Positions 1 through 42,152 of a stretch of 42,152 nucleotides of DNA are shown here, piece after piece (positions within the stretch are counted from its first letter, which is position 1; every line of letters starts with the position of its first letter). The stretch spans positions 1-42,152 of the forward strand of contig JACIYF010000007.1 in the NCBI GenBank assembly GCA_014360065.1, written 5' to 3'. The position numbers were made by a program, and so were the translations under genes. The DNA is from Clostridia bacterium (GTDB lineage: Bacteria; Bacillota; DSM-521; Neomoorellales; JACIYF01). The notes below the pieces were generated by a model. It had not been told where the DNA came from, searched no databases, and worked only from the letters and a program-made list of their open reading frames with translations.

Positions 1-354
1 GAATCCCACGGGAACGGCAATGGTCTGGGCATGGCCGACTTTACTACCCAGCGGGCGTATAGGAAGTTTGATTTTCTTATGACTTATCCCAATGCCATTA
101 CTTCCACCGTGACCAATATTGTTCGGATCCCTATGGTTTTAGATAGCGATAGGCTGGCCATCCAAGCCGCCATCAAGACTTGCAACCGCTTAGACCAAAG
201 TCAAGTGGAAATGGTAAGGATCAAGAATACCTTGAAACTATCGGAGATGCTAATTTCACCATCCCTTTTAAGCCAGGCCAAACAGCTGCCCAACGTGGAA
301 ATCGTCTCTGAACCGCAACCGCTTGGCTTTGATGCCCAAGGTAATCTTTTCTAA
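1..354 (+). CDS. C-terminal fragment of a LarA-like (DUF2088 / lactate racemase domain) protein
   Basis: The reading frame is open from the first base and ends with TAA at 352-354, so the gene begins before the window. The 117 visible residues start with ESHGNGNGLGMADFTTQRAY, followed by a stretch containing TYPNAITSTV, IPMVLDSDR and VRIKNTL. From memory this resembles the C-terminal half of DUF2088/LarA-family proteins, which include the nickel-dependent lactate racemase; related members have other or unknown substrates. The N-terminal part with the cofactor-binding residues is not visible, so activity cannot be judged. A small Cys-motif protein follows 5 nt later and may be co-transcribed. 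Family moderately sure, substrate unknown. Confidence 0.6.
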   Translation, partial: ESHGNGNGLGMADFTTQRAYRKFDFLMTYPNAITSTVTNIVRIPMVLDSDRLAIQAAIKTCNRLDQSQVEMVRIKNTLKLSEMLISPSLLSQAKQLPNVEIVSEPQPLGFDAQGNLF

Positions 355-359
355 GGCTC

Positions 360-710
360 GTGATTGTGGAGATGGGGGTAATAATACGGCCAAGCATTAC
401 CGTTGGAGTTAAGTTCTGCGGGAACTGCAATCCAGTCTTAGATGCTGCCCGGTTACTGGAGGAGCTGCAATCTCGGTTTAAGGGTATAAAGCTCGTACAC
501 CTGGCAAATGGTAATCGGCAAAAAGTAGACAAGGTATTGGTTATAAGCGGGTGCCCTGCAGACTGTGCCACTAAACCTGAGAAGGACAGGCGGGTAATGA
601 CAGTGGTGGCGGGCTTAAGCGTGAATGGTACACCTGTTATCCAGCAGGAACTAATCTCCAAACTGGCTGAAGCACTCGGGATAAGTGGCGTTAAGGGCGG
701 TTTACACTAG
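360..710 (+). CDS. Small protein with two paired-cysteine motifs, function unknown
   Basis: I do not recognise this 116-residue protein. It carries CGNCNP near residue 20 and SGCPADCA near residue 62, giving four well placed cysteines that could bind a metal or an Fe-S cluster. The second motif lies in a hydrophobic context (VLVISGC), as in small redox or ligand-binding folds. There is no signal peptide or membrane segment. Three starts are possible: GTG 360, GTG 366 (AAGG 9 nt upstream) and ATG 372; conserved-looking sequence begins after ATG 372. It lies 5 nt after the LarA-like gene and 59 nt before dapB, so it may share a transcript with the former. Coding status is supported by length, composition and the absence of a better overlapping frame. 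Confidence 0.65.
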   Translation: MIVEMGVIIRPSITVGVKFCGNCNPVLDAARLLEELQSRFKGIKLVHLANGNRQKVDKVLVISGCPADCATKPEKDRRVMTVVAGLSVNGTPVIQQELISKLAEALGISGVKGGLH

Positions 711-769
711 TTGGTGAGCATAGTACTTTATGGATGAAAACTTGGTTGTGGCATATGGGAGGCAAGGTT

Positions 770-1567
770 ATGGGGCAGGTCATCAAAGTAGCCTTGACTG
801 GTGCTAGTGGTCGTGTGGGTCGGGTGCTGACCGAGGCGCTTCTTGGTGATGAGAGATTTCATGTAGTTGGGGCAGTCGATCGAGTGGGCGTTGGCCAAGA
901 GATTAGGTCGGGAAAAAACAACATTACCATTGAGCCAGACCTGGAGGGTATTTTTTCCCGTTTTCGTCCCCAGGTTATGGTTGATTTTACCTCGGCCGAA
1001 GCCGCTAGGGCTAATTTCCGGTTGGCCCTGGCGTACAGGGTACGGCCGGTGGTGGGGACCACAGGTTTTACCCTAGCCGACCTTGATGAATTCCATAGCT
1101 TATGCGAGACCCAGCAGATCGGCGCTATCGTGGCGCCGAATTTTGCCATAGGCGCCATTCTAATGATGCATTTTGCCTCTTTGGCAGCCCGTTACTTTAA
1201 TAGTGTAGAGATAATTGAATTACACCATGATGGCAAAAAGGATGCACCATCGGGCACAGCGTTGAAGACGGCCGAGATTATTGCTCATGCTCAGGCGCGA
1301 GAAGAGGGGGCGCCGAATGGCCGGGAATCAGAAAGTACACCTGGCTGCCGTGGTGGCTGTTTTCAGGGTATCCCTATTCATAGTGTCAGGCTTCCGGGCT
1401 TGGTAGCTCACCAGGAGGTCATCTTTGGCGGTACGGGACAGACTTTAAGCATTCGGCATGACACCACATCTAGGGAGGCTTTTGTTCCAGGTGTAGTCAT
1501 GGCTATTCAAAAGGTAATGGAGATTAACCGTTTCGTGTATGGGCTGGAAGAACTTATGGAGCTCTAA
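770..1567 (+). CDS. dapB: 4-hydroxy-tetrahydrodipicolinate reductase
   Basis: DapB reduces the product of DapA with NAD(P)H to tetrahydrodipicolinate, the branch metabolite for lysine, meso-DAP and dipicolinate. The Rossmann motif GASGRVGR follows within the first 15 residues. VGTTGF, APNFAIGAILMM and the catalytic signature ELHHDGKKDAPSGTA are all present, as is the C-terminal GQTLSIRHDTTSREAF. The frame stays open back to ATG 734, but I chose ATG 770: GGGAGG at 757-762 is correctly spaced and the 265-residue product matches the family length. The gene leads a six-gene set with dpaA, dpaB, asd, dapG and dapA. The 80-nt gap to dpaA holds a long inverted repeat. Confidence 0.95.
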   Translation: MGQVIKVALTGASGRVGRVLTEALLGDERFHVVGAVDRVGVGQEIRSGKNNITIEPDLEGIFSRFRPQVMVDFTSAEAARANFRLALAYRVRPVVGTTGFTLADLDEFHSLCETQQIGAIVAPNFAIGAILMMHFASLAARYFNSVEIIELHHDGKKDAPSGTALKTAEIIAHAQAREEGAPNGRESESTPGCRGGCFQGIPIHSVRLPGLVAHQEVIFGGTGQTLSIRHDTTSREAFVPGVVMAIQKVMEINRFVYGLEELMEL

Positions 1568-1574
1568 GCGCTGC

Positions 1575-1640
1575 ACCTCCCGGTTGCTAACTTCATATAT
1601 TGCTATCGGTGGTAGCAAGCTGAGGATGCAAACGGGAGGT
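1575..1640 (+). promoter_or_regulatory. Inverted repeat that can sequester the dpaA ribosome binding site
   Basis: Arm 1 (ACCTCCCGGTTGC, 1575-1587) and arm 2 (GCAAACGGGAGGT, 1628-1640) are complementary at 12 of 13 positions. Arm 2 contains GGGAGGT, the Shine-Dalgarno sequence for the GTG start at 1648. Between them TTGCTA (1600-1605) and TAGCAA (1613-1618) can form an inner hairpin; a second TTGCTA at 1584-1589 overlaps arm 1 and could compete for TAGCAA. Read-through RNA from dapB would contain both arms. The predicted effect is repression of dpaA translation; no folding energy was calculated. Confidence 0.6.
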
Positions 1641-1647
1641 TCTCAGG

Positions 1648-2535
1648 GTGACGCCAGCGCTAAGTGGTCAGAAAATAGCCGTACTAGGTGGTGATGAAAG
1701 GGAATTAATCCTCATCCCGGAATTGGTGAAGCTTGGTGCCGAGGTTTGGGTGGCGGGATTTGATTCAGCCGCAAATAGTCTTAGCGGAGTGCGCTTGTCT
1801 GACCTCGATTCGGCTGTGCGCGGGGCTAGGGTTGTTATCTTGCCAATGCCCGGTACTGATGGGGAAGGAGTCATCAGAGCCGTCTACTCATCCAGCAAAC
1901 TTATCCTGCAGGAAACTCACATTCAGTCAGTGACTCCCGGGGCCCTCATCTTAATTGGAGTTGCCAAAGAATTTCTGCGGGCATGGGCTAGGAAGTATCA
2001 GGTCCAATTAGTTGAAGTGGCGGAGCTGGATGATGTTGCCATCTACAATTCTATTCCTACCGCTGAAGGTGCAATTCAAATTGCTATGCAGGAAGTGCCA
2101 ATAACCATTCATGGTTCTGAATCATTTGTATTAGGTTTTGGAAGGGTTGGACAAACTCTGGCACGAACCCTGAAGGCGTTGGGAGCTAAGACTACCGTTG
2201 TGGCTAGGAGCCCTACGGCGCGGGCCAGTGGTTTTGCGCAAGGACATAATGTTATTTCCTTTGAACAATTGCAGATGCGTATTGGCGTTGCTGACATTAT
2301 ATTCAATACGGTACCGGCACTCATCCTCACCGAGGGCTTACTGGGTCATGTAAAAAGCGGTGCCTTAATTGTGGATCTTGCAACCCAACCAGGAGGTACA
2401 GATTTTCGCGCCGCTGACCGCTTGGGCATAAAGGCTATTCTAGCTCCGGGATTGCCAGGAAAAGTGGCGCCTTTAACTGCAGGGCGAATCTTAGCGCAGA
2501 CGATTCCTCCCTTGATCCTCAAGTACGTTGGTTAG
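1648..2535 (+). CDS. dpaA: Dipicolinate synthase subunit A (spoVFA)
   Basis: With DpaB this protein oxidises the DapA product to dipicolinic acid in the mother cell; the acid is loaded with calcium into the spore core and gives heat resistance. The 295-residue protein has the N-terminal signature VLGGDERELILIPELVKLGA and a second Rossmann domain with GFGRVGQTLARTLKALGA near residue 162, typical of DpaA. The start is GTG 1648, 7 nt after GGGAGGT. The neighbours dpaB, asd, dapG and dapA match the Bacillus subtilis spoVF operon order. In B. subtilis that operon is transcribed by sigma-K; here only a weak CATATATT -10-like site at 1594-1601 is visible, and the ribosome binding site lies in an inverted repeat. 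Confidence 0.93.
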   Translation: MTPALSGQKIAVLGGDERELILIPELVKLGAEVWVAGFDSAANSLSGVRLSDLDSAVRGARVVILPMPGTDGEGVIRAVYSSSKLILQETHIQSVTPGALILIGVAKEFLRAWARKYQVQLVEVAELDDVAIYNSIPTAEGAIQIAMQEVPITIHGSESFVLGFGRVGQTLARTLKALGAKTTVVARSPTARASGFAQGHNVISFEQLQMRIGVADIIFNTVPALILTEGLLGHVKSGALIVDLATQPGGTDFRAADRLGIKAILAPGLPGKVAPLTAGRILAQTIPPLILKYVG

Positions 2536-2552
2536 TACAGGGGGAGGGAATA

Positions 2553-3158
2553 ATGAGACTTCAGGGATTGAGAATAGGAGTAGCTTTGACCGGGTCTCAC
2601 TGTACTTTGGACAAAGTGATTCCGGAGATTGAAAGAATTGTAGCTGACGGCGCCAAGATCTACCCTATTTTTTCGGAAAGCGTAAGTTCTAACGCAACTC
2701 GTTTTGGGAGTCCCGAGAAATGGCTCGGTAAGCTATCTGCGCTTACCGAAGAGAAGGTTATAACTACTATCGTAGATGCTGAGCCCATTGGACCAAAACA
2801 ACTATTGGATGTTCTGGTAGTAGCGCCTTGTACAGGCAATACCTTAGCAAAGCTTGCCAATGGGATTACCGATACCCCGGTTTTGATGGCTTGTAAGGCC
2901 CAACTGCGGAATCGCCGGCCAGTGGTCTTGGCTATAGCGACTAATGATGGCCTGGGCAACAACGCCAAGAATATTGGCTTGCTTCTCAATACCAAAAACA
3001 TCTATTTAGTTCCATTTGGGCAAGACGACCCTTATAATAAAGCTAATTCCTTAATGTCTAGGATGGATTTGATAATCGATACCATAGAGTACGCTTTACA
3101 GGGGAAGCAAATCCAGCCAGTGCTGATTCAGTATGCGGTTGGGCAGGAATCGGCTTGA
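2553..3158 (+). CDS. dpaB: Dipicolinate synthase subunit B, flavoprotein (spoVFB)
   Basis: This is the flavoprotein-like partner of DpaA. The 201-residue product has the N-terminal VALTGSHCTL, the nucleotide-binding VVAPCTGNTLAKLANGITD in the middle, and NDGLGNNAKNIGLLLN followed by LVPFGQDDPYNK; together these identify the family. It starts with ATG 2553, 17 nt after dpaA, behind GGGGGAGGG. The length agrees with known DpaB proteins. The gap to the open frame of asd is only 5 nt, so both are likely on one message. Unlike dpaA, its ribosome binding site is not covered by an obvious inverted repeat, so translation of A and B may be controlled differently. Confidence 0.93.
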   Translation: MRLQGLRIGVALTGSHCTLDKVIPEIERIVADGAKIYPIFSESVSSNATRFGSPEKWLGKLSALTEEKVITTIVDAEPIGPKQLLDVLVVAPCTGNTLAKLANGITDTPVLMACKAQLRNRRPVVLAIATNDGLGNNAKNIGLLLNTKNIYLVPFGQDDPYNKANSLMSRMDLIIDTIEYALQGKQIQPVLIQYAVGQESA

Positions 3159-3208
3159 ACTAGGTGGATTTGGGCCCGGAAACCAATTTGCAGGAGGTTT
3201 TGCACCTG

Positions 3209-4204
3209 ATGTCTTTATATAATGTTGCAATAGTTGGGACTGGGGCTGTTGGGGAGACAATGGTACAAGTGCTAGAAGAAAGGCGCTTCCCTGTCAAGCA
3301 TCTTAAGCTTTTGGCTACCTCCCGGTCGGCCGGTAAACAGGTCTTGTTTCAGGGAGAACAGCATACAGTTGAAGCTACTGAACAGGATTCCTTTCGTGGC
3401 ATTGACATTGCCCTGTTTGCTGGCGGCAAAGCTAGCCAAGAATTTGCCCATGCTGCGGTGGAGGCAGGGGCGGTGGTCATTGACAACAGTAGCACCTTTC
3501 GTTTGGACCCCGAGGTTCCTCTCGTAGTTCCGGAGGTAAATGCCAATGATGCTAAGGAGCACCATGGCATAATTGCCAACCCCAACTGTTCGACAATCAT
3601 AATGGTGGTGCCGCTAAAGCCAATTTATGATGCTGTAGGTATAAGCAGGGTAGTGGTTTCTACCTATCAGGCGGTTTCTGGGGCTGGACGAGAGGCCATG
3701 GTCGAGCTTTGGGAGCAGACCCAAGATGTGATCTTTGACCGGCCATTTACGCCCAAGGCTTTCCCCCACCAAATCGCCTTCAACCTCATTCCCCATATCG
3801 ATGTCTTTATGGAGAATGGTTACACCAAAGAAGAAATGAAGATGGTAAAAGAAACCCAGAAGATTTTGCACGATCCTGATATTAGGATATCCGCGACTAC
3901 AGTCAGAGTACCAGTTCTGCGCAGTCATTCGGAAGCCATTAATATTGAGATTAACCAGGACATTTCCCTAGAGGAAGTAAGAGAGCTGCTATCGCAAGCC
4001 CCTGGGGTTAGAGTAATAGATAACCCGGATCAGTTATCTTACCCCATGCCTATTGATGCTTCGGGCCAAGATGATATACTGGTAGGTCGCCTTCGCAAAG
4101 ATATTTCCTGCTCTAACGGCCTGGTTCTTTGGGTTGTGGGAGACCAGTTACGGAAGGGCGCTGCCACCAATGCCATACAGATAGCTGAGTTGCTCATCAG
4201 CTGA
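3209..4204 (+). CDS. asd: Aspartate-semialdehyde dehydrogenase
   Basis: Asd reduces aspartyl phosphate (made by the next gene, dapG) to aspartate semialdehyde with NADPH, feeding DapA. The catalytic cysteine lies in NPNCSTIIM, the phosphate-binding region has YQAVSGAGREAM, and the active-site histidine lies in RSHSEAINIE. The N terminus YNVAIVGTGAVGETM is the NADPH-binding loop. The frame extends to GTG 3164, but ATG 3209 has AGGAGG at 3192-3197 and gives 331 residues, the usual size, so I chose it. It ends 7 nt before the dapG start. Its cytosolic role serves lysine, threonine and methionine pathways as well as dipicolinate. Confidence 0.95.
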   Translation: MSLYNVAIVGTGAVGETMVQVLEERRFPVKHLKLLATSRSAGKQVLFQGEQHTVEATEQDSFRGIDIALFAGGKASQEFAHAAVEAGAVVIDNSSTFRLDPEVPLVVPEVNANDAKEHHGIIANPNCSTIIMVVPLKPIYDAVGISRVVVSTYQAVSGAGREAMVELWEQTQDVIFDRPFTPKAFPHQIAFNLIPHIDVFMENGYTKEEMKMVKETQKILHDPDIRISATTVRVPVLRSHSEAINIEINQDISLEEVRELLSQAPGVRVIDNPDQLSYPMPIDASGQDDILVGRLRKDISCSNGLVLWVVGDQLRKGAATNAIQIAELLIS

Positions 4205-4211
4205 AGAGGCG

Positions 4212-5444
4212 GTGAGTGTCGTGCCTATCCTGGTACAAAAATTTGGCGGGACGTCTTCAGCCACCCCGGAGGCCCGCTCACAGGTGCTGGCAAAAATCAT
4301 CCATGGGGTAGAAACTGGGCACCAAGTGGTGGTAGTAGTATCTGCTATGGGCCGAAGCGGGGACCCCTATGCCACAGACACGCTTCTGGCCCTGGCTAAC
4401 AGCGTAACTACGGCTTTTCCAGAGCGAGAGCTTGATCTCTTGTTGTCTTGTGGCGAAATCATTGCTGCCGTTTTAATCGCTGCGTCCCTCAATGAAGCTG
4501 GGTATCAAGCCCAAGCTTTGACAGGCAGCCAAGCAGGCATTATCACCGATGATAACCATGGGCAAGCCCGTATTATGGAGGTGCAGCCTACTCGCTTACG
4601 TGATCTGCTGGCCAGAAACATAATTCCCGTAGTGACTGGCTTCCAGGGGGCAACCAGGGAAGGGAACGTTACTACCCTAGGTAGGGGAGGTAGCGATATA
4701 ACTGCAGCTGCGCTAGGAGTTGCGTTGCAAGCTCAGGCCATCGAGATCTATACTGATGTAGACGGCGTTAAGACGGCCGATCCTTTGCTTGTCAAAGAAG
4801 CTAAGACCTTGCCGGTAGTGACTTACAACGAAATAGTGAACTTAGCTTATGAAGGTGCCAAAGTCATTCACCCGCGAGCGGTGGAAATCGCTAGTGAGGG
4901 CAACATCCCTGTCTACATTAAATCAACCTTTGCGCCCAATAACGACCCGGGTACTTTGGTTACCAATATACCGGAAATTAGTGCCTATGCGCGAATACGA
5001 GGAGACCGACCTATTACTGGCATTACTTATGTTCGAAATATCACCCAGATAACCCTTAGAAGGGAAGATAACAGTGGTCCGCAATTCTTAGACTGCTTTC
5101 GTTTTCTAGCTGAGGCTAAAATAAGTATTGATTTTATCAACTTAACACCCGAGTGGATTGCTTTTACGGTTGCCAATGAGGTAACCTCACAAGCAGAACA
5201 GGTCCTGAATAGGCATGGATTAAGATTTAGATCCAGGCCCAATTGCGCTAAAGTAGCTGCCGTAGGGGCGGGGATGACAGGACTACCCGGAATTATGGCA
5301 GGAATAGTTGAGGCTTTACGCAATAAGGGTATTACGGTTTTGCAATCAGCAGACTCTTACACTACCATCTGGTGCTTGGTGGATGAGGGGGATTTAGAGG
5401 CGGCCGTACAGGCTTTGCATGACAACTTTAAGCTGGGCGAATGA
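4212..5444 (+). CDS. dapG: Aspartate kinase (aspartokinase I type)
   Basis: The enzyme phosphorylates aspartate, the committed step of the aspartate family. QKFGGTSSATPEAR at the N terminus is the kinase signature, with GREGNVTTLGRGGSDITAAAL and the TDVDGVKTADP segment further in. The C-terminal third contains two ACT-type regulatory segments (ITGITYVRNITQITLR and VAAVGAGMTGLPGI), so allosteric control is likely. In B. subtilis the isozyme in this operon (DapG) responds to meso-DAP, which is why I use that symbol; effector specificity is not shown by the sequence. The start is GTG 4212 or GTG 4221; an AGAGG at 4205-4209 fits the second better. The stop overlaps an in-frame ATG of dapA. Confidence 0.92.
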   Translation: MSVVPILVQKFGGTSSATPEARSQVLAKIIHGVETGHQVVVVVSAMGRSGDPYATDTLLALANSVTTAFPERELDLLLSCGEIIAAVLIAASLNEAGYQAQALTGSQAGIITDDNHGQARIMEVQPTRLRDLLARNIIPVVTGFQGATREGNVTTLGRGGSDITAAALGVALQAQAIEIYTDVDGVKTADPLLVKEAKTLPVVTYNEIVNLAYEGAKVIHPRAVEIASEGNIPVYIKSTFAPNNDPGTLVTNIPEISAYARIRGDRPITGITYVRNITQITLRREDNSGPQFLDCFRFLAEAKISIDFINLTPEWIAFTVANEVTSQAEQVLNRHGLRFRSRPNCAKVAAVGAGMTGLPGIMAGIVEALRNKGITVLQSADSYTTIWCLVDEGDLEAAVQALHDNFKLGE

Positions 5445-5461
5445 AGGAGGCTGCAAGCAAG

Positions 5462-6352
5462 ATGAAGGATTTTGGACGAGTCATTACTGCTATGGTTACG
5501 CCGTTCAAGCGGGACCAGCAACAAAGCGTCAATTATCAAGCCGCGCAGGAACTAGCAGCCTATCTGGTGGAACATGGTTCCGATGGTATCGTGGTTTCGG
5601 GGACGACTGGAGAGTCTCCTACCCTATCTGCCCAGGAGAAGCTGGACTTGATTAAAGCAGTCAAAGAAGCGGTTGGCCAAAGAGCGAAAATAATAGCTGG
5701 TACGGGCAGCAATTCTACCAGCGCTTCAATTGAACTGACCAAAAAAGTAGAGGCTCTGGATGTGGATGCTGTTCTCTTGGTAGTGCCTTACTATAACCGT
5801 CCTTCCCAGGAGGGTTTGTACCAACACTTTGCTAGCATTGCTCGCAATACTAGCTTACCCTGTATTATATATAATGTTCCTTCCAGGACTGGGCGCAACT
5901 TAGAGCCCAAAACCCTGGTGAGGCTGGCAGAAGTAGATAATATTGTCGCAGTGAAGGAAGCCAGCGGAGACTTGAACCAAGCAACGGAATTGGCTTCTTT
6001 GTTACCGGAGGATTTCTTGATCTACTCTGGGGATGATGCTTTGACCTTGCCCATCTTGTCGGTGGGTGGGTATGGGGTAATCAGTGTAGCTTCCCATGTT
6101 GCTGGCGTCCAGATTCAAAAAGTAATAAGCAGCTACGTATCCGGAAGGGTAAAACAGGCGGCCCAGATCAATTCTCAACTCTTCCCCCTTTACAAGGTAA
6201 TCTTTATTAATACCAACCCCATTCCAATTAAGGCTGCTGTCAACCTCATTGGCATAGACGTGGGCATCCCGAGGTTGCCGCTGGTGGAGGCTAGCCCACA
6301 AGAGATCGCTTCCATCCGGGAGGTTATGGTGAGATTAGGGCTTATTAGCTAG
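5462..6352 (+). CDS. dapA: 4-hydroxy-tetrahydrodipicolinate synthase
   Basis: DapA condenses pyruvate with aspartate semialdehyde. The TIM-barrel signature is complete: VSGTTGESPTLS near residue 45, the tyrosine in YYNRPSQEGLYQHF, IIYNVPSRTGRNL, and the Schiff-base lysine in VAVKEASG near residue 163. The frame begins at ATG 5441, overlapping the dapG stop, but AAGGAGG at 5444-5450 is placed for ATG 5462, giving 296 residues as in other DapA proteins. It is the last gene of the set. No convincing T-rich terminator follows; the downstream 1 kb is gene-poor and holds a decayed transposase. Confidence 0.95.
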   Translation: MKDFGRVITAMVTPFKRDQQQSVNYQAAQELAAYLVEHGSDGIVVSGTTGESPTLSAQEKLDLIKAVKEAVGQRAKIIAGTGSNSTSASIELTKKVEALDVDAVLLVVPYYNRPSQEGLYQHFASIARNTSLPCIIYNVPSRTGRNLEPKTLVRLAEVDNIVAVKEASGDLNQATELASLLPEDFLIYSGDDALTLPILSVGGYGVISVASHVAGVQIQKVISSYVSGRVKQAAQINSQLFPLYKVIFINTNPIPIKAAVNLIGIDVGIPRLPLVEASPQEIASIREVMVRLGLIS

Positions 6353-6385
6353 CAAGTAATAACCTAAATCTTAGCGTAAAATAAT

Positions 6386-6411
6386 CATGGGATTTCCCAT
6401 TCTCTCCCATG
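6386..6411 (+). other. Hairpin-forming repeat downstream of dapA
   Basis: CATGGGA at 6386-6392 can pair either with the adjacent TCCCAT (6395-6400) or with TCCCATG (6405-6411); the second pairing gives a 7-bp stem with a 12-nt loop. It follows dapA by 34 nt and could act as a 3' end or processing structure. There is no T tract, so I do not call it a rho-independent terminator. Confidence 0.3.
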
Positions 6412-6435
6412 GAAAGCTAAGGGCCTAAAAAAGTT

Positions 6436-6480
6436 GAGACCTCACTCCGAAGTGGGAATTGAAAGGGGGAATGAGGTCTC
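6436..6480 (+). repeat. Inverted repeat abutting the start of the decayed transposase
   Basis: GAGACCTCACTCC (6436-6448) and GGAATGAGGTCTC (6468-6480) are complementary at 12 of 13 positions, and the second arm ends at the base before ATG 6481. The purine-rich AAAGGGGG between them would be the ribosome binding site. It may be a subterminal structure of the insertion element or a translation-limiting hairpin. The matching far end of the element was not found. Confidence 0.55.
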
Positions 6481-7170
6481 ATGAATAACTTTTCTGAAAC
6501 CAGAATACCGCATGAGGCCGCTACTTTCAAGGATATTTTACAGTGGGTTTTCGGGATGGTGGCAAAATCCTTTGCCCGCCATATAGGACATCTCTTAACC
6601 GCCATGGACCAGGCCCTGGCGGTAAGGAACAAACTTTGTTATACCATGCGGGGGTGGGAGTCCATAGGCAAAAGGAAGAGGACCATCGTTAGCCTGTTTG
6701 ACCTTGAGATCACCTACTACCCTGCGGGTACCGGAAGAGCATCGAAGGCCAGCTCGCCTACCGCTACCCCCTGGATGAGGCCCTCTTTGAGGACGGAGAG
6801 CTCCCATCTACCCGAGACCAGATCGAGACCGCTTTCCGGGAAAAAAGCCGGTCTTCTCCCTGCTGCCATAAGCTCAACCTGCCGTCCTTTGCCAAAGAGG
6901 ACCTGGTTTGTTCATTCGGACTGTTAGAATATGGCTCCTCTCACTTTCGAAGGATGCGCTACTCTAAAAAGACTGTGGCTATTTATACTTTAGTGGGTAT
7001 ATAGCTCTTCCGCCATCTTAAGCCACCTCTTTGGTGTCTCCCCTTCAGCGGATGCCATCTTAATCTGGATCAAGAAGGTGGCCTTATGCTTTTACCGAGA
7101 GGTTGGGCAAGTAGAGCTTTTGGCGTTCGGAAGGCGGTTGGCCAGATTAAGCGTTTTAGGTGCCCCATAG
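6481..7170 (+). pseudogene. Decayed transposase, UPF0236/ISLre2-like with an HTH fragment
   Basis: The segment reads as transposase only if frames are changed. From ATG 6481 the first frame gives IGKRKRTIVSLFDLEITYY, which resembles the KRT-I--LFGE-TF-RRYY region of UPF0236 proteins. Around 6725 sense moves to another frame (RKSIEGQLAYRYPLDEALF, then RRMRYSKKTVAIY) up to TAG 7002-7004. From 7006 the original frame resumes with SHLFGVSPSADAILIWIKKV, which looks like a helix-turn-helix of the GVSPS-VL-WIKK type, ending at TAG 7168. At least two frameshifts and a stop make it non-functional. Two different element remnants may be joined near 6930. Family assignment is from memory of motifs and is only moderately sure; the decay is clear. 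Confidence 0.6.
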
Positions 7171-7267
7171 CGGGCTGTCAACGGGCTAACTGGCTAGATT
7201 TCTGCAGGGTGATGCTCGGGCATCCTGAAACTTTATGGGCAACGCAAATCGCTTAATTGCTAAACTG
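7171..7267. other. Non-coding stretch before the rimP promoter
   Basis: Together with 6353-7170 this completes a gap of about 1 kb without an intact gene between dapA and rimP. I see no further gene, RNA or clear repeat here. One frame reads PIAGCQRANW near 7160-7190, which may be the last trace of the decayed transposase, but the evidence is thin. Confidence 0.3.
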
Positions 7268-7296
7268 TTGCTCGAGCAAGTGCAGTATGTTATAAT
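7268..7296 (+). promoter_or_regulatory. Sigma-A-type promoter of the rimP-nusA-infB operon
   Basis: TATAAT at 7291-7296 is a perfect -10 hexamer with the extended TGN element (TG at 7288-7289). TTGCTC at 7268-7273 is an acceptable -35, with 17 bp between the hexamers. Transcription would start near 7303, about 95 nt before the rimP start. Confidence 0.75.
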
Positions 7297-7324
7297 GACG
7301 TTGCGTGAGGATGGATCTCAGTAG

Positions 7325-7346
7325 AAGAGTGGGTTTTCCCACTCTT
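7325..7346 (+). promoter_or_regulatory. Leader hairpin between promoter and rimP
   Basis: AAGAGTGGG (7325-7333), a TTTT loop and CCCACTCTT (7338-7346) form a perfect 9-bp stem inside the predicted 5' leader. Only a weak T-rich run (TATTACTT) follows, so it could be an attenuator, a NusA-sensitive pause site or just a stabilising element. Position and perfection are visible; the role is inferred. Confidence 0.5.
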
Positions 7347-7398
7347 TATTACTTCATTAAAAGGCTGTCGGGATCAAGCGGCTCAGGAGGTGGACAGG

Positions 7399-7851
7399 GT
7401 GGGTTCTTTAAAAAATCGTATCCGATCAATGACAGAGCCTCTTATTAGTAACATGGGTTATGAGCTAGTTGACGTGGAATACGCCAAAGAAGGCAAGGAA
7501 TGGTTTCTCCGTTTTTACGTAGATTCGCCATCAGGAATTACACTAGATGACTGCGAAAGGCTCAGCTACACCTTGAGCGAGCTCCTAGACCGTGAAGACC
7601 CTGTGCCTCACGCTTACAATTTACAGGTTTCTTCTCCCGGCTTAGAGAGGCCTCTAAAGAAACCGTCCGATTTCGCCAGATTCGCTGGACGAATGATAAC
7701 TTTAAAGACTACTCAACCTCTTGAGGGGCACCGTAAGTGGAAGGGGCAAATAGTAAGCGCTCATGAAGAAGGCATAGTGTTGAGGACAGGCGATGTCGAG
7801 ATGGAGATACCATACGGCCTGATTTCCTCGGCTCGGTTGGCAATTTATTGA
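7399..7851 (+). CDS. rimP: Ribosome maturation factor RimP
   Basis: RimP assists maturation of the 30S subunit. The 150-residue protein has the family features: MGYELVDVEYAKEGKEWFLRFYVD near the N terminus, the DDCERLSYTLSELLD helix and the hallmark VSSPGLERPLKKPSDFARF near residue 85, followed by an SH3-like C-terminal domain. An upstream in-frame GTG (7390) lies within AGGAGG (7385-7390), so GTG 7399, 8 nt after that site, is the better start. It is the first gene of the operon with nusA 19 nt downstream, the usual order in Firmicutes and many other bacteria. Confidence 0.94.
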   Translation: MGSLKNRIRSMTEPLISNMGYELVDVEYAKEGKEWFLRFYVDSPSGITLDDCERLSYTLSELLDREDPVPHAYNLQVSSPGLERPLKKPSDFARFAGRMITLKTTQPLEGHRKWKGQIVSAHEEGIVLRTGDVEMEIPYGLISSARLAIY

Positions 7852-7870
7852 GAAAGGTAGGCGGCCACAA

Positions 7871-8941
7871 TTGAACGCGGAATTCATACAAGCATTAAGG
7901 GATATTGAAAGGGATAAGGGCATTCCTGCTGACGTTCTTTTGGAGGCGGTGGAGGCGGCCTTGATGTCCGCCTACAAAAAGAATTTTGGTTCCTCACAAA
8001 ATATCCGCATTACAATGGACCGCAATAGTGGTGAGATCAGCGTGTTGGCCGCCAAGACAGTGGTAGACCAGGTTGAGGATACAAACAATCAAATCTCATT
8101 GCAGGAAGCTAGAACTATTAACCCCAATTACGAGCCTGGTGATGTGGTGGAAATAGAGGTCACTCCCAAGGCCTTTGGGCGCATTGCCGCTCAGACTGCT
8201 AAGCAAGTGGTAGTACAAAGAATTCGAGAGGCTGAACGGGCCTTGGTCTATGAGGAGTTTGCCAATCGTGAAGCTGACATTGTGACTGGAGTTGTGCGGC
8301 GGTATGAAATGCGCAACGTTTATATAGATCTGGGGCGAGCTGAAGCCGTAATGTTGCCCAGCGACCAGATTCCGTCGGAAAGGTACCGGCAGGGTGAACG
8401 GCTCAAGGTATATATTACGGAAGTAAAGAGAACTAGCAAGGGTCCGCAAATCCTTGTGTCTCGGACTCACCCTGGACTAGTGAAACGTCTGTTTGAGTTG
8501 GAGGTACCGGAAATCCGGGACGGGATAGTTGAAATAAAGGCTATTGCCAGAGAACCAGGGGCTCGTTCCAAAGTAGCTATGGCCTCAAGGGACCAGTTGG
8601 TGGATCCAGTAGGCACGTGTGTAGGCCATCGAGGAATGCGGGTGCAGGCAATAGTAAACGAGCTCAGGGGCGAAAAAATCGATGTAGTGCGGTGGGATGC
8701 TGATCCAGCCACTTATGTTGCCAATGCCTTAAGTCCAGCCAAAGTAGTTTCGGTCCGTATTGACGGAGATAGCAAATTGGCCCAAGTCATTGTTCCCGAT
8801 TACCAATTGTCCCTTGCGATTGGTAAGGAAGGGCAAAACGCTCGGTTGGCAGCCAAGTTAACCGGTTGGCGTATCGATATCAAAAGCGAATCTAAGGCGC
8901 TAGAGGAGCGTCAAAACGAAGGGGAAGGTGATGATGTCTAG
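7871..8941 (+). CDS. nusA: Transcription termination/antitermination factor NusA
   Basis: NusA binds RNA polymerase and nascent RNA and controls pausing and termination. The order is an N-terminal polymerase-binding domain ([17 protein letters not shown] onward, residues 1-125), an S1 domain ([20 protein letters not shown], about 137-200), then two KH domains with [23 protein letters not shown] (about 250-275) and [23 protein letters not shown] (about 315-340). At 356 residues it lacks the C-terminal acidic repeats of proteobacterial NusA, as usual in Gram-positives. The start is TTG 7871 with AGGCGG just upstream; no closer ATG fits the conserved N terminus. Its end overlaps rnpM by 8 nt. 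Confidence 0.96.
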
Positions 8942-9245
8942 GTCAAGGCGAATTCCCCAGAGAATGTGCATTGGGTGCCGGCAACGCTACAACAAGCGGG
9001 ATTTAGTACGCATAGTAAGAACCCCAGAGGGAGCGGTGGTTGTTGACCCGACTGGAAAACGTTCAGGTAGAGGGGCCTACCTTTGCCTACAAGAAGAGTG
9101 CTTGGCCAAATCCCTGAAAGCTAAAATCTTGGAAAAGGCATTGATGGTGCCCATCGCTGCGGATACAGCCGAAGACTTGGCTAAGCAAATTGGCGAGTTA
9201 GTCAAGATTAAATCCAAAGAGGGGATGAAACTTCCCATGAAGTAG
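8934..9245 (+). CDS. rnpM: YlxR family protein (RNase P modulator RnpM)
   Basis: This small basic protein of 103 residues has the YlxR signature: RMCIGCRQRYNKRDLVRIVR at the N terminus and the GKRSGRGAYLC segment near residue 45. YlxR has been linked to modulation of RNase P in B. subtilis, hence the newer name RnpM. GTG 8928, ATG 8931 and ATG 8934 are all in frame; GGGGAAGG upstream favours 8934. It overlaps the end of nusA, indicating translational coupling, and lies 25 nt before infB. The L7Ae-like ylxQ that usually sits between ylxR and infB is missing here. Confidence 0.92.
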   Translation: MSRSRRIPQRMCIGCRQRYNKRDLVRIVRTPEGAVVVDPTGKRSGRGAYLCLQEECLAKSLKAKILEKALMVPIAADTAEDLAKQIGELVKIKSKEGMKLPMK

Positions 9246-9270
9246 CATACATTTCCAAGGAGGTGATTGA

Positions 9271-11526
9271 ATGGCTAAAACTCGGGTTTATGAGCTTGGC
9301 CGAGAGCTGGATCTAAGTACTAAAGAGATGATGAACTTATTGCACAACCTAGGAATTACCGTCAAAAGCCATATGAGCACCCTTGAAGAGCACGAAATTG
9401 AACTAGTTAGGAACCGTGCAGGCGGCCGCGATCAAGATGCGTTGATCCAAGAAAAGGCTGAGGAAAAAGAAAAAAAAGGGGAAAAGGAAGCCGCCGGTAA
9501 AAGCCCAGGTCAGCCGAAAGTCTCTACCCAGGACCAACAAATGAAGCGAGTCGAAACCCGAAACCCGAGAGCGCTAACTACAAGCGTGAGCAAGAAGCCG
9601 GCTAAGAGCGAGCCCTTGGCTACCCTTTTCCATAACAAGGATTTCGAGCATGACGAACATGAGCCGGCTATGCCTCGGAGACAAAGAATTCGTAAACGCC
9701 CTTCTGAGGAAAGGGGTTTTAGGAAGGGTAAGGCACATCAAAAAAAGCTGAGGGCACAAGTACCCATTCCTACCGTACGTAAGAAAATAACCCTCGAGAG
9801 CGATATTAGTGTTCAAGAGCTGGCAAGGGCTATTGGCAAAACCAGCAGCCAGGTCATTAGCAAGCTGATGGAGCTTGGTACTATGGTAACAGTCACCCAG
9901 ATCGTTGACATAGATACTGCGGCTGTGGTTGCTAGCGAACTGGGTGTTGAAGTTGAGATCAAGCAAAGGCAAAACTTGTTGGAGCTGACGGAGGAGGCTG
10001 ATGATCCTTCACAGTTGGTCCCAAGGCCACCGGTGGTGACAGTCATGGGTCACGTGGACCATGGCAAAACTTCTCTTCTTGATGCTATTAGGCAAACCAA
10101 CGTTACCGAAGAAGAGCCGGGCGGCATCACCCAACACATAGGCGCTTATCAGGTCGAAGTCCAAGGCAAGAAGATAACCTTTATAGACACGCCAGGCCAT
10201 GAGGCATTTACAGCCATGCGAGCCAGGGGTGCCCAAGCTACCGATATTGCTGTATTAGTAGTGGCGGCTGATGATGGGGTGATGCCACAAACAGTGGAGG
10301 CTATTAACCACGCTAAGGCTGCCGGGGTGCCCATCGTAGTGGCTTTAAATAAGATCGATAAAGCTGATGCTCAACCCGACCGAATCAAACAGCAGTTATC
10401 AGACTACGGATTGATTCCTGAAGAGTGGGGAGGAGATACCGTAGTAGTGCCTGTTTCTGCCGTATATAAGACCAACATCGACCAGCTGCTGGAGATGATA
10501 CTCTTAGTAGCCGACCTCGCAGAACTTAGGGCTAATCCCAATCGGCCGGCGCGAGGGGTAATTATTGAGGCCGAACTGGACCGTCGGCAAGGTCCCGTAG
10601 CCACGGTTCTGATCAAAAACGGCACGCTCCAGTTAGGCGATTATGTCGTGGCTGGCCCTGTCTACGGCCGGGTAAGGTCGATGGTGAATTTCAAGGGAGA
10701 AAGGCTGAAAAAAGCTGAACCTTCAACGCCAGTACAGGTGACGGGTTTGTCTGGGGTACCTGAGGCCGGCGATCAGTTGAGGGTAGTGGATAGTGAACGG
10801 GTGGCACGGCAAATTGCTGAGGCTTGGCACGAGGAACGAAAACAAATTGAGTGGGCCAAGGCTGGTCGACTTAGCACCCAGGATCTTTTCGATCAGATGG
10901 GGAAAGGATCTGTCAAAGAGCTAAGCCTTATCGTAAAGGCCGATACCCAGGGTACGGCGGAAGCCCTTTCGCAAGCTTTGTCTAGACTGGGTAATGAGGA
11001 GGCTAGGGTAAAGGTTATCCATTCGGGCGTAGGTGCGGTTACTGAAACCGATGTCATGTTGGCATCTGCTTCGGGTGCCATGATCGTAGCTTTTGATGTC
11101 CGGCCGGACATGAATGCGTCTAAGGCTGCAGAGAAGGAAAAGGTAGAAATCCGAACTTACCGGATCATTTATGAGGCGCTGGATGAAGTCAAGAGCAAAT
11201 TGTCTGGTCTTCTTGAGCCTCAACTTAAAGAGGTACACCTGGGCCGAGCTGAAGTTAGAGCTACTTTCCGGGTTCCCAAGGTCGGCGTGGTCGCCGGGGC
11301 TTACGTGGTGGAAGGCAAGCTACAGCACCATGCCAGAGCCCGTTTAATACGCAACGGGACCATAGTTCATGAGGGTCGTATAGCATCTTTGAAAAGGTTT
11401 AAAGATGATGTTAAGGAAGTGGCCCAAGGCTTTGAGTGTGGAGTAGGATTAAGCAATTTCGATGATATTAAAGAAGGAGATATAATAGAAGCATTTGTCA
11501 TAGAAGAAATCAAGAGGGAGCTGTAG
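9271..11526 (+). CDS. infB: Translation initiation factor IF-2
   Basis: IF-2 is the GTPase that places initiator tRNA on the ribosome. The 751-residue protein has an N-terminal IF2_N module ([21 protein letters not shown]), a highly charged Lys/Glu/Arg-rich linker (about 60-165), a second IF2_N module (about 170-225), and a G domain with GHVDHGKT near 259, DTPGHE near 306 and NKID near 360. Domains II to IV follow, ending in the initiator-tRNA-binding barrel ([20 protein letters not shown]). The start is ATG 9271 behind AAGGAGGTGATT, one of the strongest sites here. rbfA begins 3 nt after the stop. The linker is of moderate length for a Gram-positive IF-2. Confidence 0.97.
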
Positions 11527-11529
11527 GGG

Positions 11530-11889
11530 GTGGCCCAGTTGTCTTCCCGCCGCGCTGACAGACTGGCTGAAGCTATAAAAAAGGAAGTAGCCCACATGCT
11601 TCAGGACGAGATCAAGGATCCACGCATTGGTTTTGCTTCGGTTACGCAGGTTACGGTGTCATCGGACTTGCGTTATGCTAAGATTTTTGTAAGCGTGTTG
11701 GGCGACGAAGAGGCTAAGAGAGATACTCAGGCGGGGTTGGAGAACGCTGCCGGCTATATCCGCAGAGAGCTCGGCCGCCGCATTGCGCTTCGGTATGTGC
11801 CCGAAATCTCCTTCAAGATTGATTCTTCTATTGAACATGGGGTCCATATATCCAAGCTTCTCAGTGAGGTTAAGAAGGAAGATAACTAG
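11530..11889 (+). CDS. rbfA: Ribosome-binding factor A
   Basis: RbfA is a KH-like factor for late 30S maturation and cold adaptation. The 119-residue protein contains RADRLAEAIKKEVAHMLQDE, DPRIGFASVTQVTVSSDLRYAKIFVSV and LRYVPEISFKIDSSIEHGVH, matching the family over its whole length. The start is GTG 11530, with AGGGGG overlapping the infB stop region, so coupling with infB is likely. It sits in the standard operon slot between infB and the DHH phosphoesterase, 7 nt before nrnA. Confidence 0.94.
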   Translation: MAQLSSRRADRLAEAIKKEVAHMLQDEIKDPRIGFASVTQVTVSSDLRYAKIFVSVLGDEEAKRDTQAGLENAAGYIRRELGRRIALRYVPEISFKIDSSIEHGVHISKLLSEVKKEDN

Positions 11890-11896
11890 GTAAGTT

Positions 11897-12898
11897 ATGA
11901 AAAACCCAATCCTACACCAGATAAGTGAAACGTTAAGCCGAAGCGAGACCATAGGGCTAACATCTCATGTTTTGCCTGACGGTGATTCTATTGGTTCCGT
12001 AGTAGGGCTGGAACTAGCACTAAAAAAGCTGGGCGTAAAGACTGAGGTTTTTTTGGCTGACCCTGTTCCCCAAACCTACCAATTTTTATTAGGTTCTAAT
12101 GCGGCTCAGTCCAGGGTTTGGGCTGGCGTTCCTGATAACTTGCCGGAAGTAATCGTGGTTTTGGACTGCACCGACCTGTCACGCTTGGGAGAGGGAATGG
12201 CAGATAGAATCGCCGGCAAAACGTTAATTAATATCGATCACCACGTTAGTAACCAATACTTTGGTGCTTATAATTGGGTTGAACCTGGAGCTGCGGCCAC
12301 CGGGGAAATGGTATATTCATTAGTCAAGCTCTTGGGGGTTGCTATTGATAGGGAGATAGCAACGGCACTGTTAACAGCCATAACCACTGACAGTGGGTTT
12401 TTCAGGTATGACAATACCAGGCCTCAGTCGCTGCGGGTAGGAGCGTGCTTGCTGGAAGCGGGCGCAGATTTGGCCATGATTCGCGAACATCTCTGGGAGA
12501 ATAAGTCAGTTGTAAGTATGGAACTGTTAGGAAAAGCCTTGTCAACTTTGTCGCTAACTGACGATGGGCGAGTTGCATGGGTAGCGCTATCGGCGCCAAC
12601 CTTGAAAGAACTAGGTGCTGATGGGGAACATTGCGAGGGCTTCGTTGATTATCCTAAATCCATCAAGGGAGTGGAGATAGGCATCTTTTTTCGAGAAATC
12701 GACAATTCCACTGTCAAAGTGGGCTTTCGGTCGAAAAGGTACGCCGATGTCAATCGTCTTGCTTCTATGTTTGGTGGCGGTGGCCACCCTCGAGCAGCCG
12801 GATGCACTATCCATGGTAGCCTGCCGGTGGTGATAAAGCAAGTAACTTCAGCGGCTCAAAAGTTATTGGATGAAGGTGCTGGCCATGGACGGCCTTAG
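11897..12898 (+). CDS. nrnA: DHH-family bifunctional oligoribonuclease / pAp phosphatase
   Basis: NrnA-type enzymes degrade very short RNA fragments and dephosphorylate 3'-phosphoadenosine 5'-phosphate. The 333-residue protein has LPDGDSIGSVVGL (metal ligands), LDCTDLSRLG, the name-giving DHH in NIDHHVSNQYFG near residue 116, and the C-terminal DHHA1 substrate motif GGGGHPRAAGCTI near residue 293. The start is ATG 11897, and the stop lies 14 nt inside the truB reading frame. Its place between rbfA and truB is common in Firmicutes. The distinction between NrnA and a c-di-AMP-specific phosphodiesterase rests on length and context; no PAS/GGDEF part is present. Confidence 0.9.
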   Translation: MKNPILHQISETLSRSETIGLTSHVLPDGDSIGSVVGLELALKKLGVKTEVFLADPVPQTYQFLLGSNAAQSRVWAGVPDNLPEVIVVLDCTDLSRLGEGMADRIAGKTLINIDHHVSNQYFGAYNWVEPGAAATGEMVYSLVKLLGVAIDREIATALLTAITTDSGFFRYDNTRPQSLRVGACLLEAGADLAMIREHLWENKSVVSMELLGKALSTLSLTDDGRVAWVALSAPTLKELGADGEHCEGFVDYPKSIKGVEIGIFFREIDNSTVKVGFRSKRYADVNRLASMFGGGGHPRAAGCTIHGSLPVVIKQVTSAAQKLLDEGAGHGRP

Positions 12899-13811
12899 CG
12901 GCCTCCTTCCGGTGATTAAGCCTCCAGGAATGACTTCTTTTGCCGTCATCCGGCAGGTAAAACGAATACTCAAGGGCGTACGCAAAGTAGGTCATGGTGG
13001 AACTTTGGACCCTGAGGCTTCAGGGGTATTGATTTTAGGCCTTGGCCGGGCAACTAGGGCTTTGGAGTATTGCCTTGGTCTGCACAAGACGTACCGGGCC
13101 GAAGTAATATTTGGACTGACTACTGATACCCAGGACTTGTCAGGTCGAATAGTGAAGTACCAGCCGGGAAGTAAGTTGGAGGCCGAAAGCGTGGTCCGGG
13201 CGGCGATGACTCTCCGGGGAGAAATCTTGCAAGTCCCTCCTATGGTATCAGCCATACGCTATCAGGGCCGCAGACTTTACCAGTGGGCTCGAGAAGGAGC
13301 GGTGGTTCCGCGAACAGCTCGCGCTGTCGTTATCTATCGTTTTGATGTGCTGGATTTCTTCTGTTCACCCTTTCATCCGCGAGCCATAATTGAAGTTGAG
13401 TGTAGCTCTGGAACTTACGTCCGATCTCTAGCTGACAGCCTTGGGGGTGTACTGGGATGCGGTGCAACTCTAGGGTTTTTAGTCCGAGTCCGGGTTGGAA
13501 ACCTTGGACTTGGCGATTGTTTTAGCTTGGAGGAGGTGCTGCACCTGGCCAAGGCTGGGAGACTTCAAGAAGCCTTGCGGAGTCCAGATGTGTTTCTTAG
13601 TAACTGGCCGGTGTTTTGGGTTACACCTGAGGAGGAGGCCAGGTTAATTCAAGGCCAAAAAGTGTTTTTAGTTAGACCCTACTCCCAAGACAAATTAGTT
13701 CCTGAGCAATATTGTCGAATCTACGGGCCTGACGGAAAACTGTTGGGTATTGGCTGGGTGTCACCAAACAACGAACAGCTTGCGGTACAAGTGAGGAAAA
13801 TGCTGCGCTAA
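12885..13811 (+). CDS. truB: tRNA pseudouridine(55) synthase
   Basis: TruB converts U55 in the T-loop of tRNAs to pseudouridine. The 308-residue protein has LPVIKPPGMTSF at the N terminus, and VGHGGTLDPEASGVLILGLG near residues 36-55 carries the catalytic aspartate (GTLD). YRAEVIFGLTTDTQDLSG and VECSSGTYVRSLADSLG follow in the expected order, with a C-terminal PUA-like segment. An upstream in-frame ATG (12870) exists, but GAAGG at 12872-12876 is placed for ATG 12885. It overlaps nrnA by 14 nt, so translation is probably coupled. Confidence 0.95.
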   Translation: MDGLSGLLPVIKPPGMTSFAVIRQVKRILKGVRKVGHGGTLDPEASGVLILGLGRATRALEYCLGLHKTYRAEVIFGLTTDTQDLSGRIVKYQPGSKLEAESVVRAAMTLRGEILQVPPMVSAIRYQGRRLYQWAREGAVVPRTARAVVIYRFDVLDFFCSPFHPRAIIEVECSSGTYVRSLADSLGGVLGCGATLGFLVRVRVGNLGLGDCFSLEEVLHLAKAGRLQEALRSPDVFLSNWPVFWVTPEEEARLIQGQKVFLVRPYSQDKLVPEQYCRIYGPDGKLLGIGWVSPNNEQLAVQVRKMLR

Positions 13812-13840
13812 CGATTGAAACGATTGGGGAGAAATATATT

Positions 13841-14758
13841 ATGAGGGTATTTATGGGACGAGCCCATCCCATCGATAAACGGCGCATAGTAGCCATTGGC
13901 AATTTTGATGGGGTGCACGTTGGCCACCAGCAGTTGTTGAAGCTGACCATTCAAACGGCGAAGACTTCTGGCTGCTACGCCACCGTCCTCACCTTTTTCC
14001 CTCACCCCGGTCAGGTTTTAAAGGGCTCGAGGTTTTTCCCTTATCTTACCACAGTGGAAGAACGCATACGTTTACTCCTGCTTGCCGGAGTAGACGAAGT
14101 AGTAGTTTATCCCTTTTCCAAAGCCATTGCTGATATGGATCCGCAAGAGTTTATTGATAAAGTGCTTCTCAGGGAACTCAAGGCTGCGGCAACAGTAGTA
14201 GGCTTCAATTTTACCTTTGGCAGGTCTGGCATGGGGTCTACTTCTCTACTGAAGAAAGTGGGTCAGCAGCTGGGATTTGCTTCTATGGTGGTTCCTCCGG
14301 TTACTGTGGGTAACCTACCGGTTAGTAGCAGCCTCATCCGTTCATCCCTGCAGAAAGGCGATTTAGATCTAGCCTCTCAGCTCTTAGGGCGGTCGCCGGC
14401 CCTGGAGGGAAAAGTCATCAGGGGCCAAGGGTTGGGACACCAGTTGGGATTTCCTACCGCCAACATTGAATTGTGGCCTAACCTTTTGCTTCCTAGGTAC
14501 GGGGTCTATGCTACCCGGGTCAAGGTAAGGAGCCTATGGTATAGAGGATTAACCAACATTGGACTTCGCCCTACTTTTGGTGGTAGCAAGGTGCCTACGG
14601 TAGAAACATATTTGTTGGATTTTCAGGAAGACATATATGGTGAGTTTATTAGGCTGGAATTGGAGAAATATATTCGTCCAGAAATCCGCTTTTCCACGCC
14701 CGAGCAGTTGTTAGAGCAGATATCGCAAGATGTAACCCTAGCCCGCCAGCTGAAATAA
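13841..14758 (+). CDS. ribF: Bifunctional riboflavin kinase / FAD synthetase
   Basis: RibF makes FMN and then FAD. The N-terminal adenylyltransferase domain shows [16 protein letters not shown] near residue 19 and [14 protein letters not shown] near residue 120. The C-terminal flavokinase domain begins with [20 protein letters not shown] near residue 190 and contains [21 protein letters not shown]. At 305 residues it has the usual length. The start is ATG 13841 behind GGGGAGAA. It closes the operon; the rpsO-pnp pair that often follows ribF is absent and the dcw cluster begins instead. No FMN riboswitch is visible upstream. A 6-bp hairpin over the stop (14748-14766) lacks a T run. Confidence 0.95.
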
Positions 14759-14873
14759 TCTCAGCTATCTCGAGCCCACCACGTACCCTTCTAGCAACCC
14801 TTTTGAAAATTCTTTCGATAAAATTGAAACTTAACTTCTGCACCTGCAGGAATTTTTTCCACTCTAGCGAATT

Positions 14874-14928
14874 ACTGGGGTGTAGTGGAGTAGAGTGGAT
14901 GATAGTGCCACAAAGTGGAGTAGAGTCC
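14874..14928 (+). promoter_or_regulatory. Array of 10-bp-phased AGTGG motifs, probable MraZ operator
   Basis: AGTGG-like pentamers recur exactly every 10 bp: ACTGG 14874, AGTGG 14884, AGTGG 14894, AGTGC 14904, AGTGG 14914 and AGTCC 14924. As part of this, AGTGGAGTAGAGT occurs twice as an exact 13-nt direct repeat (14884-14896 and 14914-14926). MraZ is known to bind short G-rich direct repeats with one-turn spacing in front of its own gene, so this is very likely its autoregulatory site. The array reaches the base next to the mraZ ATG, leaving no normal Shine-Dalgarno apart from GTGGAG. Confidence 0.75.
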
Positions 14929-15357
14929 ATGTTTATTGGTGAGTATTTGCATGGCATCGATGAAAAAGGCAGGATAATTATCCCGGCCCGTTTTCGAGAA
15001 GCTCTTGGTAACCGCTTTATCATCACTAAGGGCCTGGATCAATGTCTCTTTATCTATACGCAAGCAGAATGGAGGGCCATAGAACAGAAGCTTAAAGCTT
15101 TACCTTTTACCAAAGGAGAGAATCGAGCCTTTTTGCGGTTGTTCTTTTCTGGAGCTGCCGAATGTGAAATGGATCGTCAGGGGCGTTGTGTTCTACCCCC
15201 ACACCTGCGCGAATACGCCGGTTTGACCAAGGACGTAGTGATAATTGGAGTAAGTAGCCGGGTGGAAATATGGAGCCAGGAGCGTTGGGAAGCCTATAGC
15301 CAGGAGGCGGGAAAACAATATGCCCAGTTGGCTGAAAAAATGGAGGTAACTATTTGA
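14929..15357 (+). CDS. mraZ: Transcriptional regulator MraZ
   Basis: MraZ is an AbrB-fold DNA-binding protein that forms rings and regulates the dcw cluster. The 142-residue protein has two SpoVT/AbrB repeats: [20 protein letters not shown] with [14 protein letters not shown], and [20 protein letters not shown] with [13 protein letters not shown]. The frame is open further upstream to 14803, but the conserved N terminus begins at ATG 14929. It is the first gene of the cluster and its stop overlaps the rsmH start (TGATG). Autoregulation is suggested by the motif array directly upstream. Confidence 0.95.
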
Positions 15358-16295
15358 TGTCCACCGACCTGGCCGATGCCAAACATATTCCGGTTTTACT
15401 AGAAGAAGTCTTGGCCTACTTGCAGGTGAAAGAGGGCGGCACATACGTGGATTGCACTGTCGGGGCTGGCGGCCATTGTTATAGGATTGCTGAAAAAGTG
15501 GGCTCCCAAGGTAGAGTAATTGGCATTGACCGCGATCAAGAAGCTATAGAAGTAGCTCGAAAAAGATTATCCAGATTCCTGGACCGGGTAGAGCTGGTAA
15601 GAGCCGATTTTCGCGACCTGAGGATAGTCCTCGACGATAAGGGTGTTAGCAAAGTTGATGGCTTTCTTTTTGACTTAGGAGTGTCCTCTCTCCAACTAGA
15701 TAATGCTGGTCGCGGATTCAGCTATATGCACTCTGGTCCCTTAGATATGCGCATGGACCAGCGCTTATCAGTGACCGCCTACGATCTGGTCAACCAATTG
15801 CCAGAAGATGAGTTGGCTAGAATAATCGAGCTGTATGGAGAAGAAAGGTGGGCCAAGAGGATTGCGCGCCAAATAACCCTAAGGCGGAATCGGGCAACCA
15901 TCGCTACCACTAAGGATCTAGTGGACATAATTAAGGAAGCTATTCCGGCTCGAGCCCGCCGCCGGGGTCCGCACCCGGCCAAACGAACCTTTCAGGCTCT
16001 AAGGATAGCCGTGAACCAAGAGCTGGACGCGATACCCTTGGGCCTACAGGTAGCTGTAAGATACTTGGCTTTGGGCGGGAGGATTTGCGTGATATCTTTT
16101 CACTCTCTGGAGGACCGGATAGTAAAGAGGTACTTTCAAGAACTTTCTCGTGGGGCTGCAGTTGAACCTCTGCCGGGATTAAAGATGAGAATGGTCACCA
16201 AGAAAGCGATTCGCCCGCAAGAATTGGAAGCCAAGGTTAACCCTCGGGCTCGGAGTGCTCGCTTAAGGGTAATCGAGAAGGTTGAGGGGTTCTAA
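15357..16295 (+). CDS. rsmH: 16S rRNA (cytosine(1402)-N(4))-methyltransferase
   Basis: RsmH methylates C1402 of 16S rRNA using S-adenosylmethionine. The 312-residue protein has HIPVLLEEVLAYL, the SAM-binding YVDCTVGAGGHCYRIAEKVG near residue 32, DGFLFDLGVSSLQLDNAGRG, and HPAKRTFQALRIAVNQELDAI near residue 200, with ISFHSLEDRIVKRYF towards the C terminus. ATG 15357 overlaps the mraZ stop codon and is preceded by GGAGGT at 15342-15347. The position as second dcw gene is nearly universal. Confidence 0.95.
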   Translation: MSTDLADAKHIPVLLEEVLAYLQVKEGGTYVDCTVGAGGHCYRIAEKVGSQGRVIGIDRDQEAIEVARKRLSRFLDRVELVRADFRDLRIVLDDKGVSKVDGFLFDLGVSSLQLDNAGRGFSYMHSGPLDMRMDQRLSVTAYDLVNQLPEDELARIIELYGEERWAKRIARQITLRRNRATIATTKDLVDIIKEAIPARARRRGPHPAKRTFQALRIAVNQELDAIPLGLQVAVRYLALGGRICVISFHSLEDRIVKRYFQELSRGAAVEPLPGLKMRMVTKKAIRPQELEAKVNPRARSARLRVIEKVEGF

Positions 16296-16317
16296 GTAAA
16301 ACAGGGGGTGCATAATT

Positions 16318-16803
16318 TTGGTAACAGCACGAAAAGCCTTGGCCGGACTGCCTGTAGCTTCCCAGCCATTACCCAGGCCCAAGAAGAAACGCAAAGGAGA
16401 TCGCCTGCTCTTAGCGTTGGAAATTCTATTAGCGTTGGGGATAGGTTTAGTTATTACCTCAATTCACGCTGCCTTGGTTGAGAAAGGGTACCAGATTAAC
16501 CAGTTGAAAGGAGCTAACCACGAGATACGGGTGGAGAATGAGCGACTTGAGCTGAGCTTAGCCCAGCTGCAATCCCCTGAGAGGATTAGCCAGTTGGCTC
16601 GCCAAAAATTAGGTATGCAACCTCCTGGTGCCAAAGATTACGTTTATGTTGCCGGCCAAGCGCCGACACCAAAGGAACAACCACCTTCCAAGCAGGTGCA
16701 AGTGGTTAATTTGGCCCCGCCGCGGGCTCAGGCTAGCCACAAACTGGCTGCAGCTCTCCACAAGCTGAGCTTGGTTTCAGAGGTGATAGCAGTCCAGAAC
16801 TAA
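16318..16803 (+). CDS. ftsL: FtsL-like septum protein
   Basis: This 161-residue bitopic membrane protein occupies the FtsL slot between rsmH and the division penicillin-binding protein. A basic cytoplasmic stretch (RPKKKRKGDR) is followed by one membrane helix (LLALEILLALGIGLVITSI, about residues 30-50). Then comes a leucine-zipper coiled coil (YQINQLKGANHEIRVENERL, to about residue 90) and the ERISQLARQKLGMQPP segment seen in FtsL/DivIC proteins. A Pro/Gln/Ala-rich tail follows. The start is TTG 16318, 9 nt after AGGGGG. FtsL diverges fast, so assignment rests on topology and position; a DivIC-like role cannot be excluded. Confidence 0.82.
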   Translation: MVTARKALAGLPVASQPLPRPKKKRKGDRLLLALEILLALGIGLVITSIHAALVEKGYQINQLKGANHEIRVENERLELSLAQLQSPERISQLARQKLGMQPPGAKDYVYVAGQAPTPKEQPPSKQVQVVNLAPPRAQASHKLAAALHKLSLVSEVIAVQN

Positions 16804-16833
16804 CTCTGACTCGGCTGGAGGCATATTGGCCTT

Positions 16834-18984
16834 ATGGAAACTAAGGTTTTCCTGCGAAAGAGAATTGCCGGGCTATGGATATTGTTTTCGGCCATTCTTT
16901 TTGTTTTGCTATTTAGGGTGGGGTGGCTTCAATTTGTTGAAGGAGGTCGTTTACAGGAACGGGCCCAGAACATAAGTACGTGGAAAGTACCGGTCAAGGC
17001 CCGGCGCGGCATCATTTATGATGCCAAGATGAGAAAGCTTGCTTTGAGCGTAAGCTCTGATTCTGTTGGTGCTTTTCCAGCTGAAGTAAAAAAGTCGGGC
17101 AAAGCTACTGAAATTGCTCAGCAGCTAGCTGGTATTCTCAAGATGCCCACAGAGGAAGTGCTGAGTAAGATTACCTCCAACCAGGCTTTTGTATATGTCA
17201 AGCGCCAACTTACCGATTTCCAAGCTGGCAACCGAATCAAGACCTTAAAACTTCCCGGCATAAAGGTATACGAGGAGAGCAAGCGGTTTTATCCCTATGG
17301 CACGCTGGCTGCTCAAGTTCTCGGTATAGTCGGGATAGATAACATTGGGTTGGGAGGGTTGGAAGCTTATTATGATCGGTTCTTGCAGGGCGTGGACGGG
17401 AGCATTATGGCTCGGTTCGATGCTTTTGGGCATGAGATCCCGGGAACCAGGGAATCGTTTGTTCCCCCCAAAGATGGGAACTCTTTGGTTTTGACCATAG
17501 ATCAGAATATACAGTTTTTTGCCGAGCGGGAACTGGATAAGCTGATGCAGAGTGCGCGGCGTCCCAAGCGGGCAGCCATTGTAGTTATGCGACCTCAAAC
17601 CGGCGAGATTCTAGCTATGGCTAGCCGCCCCGCATTTGATCCTAATGATTATAATGCCTATCCCGAGGAGAACCGGCGCAACCTAGCTACCTCCCTAAAC
17701 TACGAGCCTGGTTCTACTTTTAAAATTGTAACGGCTGCAGCAGCAATGGAGGAGGGTGTAGTTAAGCCGGGAGAGCGGTTTTATGATCCTGGCTATATCC
17801 GGGTTGGTTCGGATATGATCAAATGTTGGTTATACCCTGATAGCCATGGGAGCCAGACCTTCGAAGAGGCGGTGCAAAACTCGTGCAACCCGGTGTTTGT
17901 AACCTTGGGCCTGCGTTTGGAAGAGAAACAGCAAGGCCTTCTTTATAAGTATATTCAAGCCTTTGGTTTCGGTCGATCAACCAGGGTAGATTTTCCTGGG
18001 GAAGAGTATGGGATTCTGATACCGGCCGATAAGATCAAGGATATTAATATTGCTACTATTTCCATAGGCCAGGGCATAGCTGTAACTCCTTTGCAGCTGC
18101 TCAGTGCAGCTTGCACAGTAGCCAACGGTGGAATAATGGTCCGGCCGCACCTGGTAAAGGAAATCCGAGATCCATCGGGAAAAGTGATTCAAAGTTTTAA
18201 TCCTGAACCGGTTGGCCAAATTATATCTTCCCAAACAGCCAAAGAATTATGTCTAGATCTGGAAAGGGTTGTCAGTAACGGTACTGGCCGCAATGCTTAC
18301 ATTGAAGGTTACCGGGTTGCTGGCAAGACCGGTACGGCGCAGAAGGCTGGACCTCACGGCTACCAAGAAGGTAAGTACATAGCCTCATTTTTAGGTTTTG
18401 CTCCCGCTAATGATCCGCAGGTGGCTGCCATAGTTATAGTAGACGAGCCCCAAGGTTACCCCTATTTTGGAGGAACGGTAGCTGCCCCGATTTTTCGAGC
18501 GGTGGTGGAGGATACCCTCAAATACTTACAGGTTCCAAAGCAGGTGCCGACTTTGCCGCAAGACCAGCCTGCCAGTGGGAATGTCAACCTAATTCCACAT
18601 TTTGCTATACCGCCAGTAATAGGACTTAACAAAGAGCAAGCCGAAATAGCTATAAGGGCGGCGGGCATGCTCCCCAAGTTCACTGGCAAAGGGCAGGTCG
18701 TTGTCAGCCAGGCGCCAGAAGGGTTAAAGAGGAAACCTTTGGGTACTCAGGTCATCCTGTCTTTGGGCGAAGGTAGTCCTGGTGCTTGGGTTATGGTGCC
18801 TGATGTTACCGGATATCGTTTGCGAGAAGCAGCGGAAATAATGGAAGCTATGGGCTTGCGTATGGTTTCAACCGGAGATGGGGTTGCCCAAAAGATAAGC
18901 CCTGAACCAGGAAGCCGAGTACCTGTTGGGAGCAGTATCCAGGTAGGGTTTGGCCCTCAGTCGAAGCAACTAAAAGAGCCTTAA
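16834..18984 (+). CDS. spoVD: Class B penicillin-binding protein, SpoVD/PBP2B type, with PASTA domains
   Basis: This transpeptidase cross-links peptidoglycan at the septum or in the spore cortex. The 716-residue protein has an N-terminal membrane anchor (about 11-30), a dimerisation domain (about 50-210) and a transpeptidase domain with the catalytic serine in GSTFK (S294), SCN (350-352) and KTGT (498-501). Two C-terminal PASTA segments follow (about 590-650 and 655-710). The start is ATG 16834 behind GGAGG. In Clostridia this position is often held by a single PBP annotated as SpoVD; here it may serve both vegetative division and sporulation, since no second class B PBP is adjacent. The symbol is given on that basis and could equally be pbpB. 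Confidence 0.88.
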   Translation: METKVFLRKRIAGLWILFSAILFVLLFRVGWLQFVEGGRLQERAQNISTWKVPVKARRGIIYDAKMRKLALSVSSDSVGAFPAEVKKSGKATEIAQQLAGILKMPTEEVLSKITSNQAFVYVKRQLTDFQAGNRIKTLKLPGIKVYEESKRFYPYGTLAAQVLGIVGIDNIGLGGLEAYYDRFLQGVDGSIMARFDAFGHEIPGTRESFVPPKDGNSLVLTIDQNIQFFAERELDKLMQSARRPKRAAIVVMRPQTGEILAMASRPAFDPNDYNAYPEENRRNLATSLNYEPGSTFKIVTAAAAMEEGVVKPGERFYDPGYIRVGSDMIKCWLYPDSHGSQTFEEAVQNSCNPVFVTLGLRLEEKQQGLLYKYIQAFGFGRSTRVDFPGEEYGILIPADKIKDINIATISIGQGIAVTPLQLLSAACTVANGGIMVRPHLVKEIRDPSGKVIQSFNPEPVGQIISSQTAKELCLDLERVVSNGTGRNAYIEGYRVAGKTGTAQKAGPHGYQEGKYIASFLGFAPANDPQVAAIVIVDEPQGYPYFGGTVAAPIFRAVVEDTLKYLQVPKQVPTLPQDQPASGNVNLIPHFAIPPVIGLNKEQAEIAIRAAGMLPKFTGKGQVVVSQAPEGLKRKPLGTQVILSLGEGSPGAWVMVPDVTGYRLREAAEIMEAMGLRMVSTGDGVAQKISPEPGSRVPVGSSIQVGFGPQSKQLKEP

Positions 18985-19152
18985 CAAGTCGGGGAGTTTA
19001 ATTGAAGTAGTATCCTAGCAGCTGGACCTTCAGCATGGATAATTGGAAGGTACTAATTTTTAGGAGGAGTTCTCAGATCTTGCCAGGATGGTTATAAATA
19101 GTGATAGACAAGTAAGCTGGCATATGGTGAGCTCTAGGAGGCAAGTTGGTTG

Positions 19153-20646
19153 ATGGGTAAAGGCGCAAGGCTCAGCGAGGTTCTGGAAGGTGTCAAGATA
19201 ATCGAAAAGATCGGTGGCGCAGATCCGGTTGTAAATGGCATTGCTTACGATTCGCGCAAAGTCAAACCCGGGGATGTTTTCGTGTGTATTCAGGGGTATC
19301 GGACCGATGGCCACCGATACGCTGGCGAGGCCCTTCAACGTGGGGCCGTAGCTTTGGTCTTTGAAAAGGATCTGGAGGTTCCCCTGGGCATAGCAGGAGT
19401 GAAGGTGAAGGATAGCCGAACAACCTTGGGTCTGCTAGCTGCTAATTTCTATGGACACCCATCACATAGACTTCGGCTTATAGGGGTAACTGGAACTAAC
19501 GGGAAGACTACTACTACCCACCTGATTGAGCGGATTATGCAAAAAGCTGGTTTAAGAGCGGGTCTGATTGGTACTATTGCCAACCGCATCGGCGATCGAC
19601 ATCTGGCTGCGATCCACACTACCCCCGAATCGGCCGATCTTCAGGAATTGCTGGCCTTGATGGTTGAAAATGGAGCAAAATATGCGGTAATGGAAGTGTC
19701 TTCCCACGCGCTTCAACTTAACCGGGTTGCTGGCTGCTATTTTTCTGGTGCCGTTTTTACTAACCTTACTCAAGACCATCTGGACTTTCACTCCGACATG
19801 CAGGAATATGCTAAGGCCAAGTCATTGTTGTTTTCTAGTTTATATCCTGCTATTGGAGTTTTGCCGTACGCTATCATCAATGCTGATGATCCCTGGGGCC
19901 ATTTCATGCACGATCATTGCCGGGTTCCGGTGTGGAAATATGGGATTAAAACCCAATCGGCTGATTTTTGGGCAGGCGAAGTCTCTCTTTCGTCTCAGGG
20001 GACTACGTTTCTTGCCCATGGTCCTTGGGGTCAGGTTGAAGTTCATCTGCAGCTGCCTGGTTGGTTCAACGTATACAATGCTTTAGCGGCTATGGCGGTA
20101 GGCTACCTGGAGCAGCTTGACCTGGGTGTGACGGTGGCAGCTTTGGAAAGTTTGCCCGGGGTACCTGGACGATTCGAAAGAGTGGATTGTGGCCAAGATT
20201 TCACTGTCATCGTTGATTATGCCCACTCTCCCGACAGCCTGAAGAAAGCATTGCAGACAGCGCGGCAAATTACTTCAGGCCAGCTGATCTGTGTTTTCGG
20301 CTGCGGAGGCGATCGGGACCGGGGAAAGCGCCCTTTGATGGGTGAGGTAGCCGGCAAGTATGCCGATCAAGTAATAGTTACCTCGGACAATCCCCGTAGC
20401 GAAAATCCGATAGCAATTATTGACGATATCCTCTCTGGACTGGCTCGATCCGGCGATACCAAGGTGAAAGTCCTCAAAGACCGACGGGAAGCCATACATG
20501 AAGCCTTGCGGGGTGCTCGGTCTGGGGACTTAGTGCTTATTGCCGGCAAAGGGCATGAGACCTACCAAATCATTGGAGATCAAGTACTACCGTTTGATGA
20601 TCGAGAAGTGGTACGGGAATTTTTTGGAAGGGGTAGCCAATATTGA
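19153..20646 (+). CDS. murE: UDP-MurNAc-L-Ala-D-Glu:meso-diaminopimelate ligase
   Basis: MurE adds the third residue of the stem peptide. The ATP-binding loop GTNGKTTTT starts near residue 114, MEVSSHALQLNRVAG and NLTQDHLDFH follow, and DNPRSENP near residue 412 is the signature for meso-diaminopimelate rather than lysine. This links the gene to the dapA/dapB set in the same window. The protein has 497 residues. ATG 19153 lies 10 nt after TAGGAGG; a TTG codon directly before it is in frame. The 168-nt gap after spoVD also holds an unused AGGAGG at 19063-19068. Its stop overlaps the murF start by 4 nt. Confidence 0.96.
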   Translation: MGKGARLSEVLEGVKIIEKIGGADPVVNGIAYDSRKVKPGDVFVCIQGYRTDGHRYAGEALQRGAVALVFEKDLEVPLGIAGVKVKDSRTTLGLLAANFYGHPSHRLRLIGVTGTNGKTTTTHLIERIMQKAGLRAGLIGTIANRIGDRHLAAIHTTPESADLQELLALMVENGAKYAVMEVSSHALQLNRVAGCYFSGAVFTNLTQDHLDFHSDMQEYAKAKSLLFSSLYPAIGVLPYAIINADDPWGHFMHDHCRVPVWKYGIKTQSADFWAGEVSLSSQGTTFLAHGPWGQVEVHLQLPGWFNVYNALAAMAVGYLEQLDLGVTVAALESLPGVPGRFERVDCGQDFTVIVDYAHSPDSLKKALQTARQITSGQLICVFGCGGDRDRGKRPLMGEVAGKYADQVIVTSDNPRSENPIAIIDDILSGLARSGDTKVKVLKDRREAIHEALRGARSGDLVLIAGKGHETYQIIGDQVLPFDDREVVREFFGRGSQY

Positions 20647-22028
20647 ATCTGACACTGGCGGAAATAGCTCAGGCTATAGGTGGTACTGGCATAAGGCCGG
20701 ACCTATCCAGCTTGGTGGCCAAAGGGGTCAGCATTGATAGTCGAACAGTCCGGTCCAACCAATTGTTTTTCGCATTACCAGGCAAAAACACCGATGGACA
20801 CCTCTATGTAGCGGCAGCCTTAAGGGCAGGCGCCTGTGCTGCTGTCATCTCCAACCCAGAAAGCAGGTCTGGGCTAACTAGCGAGGAAAAGGCCCGCACC
20901 ATCTTAGTTCCCAATACTTTAATTGCACTACAGGCATTAGCTCATTCAGTTCGGCAAAGGTTTAATGGGCCGGTAATAGCAGTCACTGGCAGCACCGGCA
21001 AGACTAGCACCAAAGATATCCTAGCCTCAGTTCTAAGATTTAAATGGAAAGTGCTAGCGTCGGTAGGAAGTTTCAATAATGAGATTGGGTTGCCACTAAC
21101 TCTGCTGGGCTTGGAAGCCAATCATTCAGCCGTGGTTTTGGAAATGGCGATGCGTGGCCGCGGGCAAATTAAAGAGCTTTGCCGGATTGCCCGGCCGACT
21201 GTTGGCTTGATAACCAATATTGGTATGGCGCACATGGAACTTTTGGGCAGTCAGGAAGCCATAGCTTTGGCCAAGGGTGAACTCTTGGAGGGAACCGATG
21301 CTGGAGGTTTTGTTGTCCTAAATGGTGACGACAAGTGGTGTCGCCGCATAGCCAAACTCTATCCTGGCCGGATCATGTGGTACGGGATAGGTAGCCCAGT
21401 CGATATCAGGGGAAAAGTGATAGATTCTGAGATCCACGGGAGCCGAGTTGAGGTGTTGACTCCCAGTTGGGAGCGAGAGTTTTGGATAGGAGCACCTGGT
21501 CTTCACAACGTATATAATGCTTTGGCAGCTATAGCCGTAGCTTGGGGGCTTGGCTTTGAACCCGAAACAATCGAGCCAGGCTTGGAAAGCATTGCTTTGC
21601 CACCCATGCGACTACAAAGGTTGACTGGCGCCAGCGGGGCCCAGGTAATCAATGACGCATACAACGCCAATCCAGATTCTGTCAAAGCAGCTTTGCAATT
21701 CTTGGCTACAATTCCTGGAGACTTTCGAATTGCAGTGTTGGGAGATATGCTGGAATTAGGAGTGCGAGAGGAGGAGGCACACCGTGCCTGTGGAAGGTAT
21801 GCTTGGGAGGTGGGGGTTAATGTCCTGGTCACCATCGGGGAGCGAGCCCGTTGGATCGCCGATGAGGCAATAAAGGTAGGAATGAAGCCCGAAAAGGTGT
21901 TTTGGGCGGCAACTTGGCAGGAGGCTAGAAATTTCCTGCAGCAATTCAACCGCCCAAAAGCTATAATCCTGGTTAAGGCTTCTCGAGCTATGCAGCTTGA
22001 GAAGCTGGTTGACAGTTTGGTCCAATAG
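20643..22028 (+). CDS. murF: UDP-MurNAc-tripeptide:D-alanyl-D-alanine ligase
   Basis: MurF attaches the D-Ala-D-Ala dipeptide to complete the UDP-MurNAc-pentapeptide. The 461-residue protein has AITVTGS-type P-loop sequence (VTGSTGKTSTKD near residue 114), the family motif LEMAMRGRGQIKELCRIARP, GLITNIGMAHMELLGS and NDAYNANPDSVKAAL in the C-terminal part. It starts with TTG 20643 overlapping the murE TGA, so the two are probably translationally coupled; AAGGGG lies just upstream. mraY starts 24 nt after its stop. Confidence 0.95.
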   Translation: MNLTLAEIAQAIGGTGIRPDLSSLVAKGVSIDSRTVRSNQLFFALPGKNTDGHLYVAAALRAGACAAVISNPESRSGLTSEEKARTILVPNTLIALQALAHSVRQRFNGPVIAVTGSTGKTSTKDILASVLRFKWKVLASVGSFNNEIGLPLTLLGLEANHSAVVLEMAMRGRGQIKELCRIARPTVGLITNIGMAHMELLGSQEAIALAKGELLEGTDAGGFVVLNGDDKWCRRIAKLYPGRIMWYGIGSPVDIRGKVIDSEIHGSRVEVLTPSWEREFWIGAPGLHNVYNALAAIAVAWGLGFEPETIEPGLESIALPPMRLQRLTGASGAQVINDAYNANPDSVKAALQFLATIPGDFRIAVLGDMLELGVREEEAHRACGRYAWEVGVNVLVTIGERARWIADEAIKVGMKPEKVFWAATWQEARNFLQQFNRPKAIILVKASRAMQLEKLVDSLVQ

Positions 22029-22051
22029 TTAGCGAATGGAGAGTCTCGTTT

Positions 22052-23023
22052 ATGGGTCCGGACCAGCTCAAGCCTTTAGTAATCAGCTTCCTTATAACTG
22101 CGGCATTGGGTCCTGTTCTTATTCCGTTTTTGCGGAAGCTTAAAATCAGACAGAGCGTGCGCGACGATGGGCCGAGGACCCATTTGGCCAAGAGCGGTAC
22201 GCCAACTATGGGCGGTCTGCTATTTTTGGTGGGGAGTAGTATTGGCATATTTGCTGCAGCTCAATATGCTGCTGCCCTTTATGTAGGACTTTTAGGCTTC
22301 CTTGGTTATGGCTTAATTGGATTAATGGATGATTATATCAAGGTTGTCCGCCGGCAACCATTGGGGTTAAAAGCGCGGTATAAACTGGGGGCACAAGTAT
22401 TATTGGGTGCATTACTTGGTCTTTTGGTAGCCGGAAACCTGGGGCGGGGCACTGAAATCATCTTTCCAGGGACAGCTTACGAATGGAAGTTAGGCTGGTG
22501 GTACCTTCCTTTTGCAGTATTAGTTCTTTCGGGGACTACCAATGCTGTCAATCTCTCCGACGGTTTAGATGGATTAGCTGCAGGTCTGATGGTCATAGCC
22601 ATGGTCGGTTTGGCGGTAGTGGTAGGAGGTTCGGGAAATTGGGAATGGGCCATGTTTGCCATCGCCATAGCGGGTGGTTGTATTGGATTCTTGGTCTACA
22701 ATTATTACCCTGCCAAAGTGTTTATGGGCGATACCGGCTCGCTGGCTCTGGGGGGAGCGCTGGGGACCATGGCCTTAGCTACCAAGACCGAGCTGCTTCT
22801 GCCGCTTTTAGGCGGCGTATTTGTCATTGAAGCTCTATCGGTAATCATTCAGGTGATAGCCTTTCAAGTCTGGGGAAAAAGGGTCTTCCGGATGAGTCCG
22901 TTGCATCACCATTTTGAGCTGCTAGGCTGGCCAGAGAGAAAGGTAGTTCACTTGTTTTGGTGCACGGCCATAGTCTTTGCTGTTGTAAGCATAATGGTGA
23001 TGCGGGGCACGACTCCCACCTAA
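22052..23023 (+). CDS. mraY: Phospho-N-acetylmuramoyl-pentapeptide transferase
   Basis: MraY moves phospho-MurNAc-pentapeptide to undecaprenyl phosphate, forming lipid I at the inner face of the membrane. The 323-residue polytopic protein has around ten hydrophobic helices and the invariant motifs GTPTMGGLLFLVG, LMDDYIKVVRRQPLGLKARY, NAVNLSDGLDGLAAG, FMGDTGSLALGG and MSPLHHHFELLGW. These include the DD pair, the catalytic-site aspartates and the HHH loop. The start is ATG 22052. It lies between murF and murD as in most dcw clusters. Confidence 0.96.
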   Translation: MGPDQLKPLVISFLITAALGPVLIPFLRKLKIRQSVRDDGPRTHLAKSGTPTMGGLLFLVGSSIGIFAAAQYAAALYVGLLGFLGYGLIGLMDDYIKVVRRQPLGLKARYKLGAQVLLGALLGLLVAGNLGRGTEIIFPGTAYEWKLGWWYLPFAVLVLSGTTNAVNLSDGLDGLAAGLMVIAMVGLAVVVGGSGNWEWAMFAIAIAGGCIGFLVYNYYPAKVFMGDTGSLALGGALGTMALATKTELLLPLLGGVFVIEALSVIIQVIAFQVWGKRVFRMSPLHHHFELLGWPERKVVHLFWCTAIVFAVVSIMVMRGTTPT

Positions 23024-23060
23024 TCTTGGTGCTTTCTTTATGGTTAGGAGAGATCAATAG

Positions 23061-24470
23061 ATGCTAGTAGCACCCAAAACTAAGGTACTAGTAGTTGGTT
23101 TAGGTAAGAGTGGTCTAGCGGCAGCCCACTTGCTAAGGGAACTAGGTGCTGACTTGACGGTAACCGACAGCCAGGGGGCGAGCGTGCTTGGCGACAAGCC
23201 GGCCTGGCTCAAAGCAGTTAACTTCATTCCTCAGCACAGCCTTCAGGACCAAATTGATAGTTTTCAGTTGGTAGTGGTTAGCCCTGGAGTTCCGTTAACC
23301 CTTCCATTTCTGACTAAAGCAAAGAAGCTTGGCATTCCCATATGGAGCGAACTCGAGCTAGGTTTTCGGTACCTGAAAGGCAAGGTGGTAGCGGTGACGG
23401 GTACTAACGGCAAAACTACTACCACCCATTTATTGGGCCAGCTGTTTCGTGATGCAGGTTATCCAGTGATTGTAGCTGGTAACGTAGGCGTTCCTCTGTC
23501 TACCCTATTAAGGAATGTGTCTGTGGGTGGGGTAACAGTGCTTGAGGCATCTAGTTTTCAACTTGAAGCCGTTGACCGGTTCCACTGCTGGATTGCGGTT
23601 ATTACCAATATAACTCCTGACCATTTAGATCGCCATGGTTCCTTACAAGAGTACGTACGTTGTAAGGCTAACATCCTGAGAAATCAGAGCGAATCGGATT
23701 ATGCCGTTCTCAACTACGATGATGCTATCGTACGTGAGTTAAGGGATCGAACTCAGGGTACAGTTATCTATTTTAGCCGGCAAACGATACCCCCTGCTCC
23801 ATCTGTGTATATCGAACAGGGTTGGGCCCAGGTTAACTTTGGTGGCGAAAGCTACTCAGTCGTTTCAACCTCCTCTTTCTCGCTGCGGGGCAGCCACAAC
23901 GTTGAAAACTGCTTGGCCGCCATTGCCGTTGGCGTGGCAGCAGGGATTGACCCGGCCATTATTGCCCATACTCTGGCAACTTTTCCGGGAGTGGCCCACC
24001 GATTGGAAACAGTTGATAACCTTGGAGGGATCGAGTTTATAAACGATTCCAAGGGAACCAACCCTGATGCTGCTATCAAGGCTTTGCAGTCGTTTGAGCG
24101 CCCTATCATATGGATTGGAGGGGGGAGGAACAAGGGGAGTAGCTTTGAGTTGCTAGCGAAGGAAGTGCAGAAACGGGCGCGTTACGCAATAGTACTTGGA
24201 GAATCCGCTCATGAAATCATCGAGGCCTTAGATGCTGTGGGCTACCGTCAGTATATATCAGTTTCTGGTCTGGAGGAGGCAGTCTATCAGGCTTACCAGC
24301 TAGCTCAACCGGGTGACGTGGTCCTATTATCCCCTGCCTGTGCCAGTTGGGATATGTTTCGCAGCTATGAGGAAAGGGGAGATAAATTTAAGGAATTGGT
24401 ATCAAACTTGCGGGAGGGCAAACAGTGCCGCAAAAAAGAAGGGGCAATATCGACCTCGGCCTCTTATTGA
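23061..24470 (+). CDS. murD: UDP-MurNAc-L-alanine:D-glutamate ligase
   Basis: MurD adds D-glutamate to UDP-MurNAc-L-alanine. The N-terminal domain has VLVVGLGKSGLAAAHLL, the P-loop GTNGKTTTTHLL starts at residue 114, EASSFQLE and NITPDHLDRH follow, and the C-terminal domain has FINDSKGTNPDAAIKAL and LLSPACASWDMF. At 469 residues it is slightly long: the last 15 or so (after NLREGKQC) are encoded over the start of ftsW, with which it shares 46 nt. That overlap implies coupled translation. It starts with ATG 23061 behind a purine-rich TAGGAGAG. Confidence 0.95.
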   Translation: MLVAPKTKVLVVGLGKSGLAAAHLLRELGADLTVTDSQGASVLGDKPAWLKAVNFIPQHSLQDQIDSFQLVVVSPGVPLTLPFLTKAKKLGIPIWSELELGFRYLKGKVVAVTGTNGKTTTTHLLGQLFRDAGYPVIVAGNVGVPLSTLLRNVSVGGVTVLEASSFQLEAVDRFHCWIAVITNITPDHLDRHGSLQEYVRCKANILRNQSESDYAVLNYDDAIVRELRDRTQGTVIYFSRQTIPPAPSVYIEQGWAQVNFGGESYSVVSTSSFSLRGSHNVENCLAAIAVGVAAGIDPAIIAHTLATFPGVAHRLETVDNLGGIEFINDSKGTNPDAAIKALQSFERPIIWIGGGRNKGSSFELLAKEVQKRARYAIVLGESAHEIIEALDAVGYRQYISVSGLEEAVYQAYQLAQPGDVVLLSPACASWDMFRSYEERGDKFKELVSNLREGKQCRKKEGAISTSASY

Positions 24471-25531
24471 CTGTCGGTGCTCTTTTAAGCATTGGTTTGG
24501 TCATGGTATTTAGTTCCAGTGCTTATAGTGCCAGGTGGGAATTCAACGACAGCTTTTATTATCTAAAACGACAGCTAGTTTGGGCGCTGATGGGACTGGT
24601 TGTGATGTTCTGGTTAGCCAACGTCAACTACTATCGCATCCAGCGCCTATCTATTCCCATACTTGCGATGACTATATTATTGTTGGTCCTAGTCCTGGTT
24701 CCGGGCGTGGGATTGTCAATCAAGGGTGCTAGCAGGTGGCTTGGCTTTGGCCCTCTACGGTTTCAGCCTTCAGAACTAGCCAAGCCAGCAATGGTAATTT
24801 TCTCTGCCTGGTATTTGACCAATTACCAAGAACAACTGCGGTCGTTTGTCAAGGGCATGGCTCCCTTTTTGCTTGTTCTAGGCTTAATCTGTGGTTTGGT
24901 TCTGGCCCAACCTGACTTGGGGACAGCAGTGGCGATTGCCGGCACCATGTATTTCATGTTGTTCCTAGCCGGGGCTAGGTCTGGGCACCTCACCCTTTTA
25001 GCTTTATTAGGAATTGCGGTGGGTATGGCAGCTATCATAACTGCACCATACCGCCTGGAGCGGCTTACAGCCTTTCTTAACCCTCATGCCGACCCCTCTG
25101 ACACTGGATGGCAGACTTTGCAATCACTCTTAGCCTTGGGTTCTGGCAGCTTTTTCGGCGCTGGACTTGGAGGAGGCATAGGGGTTGCCTTTTACGTTCC
25201 CGAGCGGCATACTGATTTTATATTTGCTATTCTGGGGGAGCAGCTGGGGTTCCTAGGGGCCATGTTGATTATAGGATTATTTGCGGTCCTGGCTTGGCGG
25301 GGCTTTCGGATCGCTATCAACGCCCCCAACCATTTTGCATCCCTGCTGGCTGCAGGGGTGACTACCATGGTGCTTCTCCAGGCTGTCATTAACATTGGAG
25401 TAGTTTCCGGCACCTTGCCGGTGACTGGTATCACCTTACCTTTTCTAAGCTATGGAGGTTCATCGTTGTTATTTACCTTAGCAGGGATGGGGATGCTCCT
25501 AAATATATCTCGTTTTGCAATTAAGCATTGA
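24425..25531 (+). CDS. ftsW: SEDS-family peptidoglycan glycosyltransferase (FtsW/SpoVE)
   Basis: FtsW/SpoVE polymerises lipid II together with a class B PBP, here most likely the spoVD product. The 368-residue protein has about ten membrane helices and the family sequences FSSSAYSA, SRWLGFGPLRFQPSELAKPA, QPDLGTAVAI, YVPERHTDFIFAILGEQLGF and LPFLSYGGSSLLF near the C terminus. GTG 24425 lies inside the end of murD (46-nt overlap). In B. subtilis the gene at this position is spoVE, a sporulation-specific paralogue; in Clostridia one protein often serves both tasks. The sequence does not tell these apart. Confidence 0.93.
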   Translation: MPQKRRGNIDLGLLLTVGALLSIGLVMVFSSSAYSARWEFNDSFYYLKRQLVWALMGLVVMFWLANVNYYRIQRLSIPILAMTILLLVLVLVPGVGLSIKGASRWLGFGPLRFQPSELAKPAMVIFSAWYLTNYQEQLRSFVKGMAPFLLVLGLICGLVLAQPDLGTAVAIAGTMYFMLFLAGARSGHLTLLALLGIAVGMAAIITAPYRLERLTAFLNPHADPSDTGWQTLQSLLALGSGSFFGAGLGGGIGVAFYVPERHTDFIFAILGEQLGFLGAMLIIGLFAVLAWRGFRIAINAPNHFASLLAAGVTTMVLLQAVINIGVVSGTLPVTGITLPFLSYGGSSLLFTLAGMGMLLNISRFAIKH

Positions 25532-25544
25532 GGAAGTGCGGAAC

Positions 25545-26681
25545 GTGAGGGTAATACTTGCCGGCGGCGGTACTGGCGGCCACATCTACCCAGCTATTGC
25601 CATTGCCAGAGGGTTGAAAAACCGTTTCCCGGAAATAAAGCTGCTGTTTATTGGCGGAGATCGGGGAATGGAGGCTAGCCTAGTCAGGCGAGAGGGTCTG
25701 TCGTTTAGGCCTATCACTGTTTCCGGCTTGGAACGGAGGCTTTCTTGGTCAACCCTGGTGGCTTTATCTCGTGTTCCCCGAGGGCTCTTTCAAGCCTGGG
25801 AGTTGATCCGGGGATTTCGCCCTAATATAGTGGTTGGGACGGGAGGATATGTTTGTGGCCCGGTGGGGTTGGCGGCCTTATTGGCGAGGGTGCCTCTGGT
25901 TTTGCACGAACAGAATGCTTTTCCGGGTCTTACCAACCGGATTCTCTCTCGTGGAGCTGCCCTGGTAATGTTGAGCTTCCCTGAGGCCCGACGGTTTTTG
26001 CCTGCCGGGATTCGTACTGAAGTTACAGGTCTACCGGTTCGACCGGAAATAATCGCGCGAAATCGAAACGAAGCCCGACAAAGGTTGGGGCTGAGAACCT
26101 CTGACCGTCTTACTTTGGTAGTAGGCGGAAGCCGAGGCGCAAAAACCCTCAATGAGGCTGCGATTGAATTAGTGCGGGCTTGGCAAAAGCGCCAGGATAG
26201 ACACCTCATTTTAATCGTTGGGAGCAAGGGATTTCTTCAGTTCAACCAACTATTGCGACAAAATAGAATAGATGTTACCAACTTAGGTAATATTAGGATT
26301 GAACCATTCATTCATGATATGGATATACCATTAGCTGCCGCTGACCTGGTGGTGGGTCGGGCGGGGGCATCATTTTTGGCGGAGGTTTTAGTACGGGGGG
26401 TGCCCGCCGTGCTGGTACCGTACCCTTATGCCACCAATAACCATCAGGAGTATAACGCTAAAGCCCTGGCTGCCCAGGGGGCAGCGGTGGTGATTCCCGA
26501 TAGACAGGTGACTGGGCAGCATTTATTGCAGGAAGTGGAAAACCTGCTCAACGACGAGTATAAGCTTGAGAAGATGCGCCAAACTTCGCTGAACTTGGGC
26601 AAGCCAGAAGCTTTGGACCAAATACTGGATTTAATTGTGGAGGTCGCAAGGAAAAATGATGTCAGCAAAAGTAGAAGCTGA
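25545..26681 (+). CDS. murG: UDP-GlcNAc:lipid I N-acetylglucosaminyltransferase
   Basis: MurG converts lipid I to lipid II at the cytoplasmic membrane face. The N terminus RVILAGGGTGGHIYPAIAIA is the glycine-rich loop. HEQNAFPGLTNR, VVGGSRGAKTLNEA and the UDP-GlcNAc site GRAGASFLAEVLVRGVPA with PYATNNHQEYNA are all present. The frame opens upstream inside ftsW, but GTG 25545 directly precedes the conserved start and has GAGGAAG upstream; this gives 378 residues. It overlaps murC by 26 nt. Confidence 0.94.
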   Translation: MRVILAGGGTGGHIYPAIAIARGLKNRFPEIKLLFIGGDRGMEASLVRREGLSFRPITVSGLERRLSWSTLVALSRVPRGLFQAWELIRGFRPNIVVGTGGYVCGPVGLAALLARVPLVLHEQNAFPGLTNRILSRGAALVMLSFPEARRFLPAGIRTEVTGLPVRPEIIARNRNEARQRLGLRTSDRLTLVVGGSRGAKTLNEAAIELVRAWQKRQDRHLILIVGSKGFLQFNQLLRQNRIDVTNLGNIRIEPFIHDMDIPLAAADLVVGRAGASFLAEVLVRGVPAVLVPYPYATNNHQEYNAKALAAQGAAVVIPDRQVTGQHLLQEVENLLNDEYKLEKMRQTSLNLGKPEALDQILDLIVEVARKNDVSKSRS

Positions 26682-28080
26682 ATTGAGGGCAGGGGAAAAA
26701 GGGGCGGGAACTTTGTTATCCCGAGGTGCCAAGGTGTACTTTATTGGTATCGGCGGTATTGGCATGAGCGCCTTGGCTAGAGTACTGTTAGCAGATGGTT
26801 ATCAAATATCCGGCTCTGACCTGAAAGCTAGCTCAATCATAAACGAACTGGTTCTTGCCGGTGCCAAGGTCAGGATCGGGCACCATCATAGCTATCTGCC
26901 TGCAGATACTGATTTAGTGGTAGTCTCCTCGGCTATTGGTGAGGATAATCCTGAGCTTCAGGCTGCTCGTGAGCTGAACCTTCCGGTCATTAAACGGGGA
27001 CAGCTTTTAGCGTTGCTGATGAAAAACAAGAAAGGAATTGCCGTGGCTGGAGCTCACGGAAAGACTACTACCAGTTCCATGATTGCCAGGATCCTTCAGG
27101 CCTGGGGGGCAGACCCTACCATCTTGTTGGGGGGGCAACCACAGGATAGTGGTACCAATGGTGAACTAGGCCTCGGTGAATACTTGGTTGCCGAGGCAGA
27201 CGAAAGTGACGGTTCCTTTCTCTTGCTATCCCCCTGGGTTACAGTGGTAACCAACATTGAAGCCGATCACTTGGACTATTATCGCTCTTTGGATACGATC
27301 GAGGAGGCCTTCCGAAGATTTTTGAGTCAAACCAGACCCGGGGGATTTGCAGTACTGTGTGCAGATGATGGCGTAGTAGCTCGAATCGCTAGGCATTGTC
27401 AAGTGCCTCATTTCCTCTACGGTATCGATGCTGAAGCTGATTATGTGGCTAGAAATTTGGAATTTGCCCCAAGCAAATCCAGGTGCGATGTCTATTACCA
27501 TGGAGACCTGATTGGTGATTTGGAACTCTCTCTCCGTGGTCGTCATAATATAGCTAATGCCTTAGCTGCTGTTACTGTTGCCCACCGCCTGGGAGTACCA
27601 TTTTCCGTAGCCCGAGAATCCTTGGCTTTGTTCAAAGGGGTGAAGCGGCGTTATCACCGAATAGGGGTGGCGCGGGGAGTGACCGTCATTGATGACTATG
27701 CGCATCATCCGACTGAGATTAGAATGGTCCTACTAGCGGCACGGCAGGATTCTCCTCGCCGCGTAATTGCGGTTTTTCAGCCTCACCGCTATTCCCGGAC
27801 TGCTTATCTTTACCGAGAGTTCGGAAAAGCGTTTGACCAAGCGGATATCGTAATAGTTACCGATGTTTATGGTGCCGGGGAAAAACCTATGGCTGGTGTG
27901 TCTGGCGAGTTGGTTTGGAAAGCTATCAAGGAAAATGGTCATCCCAGCGCTTACTATATTCCTGAATTGGGTCAGGTAGCCCCTTATTTACGTGATAACT
28001 GCCAGGCGGGCGACATGGTGCTGACTTTAGGTGCGGGAGATGTCTATACAGTAGGCAAAGAGTTTCTCGAAATGAATTAG
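26656..28080 (+). CDS. murC: UDP-MurNAc:L-alanine ligase
   Basis: MurC adds the first amino acid of the stem peptide. VYFIGIGGIGMSALARVL near residue 24, GAHGKTTTSSMIA starting at residue 132, VAEADESDGSF, NIEADHLDYY and VIDDYAHHPTEI are the ordered motifs of the family. ATG 26656 and ATG 26659 both follow AAGGAAA; an in-frame ATG at 26635 lies deep in murG and is less likely. The 474-residue length is normal. In Clostridia murC often lies within the dcw cluster, unlike in B. subtilis. Confidence 0.95.
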   Translation: MMSAKVEAELRAGEKGAGTLLSRGAKVYFIGIGGIGMSALARVLLADGYQISGSDLKASSIINELVLAGAKVRIGHHHSYLPADTDLVVVSSAIGEDNPELQAARELNLPVIKRGQLLALLMKNKKGIAVAGAHGKTTTSSMIARILQAWGADPTILLGGQPQDSGTNGELGLGEYLVAEADESDGSFLLLSPWVTVVTNIEADHLDYYRSLDTIEEAFRRFLSQTRPGGFAVLCADDGVVARIARHCQVPHFLYGIDAEADYVARNLEFAPSKSRCDVYYHGDLIGDLELSLRGRHNIANALAAVTVAHRLGVPFSVARESLALFKGVKRRYHRIGVARGVTVIDDYAHHPTEIRMVLLAARQDSPRRVIAVFQPHRYSRTAYLYREFGKAFDQADIVIVTDVYGAGEKPMAGVSGELVWKAIKENGHPSAYYIPELGQVAPYLRDNCQAGDMVLTLGAGDVYTVGKEFLEMN

Positions 28081-28105
28081 CGTTGGAAGAGAAAGTGGGA
28101 ATGGT

Positions 28106-29017
28106 GTGCGCAATAATACTCTTGCAGTCAAAGAGCTTCGGAGCATGGTACGCGGCCAGGTGATGTGTAATGCACCTATGGTGCAGTATACAACCTGGCG
28201 GGTTGGTGGCCCGGCTGACATCTTGTTGATTCCATATGATGCCGAAGACGTTTTCAATGCCTGCCAGTTGGCACGAAGGTATGACCTTCCCATCACTGTA
28301 ATTGGGAACGGTTCCAACATATTAGTGAAGGATGCTGGAATTCGCGGACTTACCATACGAACTGCTGGTGGGCTAACGGGAGTTGAAGCTATAGGCGAAG
28401 GCAAGGTGCGGGTCAATGCCGGGACCATGGTGGGAAGCCTGATTGGGTACTGCATTCGTCACTCCTTGGCGGGACTCGAATTTCTAGCGGGTATTCCTGC
28501 TACCATCGGTGGGGCCACCATCATGAATGCTGGTGCCATGGGTCAATGCATAGGCGAAATACTCCGAGCAGTAGAGGTACTAGATCCTGATATGGTTGTT
28601 AGGCAATACCAGCGGAAAGATCTCAACTTTGAATATCGCCGCTCGTCTTTGATGGGTACCCAAAAAATAGTTCTGGCAGCCGAACTAGGAGTGAAACCGG
28701 GAAATCGTGCACATATCACCGAGAGAGCTCGACAAAACCTGGTTATGCGCCGAAAACAGCAACCGTTGAACTCTCCTAGTGCAGGAAGTGTCTTCATTAA
28801 CCCTCCGGGCTGGGCAGCAGGCTATTTGATCGAGAAGGCTGGCGGCAAAGGACTGACTCGAGGAGGAGCTAGCGTTTCAACCAAACACGCAAATTTTATC
28901 GTTAATACTGGCAGGGCTACAGCTTCAGACATATTAGGGCTTATCGATGAAGTTCGTGCTCTAGTCCAAAAACAATTTAACATCCTCCTGGAAACAGAGA
29001 TTCAAATTCTTGGCTAG
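28106..29017 (+). CDS. murB: UDP-N-acetylenolpyruvoylglucosamine reductase
   Basis: MurB reduces the MurA product to UDP-MurNAc using NADPH and bound FAD. The FAD-binding part has TTWRVGGPADILLIP, VIGNGSNILVKDAGIRGLTI and GLEFLAGIPATIGGATIMNAG. The catalytic serine lies in the GSVFINP motif near residue 230 (SAGSVFINPPG), and EKAGGKGLTRGGASVSTKHA follows, so this is a short type IIb-like form of 303 residues. The start is GTG 28106. The only weak sign is its ribosome binding site (AGTGGGAATG). murA starts 29 nt downstream. Confidence 0.94.
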   Translation: MRNNTLAVKELRSMVRGQVMCNAPMVQYTTWRVGGPADILLIPYDAEDVFNACQLARRYDLPITVIGNGSNILVKDAGIRGLTIRTAGGLTGVEAIGEGKVRVNAGTMVGSLIGYCIRHSLAGLEFLAGIPATIGGATIMNAGAMGQCIGEILRAVEVLDPDMVVRQYQRKDLNFEYRRSSLMGTQKIVLAAELGVKPGNRAHITERARQNLVMRRKQQPLNSPSAGSVFINPPGWAAGYLIEKAGGKGLTRGGASVSTKHANFIVNTGRATASDILGLIDEVRALVQKQFNILLETEIQILG

Positions 29018-29046
29018 CTGACACTAAAAGCCAGGGGGGGTTCTAA

Positions 29047-30286
29047 TTGAATGCCATTCGGATCAGGGGAGGCATACCCCTCTCCGGGACCGTTAGAATT
29101 AGCGGAGCCAAGAACGCTGCGCTTCCTGTGATGGCAGCTACTCTCTTAACCGAGGAGAAGTGCCGTATCAACCAAGTGCCCGCTTTGGGCGATGTAATGG
29201 TTATGGGCCATGTTCTGGAGCTGCTGGGCGCTAGAGTGACTCACAATGGAGAGTCCATGTTAATTGATAACCGCGACGTACAGCCTCGGAAGGTTTTGTC
29301 GCCGCTAATGCGGCAGCTCCGTGCTTCTTGCTTGAGCCTTGGGCCTTTGCTGGGTCGGTTTGGTTGGGCATGCATAAGCTATCCCGGTGGATGTGATATT
29401 GGGCCTCGTCCCATCGATTTACACTTGAAAGGCTTGGCAGCTATGGGGGCAGAGATCTCCCAGGAGGGAGGGTACATTAGTGCGAGGGCAAGAGAACTCG
29501 TAGGTGCAAATATCCACCTAGATTTTCCTAGCGTGGGCGCTACCGAGAATCTTATGATGGCAGCTAGCCTGGCCAAGGGTACAACATTGATACACAATGC
29601 TGCCAAGGAACCCGAGATAGTAGATTTACAAAATTACTTGAATTCCATGGGCTGGACTTCACACCATTAAAATTGAGGGAGTTGAAAGATTAAGCGGGGC
29701 AGAGCACGAAATCATTCCTGACCGAATTGAGGCAGGAACCTATCTGATTGCAGGAGCCATTACCGGAGGGACTCTAAGGGTAGAAAACGTCGTACCTGAG
29801 CATTTGAGTGCACTGATTGCTAAGTTAGGCGAAGCGGGAGCTGTATTGGCGATTGGTCCGGACTATATTGAGATTGTGGGACCGGCTAGGCCCAGGGCAG
29901 TAGATGTAAAGACTTTGCCCTATCCTGGTTTTCCCACAGACCTACAGCCCCAGATTATGGCTCTCCTATCTCTAGCTGAGGGGACAAGTACGATTACCGA
30001 AAGCATCTTTTTAAGCCGTTTTAAACACGTGGATGAGCTCCGAAGGATGGGGGCCCAGATTGTAACCGAGGGCCAGAGTGCCATTGTTCGGGGTGTAAAA
30101 AAGTTGGTTGGGGCCACGGTTACAACTACTGACCTCCGTGCTGGGGCCGGCCTCCTCCTGGCTGGTTTGGCTGCCGAGGGGGTTACCGTGCTGGAACAGA
30201 TCCAGCACTTAGATCGGGGCTACAGTGACATCGAAAGCAAACTGAAAAGTCTCGGGGCCGAGATAGAGCGATTGGCGACCAATTGA
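29047..30286 (+). pseudogene. murA: UDP-N-acetylglucosamine 1-carboxyvinyltransferase, frameshifted
   Basis: MurA transfers enolpyruvate to UDP-GlcNAc, the first committed step of peptidoglycan synthesis. From TTG 29047 the frame encodes ISGAKNAALPV (K and N of the active site) and YPGGCDIGPRPIDLHL with the catalytic cysteine, then runs to TAA 29668-29670 shortly after YLNSMG. The +1 frame continues from about 29654 with LHTIKIEGVERLSGAEHEII, DRIEAGTYLIAGA and LRAGAGLLLAGLAAEG to TGA 30284. Family proteins have about six residues of the GA-IRGAG type at the joint; these are missing. Adding 17 nt would restore one frame of 418 residues, the typical length. Either a real recent deletion or an assembly error; all other key residues look intact. 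Confidence 0.85.
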
Positions 30287-30323
30287 TCGCGGCGAGACGA
30301 AGCAAGATAGGCTTTTTAAGGTG

Positions 30324-31079
30324 ATGGAATTGAAGGCAAAAATAGCTATCATAGGTTTTGCACTAATCTTTTTAAGCGGGGGCATCTACTTGTTCCTACA
30401 ATCGTCATTCTTTGCAGTACAAAAAGTAGTGGTAGTAGGAGTATCAACCTTAAGCGGGCCCGAAGTGGTTGAGCTAGCTGGTATAGAACCCGGCACCAAT
30501 ATTTTTGCCATCCGGACCGAGGAGGTTAAGCGTCGGCTTCTCACCCTGCCAGCTATTGCTGGCGTAAGCATTGAGCGTCACCTTCCTTCATCTATTACAT
30601 TGGAAGTTCAGGAGAGACGGCCAGTAGCAGTGGTCAGGGGAAGTAGCGGTCTGCTGGCGTTAGACCAGGAGGGATTTTGTATAGCTAAGGCTGATAGGCT
30701 GAGCTCTCTAAAATTGCCGCTTCTAAGTCGCCAGAGCACCAATGATATTGAGAACTTGAGTTTAGGGGGGCGCTTACGCGGTGAGGGATGGGACATCCTG
30801 CTCAACATAGCGGCTAAGGTGTCCGACTCGAGTAGAGGCCAAATCAGCGAGATACGTTTGGACAAGCTTAATCACCTCAGCATTTACCTATTGTGGGGTC
30901 CTGAGATTAGGCTGGGGGAAGCTGGGTCCTTAAATCCGGAAGTAATAACGGAAAAGGTCAATATGGTAGAGAAAATCATTGGCTTGTGGCGCCAAGGGCA
31001 GTTTCCTCCTACCACCCGGTACATTGATGTTGGCCACCAGGGCTTCCCGACGCTGGGTGAAGTGAGCTTAAAGGAGTAG
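30324..31079 (+). CDS. ftsQ: Cell division protein FtsQ/DivIB
   Basis: FtsQ/DivIB is a bitopic division protein that bridges early and late septal proteins. One membrane helix (IAIIGFALIFLSGGIYLFL, about residues 7-25) is followed by a POTRA domain (FFAVQKVVVVGVSTLSGPEV to about residue 95) with SIERHLPSSITLEVQERRPVA, then the beta domain with LALDQEGFCI. The product has about 251 residues. GTG 30321, ATG 30324 and TTG 30330 are possible starts; none has an ideal ribosome binding site. Its place after murA and before sbp is typical for Clostridia. Confidence 0.87.
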   Translation: MELKAKIAIIGFALIFLSGGIYLFLQSSFFAVQKVVVVGVSTLSGPEVVELAGIEPGTNIFAIRTEEVKRRLLTLPAIAGVSIERHLPSSITLEVQERRPVAVVRGSSGLLALDQEGFCIAKADRLSSLKLPLLSRQSTNDIENLSLGGRLRGEGWDILLNIAAKVSDSSRGQISEIRLDKLNHLSIYLLWGPEIRLGEAGSLNPEVITEKVNMVEKIIGLWRQGQFPPTTRYIDVGHQGFPTLGEVSLKE

Positions 31080-31083
31080 GAAG

Positions 31084-31434
31084 GTGAGGGGTATGTGGTT
31101 ACCGATTGTTGGACTGGTAGTAGGAATCATGTTAGGACTTTTGTTTCCGTTTCATGTTCCGGTAGCTTATGCTAAATACATGTCAGTAGCGGTTTTAGCG
31201 GCCTTGGATTCAGTTTTTGGCGGCCTTCGAGCTGGGCTGGAAGACAGTTTTGATAATGCTATTTTTCTTACCGGGTTTTTTACTAACGCTCTCCTAGCAG
31301 GGATACTAGCCTACATTGGCGATCAATTGGGCGTGGAGCTATACTTAGCGGCGGTATTTGCCTTTGGTGTGCGCCTATTTCAAAACTTGGCCATTATGCG
31401 AAGGGAAATCCTTAAAAGCTGGCGTGGACGTTAG
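31084..31434 (+). CDS. sbp: Small basic membrane protein, DUF1290 (Sbp)
   Basis: This 116-residue protein has three hydrophobic segments (about 5-25, 33-50 and 60-85), the DUF1290 core AYAKYMSVAVLAALDSVFGG with LEDSFDNAIFLTGFFTNALL, and a basic C-terminal tail ending RREILKSWRGR. It matches Sbp of B. subtilis, located before ftsA and of unknown biochemical function. GTG 31084 has AAGGAG 8 nt upstream; ATG 31093 is an alternative. It begins 5 nt after ftsQ, so it is in the same transcript. Confidence 0.9.
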   Translation: MRGMWLPIVGLVVGIMLGLLFPFHVPVAYAKYMSVAVLAALDSVFGGLRAGLEDSFDNAIFLTGFFTNALLAGILAYIGDQLGVELYLAAVFAFGVRLFQNLAIMRREILKSWRGR

Positions 31435-31507
31435 GCTTTTGCAGGGAAAATTAGGTTGAACGTGGAATTGTTGAACATCCTGCTCAGCAGCCAAGGGGGC
31501 GTAGTGG

Positions 31508-32746
31508 TTGGCCAAGCGTAATACGATAGTAGGCCTGGATGTGGGATCAACGAAGGTGGCCGCGATTGTTGGCCAGGTAATGGAGGATGGCCATATAAAC
31601 ATCATTGGGCTTGGCCAGACCCCTTCTCTAGGTATACGAAAAGGAATGGTAGTAGACATCGAGGCAACGGCCAAGGCCATACGGTCGGCTGTAGAAAAGG
31701 CTGAGCAAATGAGCGGCATTGAAATCGAATCTGCCTTTGTCAGCATTGGAGGGCCTCATATTGCTTGTTCCAGAAACCGGGCTGTAGTTGCGGTGTCGAG
31801 AGAGGATCAAGAAATATCAAGTGAGGATACCCAACGAGTCTTACAAGCCGCTAAGCTAATACCACTGTCGCCAGACCGGAGGGTAATCCATGTTCTTCCT
31901 TGCCATTATACGGTTGATGGCTATGGAGGCATTGTTGACCCGGTTGGAATGTACGGAAATAGACTAGAAGTAGAAAGCCAGATTATAACTGGAGCAAGCA
32001 ACGCTGTTCAGAACTTGTTGAAGAGCGTCTATAAGGGTGGAGTGGAAGTTCAAGAGCTAGTAGCAAGCTCACTAGCCACAGCCGAGGCGGTATTGATGCC
32101 AGCTGAGCGTGAGCTAGGGGTCGTCTTGGTTGATATTGGTGGCGGGACTTCTGATATTGCTATCTTCCATGAGGGCAGCTTGTGGTTTGCAACGGTGCTA
32201 CCGGTTGGCGGAAGTTACCTGACGAGCGACTTGGCGGTAGGGCTAAGAACGCCACTTAGTGAAGCTGAAAGGCTCAAACAGGAGCACGGCACTGTACTAG
32301 TAAGCGAAACCTCAGATGCTGATTTTGTTGAAGTGCCCAGCATTGGGATGCAGGAGCGCCGGCAAGTTTCGCTAAAGATGGTGGCCAGCATTCTGGAACC
32401 GAGAGCCCAAGAGATTTGCGGCTTGATCAAGCAAGAGCTCCAGCGGTCTGGATATGGAGAGTTGGTGCCTGGGGGTATTGTGCTTACTGGCGGTGTGTCA
32501 CAGACGCGGGGTCTGGCTGATCTGCTTGCTCGTGACCTCAACCTCCCGGTACGCTTGGGTCGACCGGTAGATGTGGGTGGCTTGGCTGATATGGTTAACC
32601 TTCCTTCGCTGGCGACAGCTTGTGGGTTGGTTGTATATGGAGCTCAGCGTTCAAGTCAGTTGCATTTGACTAATGAGAAGCATTCTTCATTGGGAAGAAT
32701 GTGGGACAAGATTTCTAGTTGGTTTAGAGAGCTGATTTCAGTTTGA
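31508..32746 (+). CDS. ftsA: Cell division protein FtsA
   Basis: FtsA is an actin-like ATPase that tethers FtsZ to the membrane. The 412-residue protein has IVGLDVGSTKVAAIVG (phosphate 1), the SHS2 insert region around residues 80-165, VVLVDIGGGTSDIAIF near residue 200 (phosphate 2) and GGIVLTGGVSQTRGLADLL (adenosine motif). The tail GRMWDKISSWFRELISV has the amphipathic membrane-targeting pattern. The start is TTG 31508, 8 nt after AGGGGG. A 73-nt gap separates it from sbp and 26 nt from ftsZ. Confidence 0.95.
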   Translation: MAKRNTIVGLDVGSTKVAAIVGQVMEDGHINIIGLGQTPSLGIRKGMVVDIEATAKAIRSAVEKAEQMSGIEIESAFVSIGGPHIACSRNRAVVAVSREDQEISSEDTQRVLQAAKLIPLSPDRRVIHVLPCHYTVDGYGGIVDPVGMYGNRLEVESQIITGASNAVQNLLKSVYKGGVEVQELVASSLATAEAVLMPAERELGVVLVDIGGGTSDIAIFHEGSLWFATVLPVGGSYLTSDLAVGLRTPLSEAERLKQEHGTVLVSETSDADFVEVPSIGMQERRQVSLKMVASILEPRAQEICGLIKQELQRSGYGELVPGGIVLTGGVSQTRGLADLLARDLNLPVRLGRPVDVGGLADMVNLPSLATACGLVVYGAQRSSQLHLTNEKHSSLGRMWDKISSWFRELISV

Positions 32747-32772
32747 GCGTTTGGTGAGAAGGAGGTTTTGCC

Positions 32773-33819
32773 ATGTTAGAATTGGAGGAAGTGAGCGGGG
32801 AGCAATTCGCCGGAATTAAGGTAGTAGGGGTTGGAGGAGGCGGAAATAATGCGGTTAATAGGATGATTAAGGCGGGATTGCAAGGGGTAGAATTCATCGG
32901 CGTCAATACCGATCTCCAAGCTTTGCAACTCTGCCAAGCCGAGGGCAAGCTGCAGATCGGAGCTAAGCTGACGAAGGGTCTTGGGGCTGGGGCTAATCCT
33001 GAAATTGGAAAGAAGGCAGCCGAGGAAAGCCGCGATGAAATCATGGCGGCCATTCGAAATGCGGACATGGTTTTTGTTACCGCTGGCATGGGCGGCGGAA
33101 CCGGGACTGGCGCTGCACCAGTGGTAGCTGAGTTAGCCAAACAAGCTGGGGCCCTAACCGTAGGAGTGGTCACCCGCCCGTTTAGCTTTGAAGGCCGCAA
33201 ACGAGCCGAGCAAGCGGAGAAAGGAATTGCTGAACTTAGAACTAAAGTAGACACTCTAATCGTAATTCCCAATGATCGTCTGCTTCAAGTGGTGGACAAG
33301 CAAACTTCCATAACCGAAGCTTTCCGAATTGCCGACGACGTATTGCGGCAGGGAGTGCAGGGGATCTCCGATCTTATTGCCGTTCCCGGTCTCATCAACC
33401 TGGATTTTGCCGATGTCAAGGCTATTATGTTGGACACTGGATCGGCCCTCATGGGTATTGGTAGAGCTAGCGGAGAAAAAAGAGCGGCAGAGGCGGCCCG
33501 CATGGCCATCTCGAGTCCATTGCTAGAGACTTCGATTGAGGGAGCCAAAGGAGTTCTTCTTAATATCACCGGAGGTAACGATTTGGGGTTGTTCGAGGTA
33601 AACGAGGCGGCAGAGATCATTGCCTCGGCTGCCGACCGGGATGCCAACATAATCTTTGGGGCGGTAATAGATGAGACTTTGGGCGATGAAATCCGCATTA
33701 CGGTAATTGCTACGGGCTTCGACCAAAAGCCTTCCAAAAAAGTGGAGCTGCCTGAACTAGAACTTAAGGGTTTCGACACAGACCAGCTGGACATACCAGC
33801 GTTTCTACGCCGGCGCTAG
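32773..33819 (+). CDS. ftsZ: Cell division protein FtsZ
   Basis: FtsZ is the tubulin-like GTPase of the division ring. It shows [16 protein letters not shown] near residue 20, the tubulin signature [16 protein letters not shown] around 107-120, the T7 loop with [11 protein letters not shown] near 211, and the conserved C-terminal peptide DIPAFLRRR that binds FtsA and SepF. At 348 residues the linker is short, as in many Clostridia. ATG 32773 follows AAGGAGG. A clear terminator 39 nt after the stop closes the dcw transcript, and the sporulation block follows. Confidence 0.97.
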
Positions 33820-33857
33820 GGCGCATTCTTAAACAAATATATTGGGTTATGCGAGAT

Positions 33858-33890
33858 AACCGGCAGGGTGACTGCTGGTTTTTTCGTTTT
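33858..33890 (+). terminator. Rho-independent terminator after ftsZ
   Basis: AACCGGCAG (33858-33866), loop GGTGA and CTGCTGGTT (33872-33880) form a 9-bp stem with one G-T pair, followed by TTTTCGTTTT. It ends the dcw transcript before spoIIGA. Confidence 0.85.
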
Positions 33891-33901
33891 CGGGTAAGGG
33901 A

Positions 33902-33969
33902 TTGCGACAATTTTTTGCCAGCCTGACAGGTACAATGGTGTTATCAAAGGTCATCTACCTTCATACAAT
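33902..33969 (+). promoter_or_regulatory. Candidate promoter region of spoIIGA-sigE, with 0A-box-like site
   Basis: Two -10-like elements lie in an exact 9-nt repeat, TACAATGGT, at 33931-33939 and 33964-33972. The downstream one has TTATCA (33941-33946) 17 bp upstream, a normal sigma-A spacing. The upstream one has TTGCGA (33902-33907) 23 bp upstream, a long spacing like that of Spo0A-activated spoIIG promoters (22 bp in B. subtilis). TGCGACAA (33903-33910) read on the other strand is TTGTCGCA, one mismatch from the 0A-box TTGTCGAA. Which promoter is real is not decided by sequence alone. Confidence 0.45.
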
Positions 33970-34010
33970 GGTAACAATTAACGGTAGCCCTGTGTGGACG
34001 GGGTGGTTTA

Positions 34011-34943
34011 GTGCCGCCAGTTGTTTACCTAGATGTATATTTCTTAATTAATCTGACTATGGACTATGTCATCCTATGGACGGTGGCCAAACTGGGTCGG
34101 TTTCGGGTCTCGGCTACCCGTCTACTAGCTGGTGCTTTGGTAGGATCAGTATTCTCAGCTTTGGGCATAACTGGGTTAGTTCCTATCTGGGGACCGGAAT
34201 CTCTCTACTGGAAGGTAATAGTCTCTGCCGTGATGACACTGGTAACCTTTATGCCCTTGGGATGGATACAGGCTCTCTACGGCATTGGTTATCTTTACTT
34301 GGTGACTTTTCTCATCGGCGGCGCTATAGTGGGTGCTATTTCCATGTTTTCAAGTTCATTCTATCGGCTAGGAGCCATTCGCGGGGTTTCTTCTTTTTTG
34401 GTTGATGTGAAGTACCCTTGGCTAGTGGTGGGTATCATCGCTGCCTGGTTTTTTGCTCGCCTGGGCATTCCCTTTCTTCAAAAAAATGTATTTCAAAGCT
34501 TATTTAGGGTTCCGATCATTTTACGGTTTGGGAAGCAAGCCTTTCCAACTTACGCGCTGGTAGATACCGGAAACAACCTCAAGGACCCTTTAACCCAAAA
34601 ACCAGTTATGATCGTTGAGTACGATTTGCTTGGTCCCATATTGCCTGAGGAAGTTCGCAGGCTGTTTGAAACGGATGGTGAGCCTGATGCCCAAAAGATT
34701 GCCGCCATTTTAGGCCAGACGAGCTTGGCGTCAAGAGTTCGACTTATTCCTTTTAGTTCTATAGGTAAACCGCAGGGTTTACTCCTTGGTCTTCGGCCAG
34801 ACGAGGTAGTAGTAGTTCATGATCGGAGGCCCATTAAGATTCGGGGGGTGATTATTGGAGTTTACAGGAAAAAGTTATCACCCAGCGGCGAATATAGGGC
34901 CTTGCTTCACCCTCAGATATTGGAGTTAGCCATGGGAGCCTAA
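34011..34943 (+). CDS. spoIIGA: Sporulation sigma-E factor-processing peptidase SpoIIGA
   Basis: SpoIIGA is a membrane-embedded aspartic protease in the sporulation septum that cuts the pro-sequence from sigma-E after a signal from SpoIIR. The 310-residue protein has five hydrophobic segments in the first 160 residues (VYLDVYFLINLTMDYVILW onward) and a cytoplasmic protease domain with ALVDTGNNLKDPLTQKPVMI, where D185 is the catalytic aspartate. VRLIPFSSIGKPQGLLLGLRPD and the VIIGVYRKKLS segment match the family. The start is GTG 34011. Its substrate gene sigE follows after 164 nt. All three players, spoIIGA, sigE and spoIIR, are in this window. Confidence 0.94.
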   Translation: MPPVVYLDVYFLINLTMDYVILWTVAKLGRFRVSATRLLAGALVGSVFSALGITGLVPIWGPESLYWKVIVSAVMTLVTFMPLGWIQALYGIGYLYLVTFLIGGAIVGAISMFSSSFYRLGAIRGVSSFLVDVKYPWLVVGIIAAWFFARLGIPFLQKNVFQSLFRVPIILRFGKQAFPTYALVDTGNNLKDPLTQKPVMIVEYDLLGPILPEEVRRLFETDGEPDAQKIAAILGQTSLASRVRLIPFSSIGKPQGLLLGLRPDEVVVVHDRRPIKIRGVIIGVYRKKLSPSGEYRALLHPQILELAMGA

Positions 34944-34949
34944 TAGTTA

Positions 34950-35055
34950 GGGGCGAGGAGCGCCCCATGCGGCCAGGCCGCACAACCGGATATAACGAAA
35001 AATTAGCCATTCCGCCTCTGCCCACCTAGCCCTACCGAGGTTCGCAAGGGTAGGG
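34950..35055 (+). promoter_or_regulatory. Three GC-rich hairpins in the spoIIGA-sigE gap
   Basis: GGGGCG/CGCCCC (34950-34955 with 34961-34966), the near-perfect palindrome TGCGGCCAGGCCGCA (34968-34982) and CCCTACC/GGTAGGG (35030-35036 with 35049-35055) lie in 106 nt. None has a T tract. The stretch is more GC-rich than its neighbours. A role in mRNA stability or in setting the SpoIIGA to sigma-E ratio is possible but inferred. Confidence 0.45.
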
Positions 35056-35107
35056 GGGCAGGGTTGGCGGCTGGAAGTAAATGGTTGTTCGGAGGGGGGT
35101 ACCACCA

Positions 35108-35818
35108 ATGAGAACTGTCGAGCTACCGCATTGGCTACTCAAGGTACTGCGCTGGCTTGGCTTGCTCAAGGACATCTACTATATTGGCCGCAGTGAAGCT
35201 TTGCCGGCTCCACTAAGTAACGAGGAAGAGGCTGCCTTGTTAGATCAGCTGGGAAATGGAGATACAAATGCCAAGGCCTCATTGATCGAACATAACTTGC
35301 GCCTAGTGGTCTATATTGCTAGGAAGTTTGAGAATACAGGAGTAGCAATAGAAGATCTGGTGTCAATAGGAACTATTGGGCTGATCAAGGCCGTGAATAC
35401 GTTTGATCCGGGCAAAAAGATTAAACTGGCCACTTATGCCTCTAGGTGCATAGAAAATGAGATTCTCATGTACCTCAGGAGGACCAGTCGCAATCGACTT
35501 GAGATCTCCTTTGATGAGCCGCTCAACATTGATTGGGATGGGAATGAGCTCTTGCTTTCTGATGTTCTAGGAACGGACACCGATGCAACATACCGTTCCG
35601 TAGAAGAAGAGGTGGATAAGAAGCTCCTACAGGCAGCTATGAGCAAGCTTTCTCCACGTGAGAGGAAGATTATGGAATGCCGCTTTGGGTTAAAGGGTGG
35701 TCGGGCCAAAACTCAGAAGGAGGTAGCTGACCTTTTGGGCATCTCGCAATCTTATATATCTCGGCTAGAAAAAAGGATCATTAAACGATTGCGCCGAGAG
35801 ATTATCCGGTTGGAGTAA
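35108..35818 (+). CDS. sigE: RNA polymerase sporulation sigma factor E (pro-sigma-E)
   Basis: Sigma-E is the early mother-cell sigma factor, made as an inactive precursor. The first roughly 25 residues ([20 protein letters not shown] and beyond) form the amphipathic pro-sequence, followed by [16 protein letters not shown] around the cleavage site. Region 2 has [16 protein letters not shown] and [36 protein letters not shown] and the region 4 helix-turn-helix [20 protein letters not shown] are almost identical to B. subtilis. GGAGGGGG at 35091-35098 selects ATG 35108 over the in-frame ATG 35081. The product has 236 residues. A terminator follows. Confidence 0.96.
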
Positions 35819-35822
35819 GTTA

Positions 35823-35849
35823 AGGCCCGGTTTTGCCGGACCTTTTTCT
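35823..35849 (+). terminator. Rho-independent terminator after sigE
   Basis: AGGCCCGG (35823-35830), loop TTTTG and CCGGACCT (35836-35843) form an 8-position stem with one C-A mismatch, then TTTTCTT. It overlaps the region directly after the sigE stop and would limit read-through into sigG. Confidence 0.75.
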
Positions 35850-35974
35850 TGACTTAAATCTCCTGCCGTTGCCTCTTCCTTCACTTCCCTCTTCAAAGAT
35901 CTTTTTCCTGCGTTCCTAAGAGGCTGAGTATGTTCTTGCCATGTTCGCTATGCTTGGACCTGAAGGCAATTCTG

Positions 35975-36043
35975 CTCCTTTCCTTTGCAGTATAAAAGTA
36001 TATGCCGTTGGCAATAATGAAAAATGCCTTGCAAGGAAAGGAG
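35975..36043 (+). promoter_or_regulatory. Inverted repeat covering the sigG ribosome binding site
   Basis: CTCCTTTCCTTTGCA (35975-35989) pairs with TGCAAGGAAAGGAG (36030-36043) over 14 bp with one bulged T. The 3' arm contains nearly all of the sigG Shine-Dalgarno AAAGGAGG (36037-36044). The 5' arm ends one base before the -35 element of the sigma-F promoter, so it would be present only in RNA that reads through from sigE. I recall that hairpin control of sigG translation has been discussed for B. subtilis; this was not checked. Confidence 0.7.
35990..36019 (+). promoter_or_regulatory. Sigma-F-type promoter of sigG
   Basis: GTATA (35990-35994) fits the sigma-F -35 consensus GYWTA, and GGCAATAATG (36010-36019) matches the -10 consensus GGNRANANTR at every specified position. 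The spacing is 15 bp, one less than the usual 16. Transcription would start near 36026, upstream of the ribosome binding site at 36037. Forespore sigma-F control of sigG is established in B. subtilis. Confidence 0.75.
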
Positions 36044-36050
36044 GTTGCAT

Positions 36051-36821
36051 GTGGTCAACAAGGTAGAAATTTGCGGTGTGAATACCTCCAAGCTACCGGT
36101 ATTGACCAACGACGAGATGCGCCACCTATTTAAAGCCATGAATAATGGCGATCAGAGTGCCCGTGATAAGCTCATTAACGGCAACCTCCGGCTGGTGCTG
36201 AGCGTGATCCAGCGGTTTGCCAACCGCGGGGAGTACGTTGACGATTTGTTTCAAGTGGGGTGTATTGGTCTTATCAAGGCTATTGACAACTTTGACTTAG
36301 GTCAGAATGTAAAGTTTTCAACTTATGCTGTTCCTATGATTATAGGTGAAATCAGGCGGTATCTACGGGATAATAACCCGATTCGGGTTAGCCGATCATT
36401 AAGAGACATTGCTTACAAGGCTTTACAGGTTCGCGATGCCCTAATCAATAAGCATTCTCGTGAACCTTCAATAACAGAAATAGCTAACGAACTAAATCTT
36501 CCGCGCGAGGAAGTCGTTTTTGCTTTAGACGCAATCCAAGAGCCAGTTTCATTGTTCGAGCCCATCTACCACGATGGAGGAGACCCGATTTACGTTATGG
36601 ACCAAGTTGGTGATGAAAAGAATCTCGACATCAATTGGCTGGAAAACATCGCGGTGCGGGAGGCATTAAAGAAGCTCAATTCTAGAGAGAGATTAATTCT
36701 AACCTTACGTTTCTTTGAGGGCAAGACTCAGATGGAAGTAGCTGAAGAGATTGGCATTTCCCAAGCTCAAGTATCCAGACTCGAGAAAGCAGCGCTGATG
36801 CATATGCAAAAGCACATGTAG
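36051..36821 (+). CDS. sigG: RNA polymerase sporulation sigma factor G
   Basis: Sigma-G drives late forespore genes. The N terminus VNKVEICGVNTSKLPVL is the hallmark of the family; region 2 has GNLRLVLSVIQRFANRGEYV and DDLFQVGCIGLIKAIDNFDL, then FSTYAVPMIIGEIRRYLRDN and PIRVSRSLRDIAYKALQVRD, with the region 4 helix-turn-helix VAEEIGISQAQVSRLEKAA at the end. The frame extends to ATG 36024, but AAAGGAGG at 36037-36044 and the predicted transcript start near 36026 select GTG 36051, giving 256 residues. It follows sigE as in B. subtilis, separated by a terminator, a sigma-F promoter and a hairpin over its ribosome binding site. Confidence 0.96.
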   Translation: MVNKVEICGVNTSKLPVLTNDEMRHLFKAMNNGDQSARDKLINGNLRLVLSVIQRFANRGEYVDDLFQVGCIGLIKAIDNFDLGQNVKFSTYAVPMIIGEIRRYLRDNNPIRVSRSLRDIAYKALQVRDALINKHSREPSITEIANELNLPREEVVFALDAIQEPVSLFEPIYHDGGDPIYVMDQVGDEKNLDINWLENIAVREALKKLNSRERLILTLRFFEGKTQMEVAEEIGISQAQVSRLEKAALMHMQKHM

Positions 36822-36856
36822 ATGTGCTGGTAGTCAGGGAGGCACGGTTACAGGTT

Positions 36857-37555
36857 ATGCGGAAATGGAAGGTAGCACTACTCTCAGTTCTCCTCCTAGG
36901 CTTGAGCGGCCTAGTCATGTATAGTGCGTTTGGCTGGTCTGAGGGTGGCGATCAACCGCTTCAATGCCGGAACATTATACGTTTTCATGTAGTGGCCAAT
37001 AGCGACTGCCCCGACGATCAGAAACTCAAGCTCTTAGTGCGAGATGAAGTTCTCAAAGTGGTAGCGCCAGAGTTAAACCAAGCGCGTTCGGCCGAAGAGG
37101 CCTGGTGTAAATTGGCTGACAACCGAGAGCTTATGAGGGTCAGCGCCGAAAAGGTTATCCGGGCGCACGGTTATAACTATCCGGTTCAGGTTGATATGGG
37201 GCGTTGGCAGTTCCCGACGCGTTGCTACGGTAAGTTAGTGTTACCGGCCGGAAGCTATGAAGCTGTTCGGGTTACTATAGGTAATGGGGAAGGGCAAAAC
37301 TGGTGGTGCGTTATTTTTCCGCCGTTATGCTTAGTTGATATTGCCGGCGGAGTCAGCGAGCAATCGAGCGCAGCTCGCGCGGCTAATGAATCAATAAACG
37401 CGACCACACAACCAACCTATGCCGCCGGGGGGAAGGGTAGTCCAGCCTTCACTATTCGGTTTAAGCTATGGGATTGGCTGCAGGCTTCAGCCCAGCACTT
37501 AGAACAGGTGCTAGGGTGGCAATCATCACCTGATGAGGAGGGATACCAGGAGTAA
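36857..37555 (+). CDS. spoIIR: Stage II sporulation protein R
   Basis: SpoIIR is made in the forespore under sigma-F, secreted into the intermembrane space and signals SpoIIGA to process sigma-E. A signal-anchor helix (WKVALLSVLLLGLSGLVMY, about residues 3-22) is followed by the family motif IIRFHVVANSDCPDDQKLKL, then QVDMGRWQFPTRCYG and the signature GEGQNWWCVIFPPLCLVD. The frame opens at GTG 36824; I prefer ATG 36857 since it puts the signal sequence at the N terminus, although the site AGGGAGG (36836-36842) is 14 nt away. In B. subtilis spoIIR lies elsewhere, so its place just after sigG makes sense as one forespore transcript. About 232 residues. Confidence 0.9.
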   Translation: MRKWKVALLSVLLLGLSGLVMYSAFGWSEGGDQPLQCRNIIRFHVVANSDCPDDQKLKLLVRDEVLKVVAPELNQARSAEEAWCKLADNRELMRVSAEKVIRAHGYNYPVQVDMGRWQFPTRCYGKLVLPAGSYEAVRVTIGNGEGQNWWCVIFPPLCLVDIAGGVSEQSSAARAANESINATTQPTYAAGGKGSPAFTIRFKLWDWLQASAQHLEQVLGWQSSPDEEGYQE

Positions 37556-37580
37556 TAAGTGGATCAAGCCCTCATATAAT
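37553..37580 (+). promoter_or_regulatory. Candidate sigma-E-type promoter of ylmC
   Basis: CATATAAT (37573-37580) differs at one position from the sigma-E -10 CATACAAT, and TAATAAG (37553-37559) partly fits the -35 with 13 bp between. It overlaps the end of spoIIR. The start would fall near 37587, inside the loop of the inverted repeat. CATATAAT also holds TATAAT, so a sigma-A promoter is possible, though no good -35 for it is seen. Confidence 0.4.
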
Positions 37581-37616
37581 TGGTAATAAAGAAAAGCAGG
37601 GGGTGAGGGCTTGATC
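37562..37616 (+). promoter_or_regulatory. 13-bp perfect inverted repeat over the ylmC start codon
   Basis: GATCAAGCCCTCA (37562-37574) and TGAGGGCTTGATC (37604-37616) are exact reverse complements, 29 nt apart. The 3' arm includes the TTG start at 37611 and begins directly after the AGGGGG ribosome binding site. RNA reading through from spoIIR would form the stem; RNA from the candidate promoter in the loop would not. Confidence 0.65.
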
Positions 37617-37883
37617 AGAGTCTCTGATTTGCGGATGCTAGATGTGGTCAACGTGGTTGATGGGCGACGCCTAGGGCCGATAAAGGATGTGGACCTGGAT
37701 GTTGAAGCAGGCAAAATCAAATCCCTCATCCTTCCGACTCCCAGCCGTTTTTGGAGTCTTTGGGGTAAAAACGATGACCTGGAGGTTCCGTGGGACAAGG
37801 TTAAGGTGGTGGGTGTGGATGTAATATTAGTAGAGGTACCTACAGTGACCGAGCCTAAGCATGAGCGTATTCTGGCTAAGTGA
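37611..37883 (+). CDS. ylmC: YlmC/YmxH family PRC-barrel sporulation protein
   Basis: This 90-residue single-domain PRC-barrel protein has IRVSDLRMLDVVNVVDGRRL, GPIKDVDLDVEAGKIKSLIL, LPTPSRFWSLWGKNDDLEVPW and DVILVE, the usual features of the YlmC/YmxH family found in spore formers. Its molecular task is unknown; PRC barrels often mediate protein or membrane association. The start is TTG 37611, 5 nt after AGGGGGTG, inside an inverted repeat. It follows spoIIR by 55 nt. The symbol ylmC or ymxH is by family only, as the two B. subtilis paralogues cannot be told apart here. Confidence 0.88.
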   Translation: MIRVSDLRMLDVVNVVDGRRLGPIKDVDLDVEAGKIKSLILPTPSRFWSLWGKNDDLEVPWDKVKVVGVDVILVEVPTVTEPKHERILAK

Positions 37884-38021
37884 ACAACCCTTCTTATCTC
37901 CTCTTTTCTTTTGGTCACCTGCCTTTGGCCGTTCGGGCTCCGAATAGGCAACTTGAGACTGAGCCATGCCGTTGTTCCCCTTGCTCCAACGGTATGATTG
38001 CTTTAATATAGAGGGCAAGAA

Positions 38022-38043
38022 CCTCCTTGTGGGGTGAAGGAGG
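38022..38043 (+). promoter_or_regulatory. Hairpin pairing an anti-Shine-Dalgarno with the pgeF ribosome binding site
   Basis: CCTCCTT (38022-38028), loop GTGGGGTG and AAGGAGG (38037-38043) form a perfect 7-bp stem that closes the full Shine-Dalgarno of pgeF (ATG 38053). The loop is short, so the hairpin would be in any pgeF transcript starting upstream, unlike the sigG and ylmC cases. Role in translation control is inferred. Confidence 0.5.
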
Positions 38044-38052
38044 ATTTTCGCC

Positions 38053-38907
38053 ATGTTGCGCCATCTACTTGCGGATGCGTGGTCATGGCAAAGCTCCGGA
38101 GGAGTAGACTTTCTGGCCTTGCCGCTGGCTGTGGGCTCAAGCTCAGCTTATGCTTATTTTTCCTCCCGTATAGGTGGGGTAAGTGAGCCTCCTTATGATC
38201 AGCTCAATTTGTCATGGTCGGTAGGCGATGACGCTGAGAATGTGGAAATGAACCGGCGGCGCTTCGCTGGTGCGCTGGGCCTAGCTGTGGATGCGATCAT
38301 TTGGTTACGGCAGGTGCATAGTGACCAGGCGGTTATCATTGATTCTCTTCCCTTCCGATATTCTTACACCTATACCGGCGGTGAAGTTCTGGTCGGTGAC
38401 GCGTTAATCACCGATCAGGAGGGAACCGGGCTGTGTACTAGCCATGCCGATTGTGTGCCTGTGTATGTAGTTGACCCTGTGCGGCATGTTGGCGCCATGA
38501 TTCACGCCGGGTGGAGGGGAACAGTGGCTGGTATCGTTGAAAAGACCTTAGCAGCAATGGCAGCTCGTTGGGGATCGGAGCCTAAGGATTGCATTGCTGC
38601 CATTGGGCCTAGTATAGGTCCGTGCTGCTACCAGGTTGGAGCGGAAGTTGTAAGTGCTTTAGCCAAAAATGTACCTTCACCGGTTAAGGCGTTTGATAAG
38701 GCGGCAGCAAAGAATCAAAGCTCGGACAGATATTCCTTGGATCTAAAGCTGATTATTGCCGGGATACTGCAATTCTATGGACTTGAGCCCGACCGGATCA
38801 TCCAGAGTAGGTTATGCACGTCTTGTTTGCCTGAGTGGTTTTATTCTCATCGACGGGATAAGGGAAAAACAGGGAGAATGGCGGCAGTTTTAGTTTTGGG
38901 CACTTAA
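38053..38907 (+). CDS. pgeF: Peptidoglycan editing factor PgeF (YfiH/YlmD, polyphenol oxidase family)
   Basis: PgeF-type proteins remove L-Ser wrongly built in at position 1 of the stem peptide; the family is also annotated as a laccase or purine-nucleoside enzyme. The 284-residue protein has AYFSSRIGGVSEPPYDQLNL at the start, WLRQVHSDQAVII, the metal-binding set TSHADCVPV and MIHAGWRGTVAGIVEKTL, AAIGPSIGPCCYQVG, and TSCLPEWFYSHRRDKGKTGR at the end. The invariant His-Cys-His ligands are therefore present. ATG 38053 has AAGGAGG 9 nt upstream. It lies in the ylm gene neighbourhood near ftsZ as in many Firmicutes. Confidence 0.92.
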   Translation: MLRHLLADAWSWQSSGGVDFLALPLAVGSSSAYAYFSSRIGGVSEPPYDQLNLSWSVGDDAENVEMNRRRFAGALGLAVDAIIWLRQVHSDQAVIIDSLPFRYSYTYTGGEVLVGDALITDQEGTGLCTSHADCVPVYVVDPVRHVGAMIHAGWRGTVAGIVEKTLAAMAARWGSEPKDCIAAIGPSIGPCCYQVGAEVVSALAKNVPSPVKAFDKAAAKNQSSDRYSLDLKLIIAGILQFYGLEPDRIIQSRLCTSCLPEWFYSHRRDKGKTGRMAAVLVLGT

Positions 38908-38933
38908 AGTTATTGATTGCGGAGGGGTCCACA

Positions 38934-39872
38934 GTGAAAAGCATGAGGTGGGTAATGCGGGCGCTCACCACAGTAGTGGTCATTGTTGCTGCCGTCTGGA
39001 TTGTCACCTCAATAGTCTCCAGCTTTAAAGATTTGCTCATCAGAACCGAGGTTGTACGTCCCGCGTGGGCCGAAAAAAAGGTGCCTGCAACTGCTTGGGT
39101 TGTGCGTAAGGAAAAGACCATCGTTGCGCCGATAAGCGGGGTGGTAAAACCACTGATCAATGATGGTGAACGAGTTAGGGTTGGCGACAAAATAGCTGTG
39201 GTTGAAGGTGGGTTAGATAGCCGTGGCAACCCGCTGCATCTCAACATTATGGTCGACTCAAGTGGTTACATATGCTTCCACCCTGATGGCCTGGAAAAGA
39301 TCCTGACTCCAGGCAATTTAGATAAGATAGTTCCTGATCAGTTGCTTAATCGGACTCTAGAAGTCAAGCCTGTGGCCAAGGTTAACTCAGGTCAACCCTT
39401 TGCCAAGATAATTGACAATCTGTCTCCTTTATTTCTCTACATTCCCCGCGATGAGGAGGGCCAGCCTACAGTGGCTCCAGCCCAACAACTTTGGTACCGG
39501 GTTAGTGGACAGGATCGCCTGGAAGAGGCAGAGGTGGTAACGGTTACTCCCAAGGCAGTAGTCCTCAAGCTATCTCGCTGGAATAGCCAACTTCAGGAGA
39601 CAAGAAAAGCTGAGGTCGAGCTGGTGTATAGCCGGATATATGGGATCCTTGTGCCACAGTCGGCCATAGTCGAAAAAGACATGGCCAAAGGTATATATGT
39701 TGTCCACGAAGGCAAGGTTAAATGGAAGAGCATTAAGGTGATTGCCGATTGGGGCGAAGAGCTGATTATCGATGGCTTGGAGCCCGGTACCAGGATCATT
39801 CTCAATCCGAGCCTGGTTCGAGAAGGCCGTCGAATTTCGACCAACAGCGAAAGCAGGATTTTTTGGGCCTAG
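38934..39872 (+). CDS. HlyD-like membrane-anchored protein
   Basis: A 312-residue protein with one N-terminal membrane helix (ALTTVVVIVAAVWIVTSIVS, about residues 8-28) and an extracytoplasmic body. It contains a lipoyl/barrel-sandwich motif (KTIVAPISGVVKPLINDGER with VRVGDKIAVVEG) and a C-terminal beta-barrel segment (GILVPQSAIVEKDMAKGIYV, WGEELIIDGLEPGTRI), the usual signs of HlyD/RND adaptor subunits. No transporter gene is adjacent, so a transport role is doubtful; it may act at the division site. GGAGGGG at 38921-38927 selects GTG 38934 over the upstream TTG 38913. I recall similar genes between pgeF and yggS in other Clostridia. Confidence 0.8.
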   Translation: MKSMRWVMRALTTVVVIVAAVWIVTSIVSSFKDLLIRTEVVRPAWAEKKVPATAWVVRKEKTIVAPISGVVKPLINDGERVRVGDKIAVVEGGLDSRGNPLHLNIMVDSSGYICFHPDGLEKILTPGNLDKIVPDQLLNRTLEVKPVAKVNSGQPFAKIIDNLSPLFLYIPRDEEGQPTVAPAQQLWYRVSGQDRLEEAEVVTVTPKAVVLKLSRWNSQLQETRKAEVELVYSRIYGILVPQSAIVEKDMAKGIYVVHEGKVKWKSIKVIADWGEELIIDGLEPGTRIILNPSLVREGRRISTNSESRIFWA

Positions 39873-39962
39873 AGAGAACGTTCTTACCAGGATAGCACCT
39901 GGTGTCTAACCCAACTGGAGGGCCAATGTTGCGACCGTGATTTAATCGAGGAGAGCTTCAGG

Positions 39963-40658
39963 ATGGCTGTTGATGTAAAGGCGAATCTAGACCTAGTCAA
40001 GGAACGAATTGCCCAGGCGGCGGCGAAGTCAGGGAGAGATCCACAAGAAGTACGGATTGTAGCTGTGACTAAGAATGTTCCCCTCGATGTGGTGAGGCAG
40101 GCTATAGAGGCAGGGGTTCGGATAGTTGGAGAGAATCGAGTCCAAGAAGCAATGACTAAGTTTCCTTACTTAGATTCGTGCGTTGAGCGGCATTTCATAG
40201 GACACTTGCAGCGGAACAAAGTTAGGGCAGTTGTCCAAGCGGTAAACTTGATCCATTCCTTGGATAGCCTCAGGCTGGCCGAAGAAATCAATAAATGGGG
40301 AGAGCGTTTGGGAAGGCCCGTTGAAGTCTTGATTCAGGTCAATGTTTCCGGCGAGGCATCTAAATATGGAGTAAGCCCTGATGCACTCGAGGCCTTTACC
40401 GAAAAAGTGGCCCAGCTCGCTTATATTAGAGTCAGGGGTCTTATGACTATTGCCCCGGAATTTAAGAATGCCGAAGATGCGCGCCCGGTCTTTCGAAAGC
40501 TCTCGCAACTGGCCTTGGAAATTGGTAAGCGAAATTTGCCAGGTGTGGAGGTGCAATTCTTGTCTATGGGTATGACCAATGATTACTGGGTGGCAGTGGA
40601 AGAAGGAGCTAATTTGGTACGAATAGGACGAGCTCTATTTGGAGAACGCGGGAGGTGA
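39963..40658 (+). CDS. yggS: Pyridoxal phosphate homeostasis protein (YggS/YlmE, PROSC family)
   Basis: This PLP-binding barrel protein controls vitamin B6 and amino acid balance and has no known catalysis. It has the PLP lysine in VAVTKNVP near residue 38, IVGENRVQEAMTKF, RHFIGHLQRNKVRAVV, LIHSLDSLRLAEEIN, IQVNVSGEASKYGV and the phosphate-binding MGMTNDYWVAVEEGANLVRI with GRALFGER at the C terminus. The length of 231 residues is typical. ATG 39963 follows GAGGAGAG. sepF begins at its stop, the same order as ylmE-ylmF in B. subtilis. Confidence 0.94.
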   Translation: MAVDVKANLDLVKERIAQAAAKSGRDPQEVRIVAVTKNVPLDVVRQAIEAGVRIVGENRVQEAMTKFPYLDSCVERHFIGHLQRNKVRAVVQAVNLIHSLDSLRLAEEINKWGERLGRPVEVLIQVNVSGEASKYGVSPDALEAFTEKVAQLAYIRVRGLMTIAPEFKNAEDARPVFRKLSQLALEIGKRNLPGVEVQFLSMGMTNDYWVAVEEGANLVRIGRALFGERGR

Positions 40659-40660
40659 TG

Positions 40661-41092
40661 GTGTTGGGTAGGGGGTTTTGGGATAAGATATTGGGATTTT
40701 TGGGCATGGACCAAGAGGAGTTTTCAGCTGAGGAAGGGCAGGTGCAACCTCCCGGCCGACTTAATGTAGTTGATTTACCAACCGCTAGGCAGGTAAAAAT
40801 GGTGGTAGCCGCTCCAAATTCCTTTGAATATGCGCGTAACCTTGCTGACCACTTGAAGAATCGGCGTCCAGTGATACTCAATTTGGAAAAACTCGAGATG
40901 GAAGAAGCTAAAAGAATCTTGGACTTTATTAGCGGAGTCACTTATGCTATCAATGGGTACACCAGGAAGATTTCCAACCAGATCTTCCTCTTCGCTCCGA
41001 ATAATGTGGATATTTCTGGAGACGTTATACCGCATGCGTCTGAAGCTAAAAAGGAAATCCGGCGCTTGGAGCTATCTGACCGGGCGAAATAA
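40661..41092 (+). CDS. sepF: Cell division protein SepF
   Basis: SepF polymerises into rings that bundle FtsZ and anchor it to the membrane. The N terminus GFWDKILGFLGMDQE is the amphipathic membrane-targeting helix, followed by a variable linker (about residues 15-40). The DUF552 core has VVAAPNSFEYARNLADHLKN, RRPVILNLEKLEMEEAKRIL and DFISGVTYAINGYTRKISNQ with IFLFAPNNVDISGD. GTG 40655, ATG 40658, GTG 40661 and TTG 40664 are all in frame; GGAGG at 40651-40655 fits 40661 or 40664 best, though the choice is uncertain. It overlaps or abuts yggS, so coupling is likely. Confidence 0.93.
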   Translation: MLGRGFWDKILGFLGMDQEEFSAEEGQVQPPGRLNVVDLPTARQVKMVVAAPNSFEYARNLADHLKNRRPVILNLEKLEMEEAKRILDFISGVTYAINGYTRKISNQIFLFAPNNVDISGDVIPHASEAKKEIRRLELSDRAK

Positions 41093-41113
41093 GTAAGGTA
41101 GGTGCCAAAGTAA

Positions 41114-41920
41114 TTGTACACAATAGGAGTCATTGGTGGGGGCACTATGGGAGGGGCCTTAGTTGGTGGAATGATAAGGTCAGGTGTATTTGCCCCTAAC
41201 CAGATTCAAGTAAGCGACGTAGATCCAAAACGGATCCAGGAGCTGGTAGAGCTTTATGGCATAAATGGTACTACCAATAACTCAGAGCTGGTCAAATCTT
41301 GCAGCTGCGTAATCTTAGCGGTTAAGCCGGCTGTAGTAGATACTGTACTCCGCCCGCTCACCTCCTTTTTCTCTGGGGATCAACTTTTGATTTCCATTGC
41401 TGCTGGAATTACCATAAATCATTTAGAAAAGATTCTTCCTGGCATACCCATTATTCGGGCTATGCCCAATGCTCCTTGCATTATTGGCGCAGGGGTTACT
41501 GCTATTGCCCTGGGAAGCAAAACGGAGAACAAACATCACCAATTGGCTGAAAAAGTGTTGGGTTCTATGGGAAAAACCTGGACTGTAGAGGAGAAGCTTA
41601 TGGACGCGGTAACCGGGTTGAGCGGAAGCGGGCCTGCTTACGTCTATCTGATTATCGAGGCTTTGGCAGACGGCGGGGTATTAGCTGGTCTACCCCATTC
41701 ATTAGCCCTTGCCTTGGCCACGGAGACAGTTATTGGCGCTGCGAAAATGGTAGAGCAAACTCAACAACACCCCGGGATTTTGAAGAATCAGGTTACCTCC
41801 CCTGGGGGCACAACTATTGCCGGACTAAGCGAATTGGAAACCTCTGGGGTCAGGGGGGCATTAATGCGGGCGGTCGAGCGGGCAACTATGCGTTCCCAGG
41901 AACTGAGTCGCCCCGAATAA
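41114..41920 (+). CDS. proC: Pyrroline-5-carboxylate reductase
   Basis: ProC reduces pyrroline-5-carboxylate to proline with NAD(P)H. The 268-residue protein has IGVIGGGTMGGALVGGMIRS at the N terminus, VILAVKPAVVD near residue 77, LISIAAGITINHLEKIL, IRAMPNAPCIIGAGVTAI, and the C-terminal signature LSGSGPAYVYLIIEALADGG followed by QVTSPGGTTIAGLSELE. The start appears to be TTG 41114, with AAGGTAGGT about 11 nt upstream. Its position between sepF and yggT is seen in other bacteria, with no clear functional reason. Confidence 0.95.
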   Translation: MYTIGVIGGGTMGGALVGGMIRSGVFAPNQIQVSDVDPKRIQELVELYGINGTTNNSELVKSCSCVILAVKPAVVDTVLRPLTSFFSGDQLLISIAAGITINHLEKILPGIPIIRAMPNAPCIIGAGVTAIALGSKTENKHHQLAEKVLGSMGKTWTVEEKLMDAVTGLSGSGPAYVYLIIEALADGGVLAGLPHSLALALATETVIGAAKMVEQTQQHPGILKNQVTSPGGTTIAGLSELETSGVRGALMRAVERATMRSQELSRPE

Positions 41921-41940
41921 GAAAGCAAGGTGTTGAGGCA

Positions 41941-42152
41941 TTGGGATTAATCGATTCAGTTGTAAGAGTTGCTTTTCAAGTGATGGAGATTCTAATAATA
42001 ATCCGGGTATTGCTATCCTGGATACCTCACAATCCCCACAACCCACTAACTAGTTTCATTTATGAGATTACAGAACCCATCTTAGCGCCATTTCGCCGAC
42101 TTATGCCTCGGGGAGGAGCTCCCATCGATTTCTCGCCCATGATTGCTTTGTT
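41941..42152 (+). CDS. YggT family membrane protein, cut by the window end
   Basis: From TTG 41941 the frame stays open to the last base. The 70 visible residues have an N-terminal membrane helix (VVRVAFQVMEILIIIRVLLS), then the YggT hallmark WIPHNPHNPLTSFIYEITEP with ILAPFRRLMPRGGAPIDFSP. YggT/YlmG proteins are small two-pass membrane proteins near the sepF gene, with suggested roles in division or osmotic response. The ribosome binding site is modest (AAGG at 41927-41930). The C-terminal second helix lies outside the window. Confidence 0.85.
   Translation, partial: MGLIDSVVRVAFQVMEILIIIRVLLSWIPHNPHNPLTSFIYEITEPILAPFRRLMPRGGAPIDFSPMIAL

Follow-up and report, generated by a model that had tools for sequence, protein, structure and literature searches.

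The window analysed here, a stretch of 42,152 nucleotides from a Clostridia bacterium (contig JACIYF010000007.1), carries a lysine/DAP operon on its plus strand. Dipicolinate synthase consumes a precursor of lysine and the cell wall, and its genes, dpaA and dpaB, sit inside that precursor's operon; dpaA, required only in late sporulation, lies amid genes for growth. The products of dapB, dpaA, dpaB, asd, the dapG-type kinase gene and dapA each scored over an NCBIfam cut-off. The features of the region are:

770..1567, plus strand: dapB, 4-hydroxy-tetrahydrodipicolinate reductase, the upstream growth gene (TIGR00036 over cut-off); start taken as ATG 770 from the Shine-Dalgarno (SD) sequence GGGAGG at 757-762, within the mechanical ORF 734-1567
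1575..1587, plus strand: 5′ arm of an inverted repeat; its ACCTCC is predicted to pair with the dpaA SD and its first two bases are the −35 AC
1575..1576, plus strand: −35 AC of a putative sigma-K-type promoter, within GCACC 1573-1577
1594..1601, plus strand: −10 CATATATT of the putative sigma-K-type promoter, by motif
1609, plus strand: assumed transcription start, placed from the −10
1628..1640, plus strand: 3′ arm, with the dpaA SD GGAGGT (1635-1640)
1648..2535, plus strand: dpaA, dipicolinate synthase subunit A, GTG start (TIGR02853 and NF006162 over cut-off)
2553..3158, plus strand: dpaB, dipicolinate synthase subunit B (TIGR02852 over cut-off)
3209..4204, plus strand: asd, needed in growth (TIGR01296 over cut-off); ATG 3209 chosen by SD AGGAGG 3192-3197
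4221..5444, plus strand: dapG-type aspartate kinase gene (NF006068 over cut-off); start chosen by SD
5462..6352, plus strand: dapA (TIGR00674 over cut-off); start chosen by SD

No terminator was called in the window between dapB and dpaA, and asd follows dpaB; transcription from upstream may read into dpaA. A sigma-70 promoter for asd was also considered and rejected; a scan of positions 1-7500 gave 8 matches versus 8.4 in shuffles, and none of the plus-strand matches fell within dpaA, within dpaB or ahead of asd.

The dpaA SD lies in an inverted repeat

The two arms between dapB and dpaA pair at 12 of 13 positions and lie 40 nt apart. RNA of positions 1560-1660 folds at −41.8 kcal/mol (z −3.19), ∼10 kcal/mol better than the mean of 200 shuffles, none of which folded equally well, and the inner hairpin TTGCTA/TAGCAA (1600-1605/1613-1618) is also present in this fold. 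Both the long repeat and the inner hairpin described in the original prediction are thus confirmed. Repeats with arms matching at 12 of 13 positions (loop 3-60, overlaps merged) occur three times in the window, compared with a mean of 0.75 in 20 shuffles. The dpaA SD (core GGAGG, 1635-1639) falls inside the 3′ arm, and the GTG at 1648 begins 7 nt downstream. Among the 28 plus-strand genes scored (SD matching at least 5 of 6 positions; sigG and ylmC fall outside this set), the dpaA SD was the least accessible, at 0.0008. The second most hidden SD (0.003) precedes the PF02578 laccase-domain gene at 38053-38907, where CCTCC at 38022-38026 stands opposite GGAGG at 38039-38043.

A search of the genome returned no second copy of the hairpin, only chance matches of 14-19 nt at E 3.2, and a repeat element was ruled out on this basis. 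Rfam gave no match in the window at the gathering threshold; at E≤10 there were three sub-threshold snoRNA matches, all outside the hairpin. A riboswitch (such as the lysine riboswitch), a T-box or another known RNA family was rejected for want of an Rfam match.

Hairpins were also seen elsewhere in the window. Right after spoIIR, a 12/13 repeat (37561-37573/37605-37617; 14 contiguous pairs in the fold, 37562-37575/37603-37616) covers the TTG start (37611) of the YlmC/YmxH sporulation gene (TIGR02888) and the preceding G-rich stretch; CATATAAT lies between the arms, the fold has a z of −2.56 (3/200 shuffles), and some relatives fold likewise, with no overall excess. The third 12/13 repeat (6435-6447/6469-6481) stops at the first letter of the ATG of ORF 6481-6927, for which Pfam gave no match; this repeat may be the end of a mobile element, folding back over its start. 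In the sigE-sigG gap, a perfect 11-bp repeat (CTCCTTTCCTT/AAGGAAAGGAG, 35975-35985/36033-36043) lies over the SD of sigG (start 36051), with sigma-F/G-like promoter elements between its arms. Predicted pairing of this SD with upstream sequence is 0.97 versus 0.72 in shuffles, and the repeat may form a further lock like that proposed for B. subtilis sigG; such a lock is not consistent in relatives.

A putative sigma-K-type promoter overlaps the repeat

The −10 of sigma-K promoters has the form CATANNNTA. In the window, AC at 1575-1576 is followed after 17 nt by CATATATT, which differs from that form at the last A only (G). The original prediction had placed 1594-1601 only tentatively in a late promoter, with a partial fit to sigma-K; this late promoter turns out to be the key element, but the reservation about sigma-K does not, given an AC exactly 17 nt upstream and a single mismatch in the −10. 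We conclude from the motif that CATATATT at 1594-1601 is the putative −10 of a sigma-K-type promoter. The same arrangement, AC-N16..18-CATANNNT, was present in 159 of 164 dapB-dpaA gaps (a count that includes the window's own gap and some repeated genomes). The commonest spacing was exactly 17 nt (AC-N17-CATA; 137 of the 159 promoter-bearing gaps), and the −10 was CATATATT, CATATACT or CATATAAT in 140 gaps, with CATATATT the most frequent (54/159). Sigma-K itself is encoded in the window's genome (G000:C63; TIGR02846 over cut-off, 337.6 bits). According to the relevant passages of two papers (PMC517825; PMC3789822), sigma-K promoters have AC rather than ATA at −35, share their −10 with sigma-E and have 14-16 nt separating the promoter elements, and C. 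difficile dpaAB is a sigma-K target with a sigma-K-dependent promoter.

By motif, the −35 is inside the 5′ arm and the −10 lies between the arms. Because the −35 (1575-1576) is within the 5′ arm, RNA born at this promoter would not contain that arm.

Predicted opening of the SD in read-through and late RNA

In a scan of RNA 5′ ends by predicted folding, the dpaA SD was almost closed for 5′ ends from 1400 to 1575 (unpaired 0.007-0.035), partly open for 5′ ends at 1577-1580 (0.13-0.43), and open for 5′ ends from 1582 to 1620, which were all alike (0.64-0.65), so that the opening was insensitive to the exact start. Predicted opening in promoter-born RNA is thus about 0.65, or 0.65-0.76 when the folding of the compared gaps is also considered. 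On these predictions, the switch point between the closed and the open SD is the −35 region. The late RNA is predicted to form a weak hairpin that takes in part of the dpaA SD. Opening of the GTG start does not track that of the SD in these models: it was 0.36-0.57 in late RNA, varying with the 5′ end, and mostly 0.48-0.76 in read-through folds, falling to 0.12 with a 5′ end at 1400.

The original prediction also held that RNA read from dapB would close dpaA and leave asd, dapG and dapA translatable. In silico, this was borne out: the SD-supported starts of dpaB, asd, dapG and dapA had a predicted opening of 0.28-0.57 in read-through RNA versus 0.00 for dpaA, and other possible starts of the same genes had 0.17-0.41. 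A ribosome finishing dapB would presumably cover no more than a few bases at the front of the 5′ arm.

SD pairing across relatives

Loci of dpaA were the better-scoring among the matches listed, from 84 and from 287 genomes with dpaA matches; a weak match, L208, was left out. From 196 loci, removal of two partial ones (L054, L060) gave 194 whose N terminus was usable, counting that of the window, and in 164 of these a same-strand dapB ended no more than 500 nt before dpaA (in 30 none did). Five gaps without the promoter pattern (L014, L050, L097, L134, L180) were set aside, leaving 159; removal of 10 repeats gave 149 unique gaps, from which 77 representatives with <70% amino acid identity were drawn.

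Over the 149 unique gaps, the mean predicted fraction of unpaired SD was 0.27 in read-through RNA versus 0.60 in late RNA (p 4e-19). Because the late RNA is shorter, shuffling the segment upstream of the late start is a fairer test; in this test, pairing of the SD with that segment was 0.63 for native versus 0.45 for shuffled sequence (p 9e-10). The excess was present in gaps of <100 nt (n = 87; 0.69 versus 0.44 in shuffles) and absent from gaps of >200 nt (n = 20; 0.43 versus 0.42). Comparison of the dpaA and dpaB SDs within 70 loci showed no significant difference (0.32 versus 0.36, p 0.09; dpaA lower in 42).

Native arms also paired better than arms swapped between species (p 6e-6; 60 representatives with a gap of up to 130), including outside the SD core (p 1.5e-4). 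For the 17 representatives with a terminator or a longer gap, neither comparison was significant (p 0.10, and 0.75 outside the core). When the swap was scored by full folding, native arms were favored over 106 gaps (p 2.6e-4) and weakly over the 60 representatives (0.64 versus 0.57, p 0.067). Covariation in a fixed register (18 columns, uncorrected) was for the most part uninformative, since there is hardly any variation among the core pairs; ac+7 alone stood out (p 0.006 in representatives).

Absence of both arms from relatives had been named as grounds for abandoning the prediction. The gaps compared here do not refute a lock on dpaA, because the promoter recurs in 159/164 of them and SD pairing exceeds that in shuffles, although the exact CCTCC form was found in only 49/149 gaps. 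The fuller pattern ACCTCC-N13-CATATNNT-SD occurred 24 times in 101 genomes, including 20 times at dpaA, and its reversed control had no match; this exact pattern of anti-SD, −10 and SD thus appears specific to dpaA, but the form is present in only 20 of the 101 genomes.

Comparable layouts were noticed before other genes. At L232:1501-1590 the same order of anti-SD, −10 and SD, 20 nt after a same-strand gene, precedes a tyrosine/glycine-rich repeat protein that looks coat-like by eye (fold z only −1.0). At L209:1499-1565 (G063), GCACCTCC, CATATTCT and AAGGAGG precede a 220-aa protein that by eye resembles a ferritin; since the gene nearest upstream is divergent, a role in read-through is not expected.

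Gaps with a terminator and control leaders

Terminators in relatives were sought upstream of the promoter only. A first caller made 15 calls, and a second, adopted after the first visibly missed cases, made 27, of which L015, L102, L139 and L167 may be false. The gaps with a terminator, which sits between dapB and the promoter, belong mostly to Syntrophomonadaceae. Terminator-free representatives (n = 68) showed SD upstream pairing of 0.65 versus 0.43 in shuffles (p 2.9e-6), whereas the representatives with a terminator after dapB (n = 9) showed no excess (0.38 versus 0.43, p 0.43). Compared directly, the two kinds of representatives differed at p 0.088, and over the 149 gaps, with the first caller, at p 0.005. 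CCTCC was present in 1 of 27 gaps with a terminator versus 48 of 122 without (p 2e-4 over 149), an exclusivity that faded over the 77 representatives (p 0.26) because terminators cluster in Syntrophomonadaceae. The contrast between anti-SD and terminator is thus suggestive, resting mostly on one clade rather than on independent cases. Among loci with enough sequence, the distance from dpaB to asd was under 400 nt in 33 of the 35 that lack a terminator and in all 23 that have one; as asd is close behind dpaB in both kinds, a contrast in gene order gives no support.

Leaders of sigG and ylmC were compared in a similar way, with the upstream segment cut 12 nt before the SD instead of at a promoter-based start, so that the match to the dpaA method is inexact. 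For sigG (25 of 30 leaders measured; any frame of at least 150 codons on that strand was accepted as the upstream gene, whether or not it was sigE), SD upstream pairing was 0.33 versus 0.41 in shuffles (p 0.09), a difference in the opposite direction. For ylmC (30 of 30; in the window's own copy the SD finder chose a site outside the arm), there was no excess (0.56 versus 0.49, p 0.26). The lack of excess in both sets argues against a general artefact of pyrimidine-rich leaders. At dpaA genes without dapB upstream, mean pairing was 0.56 (22 of 30 measured, no shuffles); because these genes pair fairly often, the group is not a clean negative control.

Discussion

We consider it probable that dpaA carries a translational lock against read-through that is opened by the gene's own late promoter, and the idea that dpaA is blocked in read-through RNA is largely supported in silico. 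A read-through RNA from dapB, if made, would carry the 5′ arm, and its ACCTCC would pair with the dpaA SD GGAGGT and extend into the long hairpin. With the SD closed, ribosomes would be unable to start dpaA in growing cells, and asd, dapG and dapA, further along the same growth RNA, would stay translatable. Late in the mother cell, sigma-K polymerase would start at the promoter inside the hairpin; the lock would be opened because this late RNA begins past the 5′ arm, leaving the SD free, so that dpaA-dpaB would be made when dipicolinate is wanted. One stretch would thus do two jobs, as the −35 in DNA and as an anti-SD in RNA, the latter only in transcripts arriving from upstream.

A rival explanation, which we regard as unlikely, is that the pairing is a by-product of a −35 reading GCACC(TCC) and an SD reading GGAGG, in which case any sigma-K promoter near a good SD would resemble a lock. 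This would fit the fact that GCACC is the conserved part, and that both swapped arms (0.57 versus 0.64, representatives) and dpaA genes without dapB upstream (0.56) still pair substantially. However, in gaps that have a terminator GCACC is mostly retained but reads GCACCA (12/15 in the first caller's set), and few of these gaps have CCTCC (1/27 versus 48/122, although p is 0.26 over representatives). Arms that match beyond the core (p 1.5e-4), and sigG and ylmC leaders without excess over shuffles, also speak against a by-product.

It is far less probable still that the dyad acts as DNA, as an operator over the −35 for a sporulation regulator such as SpoIIID. SpoIIID is encoded in the window's genome, and relatives (for example L013, L019 and L050) carry ACARGCACC around the −35, the ACAAG part of which resembles a SpoIIID box; but the window's copy has GCGCTGCACC in place of ACAAG. 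Moreover, the arms differ in sequence from lineage to lineage yet still fit their native partners better than swapped partners, and operators do not evolve in that way. The dyad could nevertheless serve as operator and lock at once. We give equally little credence to the hairpin being an attenuator, a terminator or an RNA-processing site for the downstream genes. A strong hairpin does stand directly after dapB, but no T-run follows the 3′ arm, on which ground an intrinsic terminator or attenuator was rejected, and there is neither a called terminator nor an Rfam match there.

Returning to the lock on dpaA, a wider proposal can be made tentatively. In a large part of the spore-forming phylum, the −35 that sigma-K would use at dpaA may have a dual use, as a DNA site for the late polymerase and as an anti-SD in growth RNA. 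Lineages whose growth RNA has to cross dpaA on its way to asd-dapG-dapA would have retained it, and those in which a terminator does the job instead would have lost it. Other sporulation genes might evolve this design time and again, as at sigG and ylmC in the window, and locks with a promoter in one arm might be a general answer for sporulation genes in active operons. If true, the lock would explain how this gene order persists over deep evolutionary time without a repressor.

Comparison with known systems

For the transposases of IS10 and IS200, read-in RNA folds over the start and RNA from the element's own promoter does not (fold-back inhibition). Those elements guard against chance read-through, whereas at dpaA it is the operon itself whose transcription would read through. 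Known sigma-K promoters have the same −35 AC, the −10 shared with sigma-E and similar spacing, but here the −35 would also be one strand of an RNA helix. A search of open-licence full text for dipicolinate synthase, dpaA/spoVFA and dapB yielded no such lock for dpaA in titles or abstracts.

The closest precedents, as far as the relevant passages of the papers describe them, are in phage T4 and in B. subtilis. In the leaders of T4 gene e (lysozyme), I-TevI, soc and 49, an RNA helix takes up the SD, the start or both. With gene e and I-TevI, the SD is folded away in the long early transcripts, and the late promoter is so placed that its RNA, lacking the 5′ strand, is translated (PMC3014915, PMC2988022). 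The same properties are predicted for dpaA: by folding, the SD is paired in the long RNA and free in the short RNA, and by the promoter motif the short RNA would lack the arm. T4 gene e is a phage gene read with the T4 late sigma and its effect was measured; dpaA is in a chromosomal operon with a sigma-K-type promoter in many bacterial families, and its effect is a prediction. In B. subtilis, a large hairpin was proposed to block translation of sigG in spoIIGA-sigE read-through RNA, and RNA started at the sigG promoter is unable to form it (PMC5942855). That gene belongs to the forespore (sigma-F/G) and its upstream operon to sporulation, whereas the operon upstream of dpaA is biosynthetic. 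In the window's relatives, a lock at sigG leaders is not consistently present. Such a lock has an established logic in T4 gene e and I-TevI and a proposed one in B. subtilis sigG; what sets dpaA apart is the breadth of its occurrence and a −35 that would also serve as an anti-SD.
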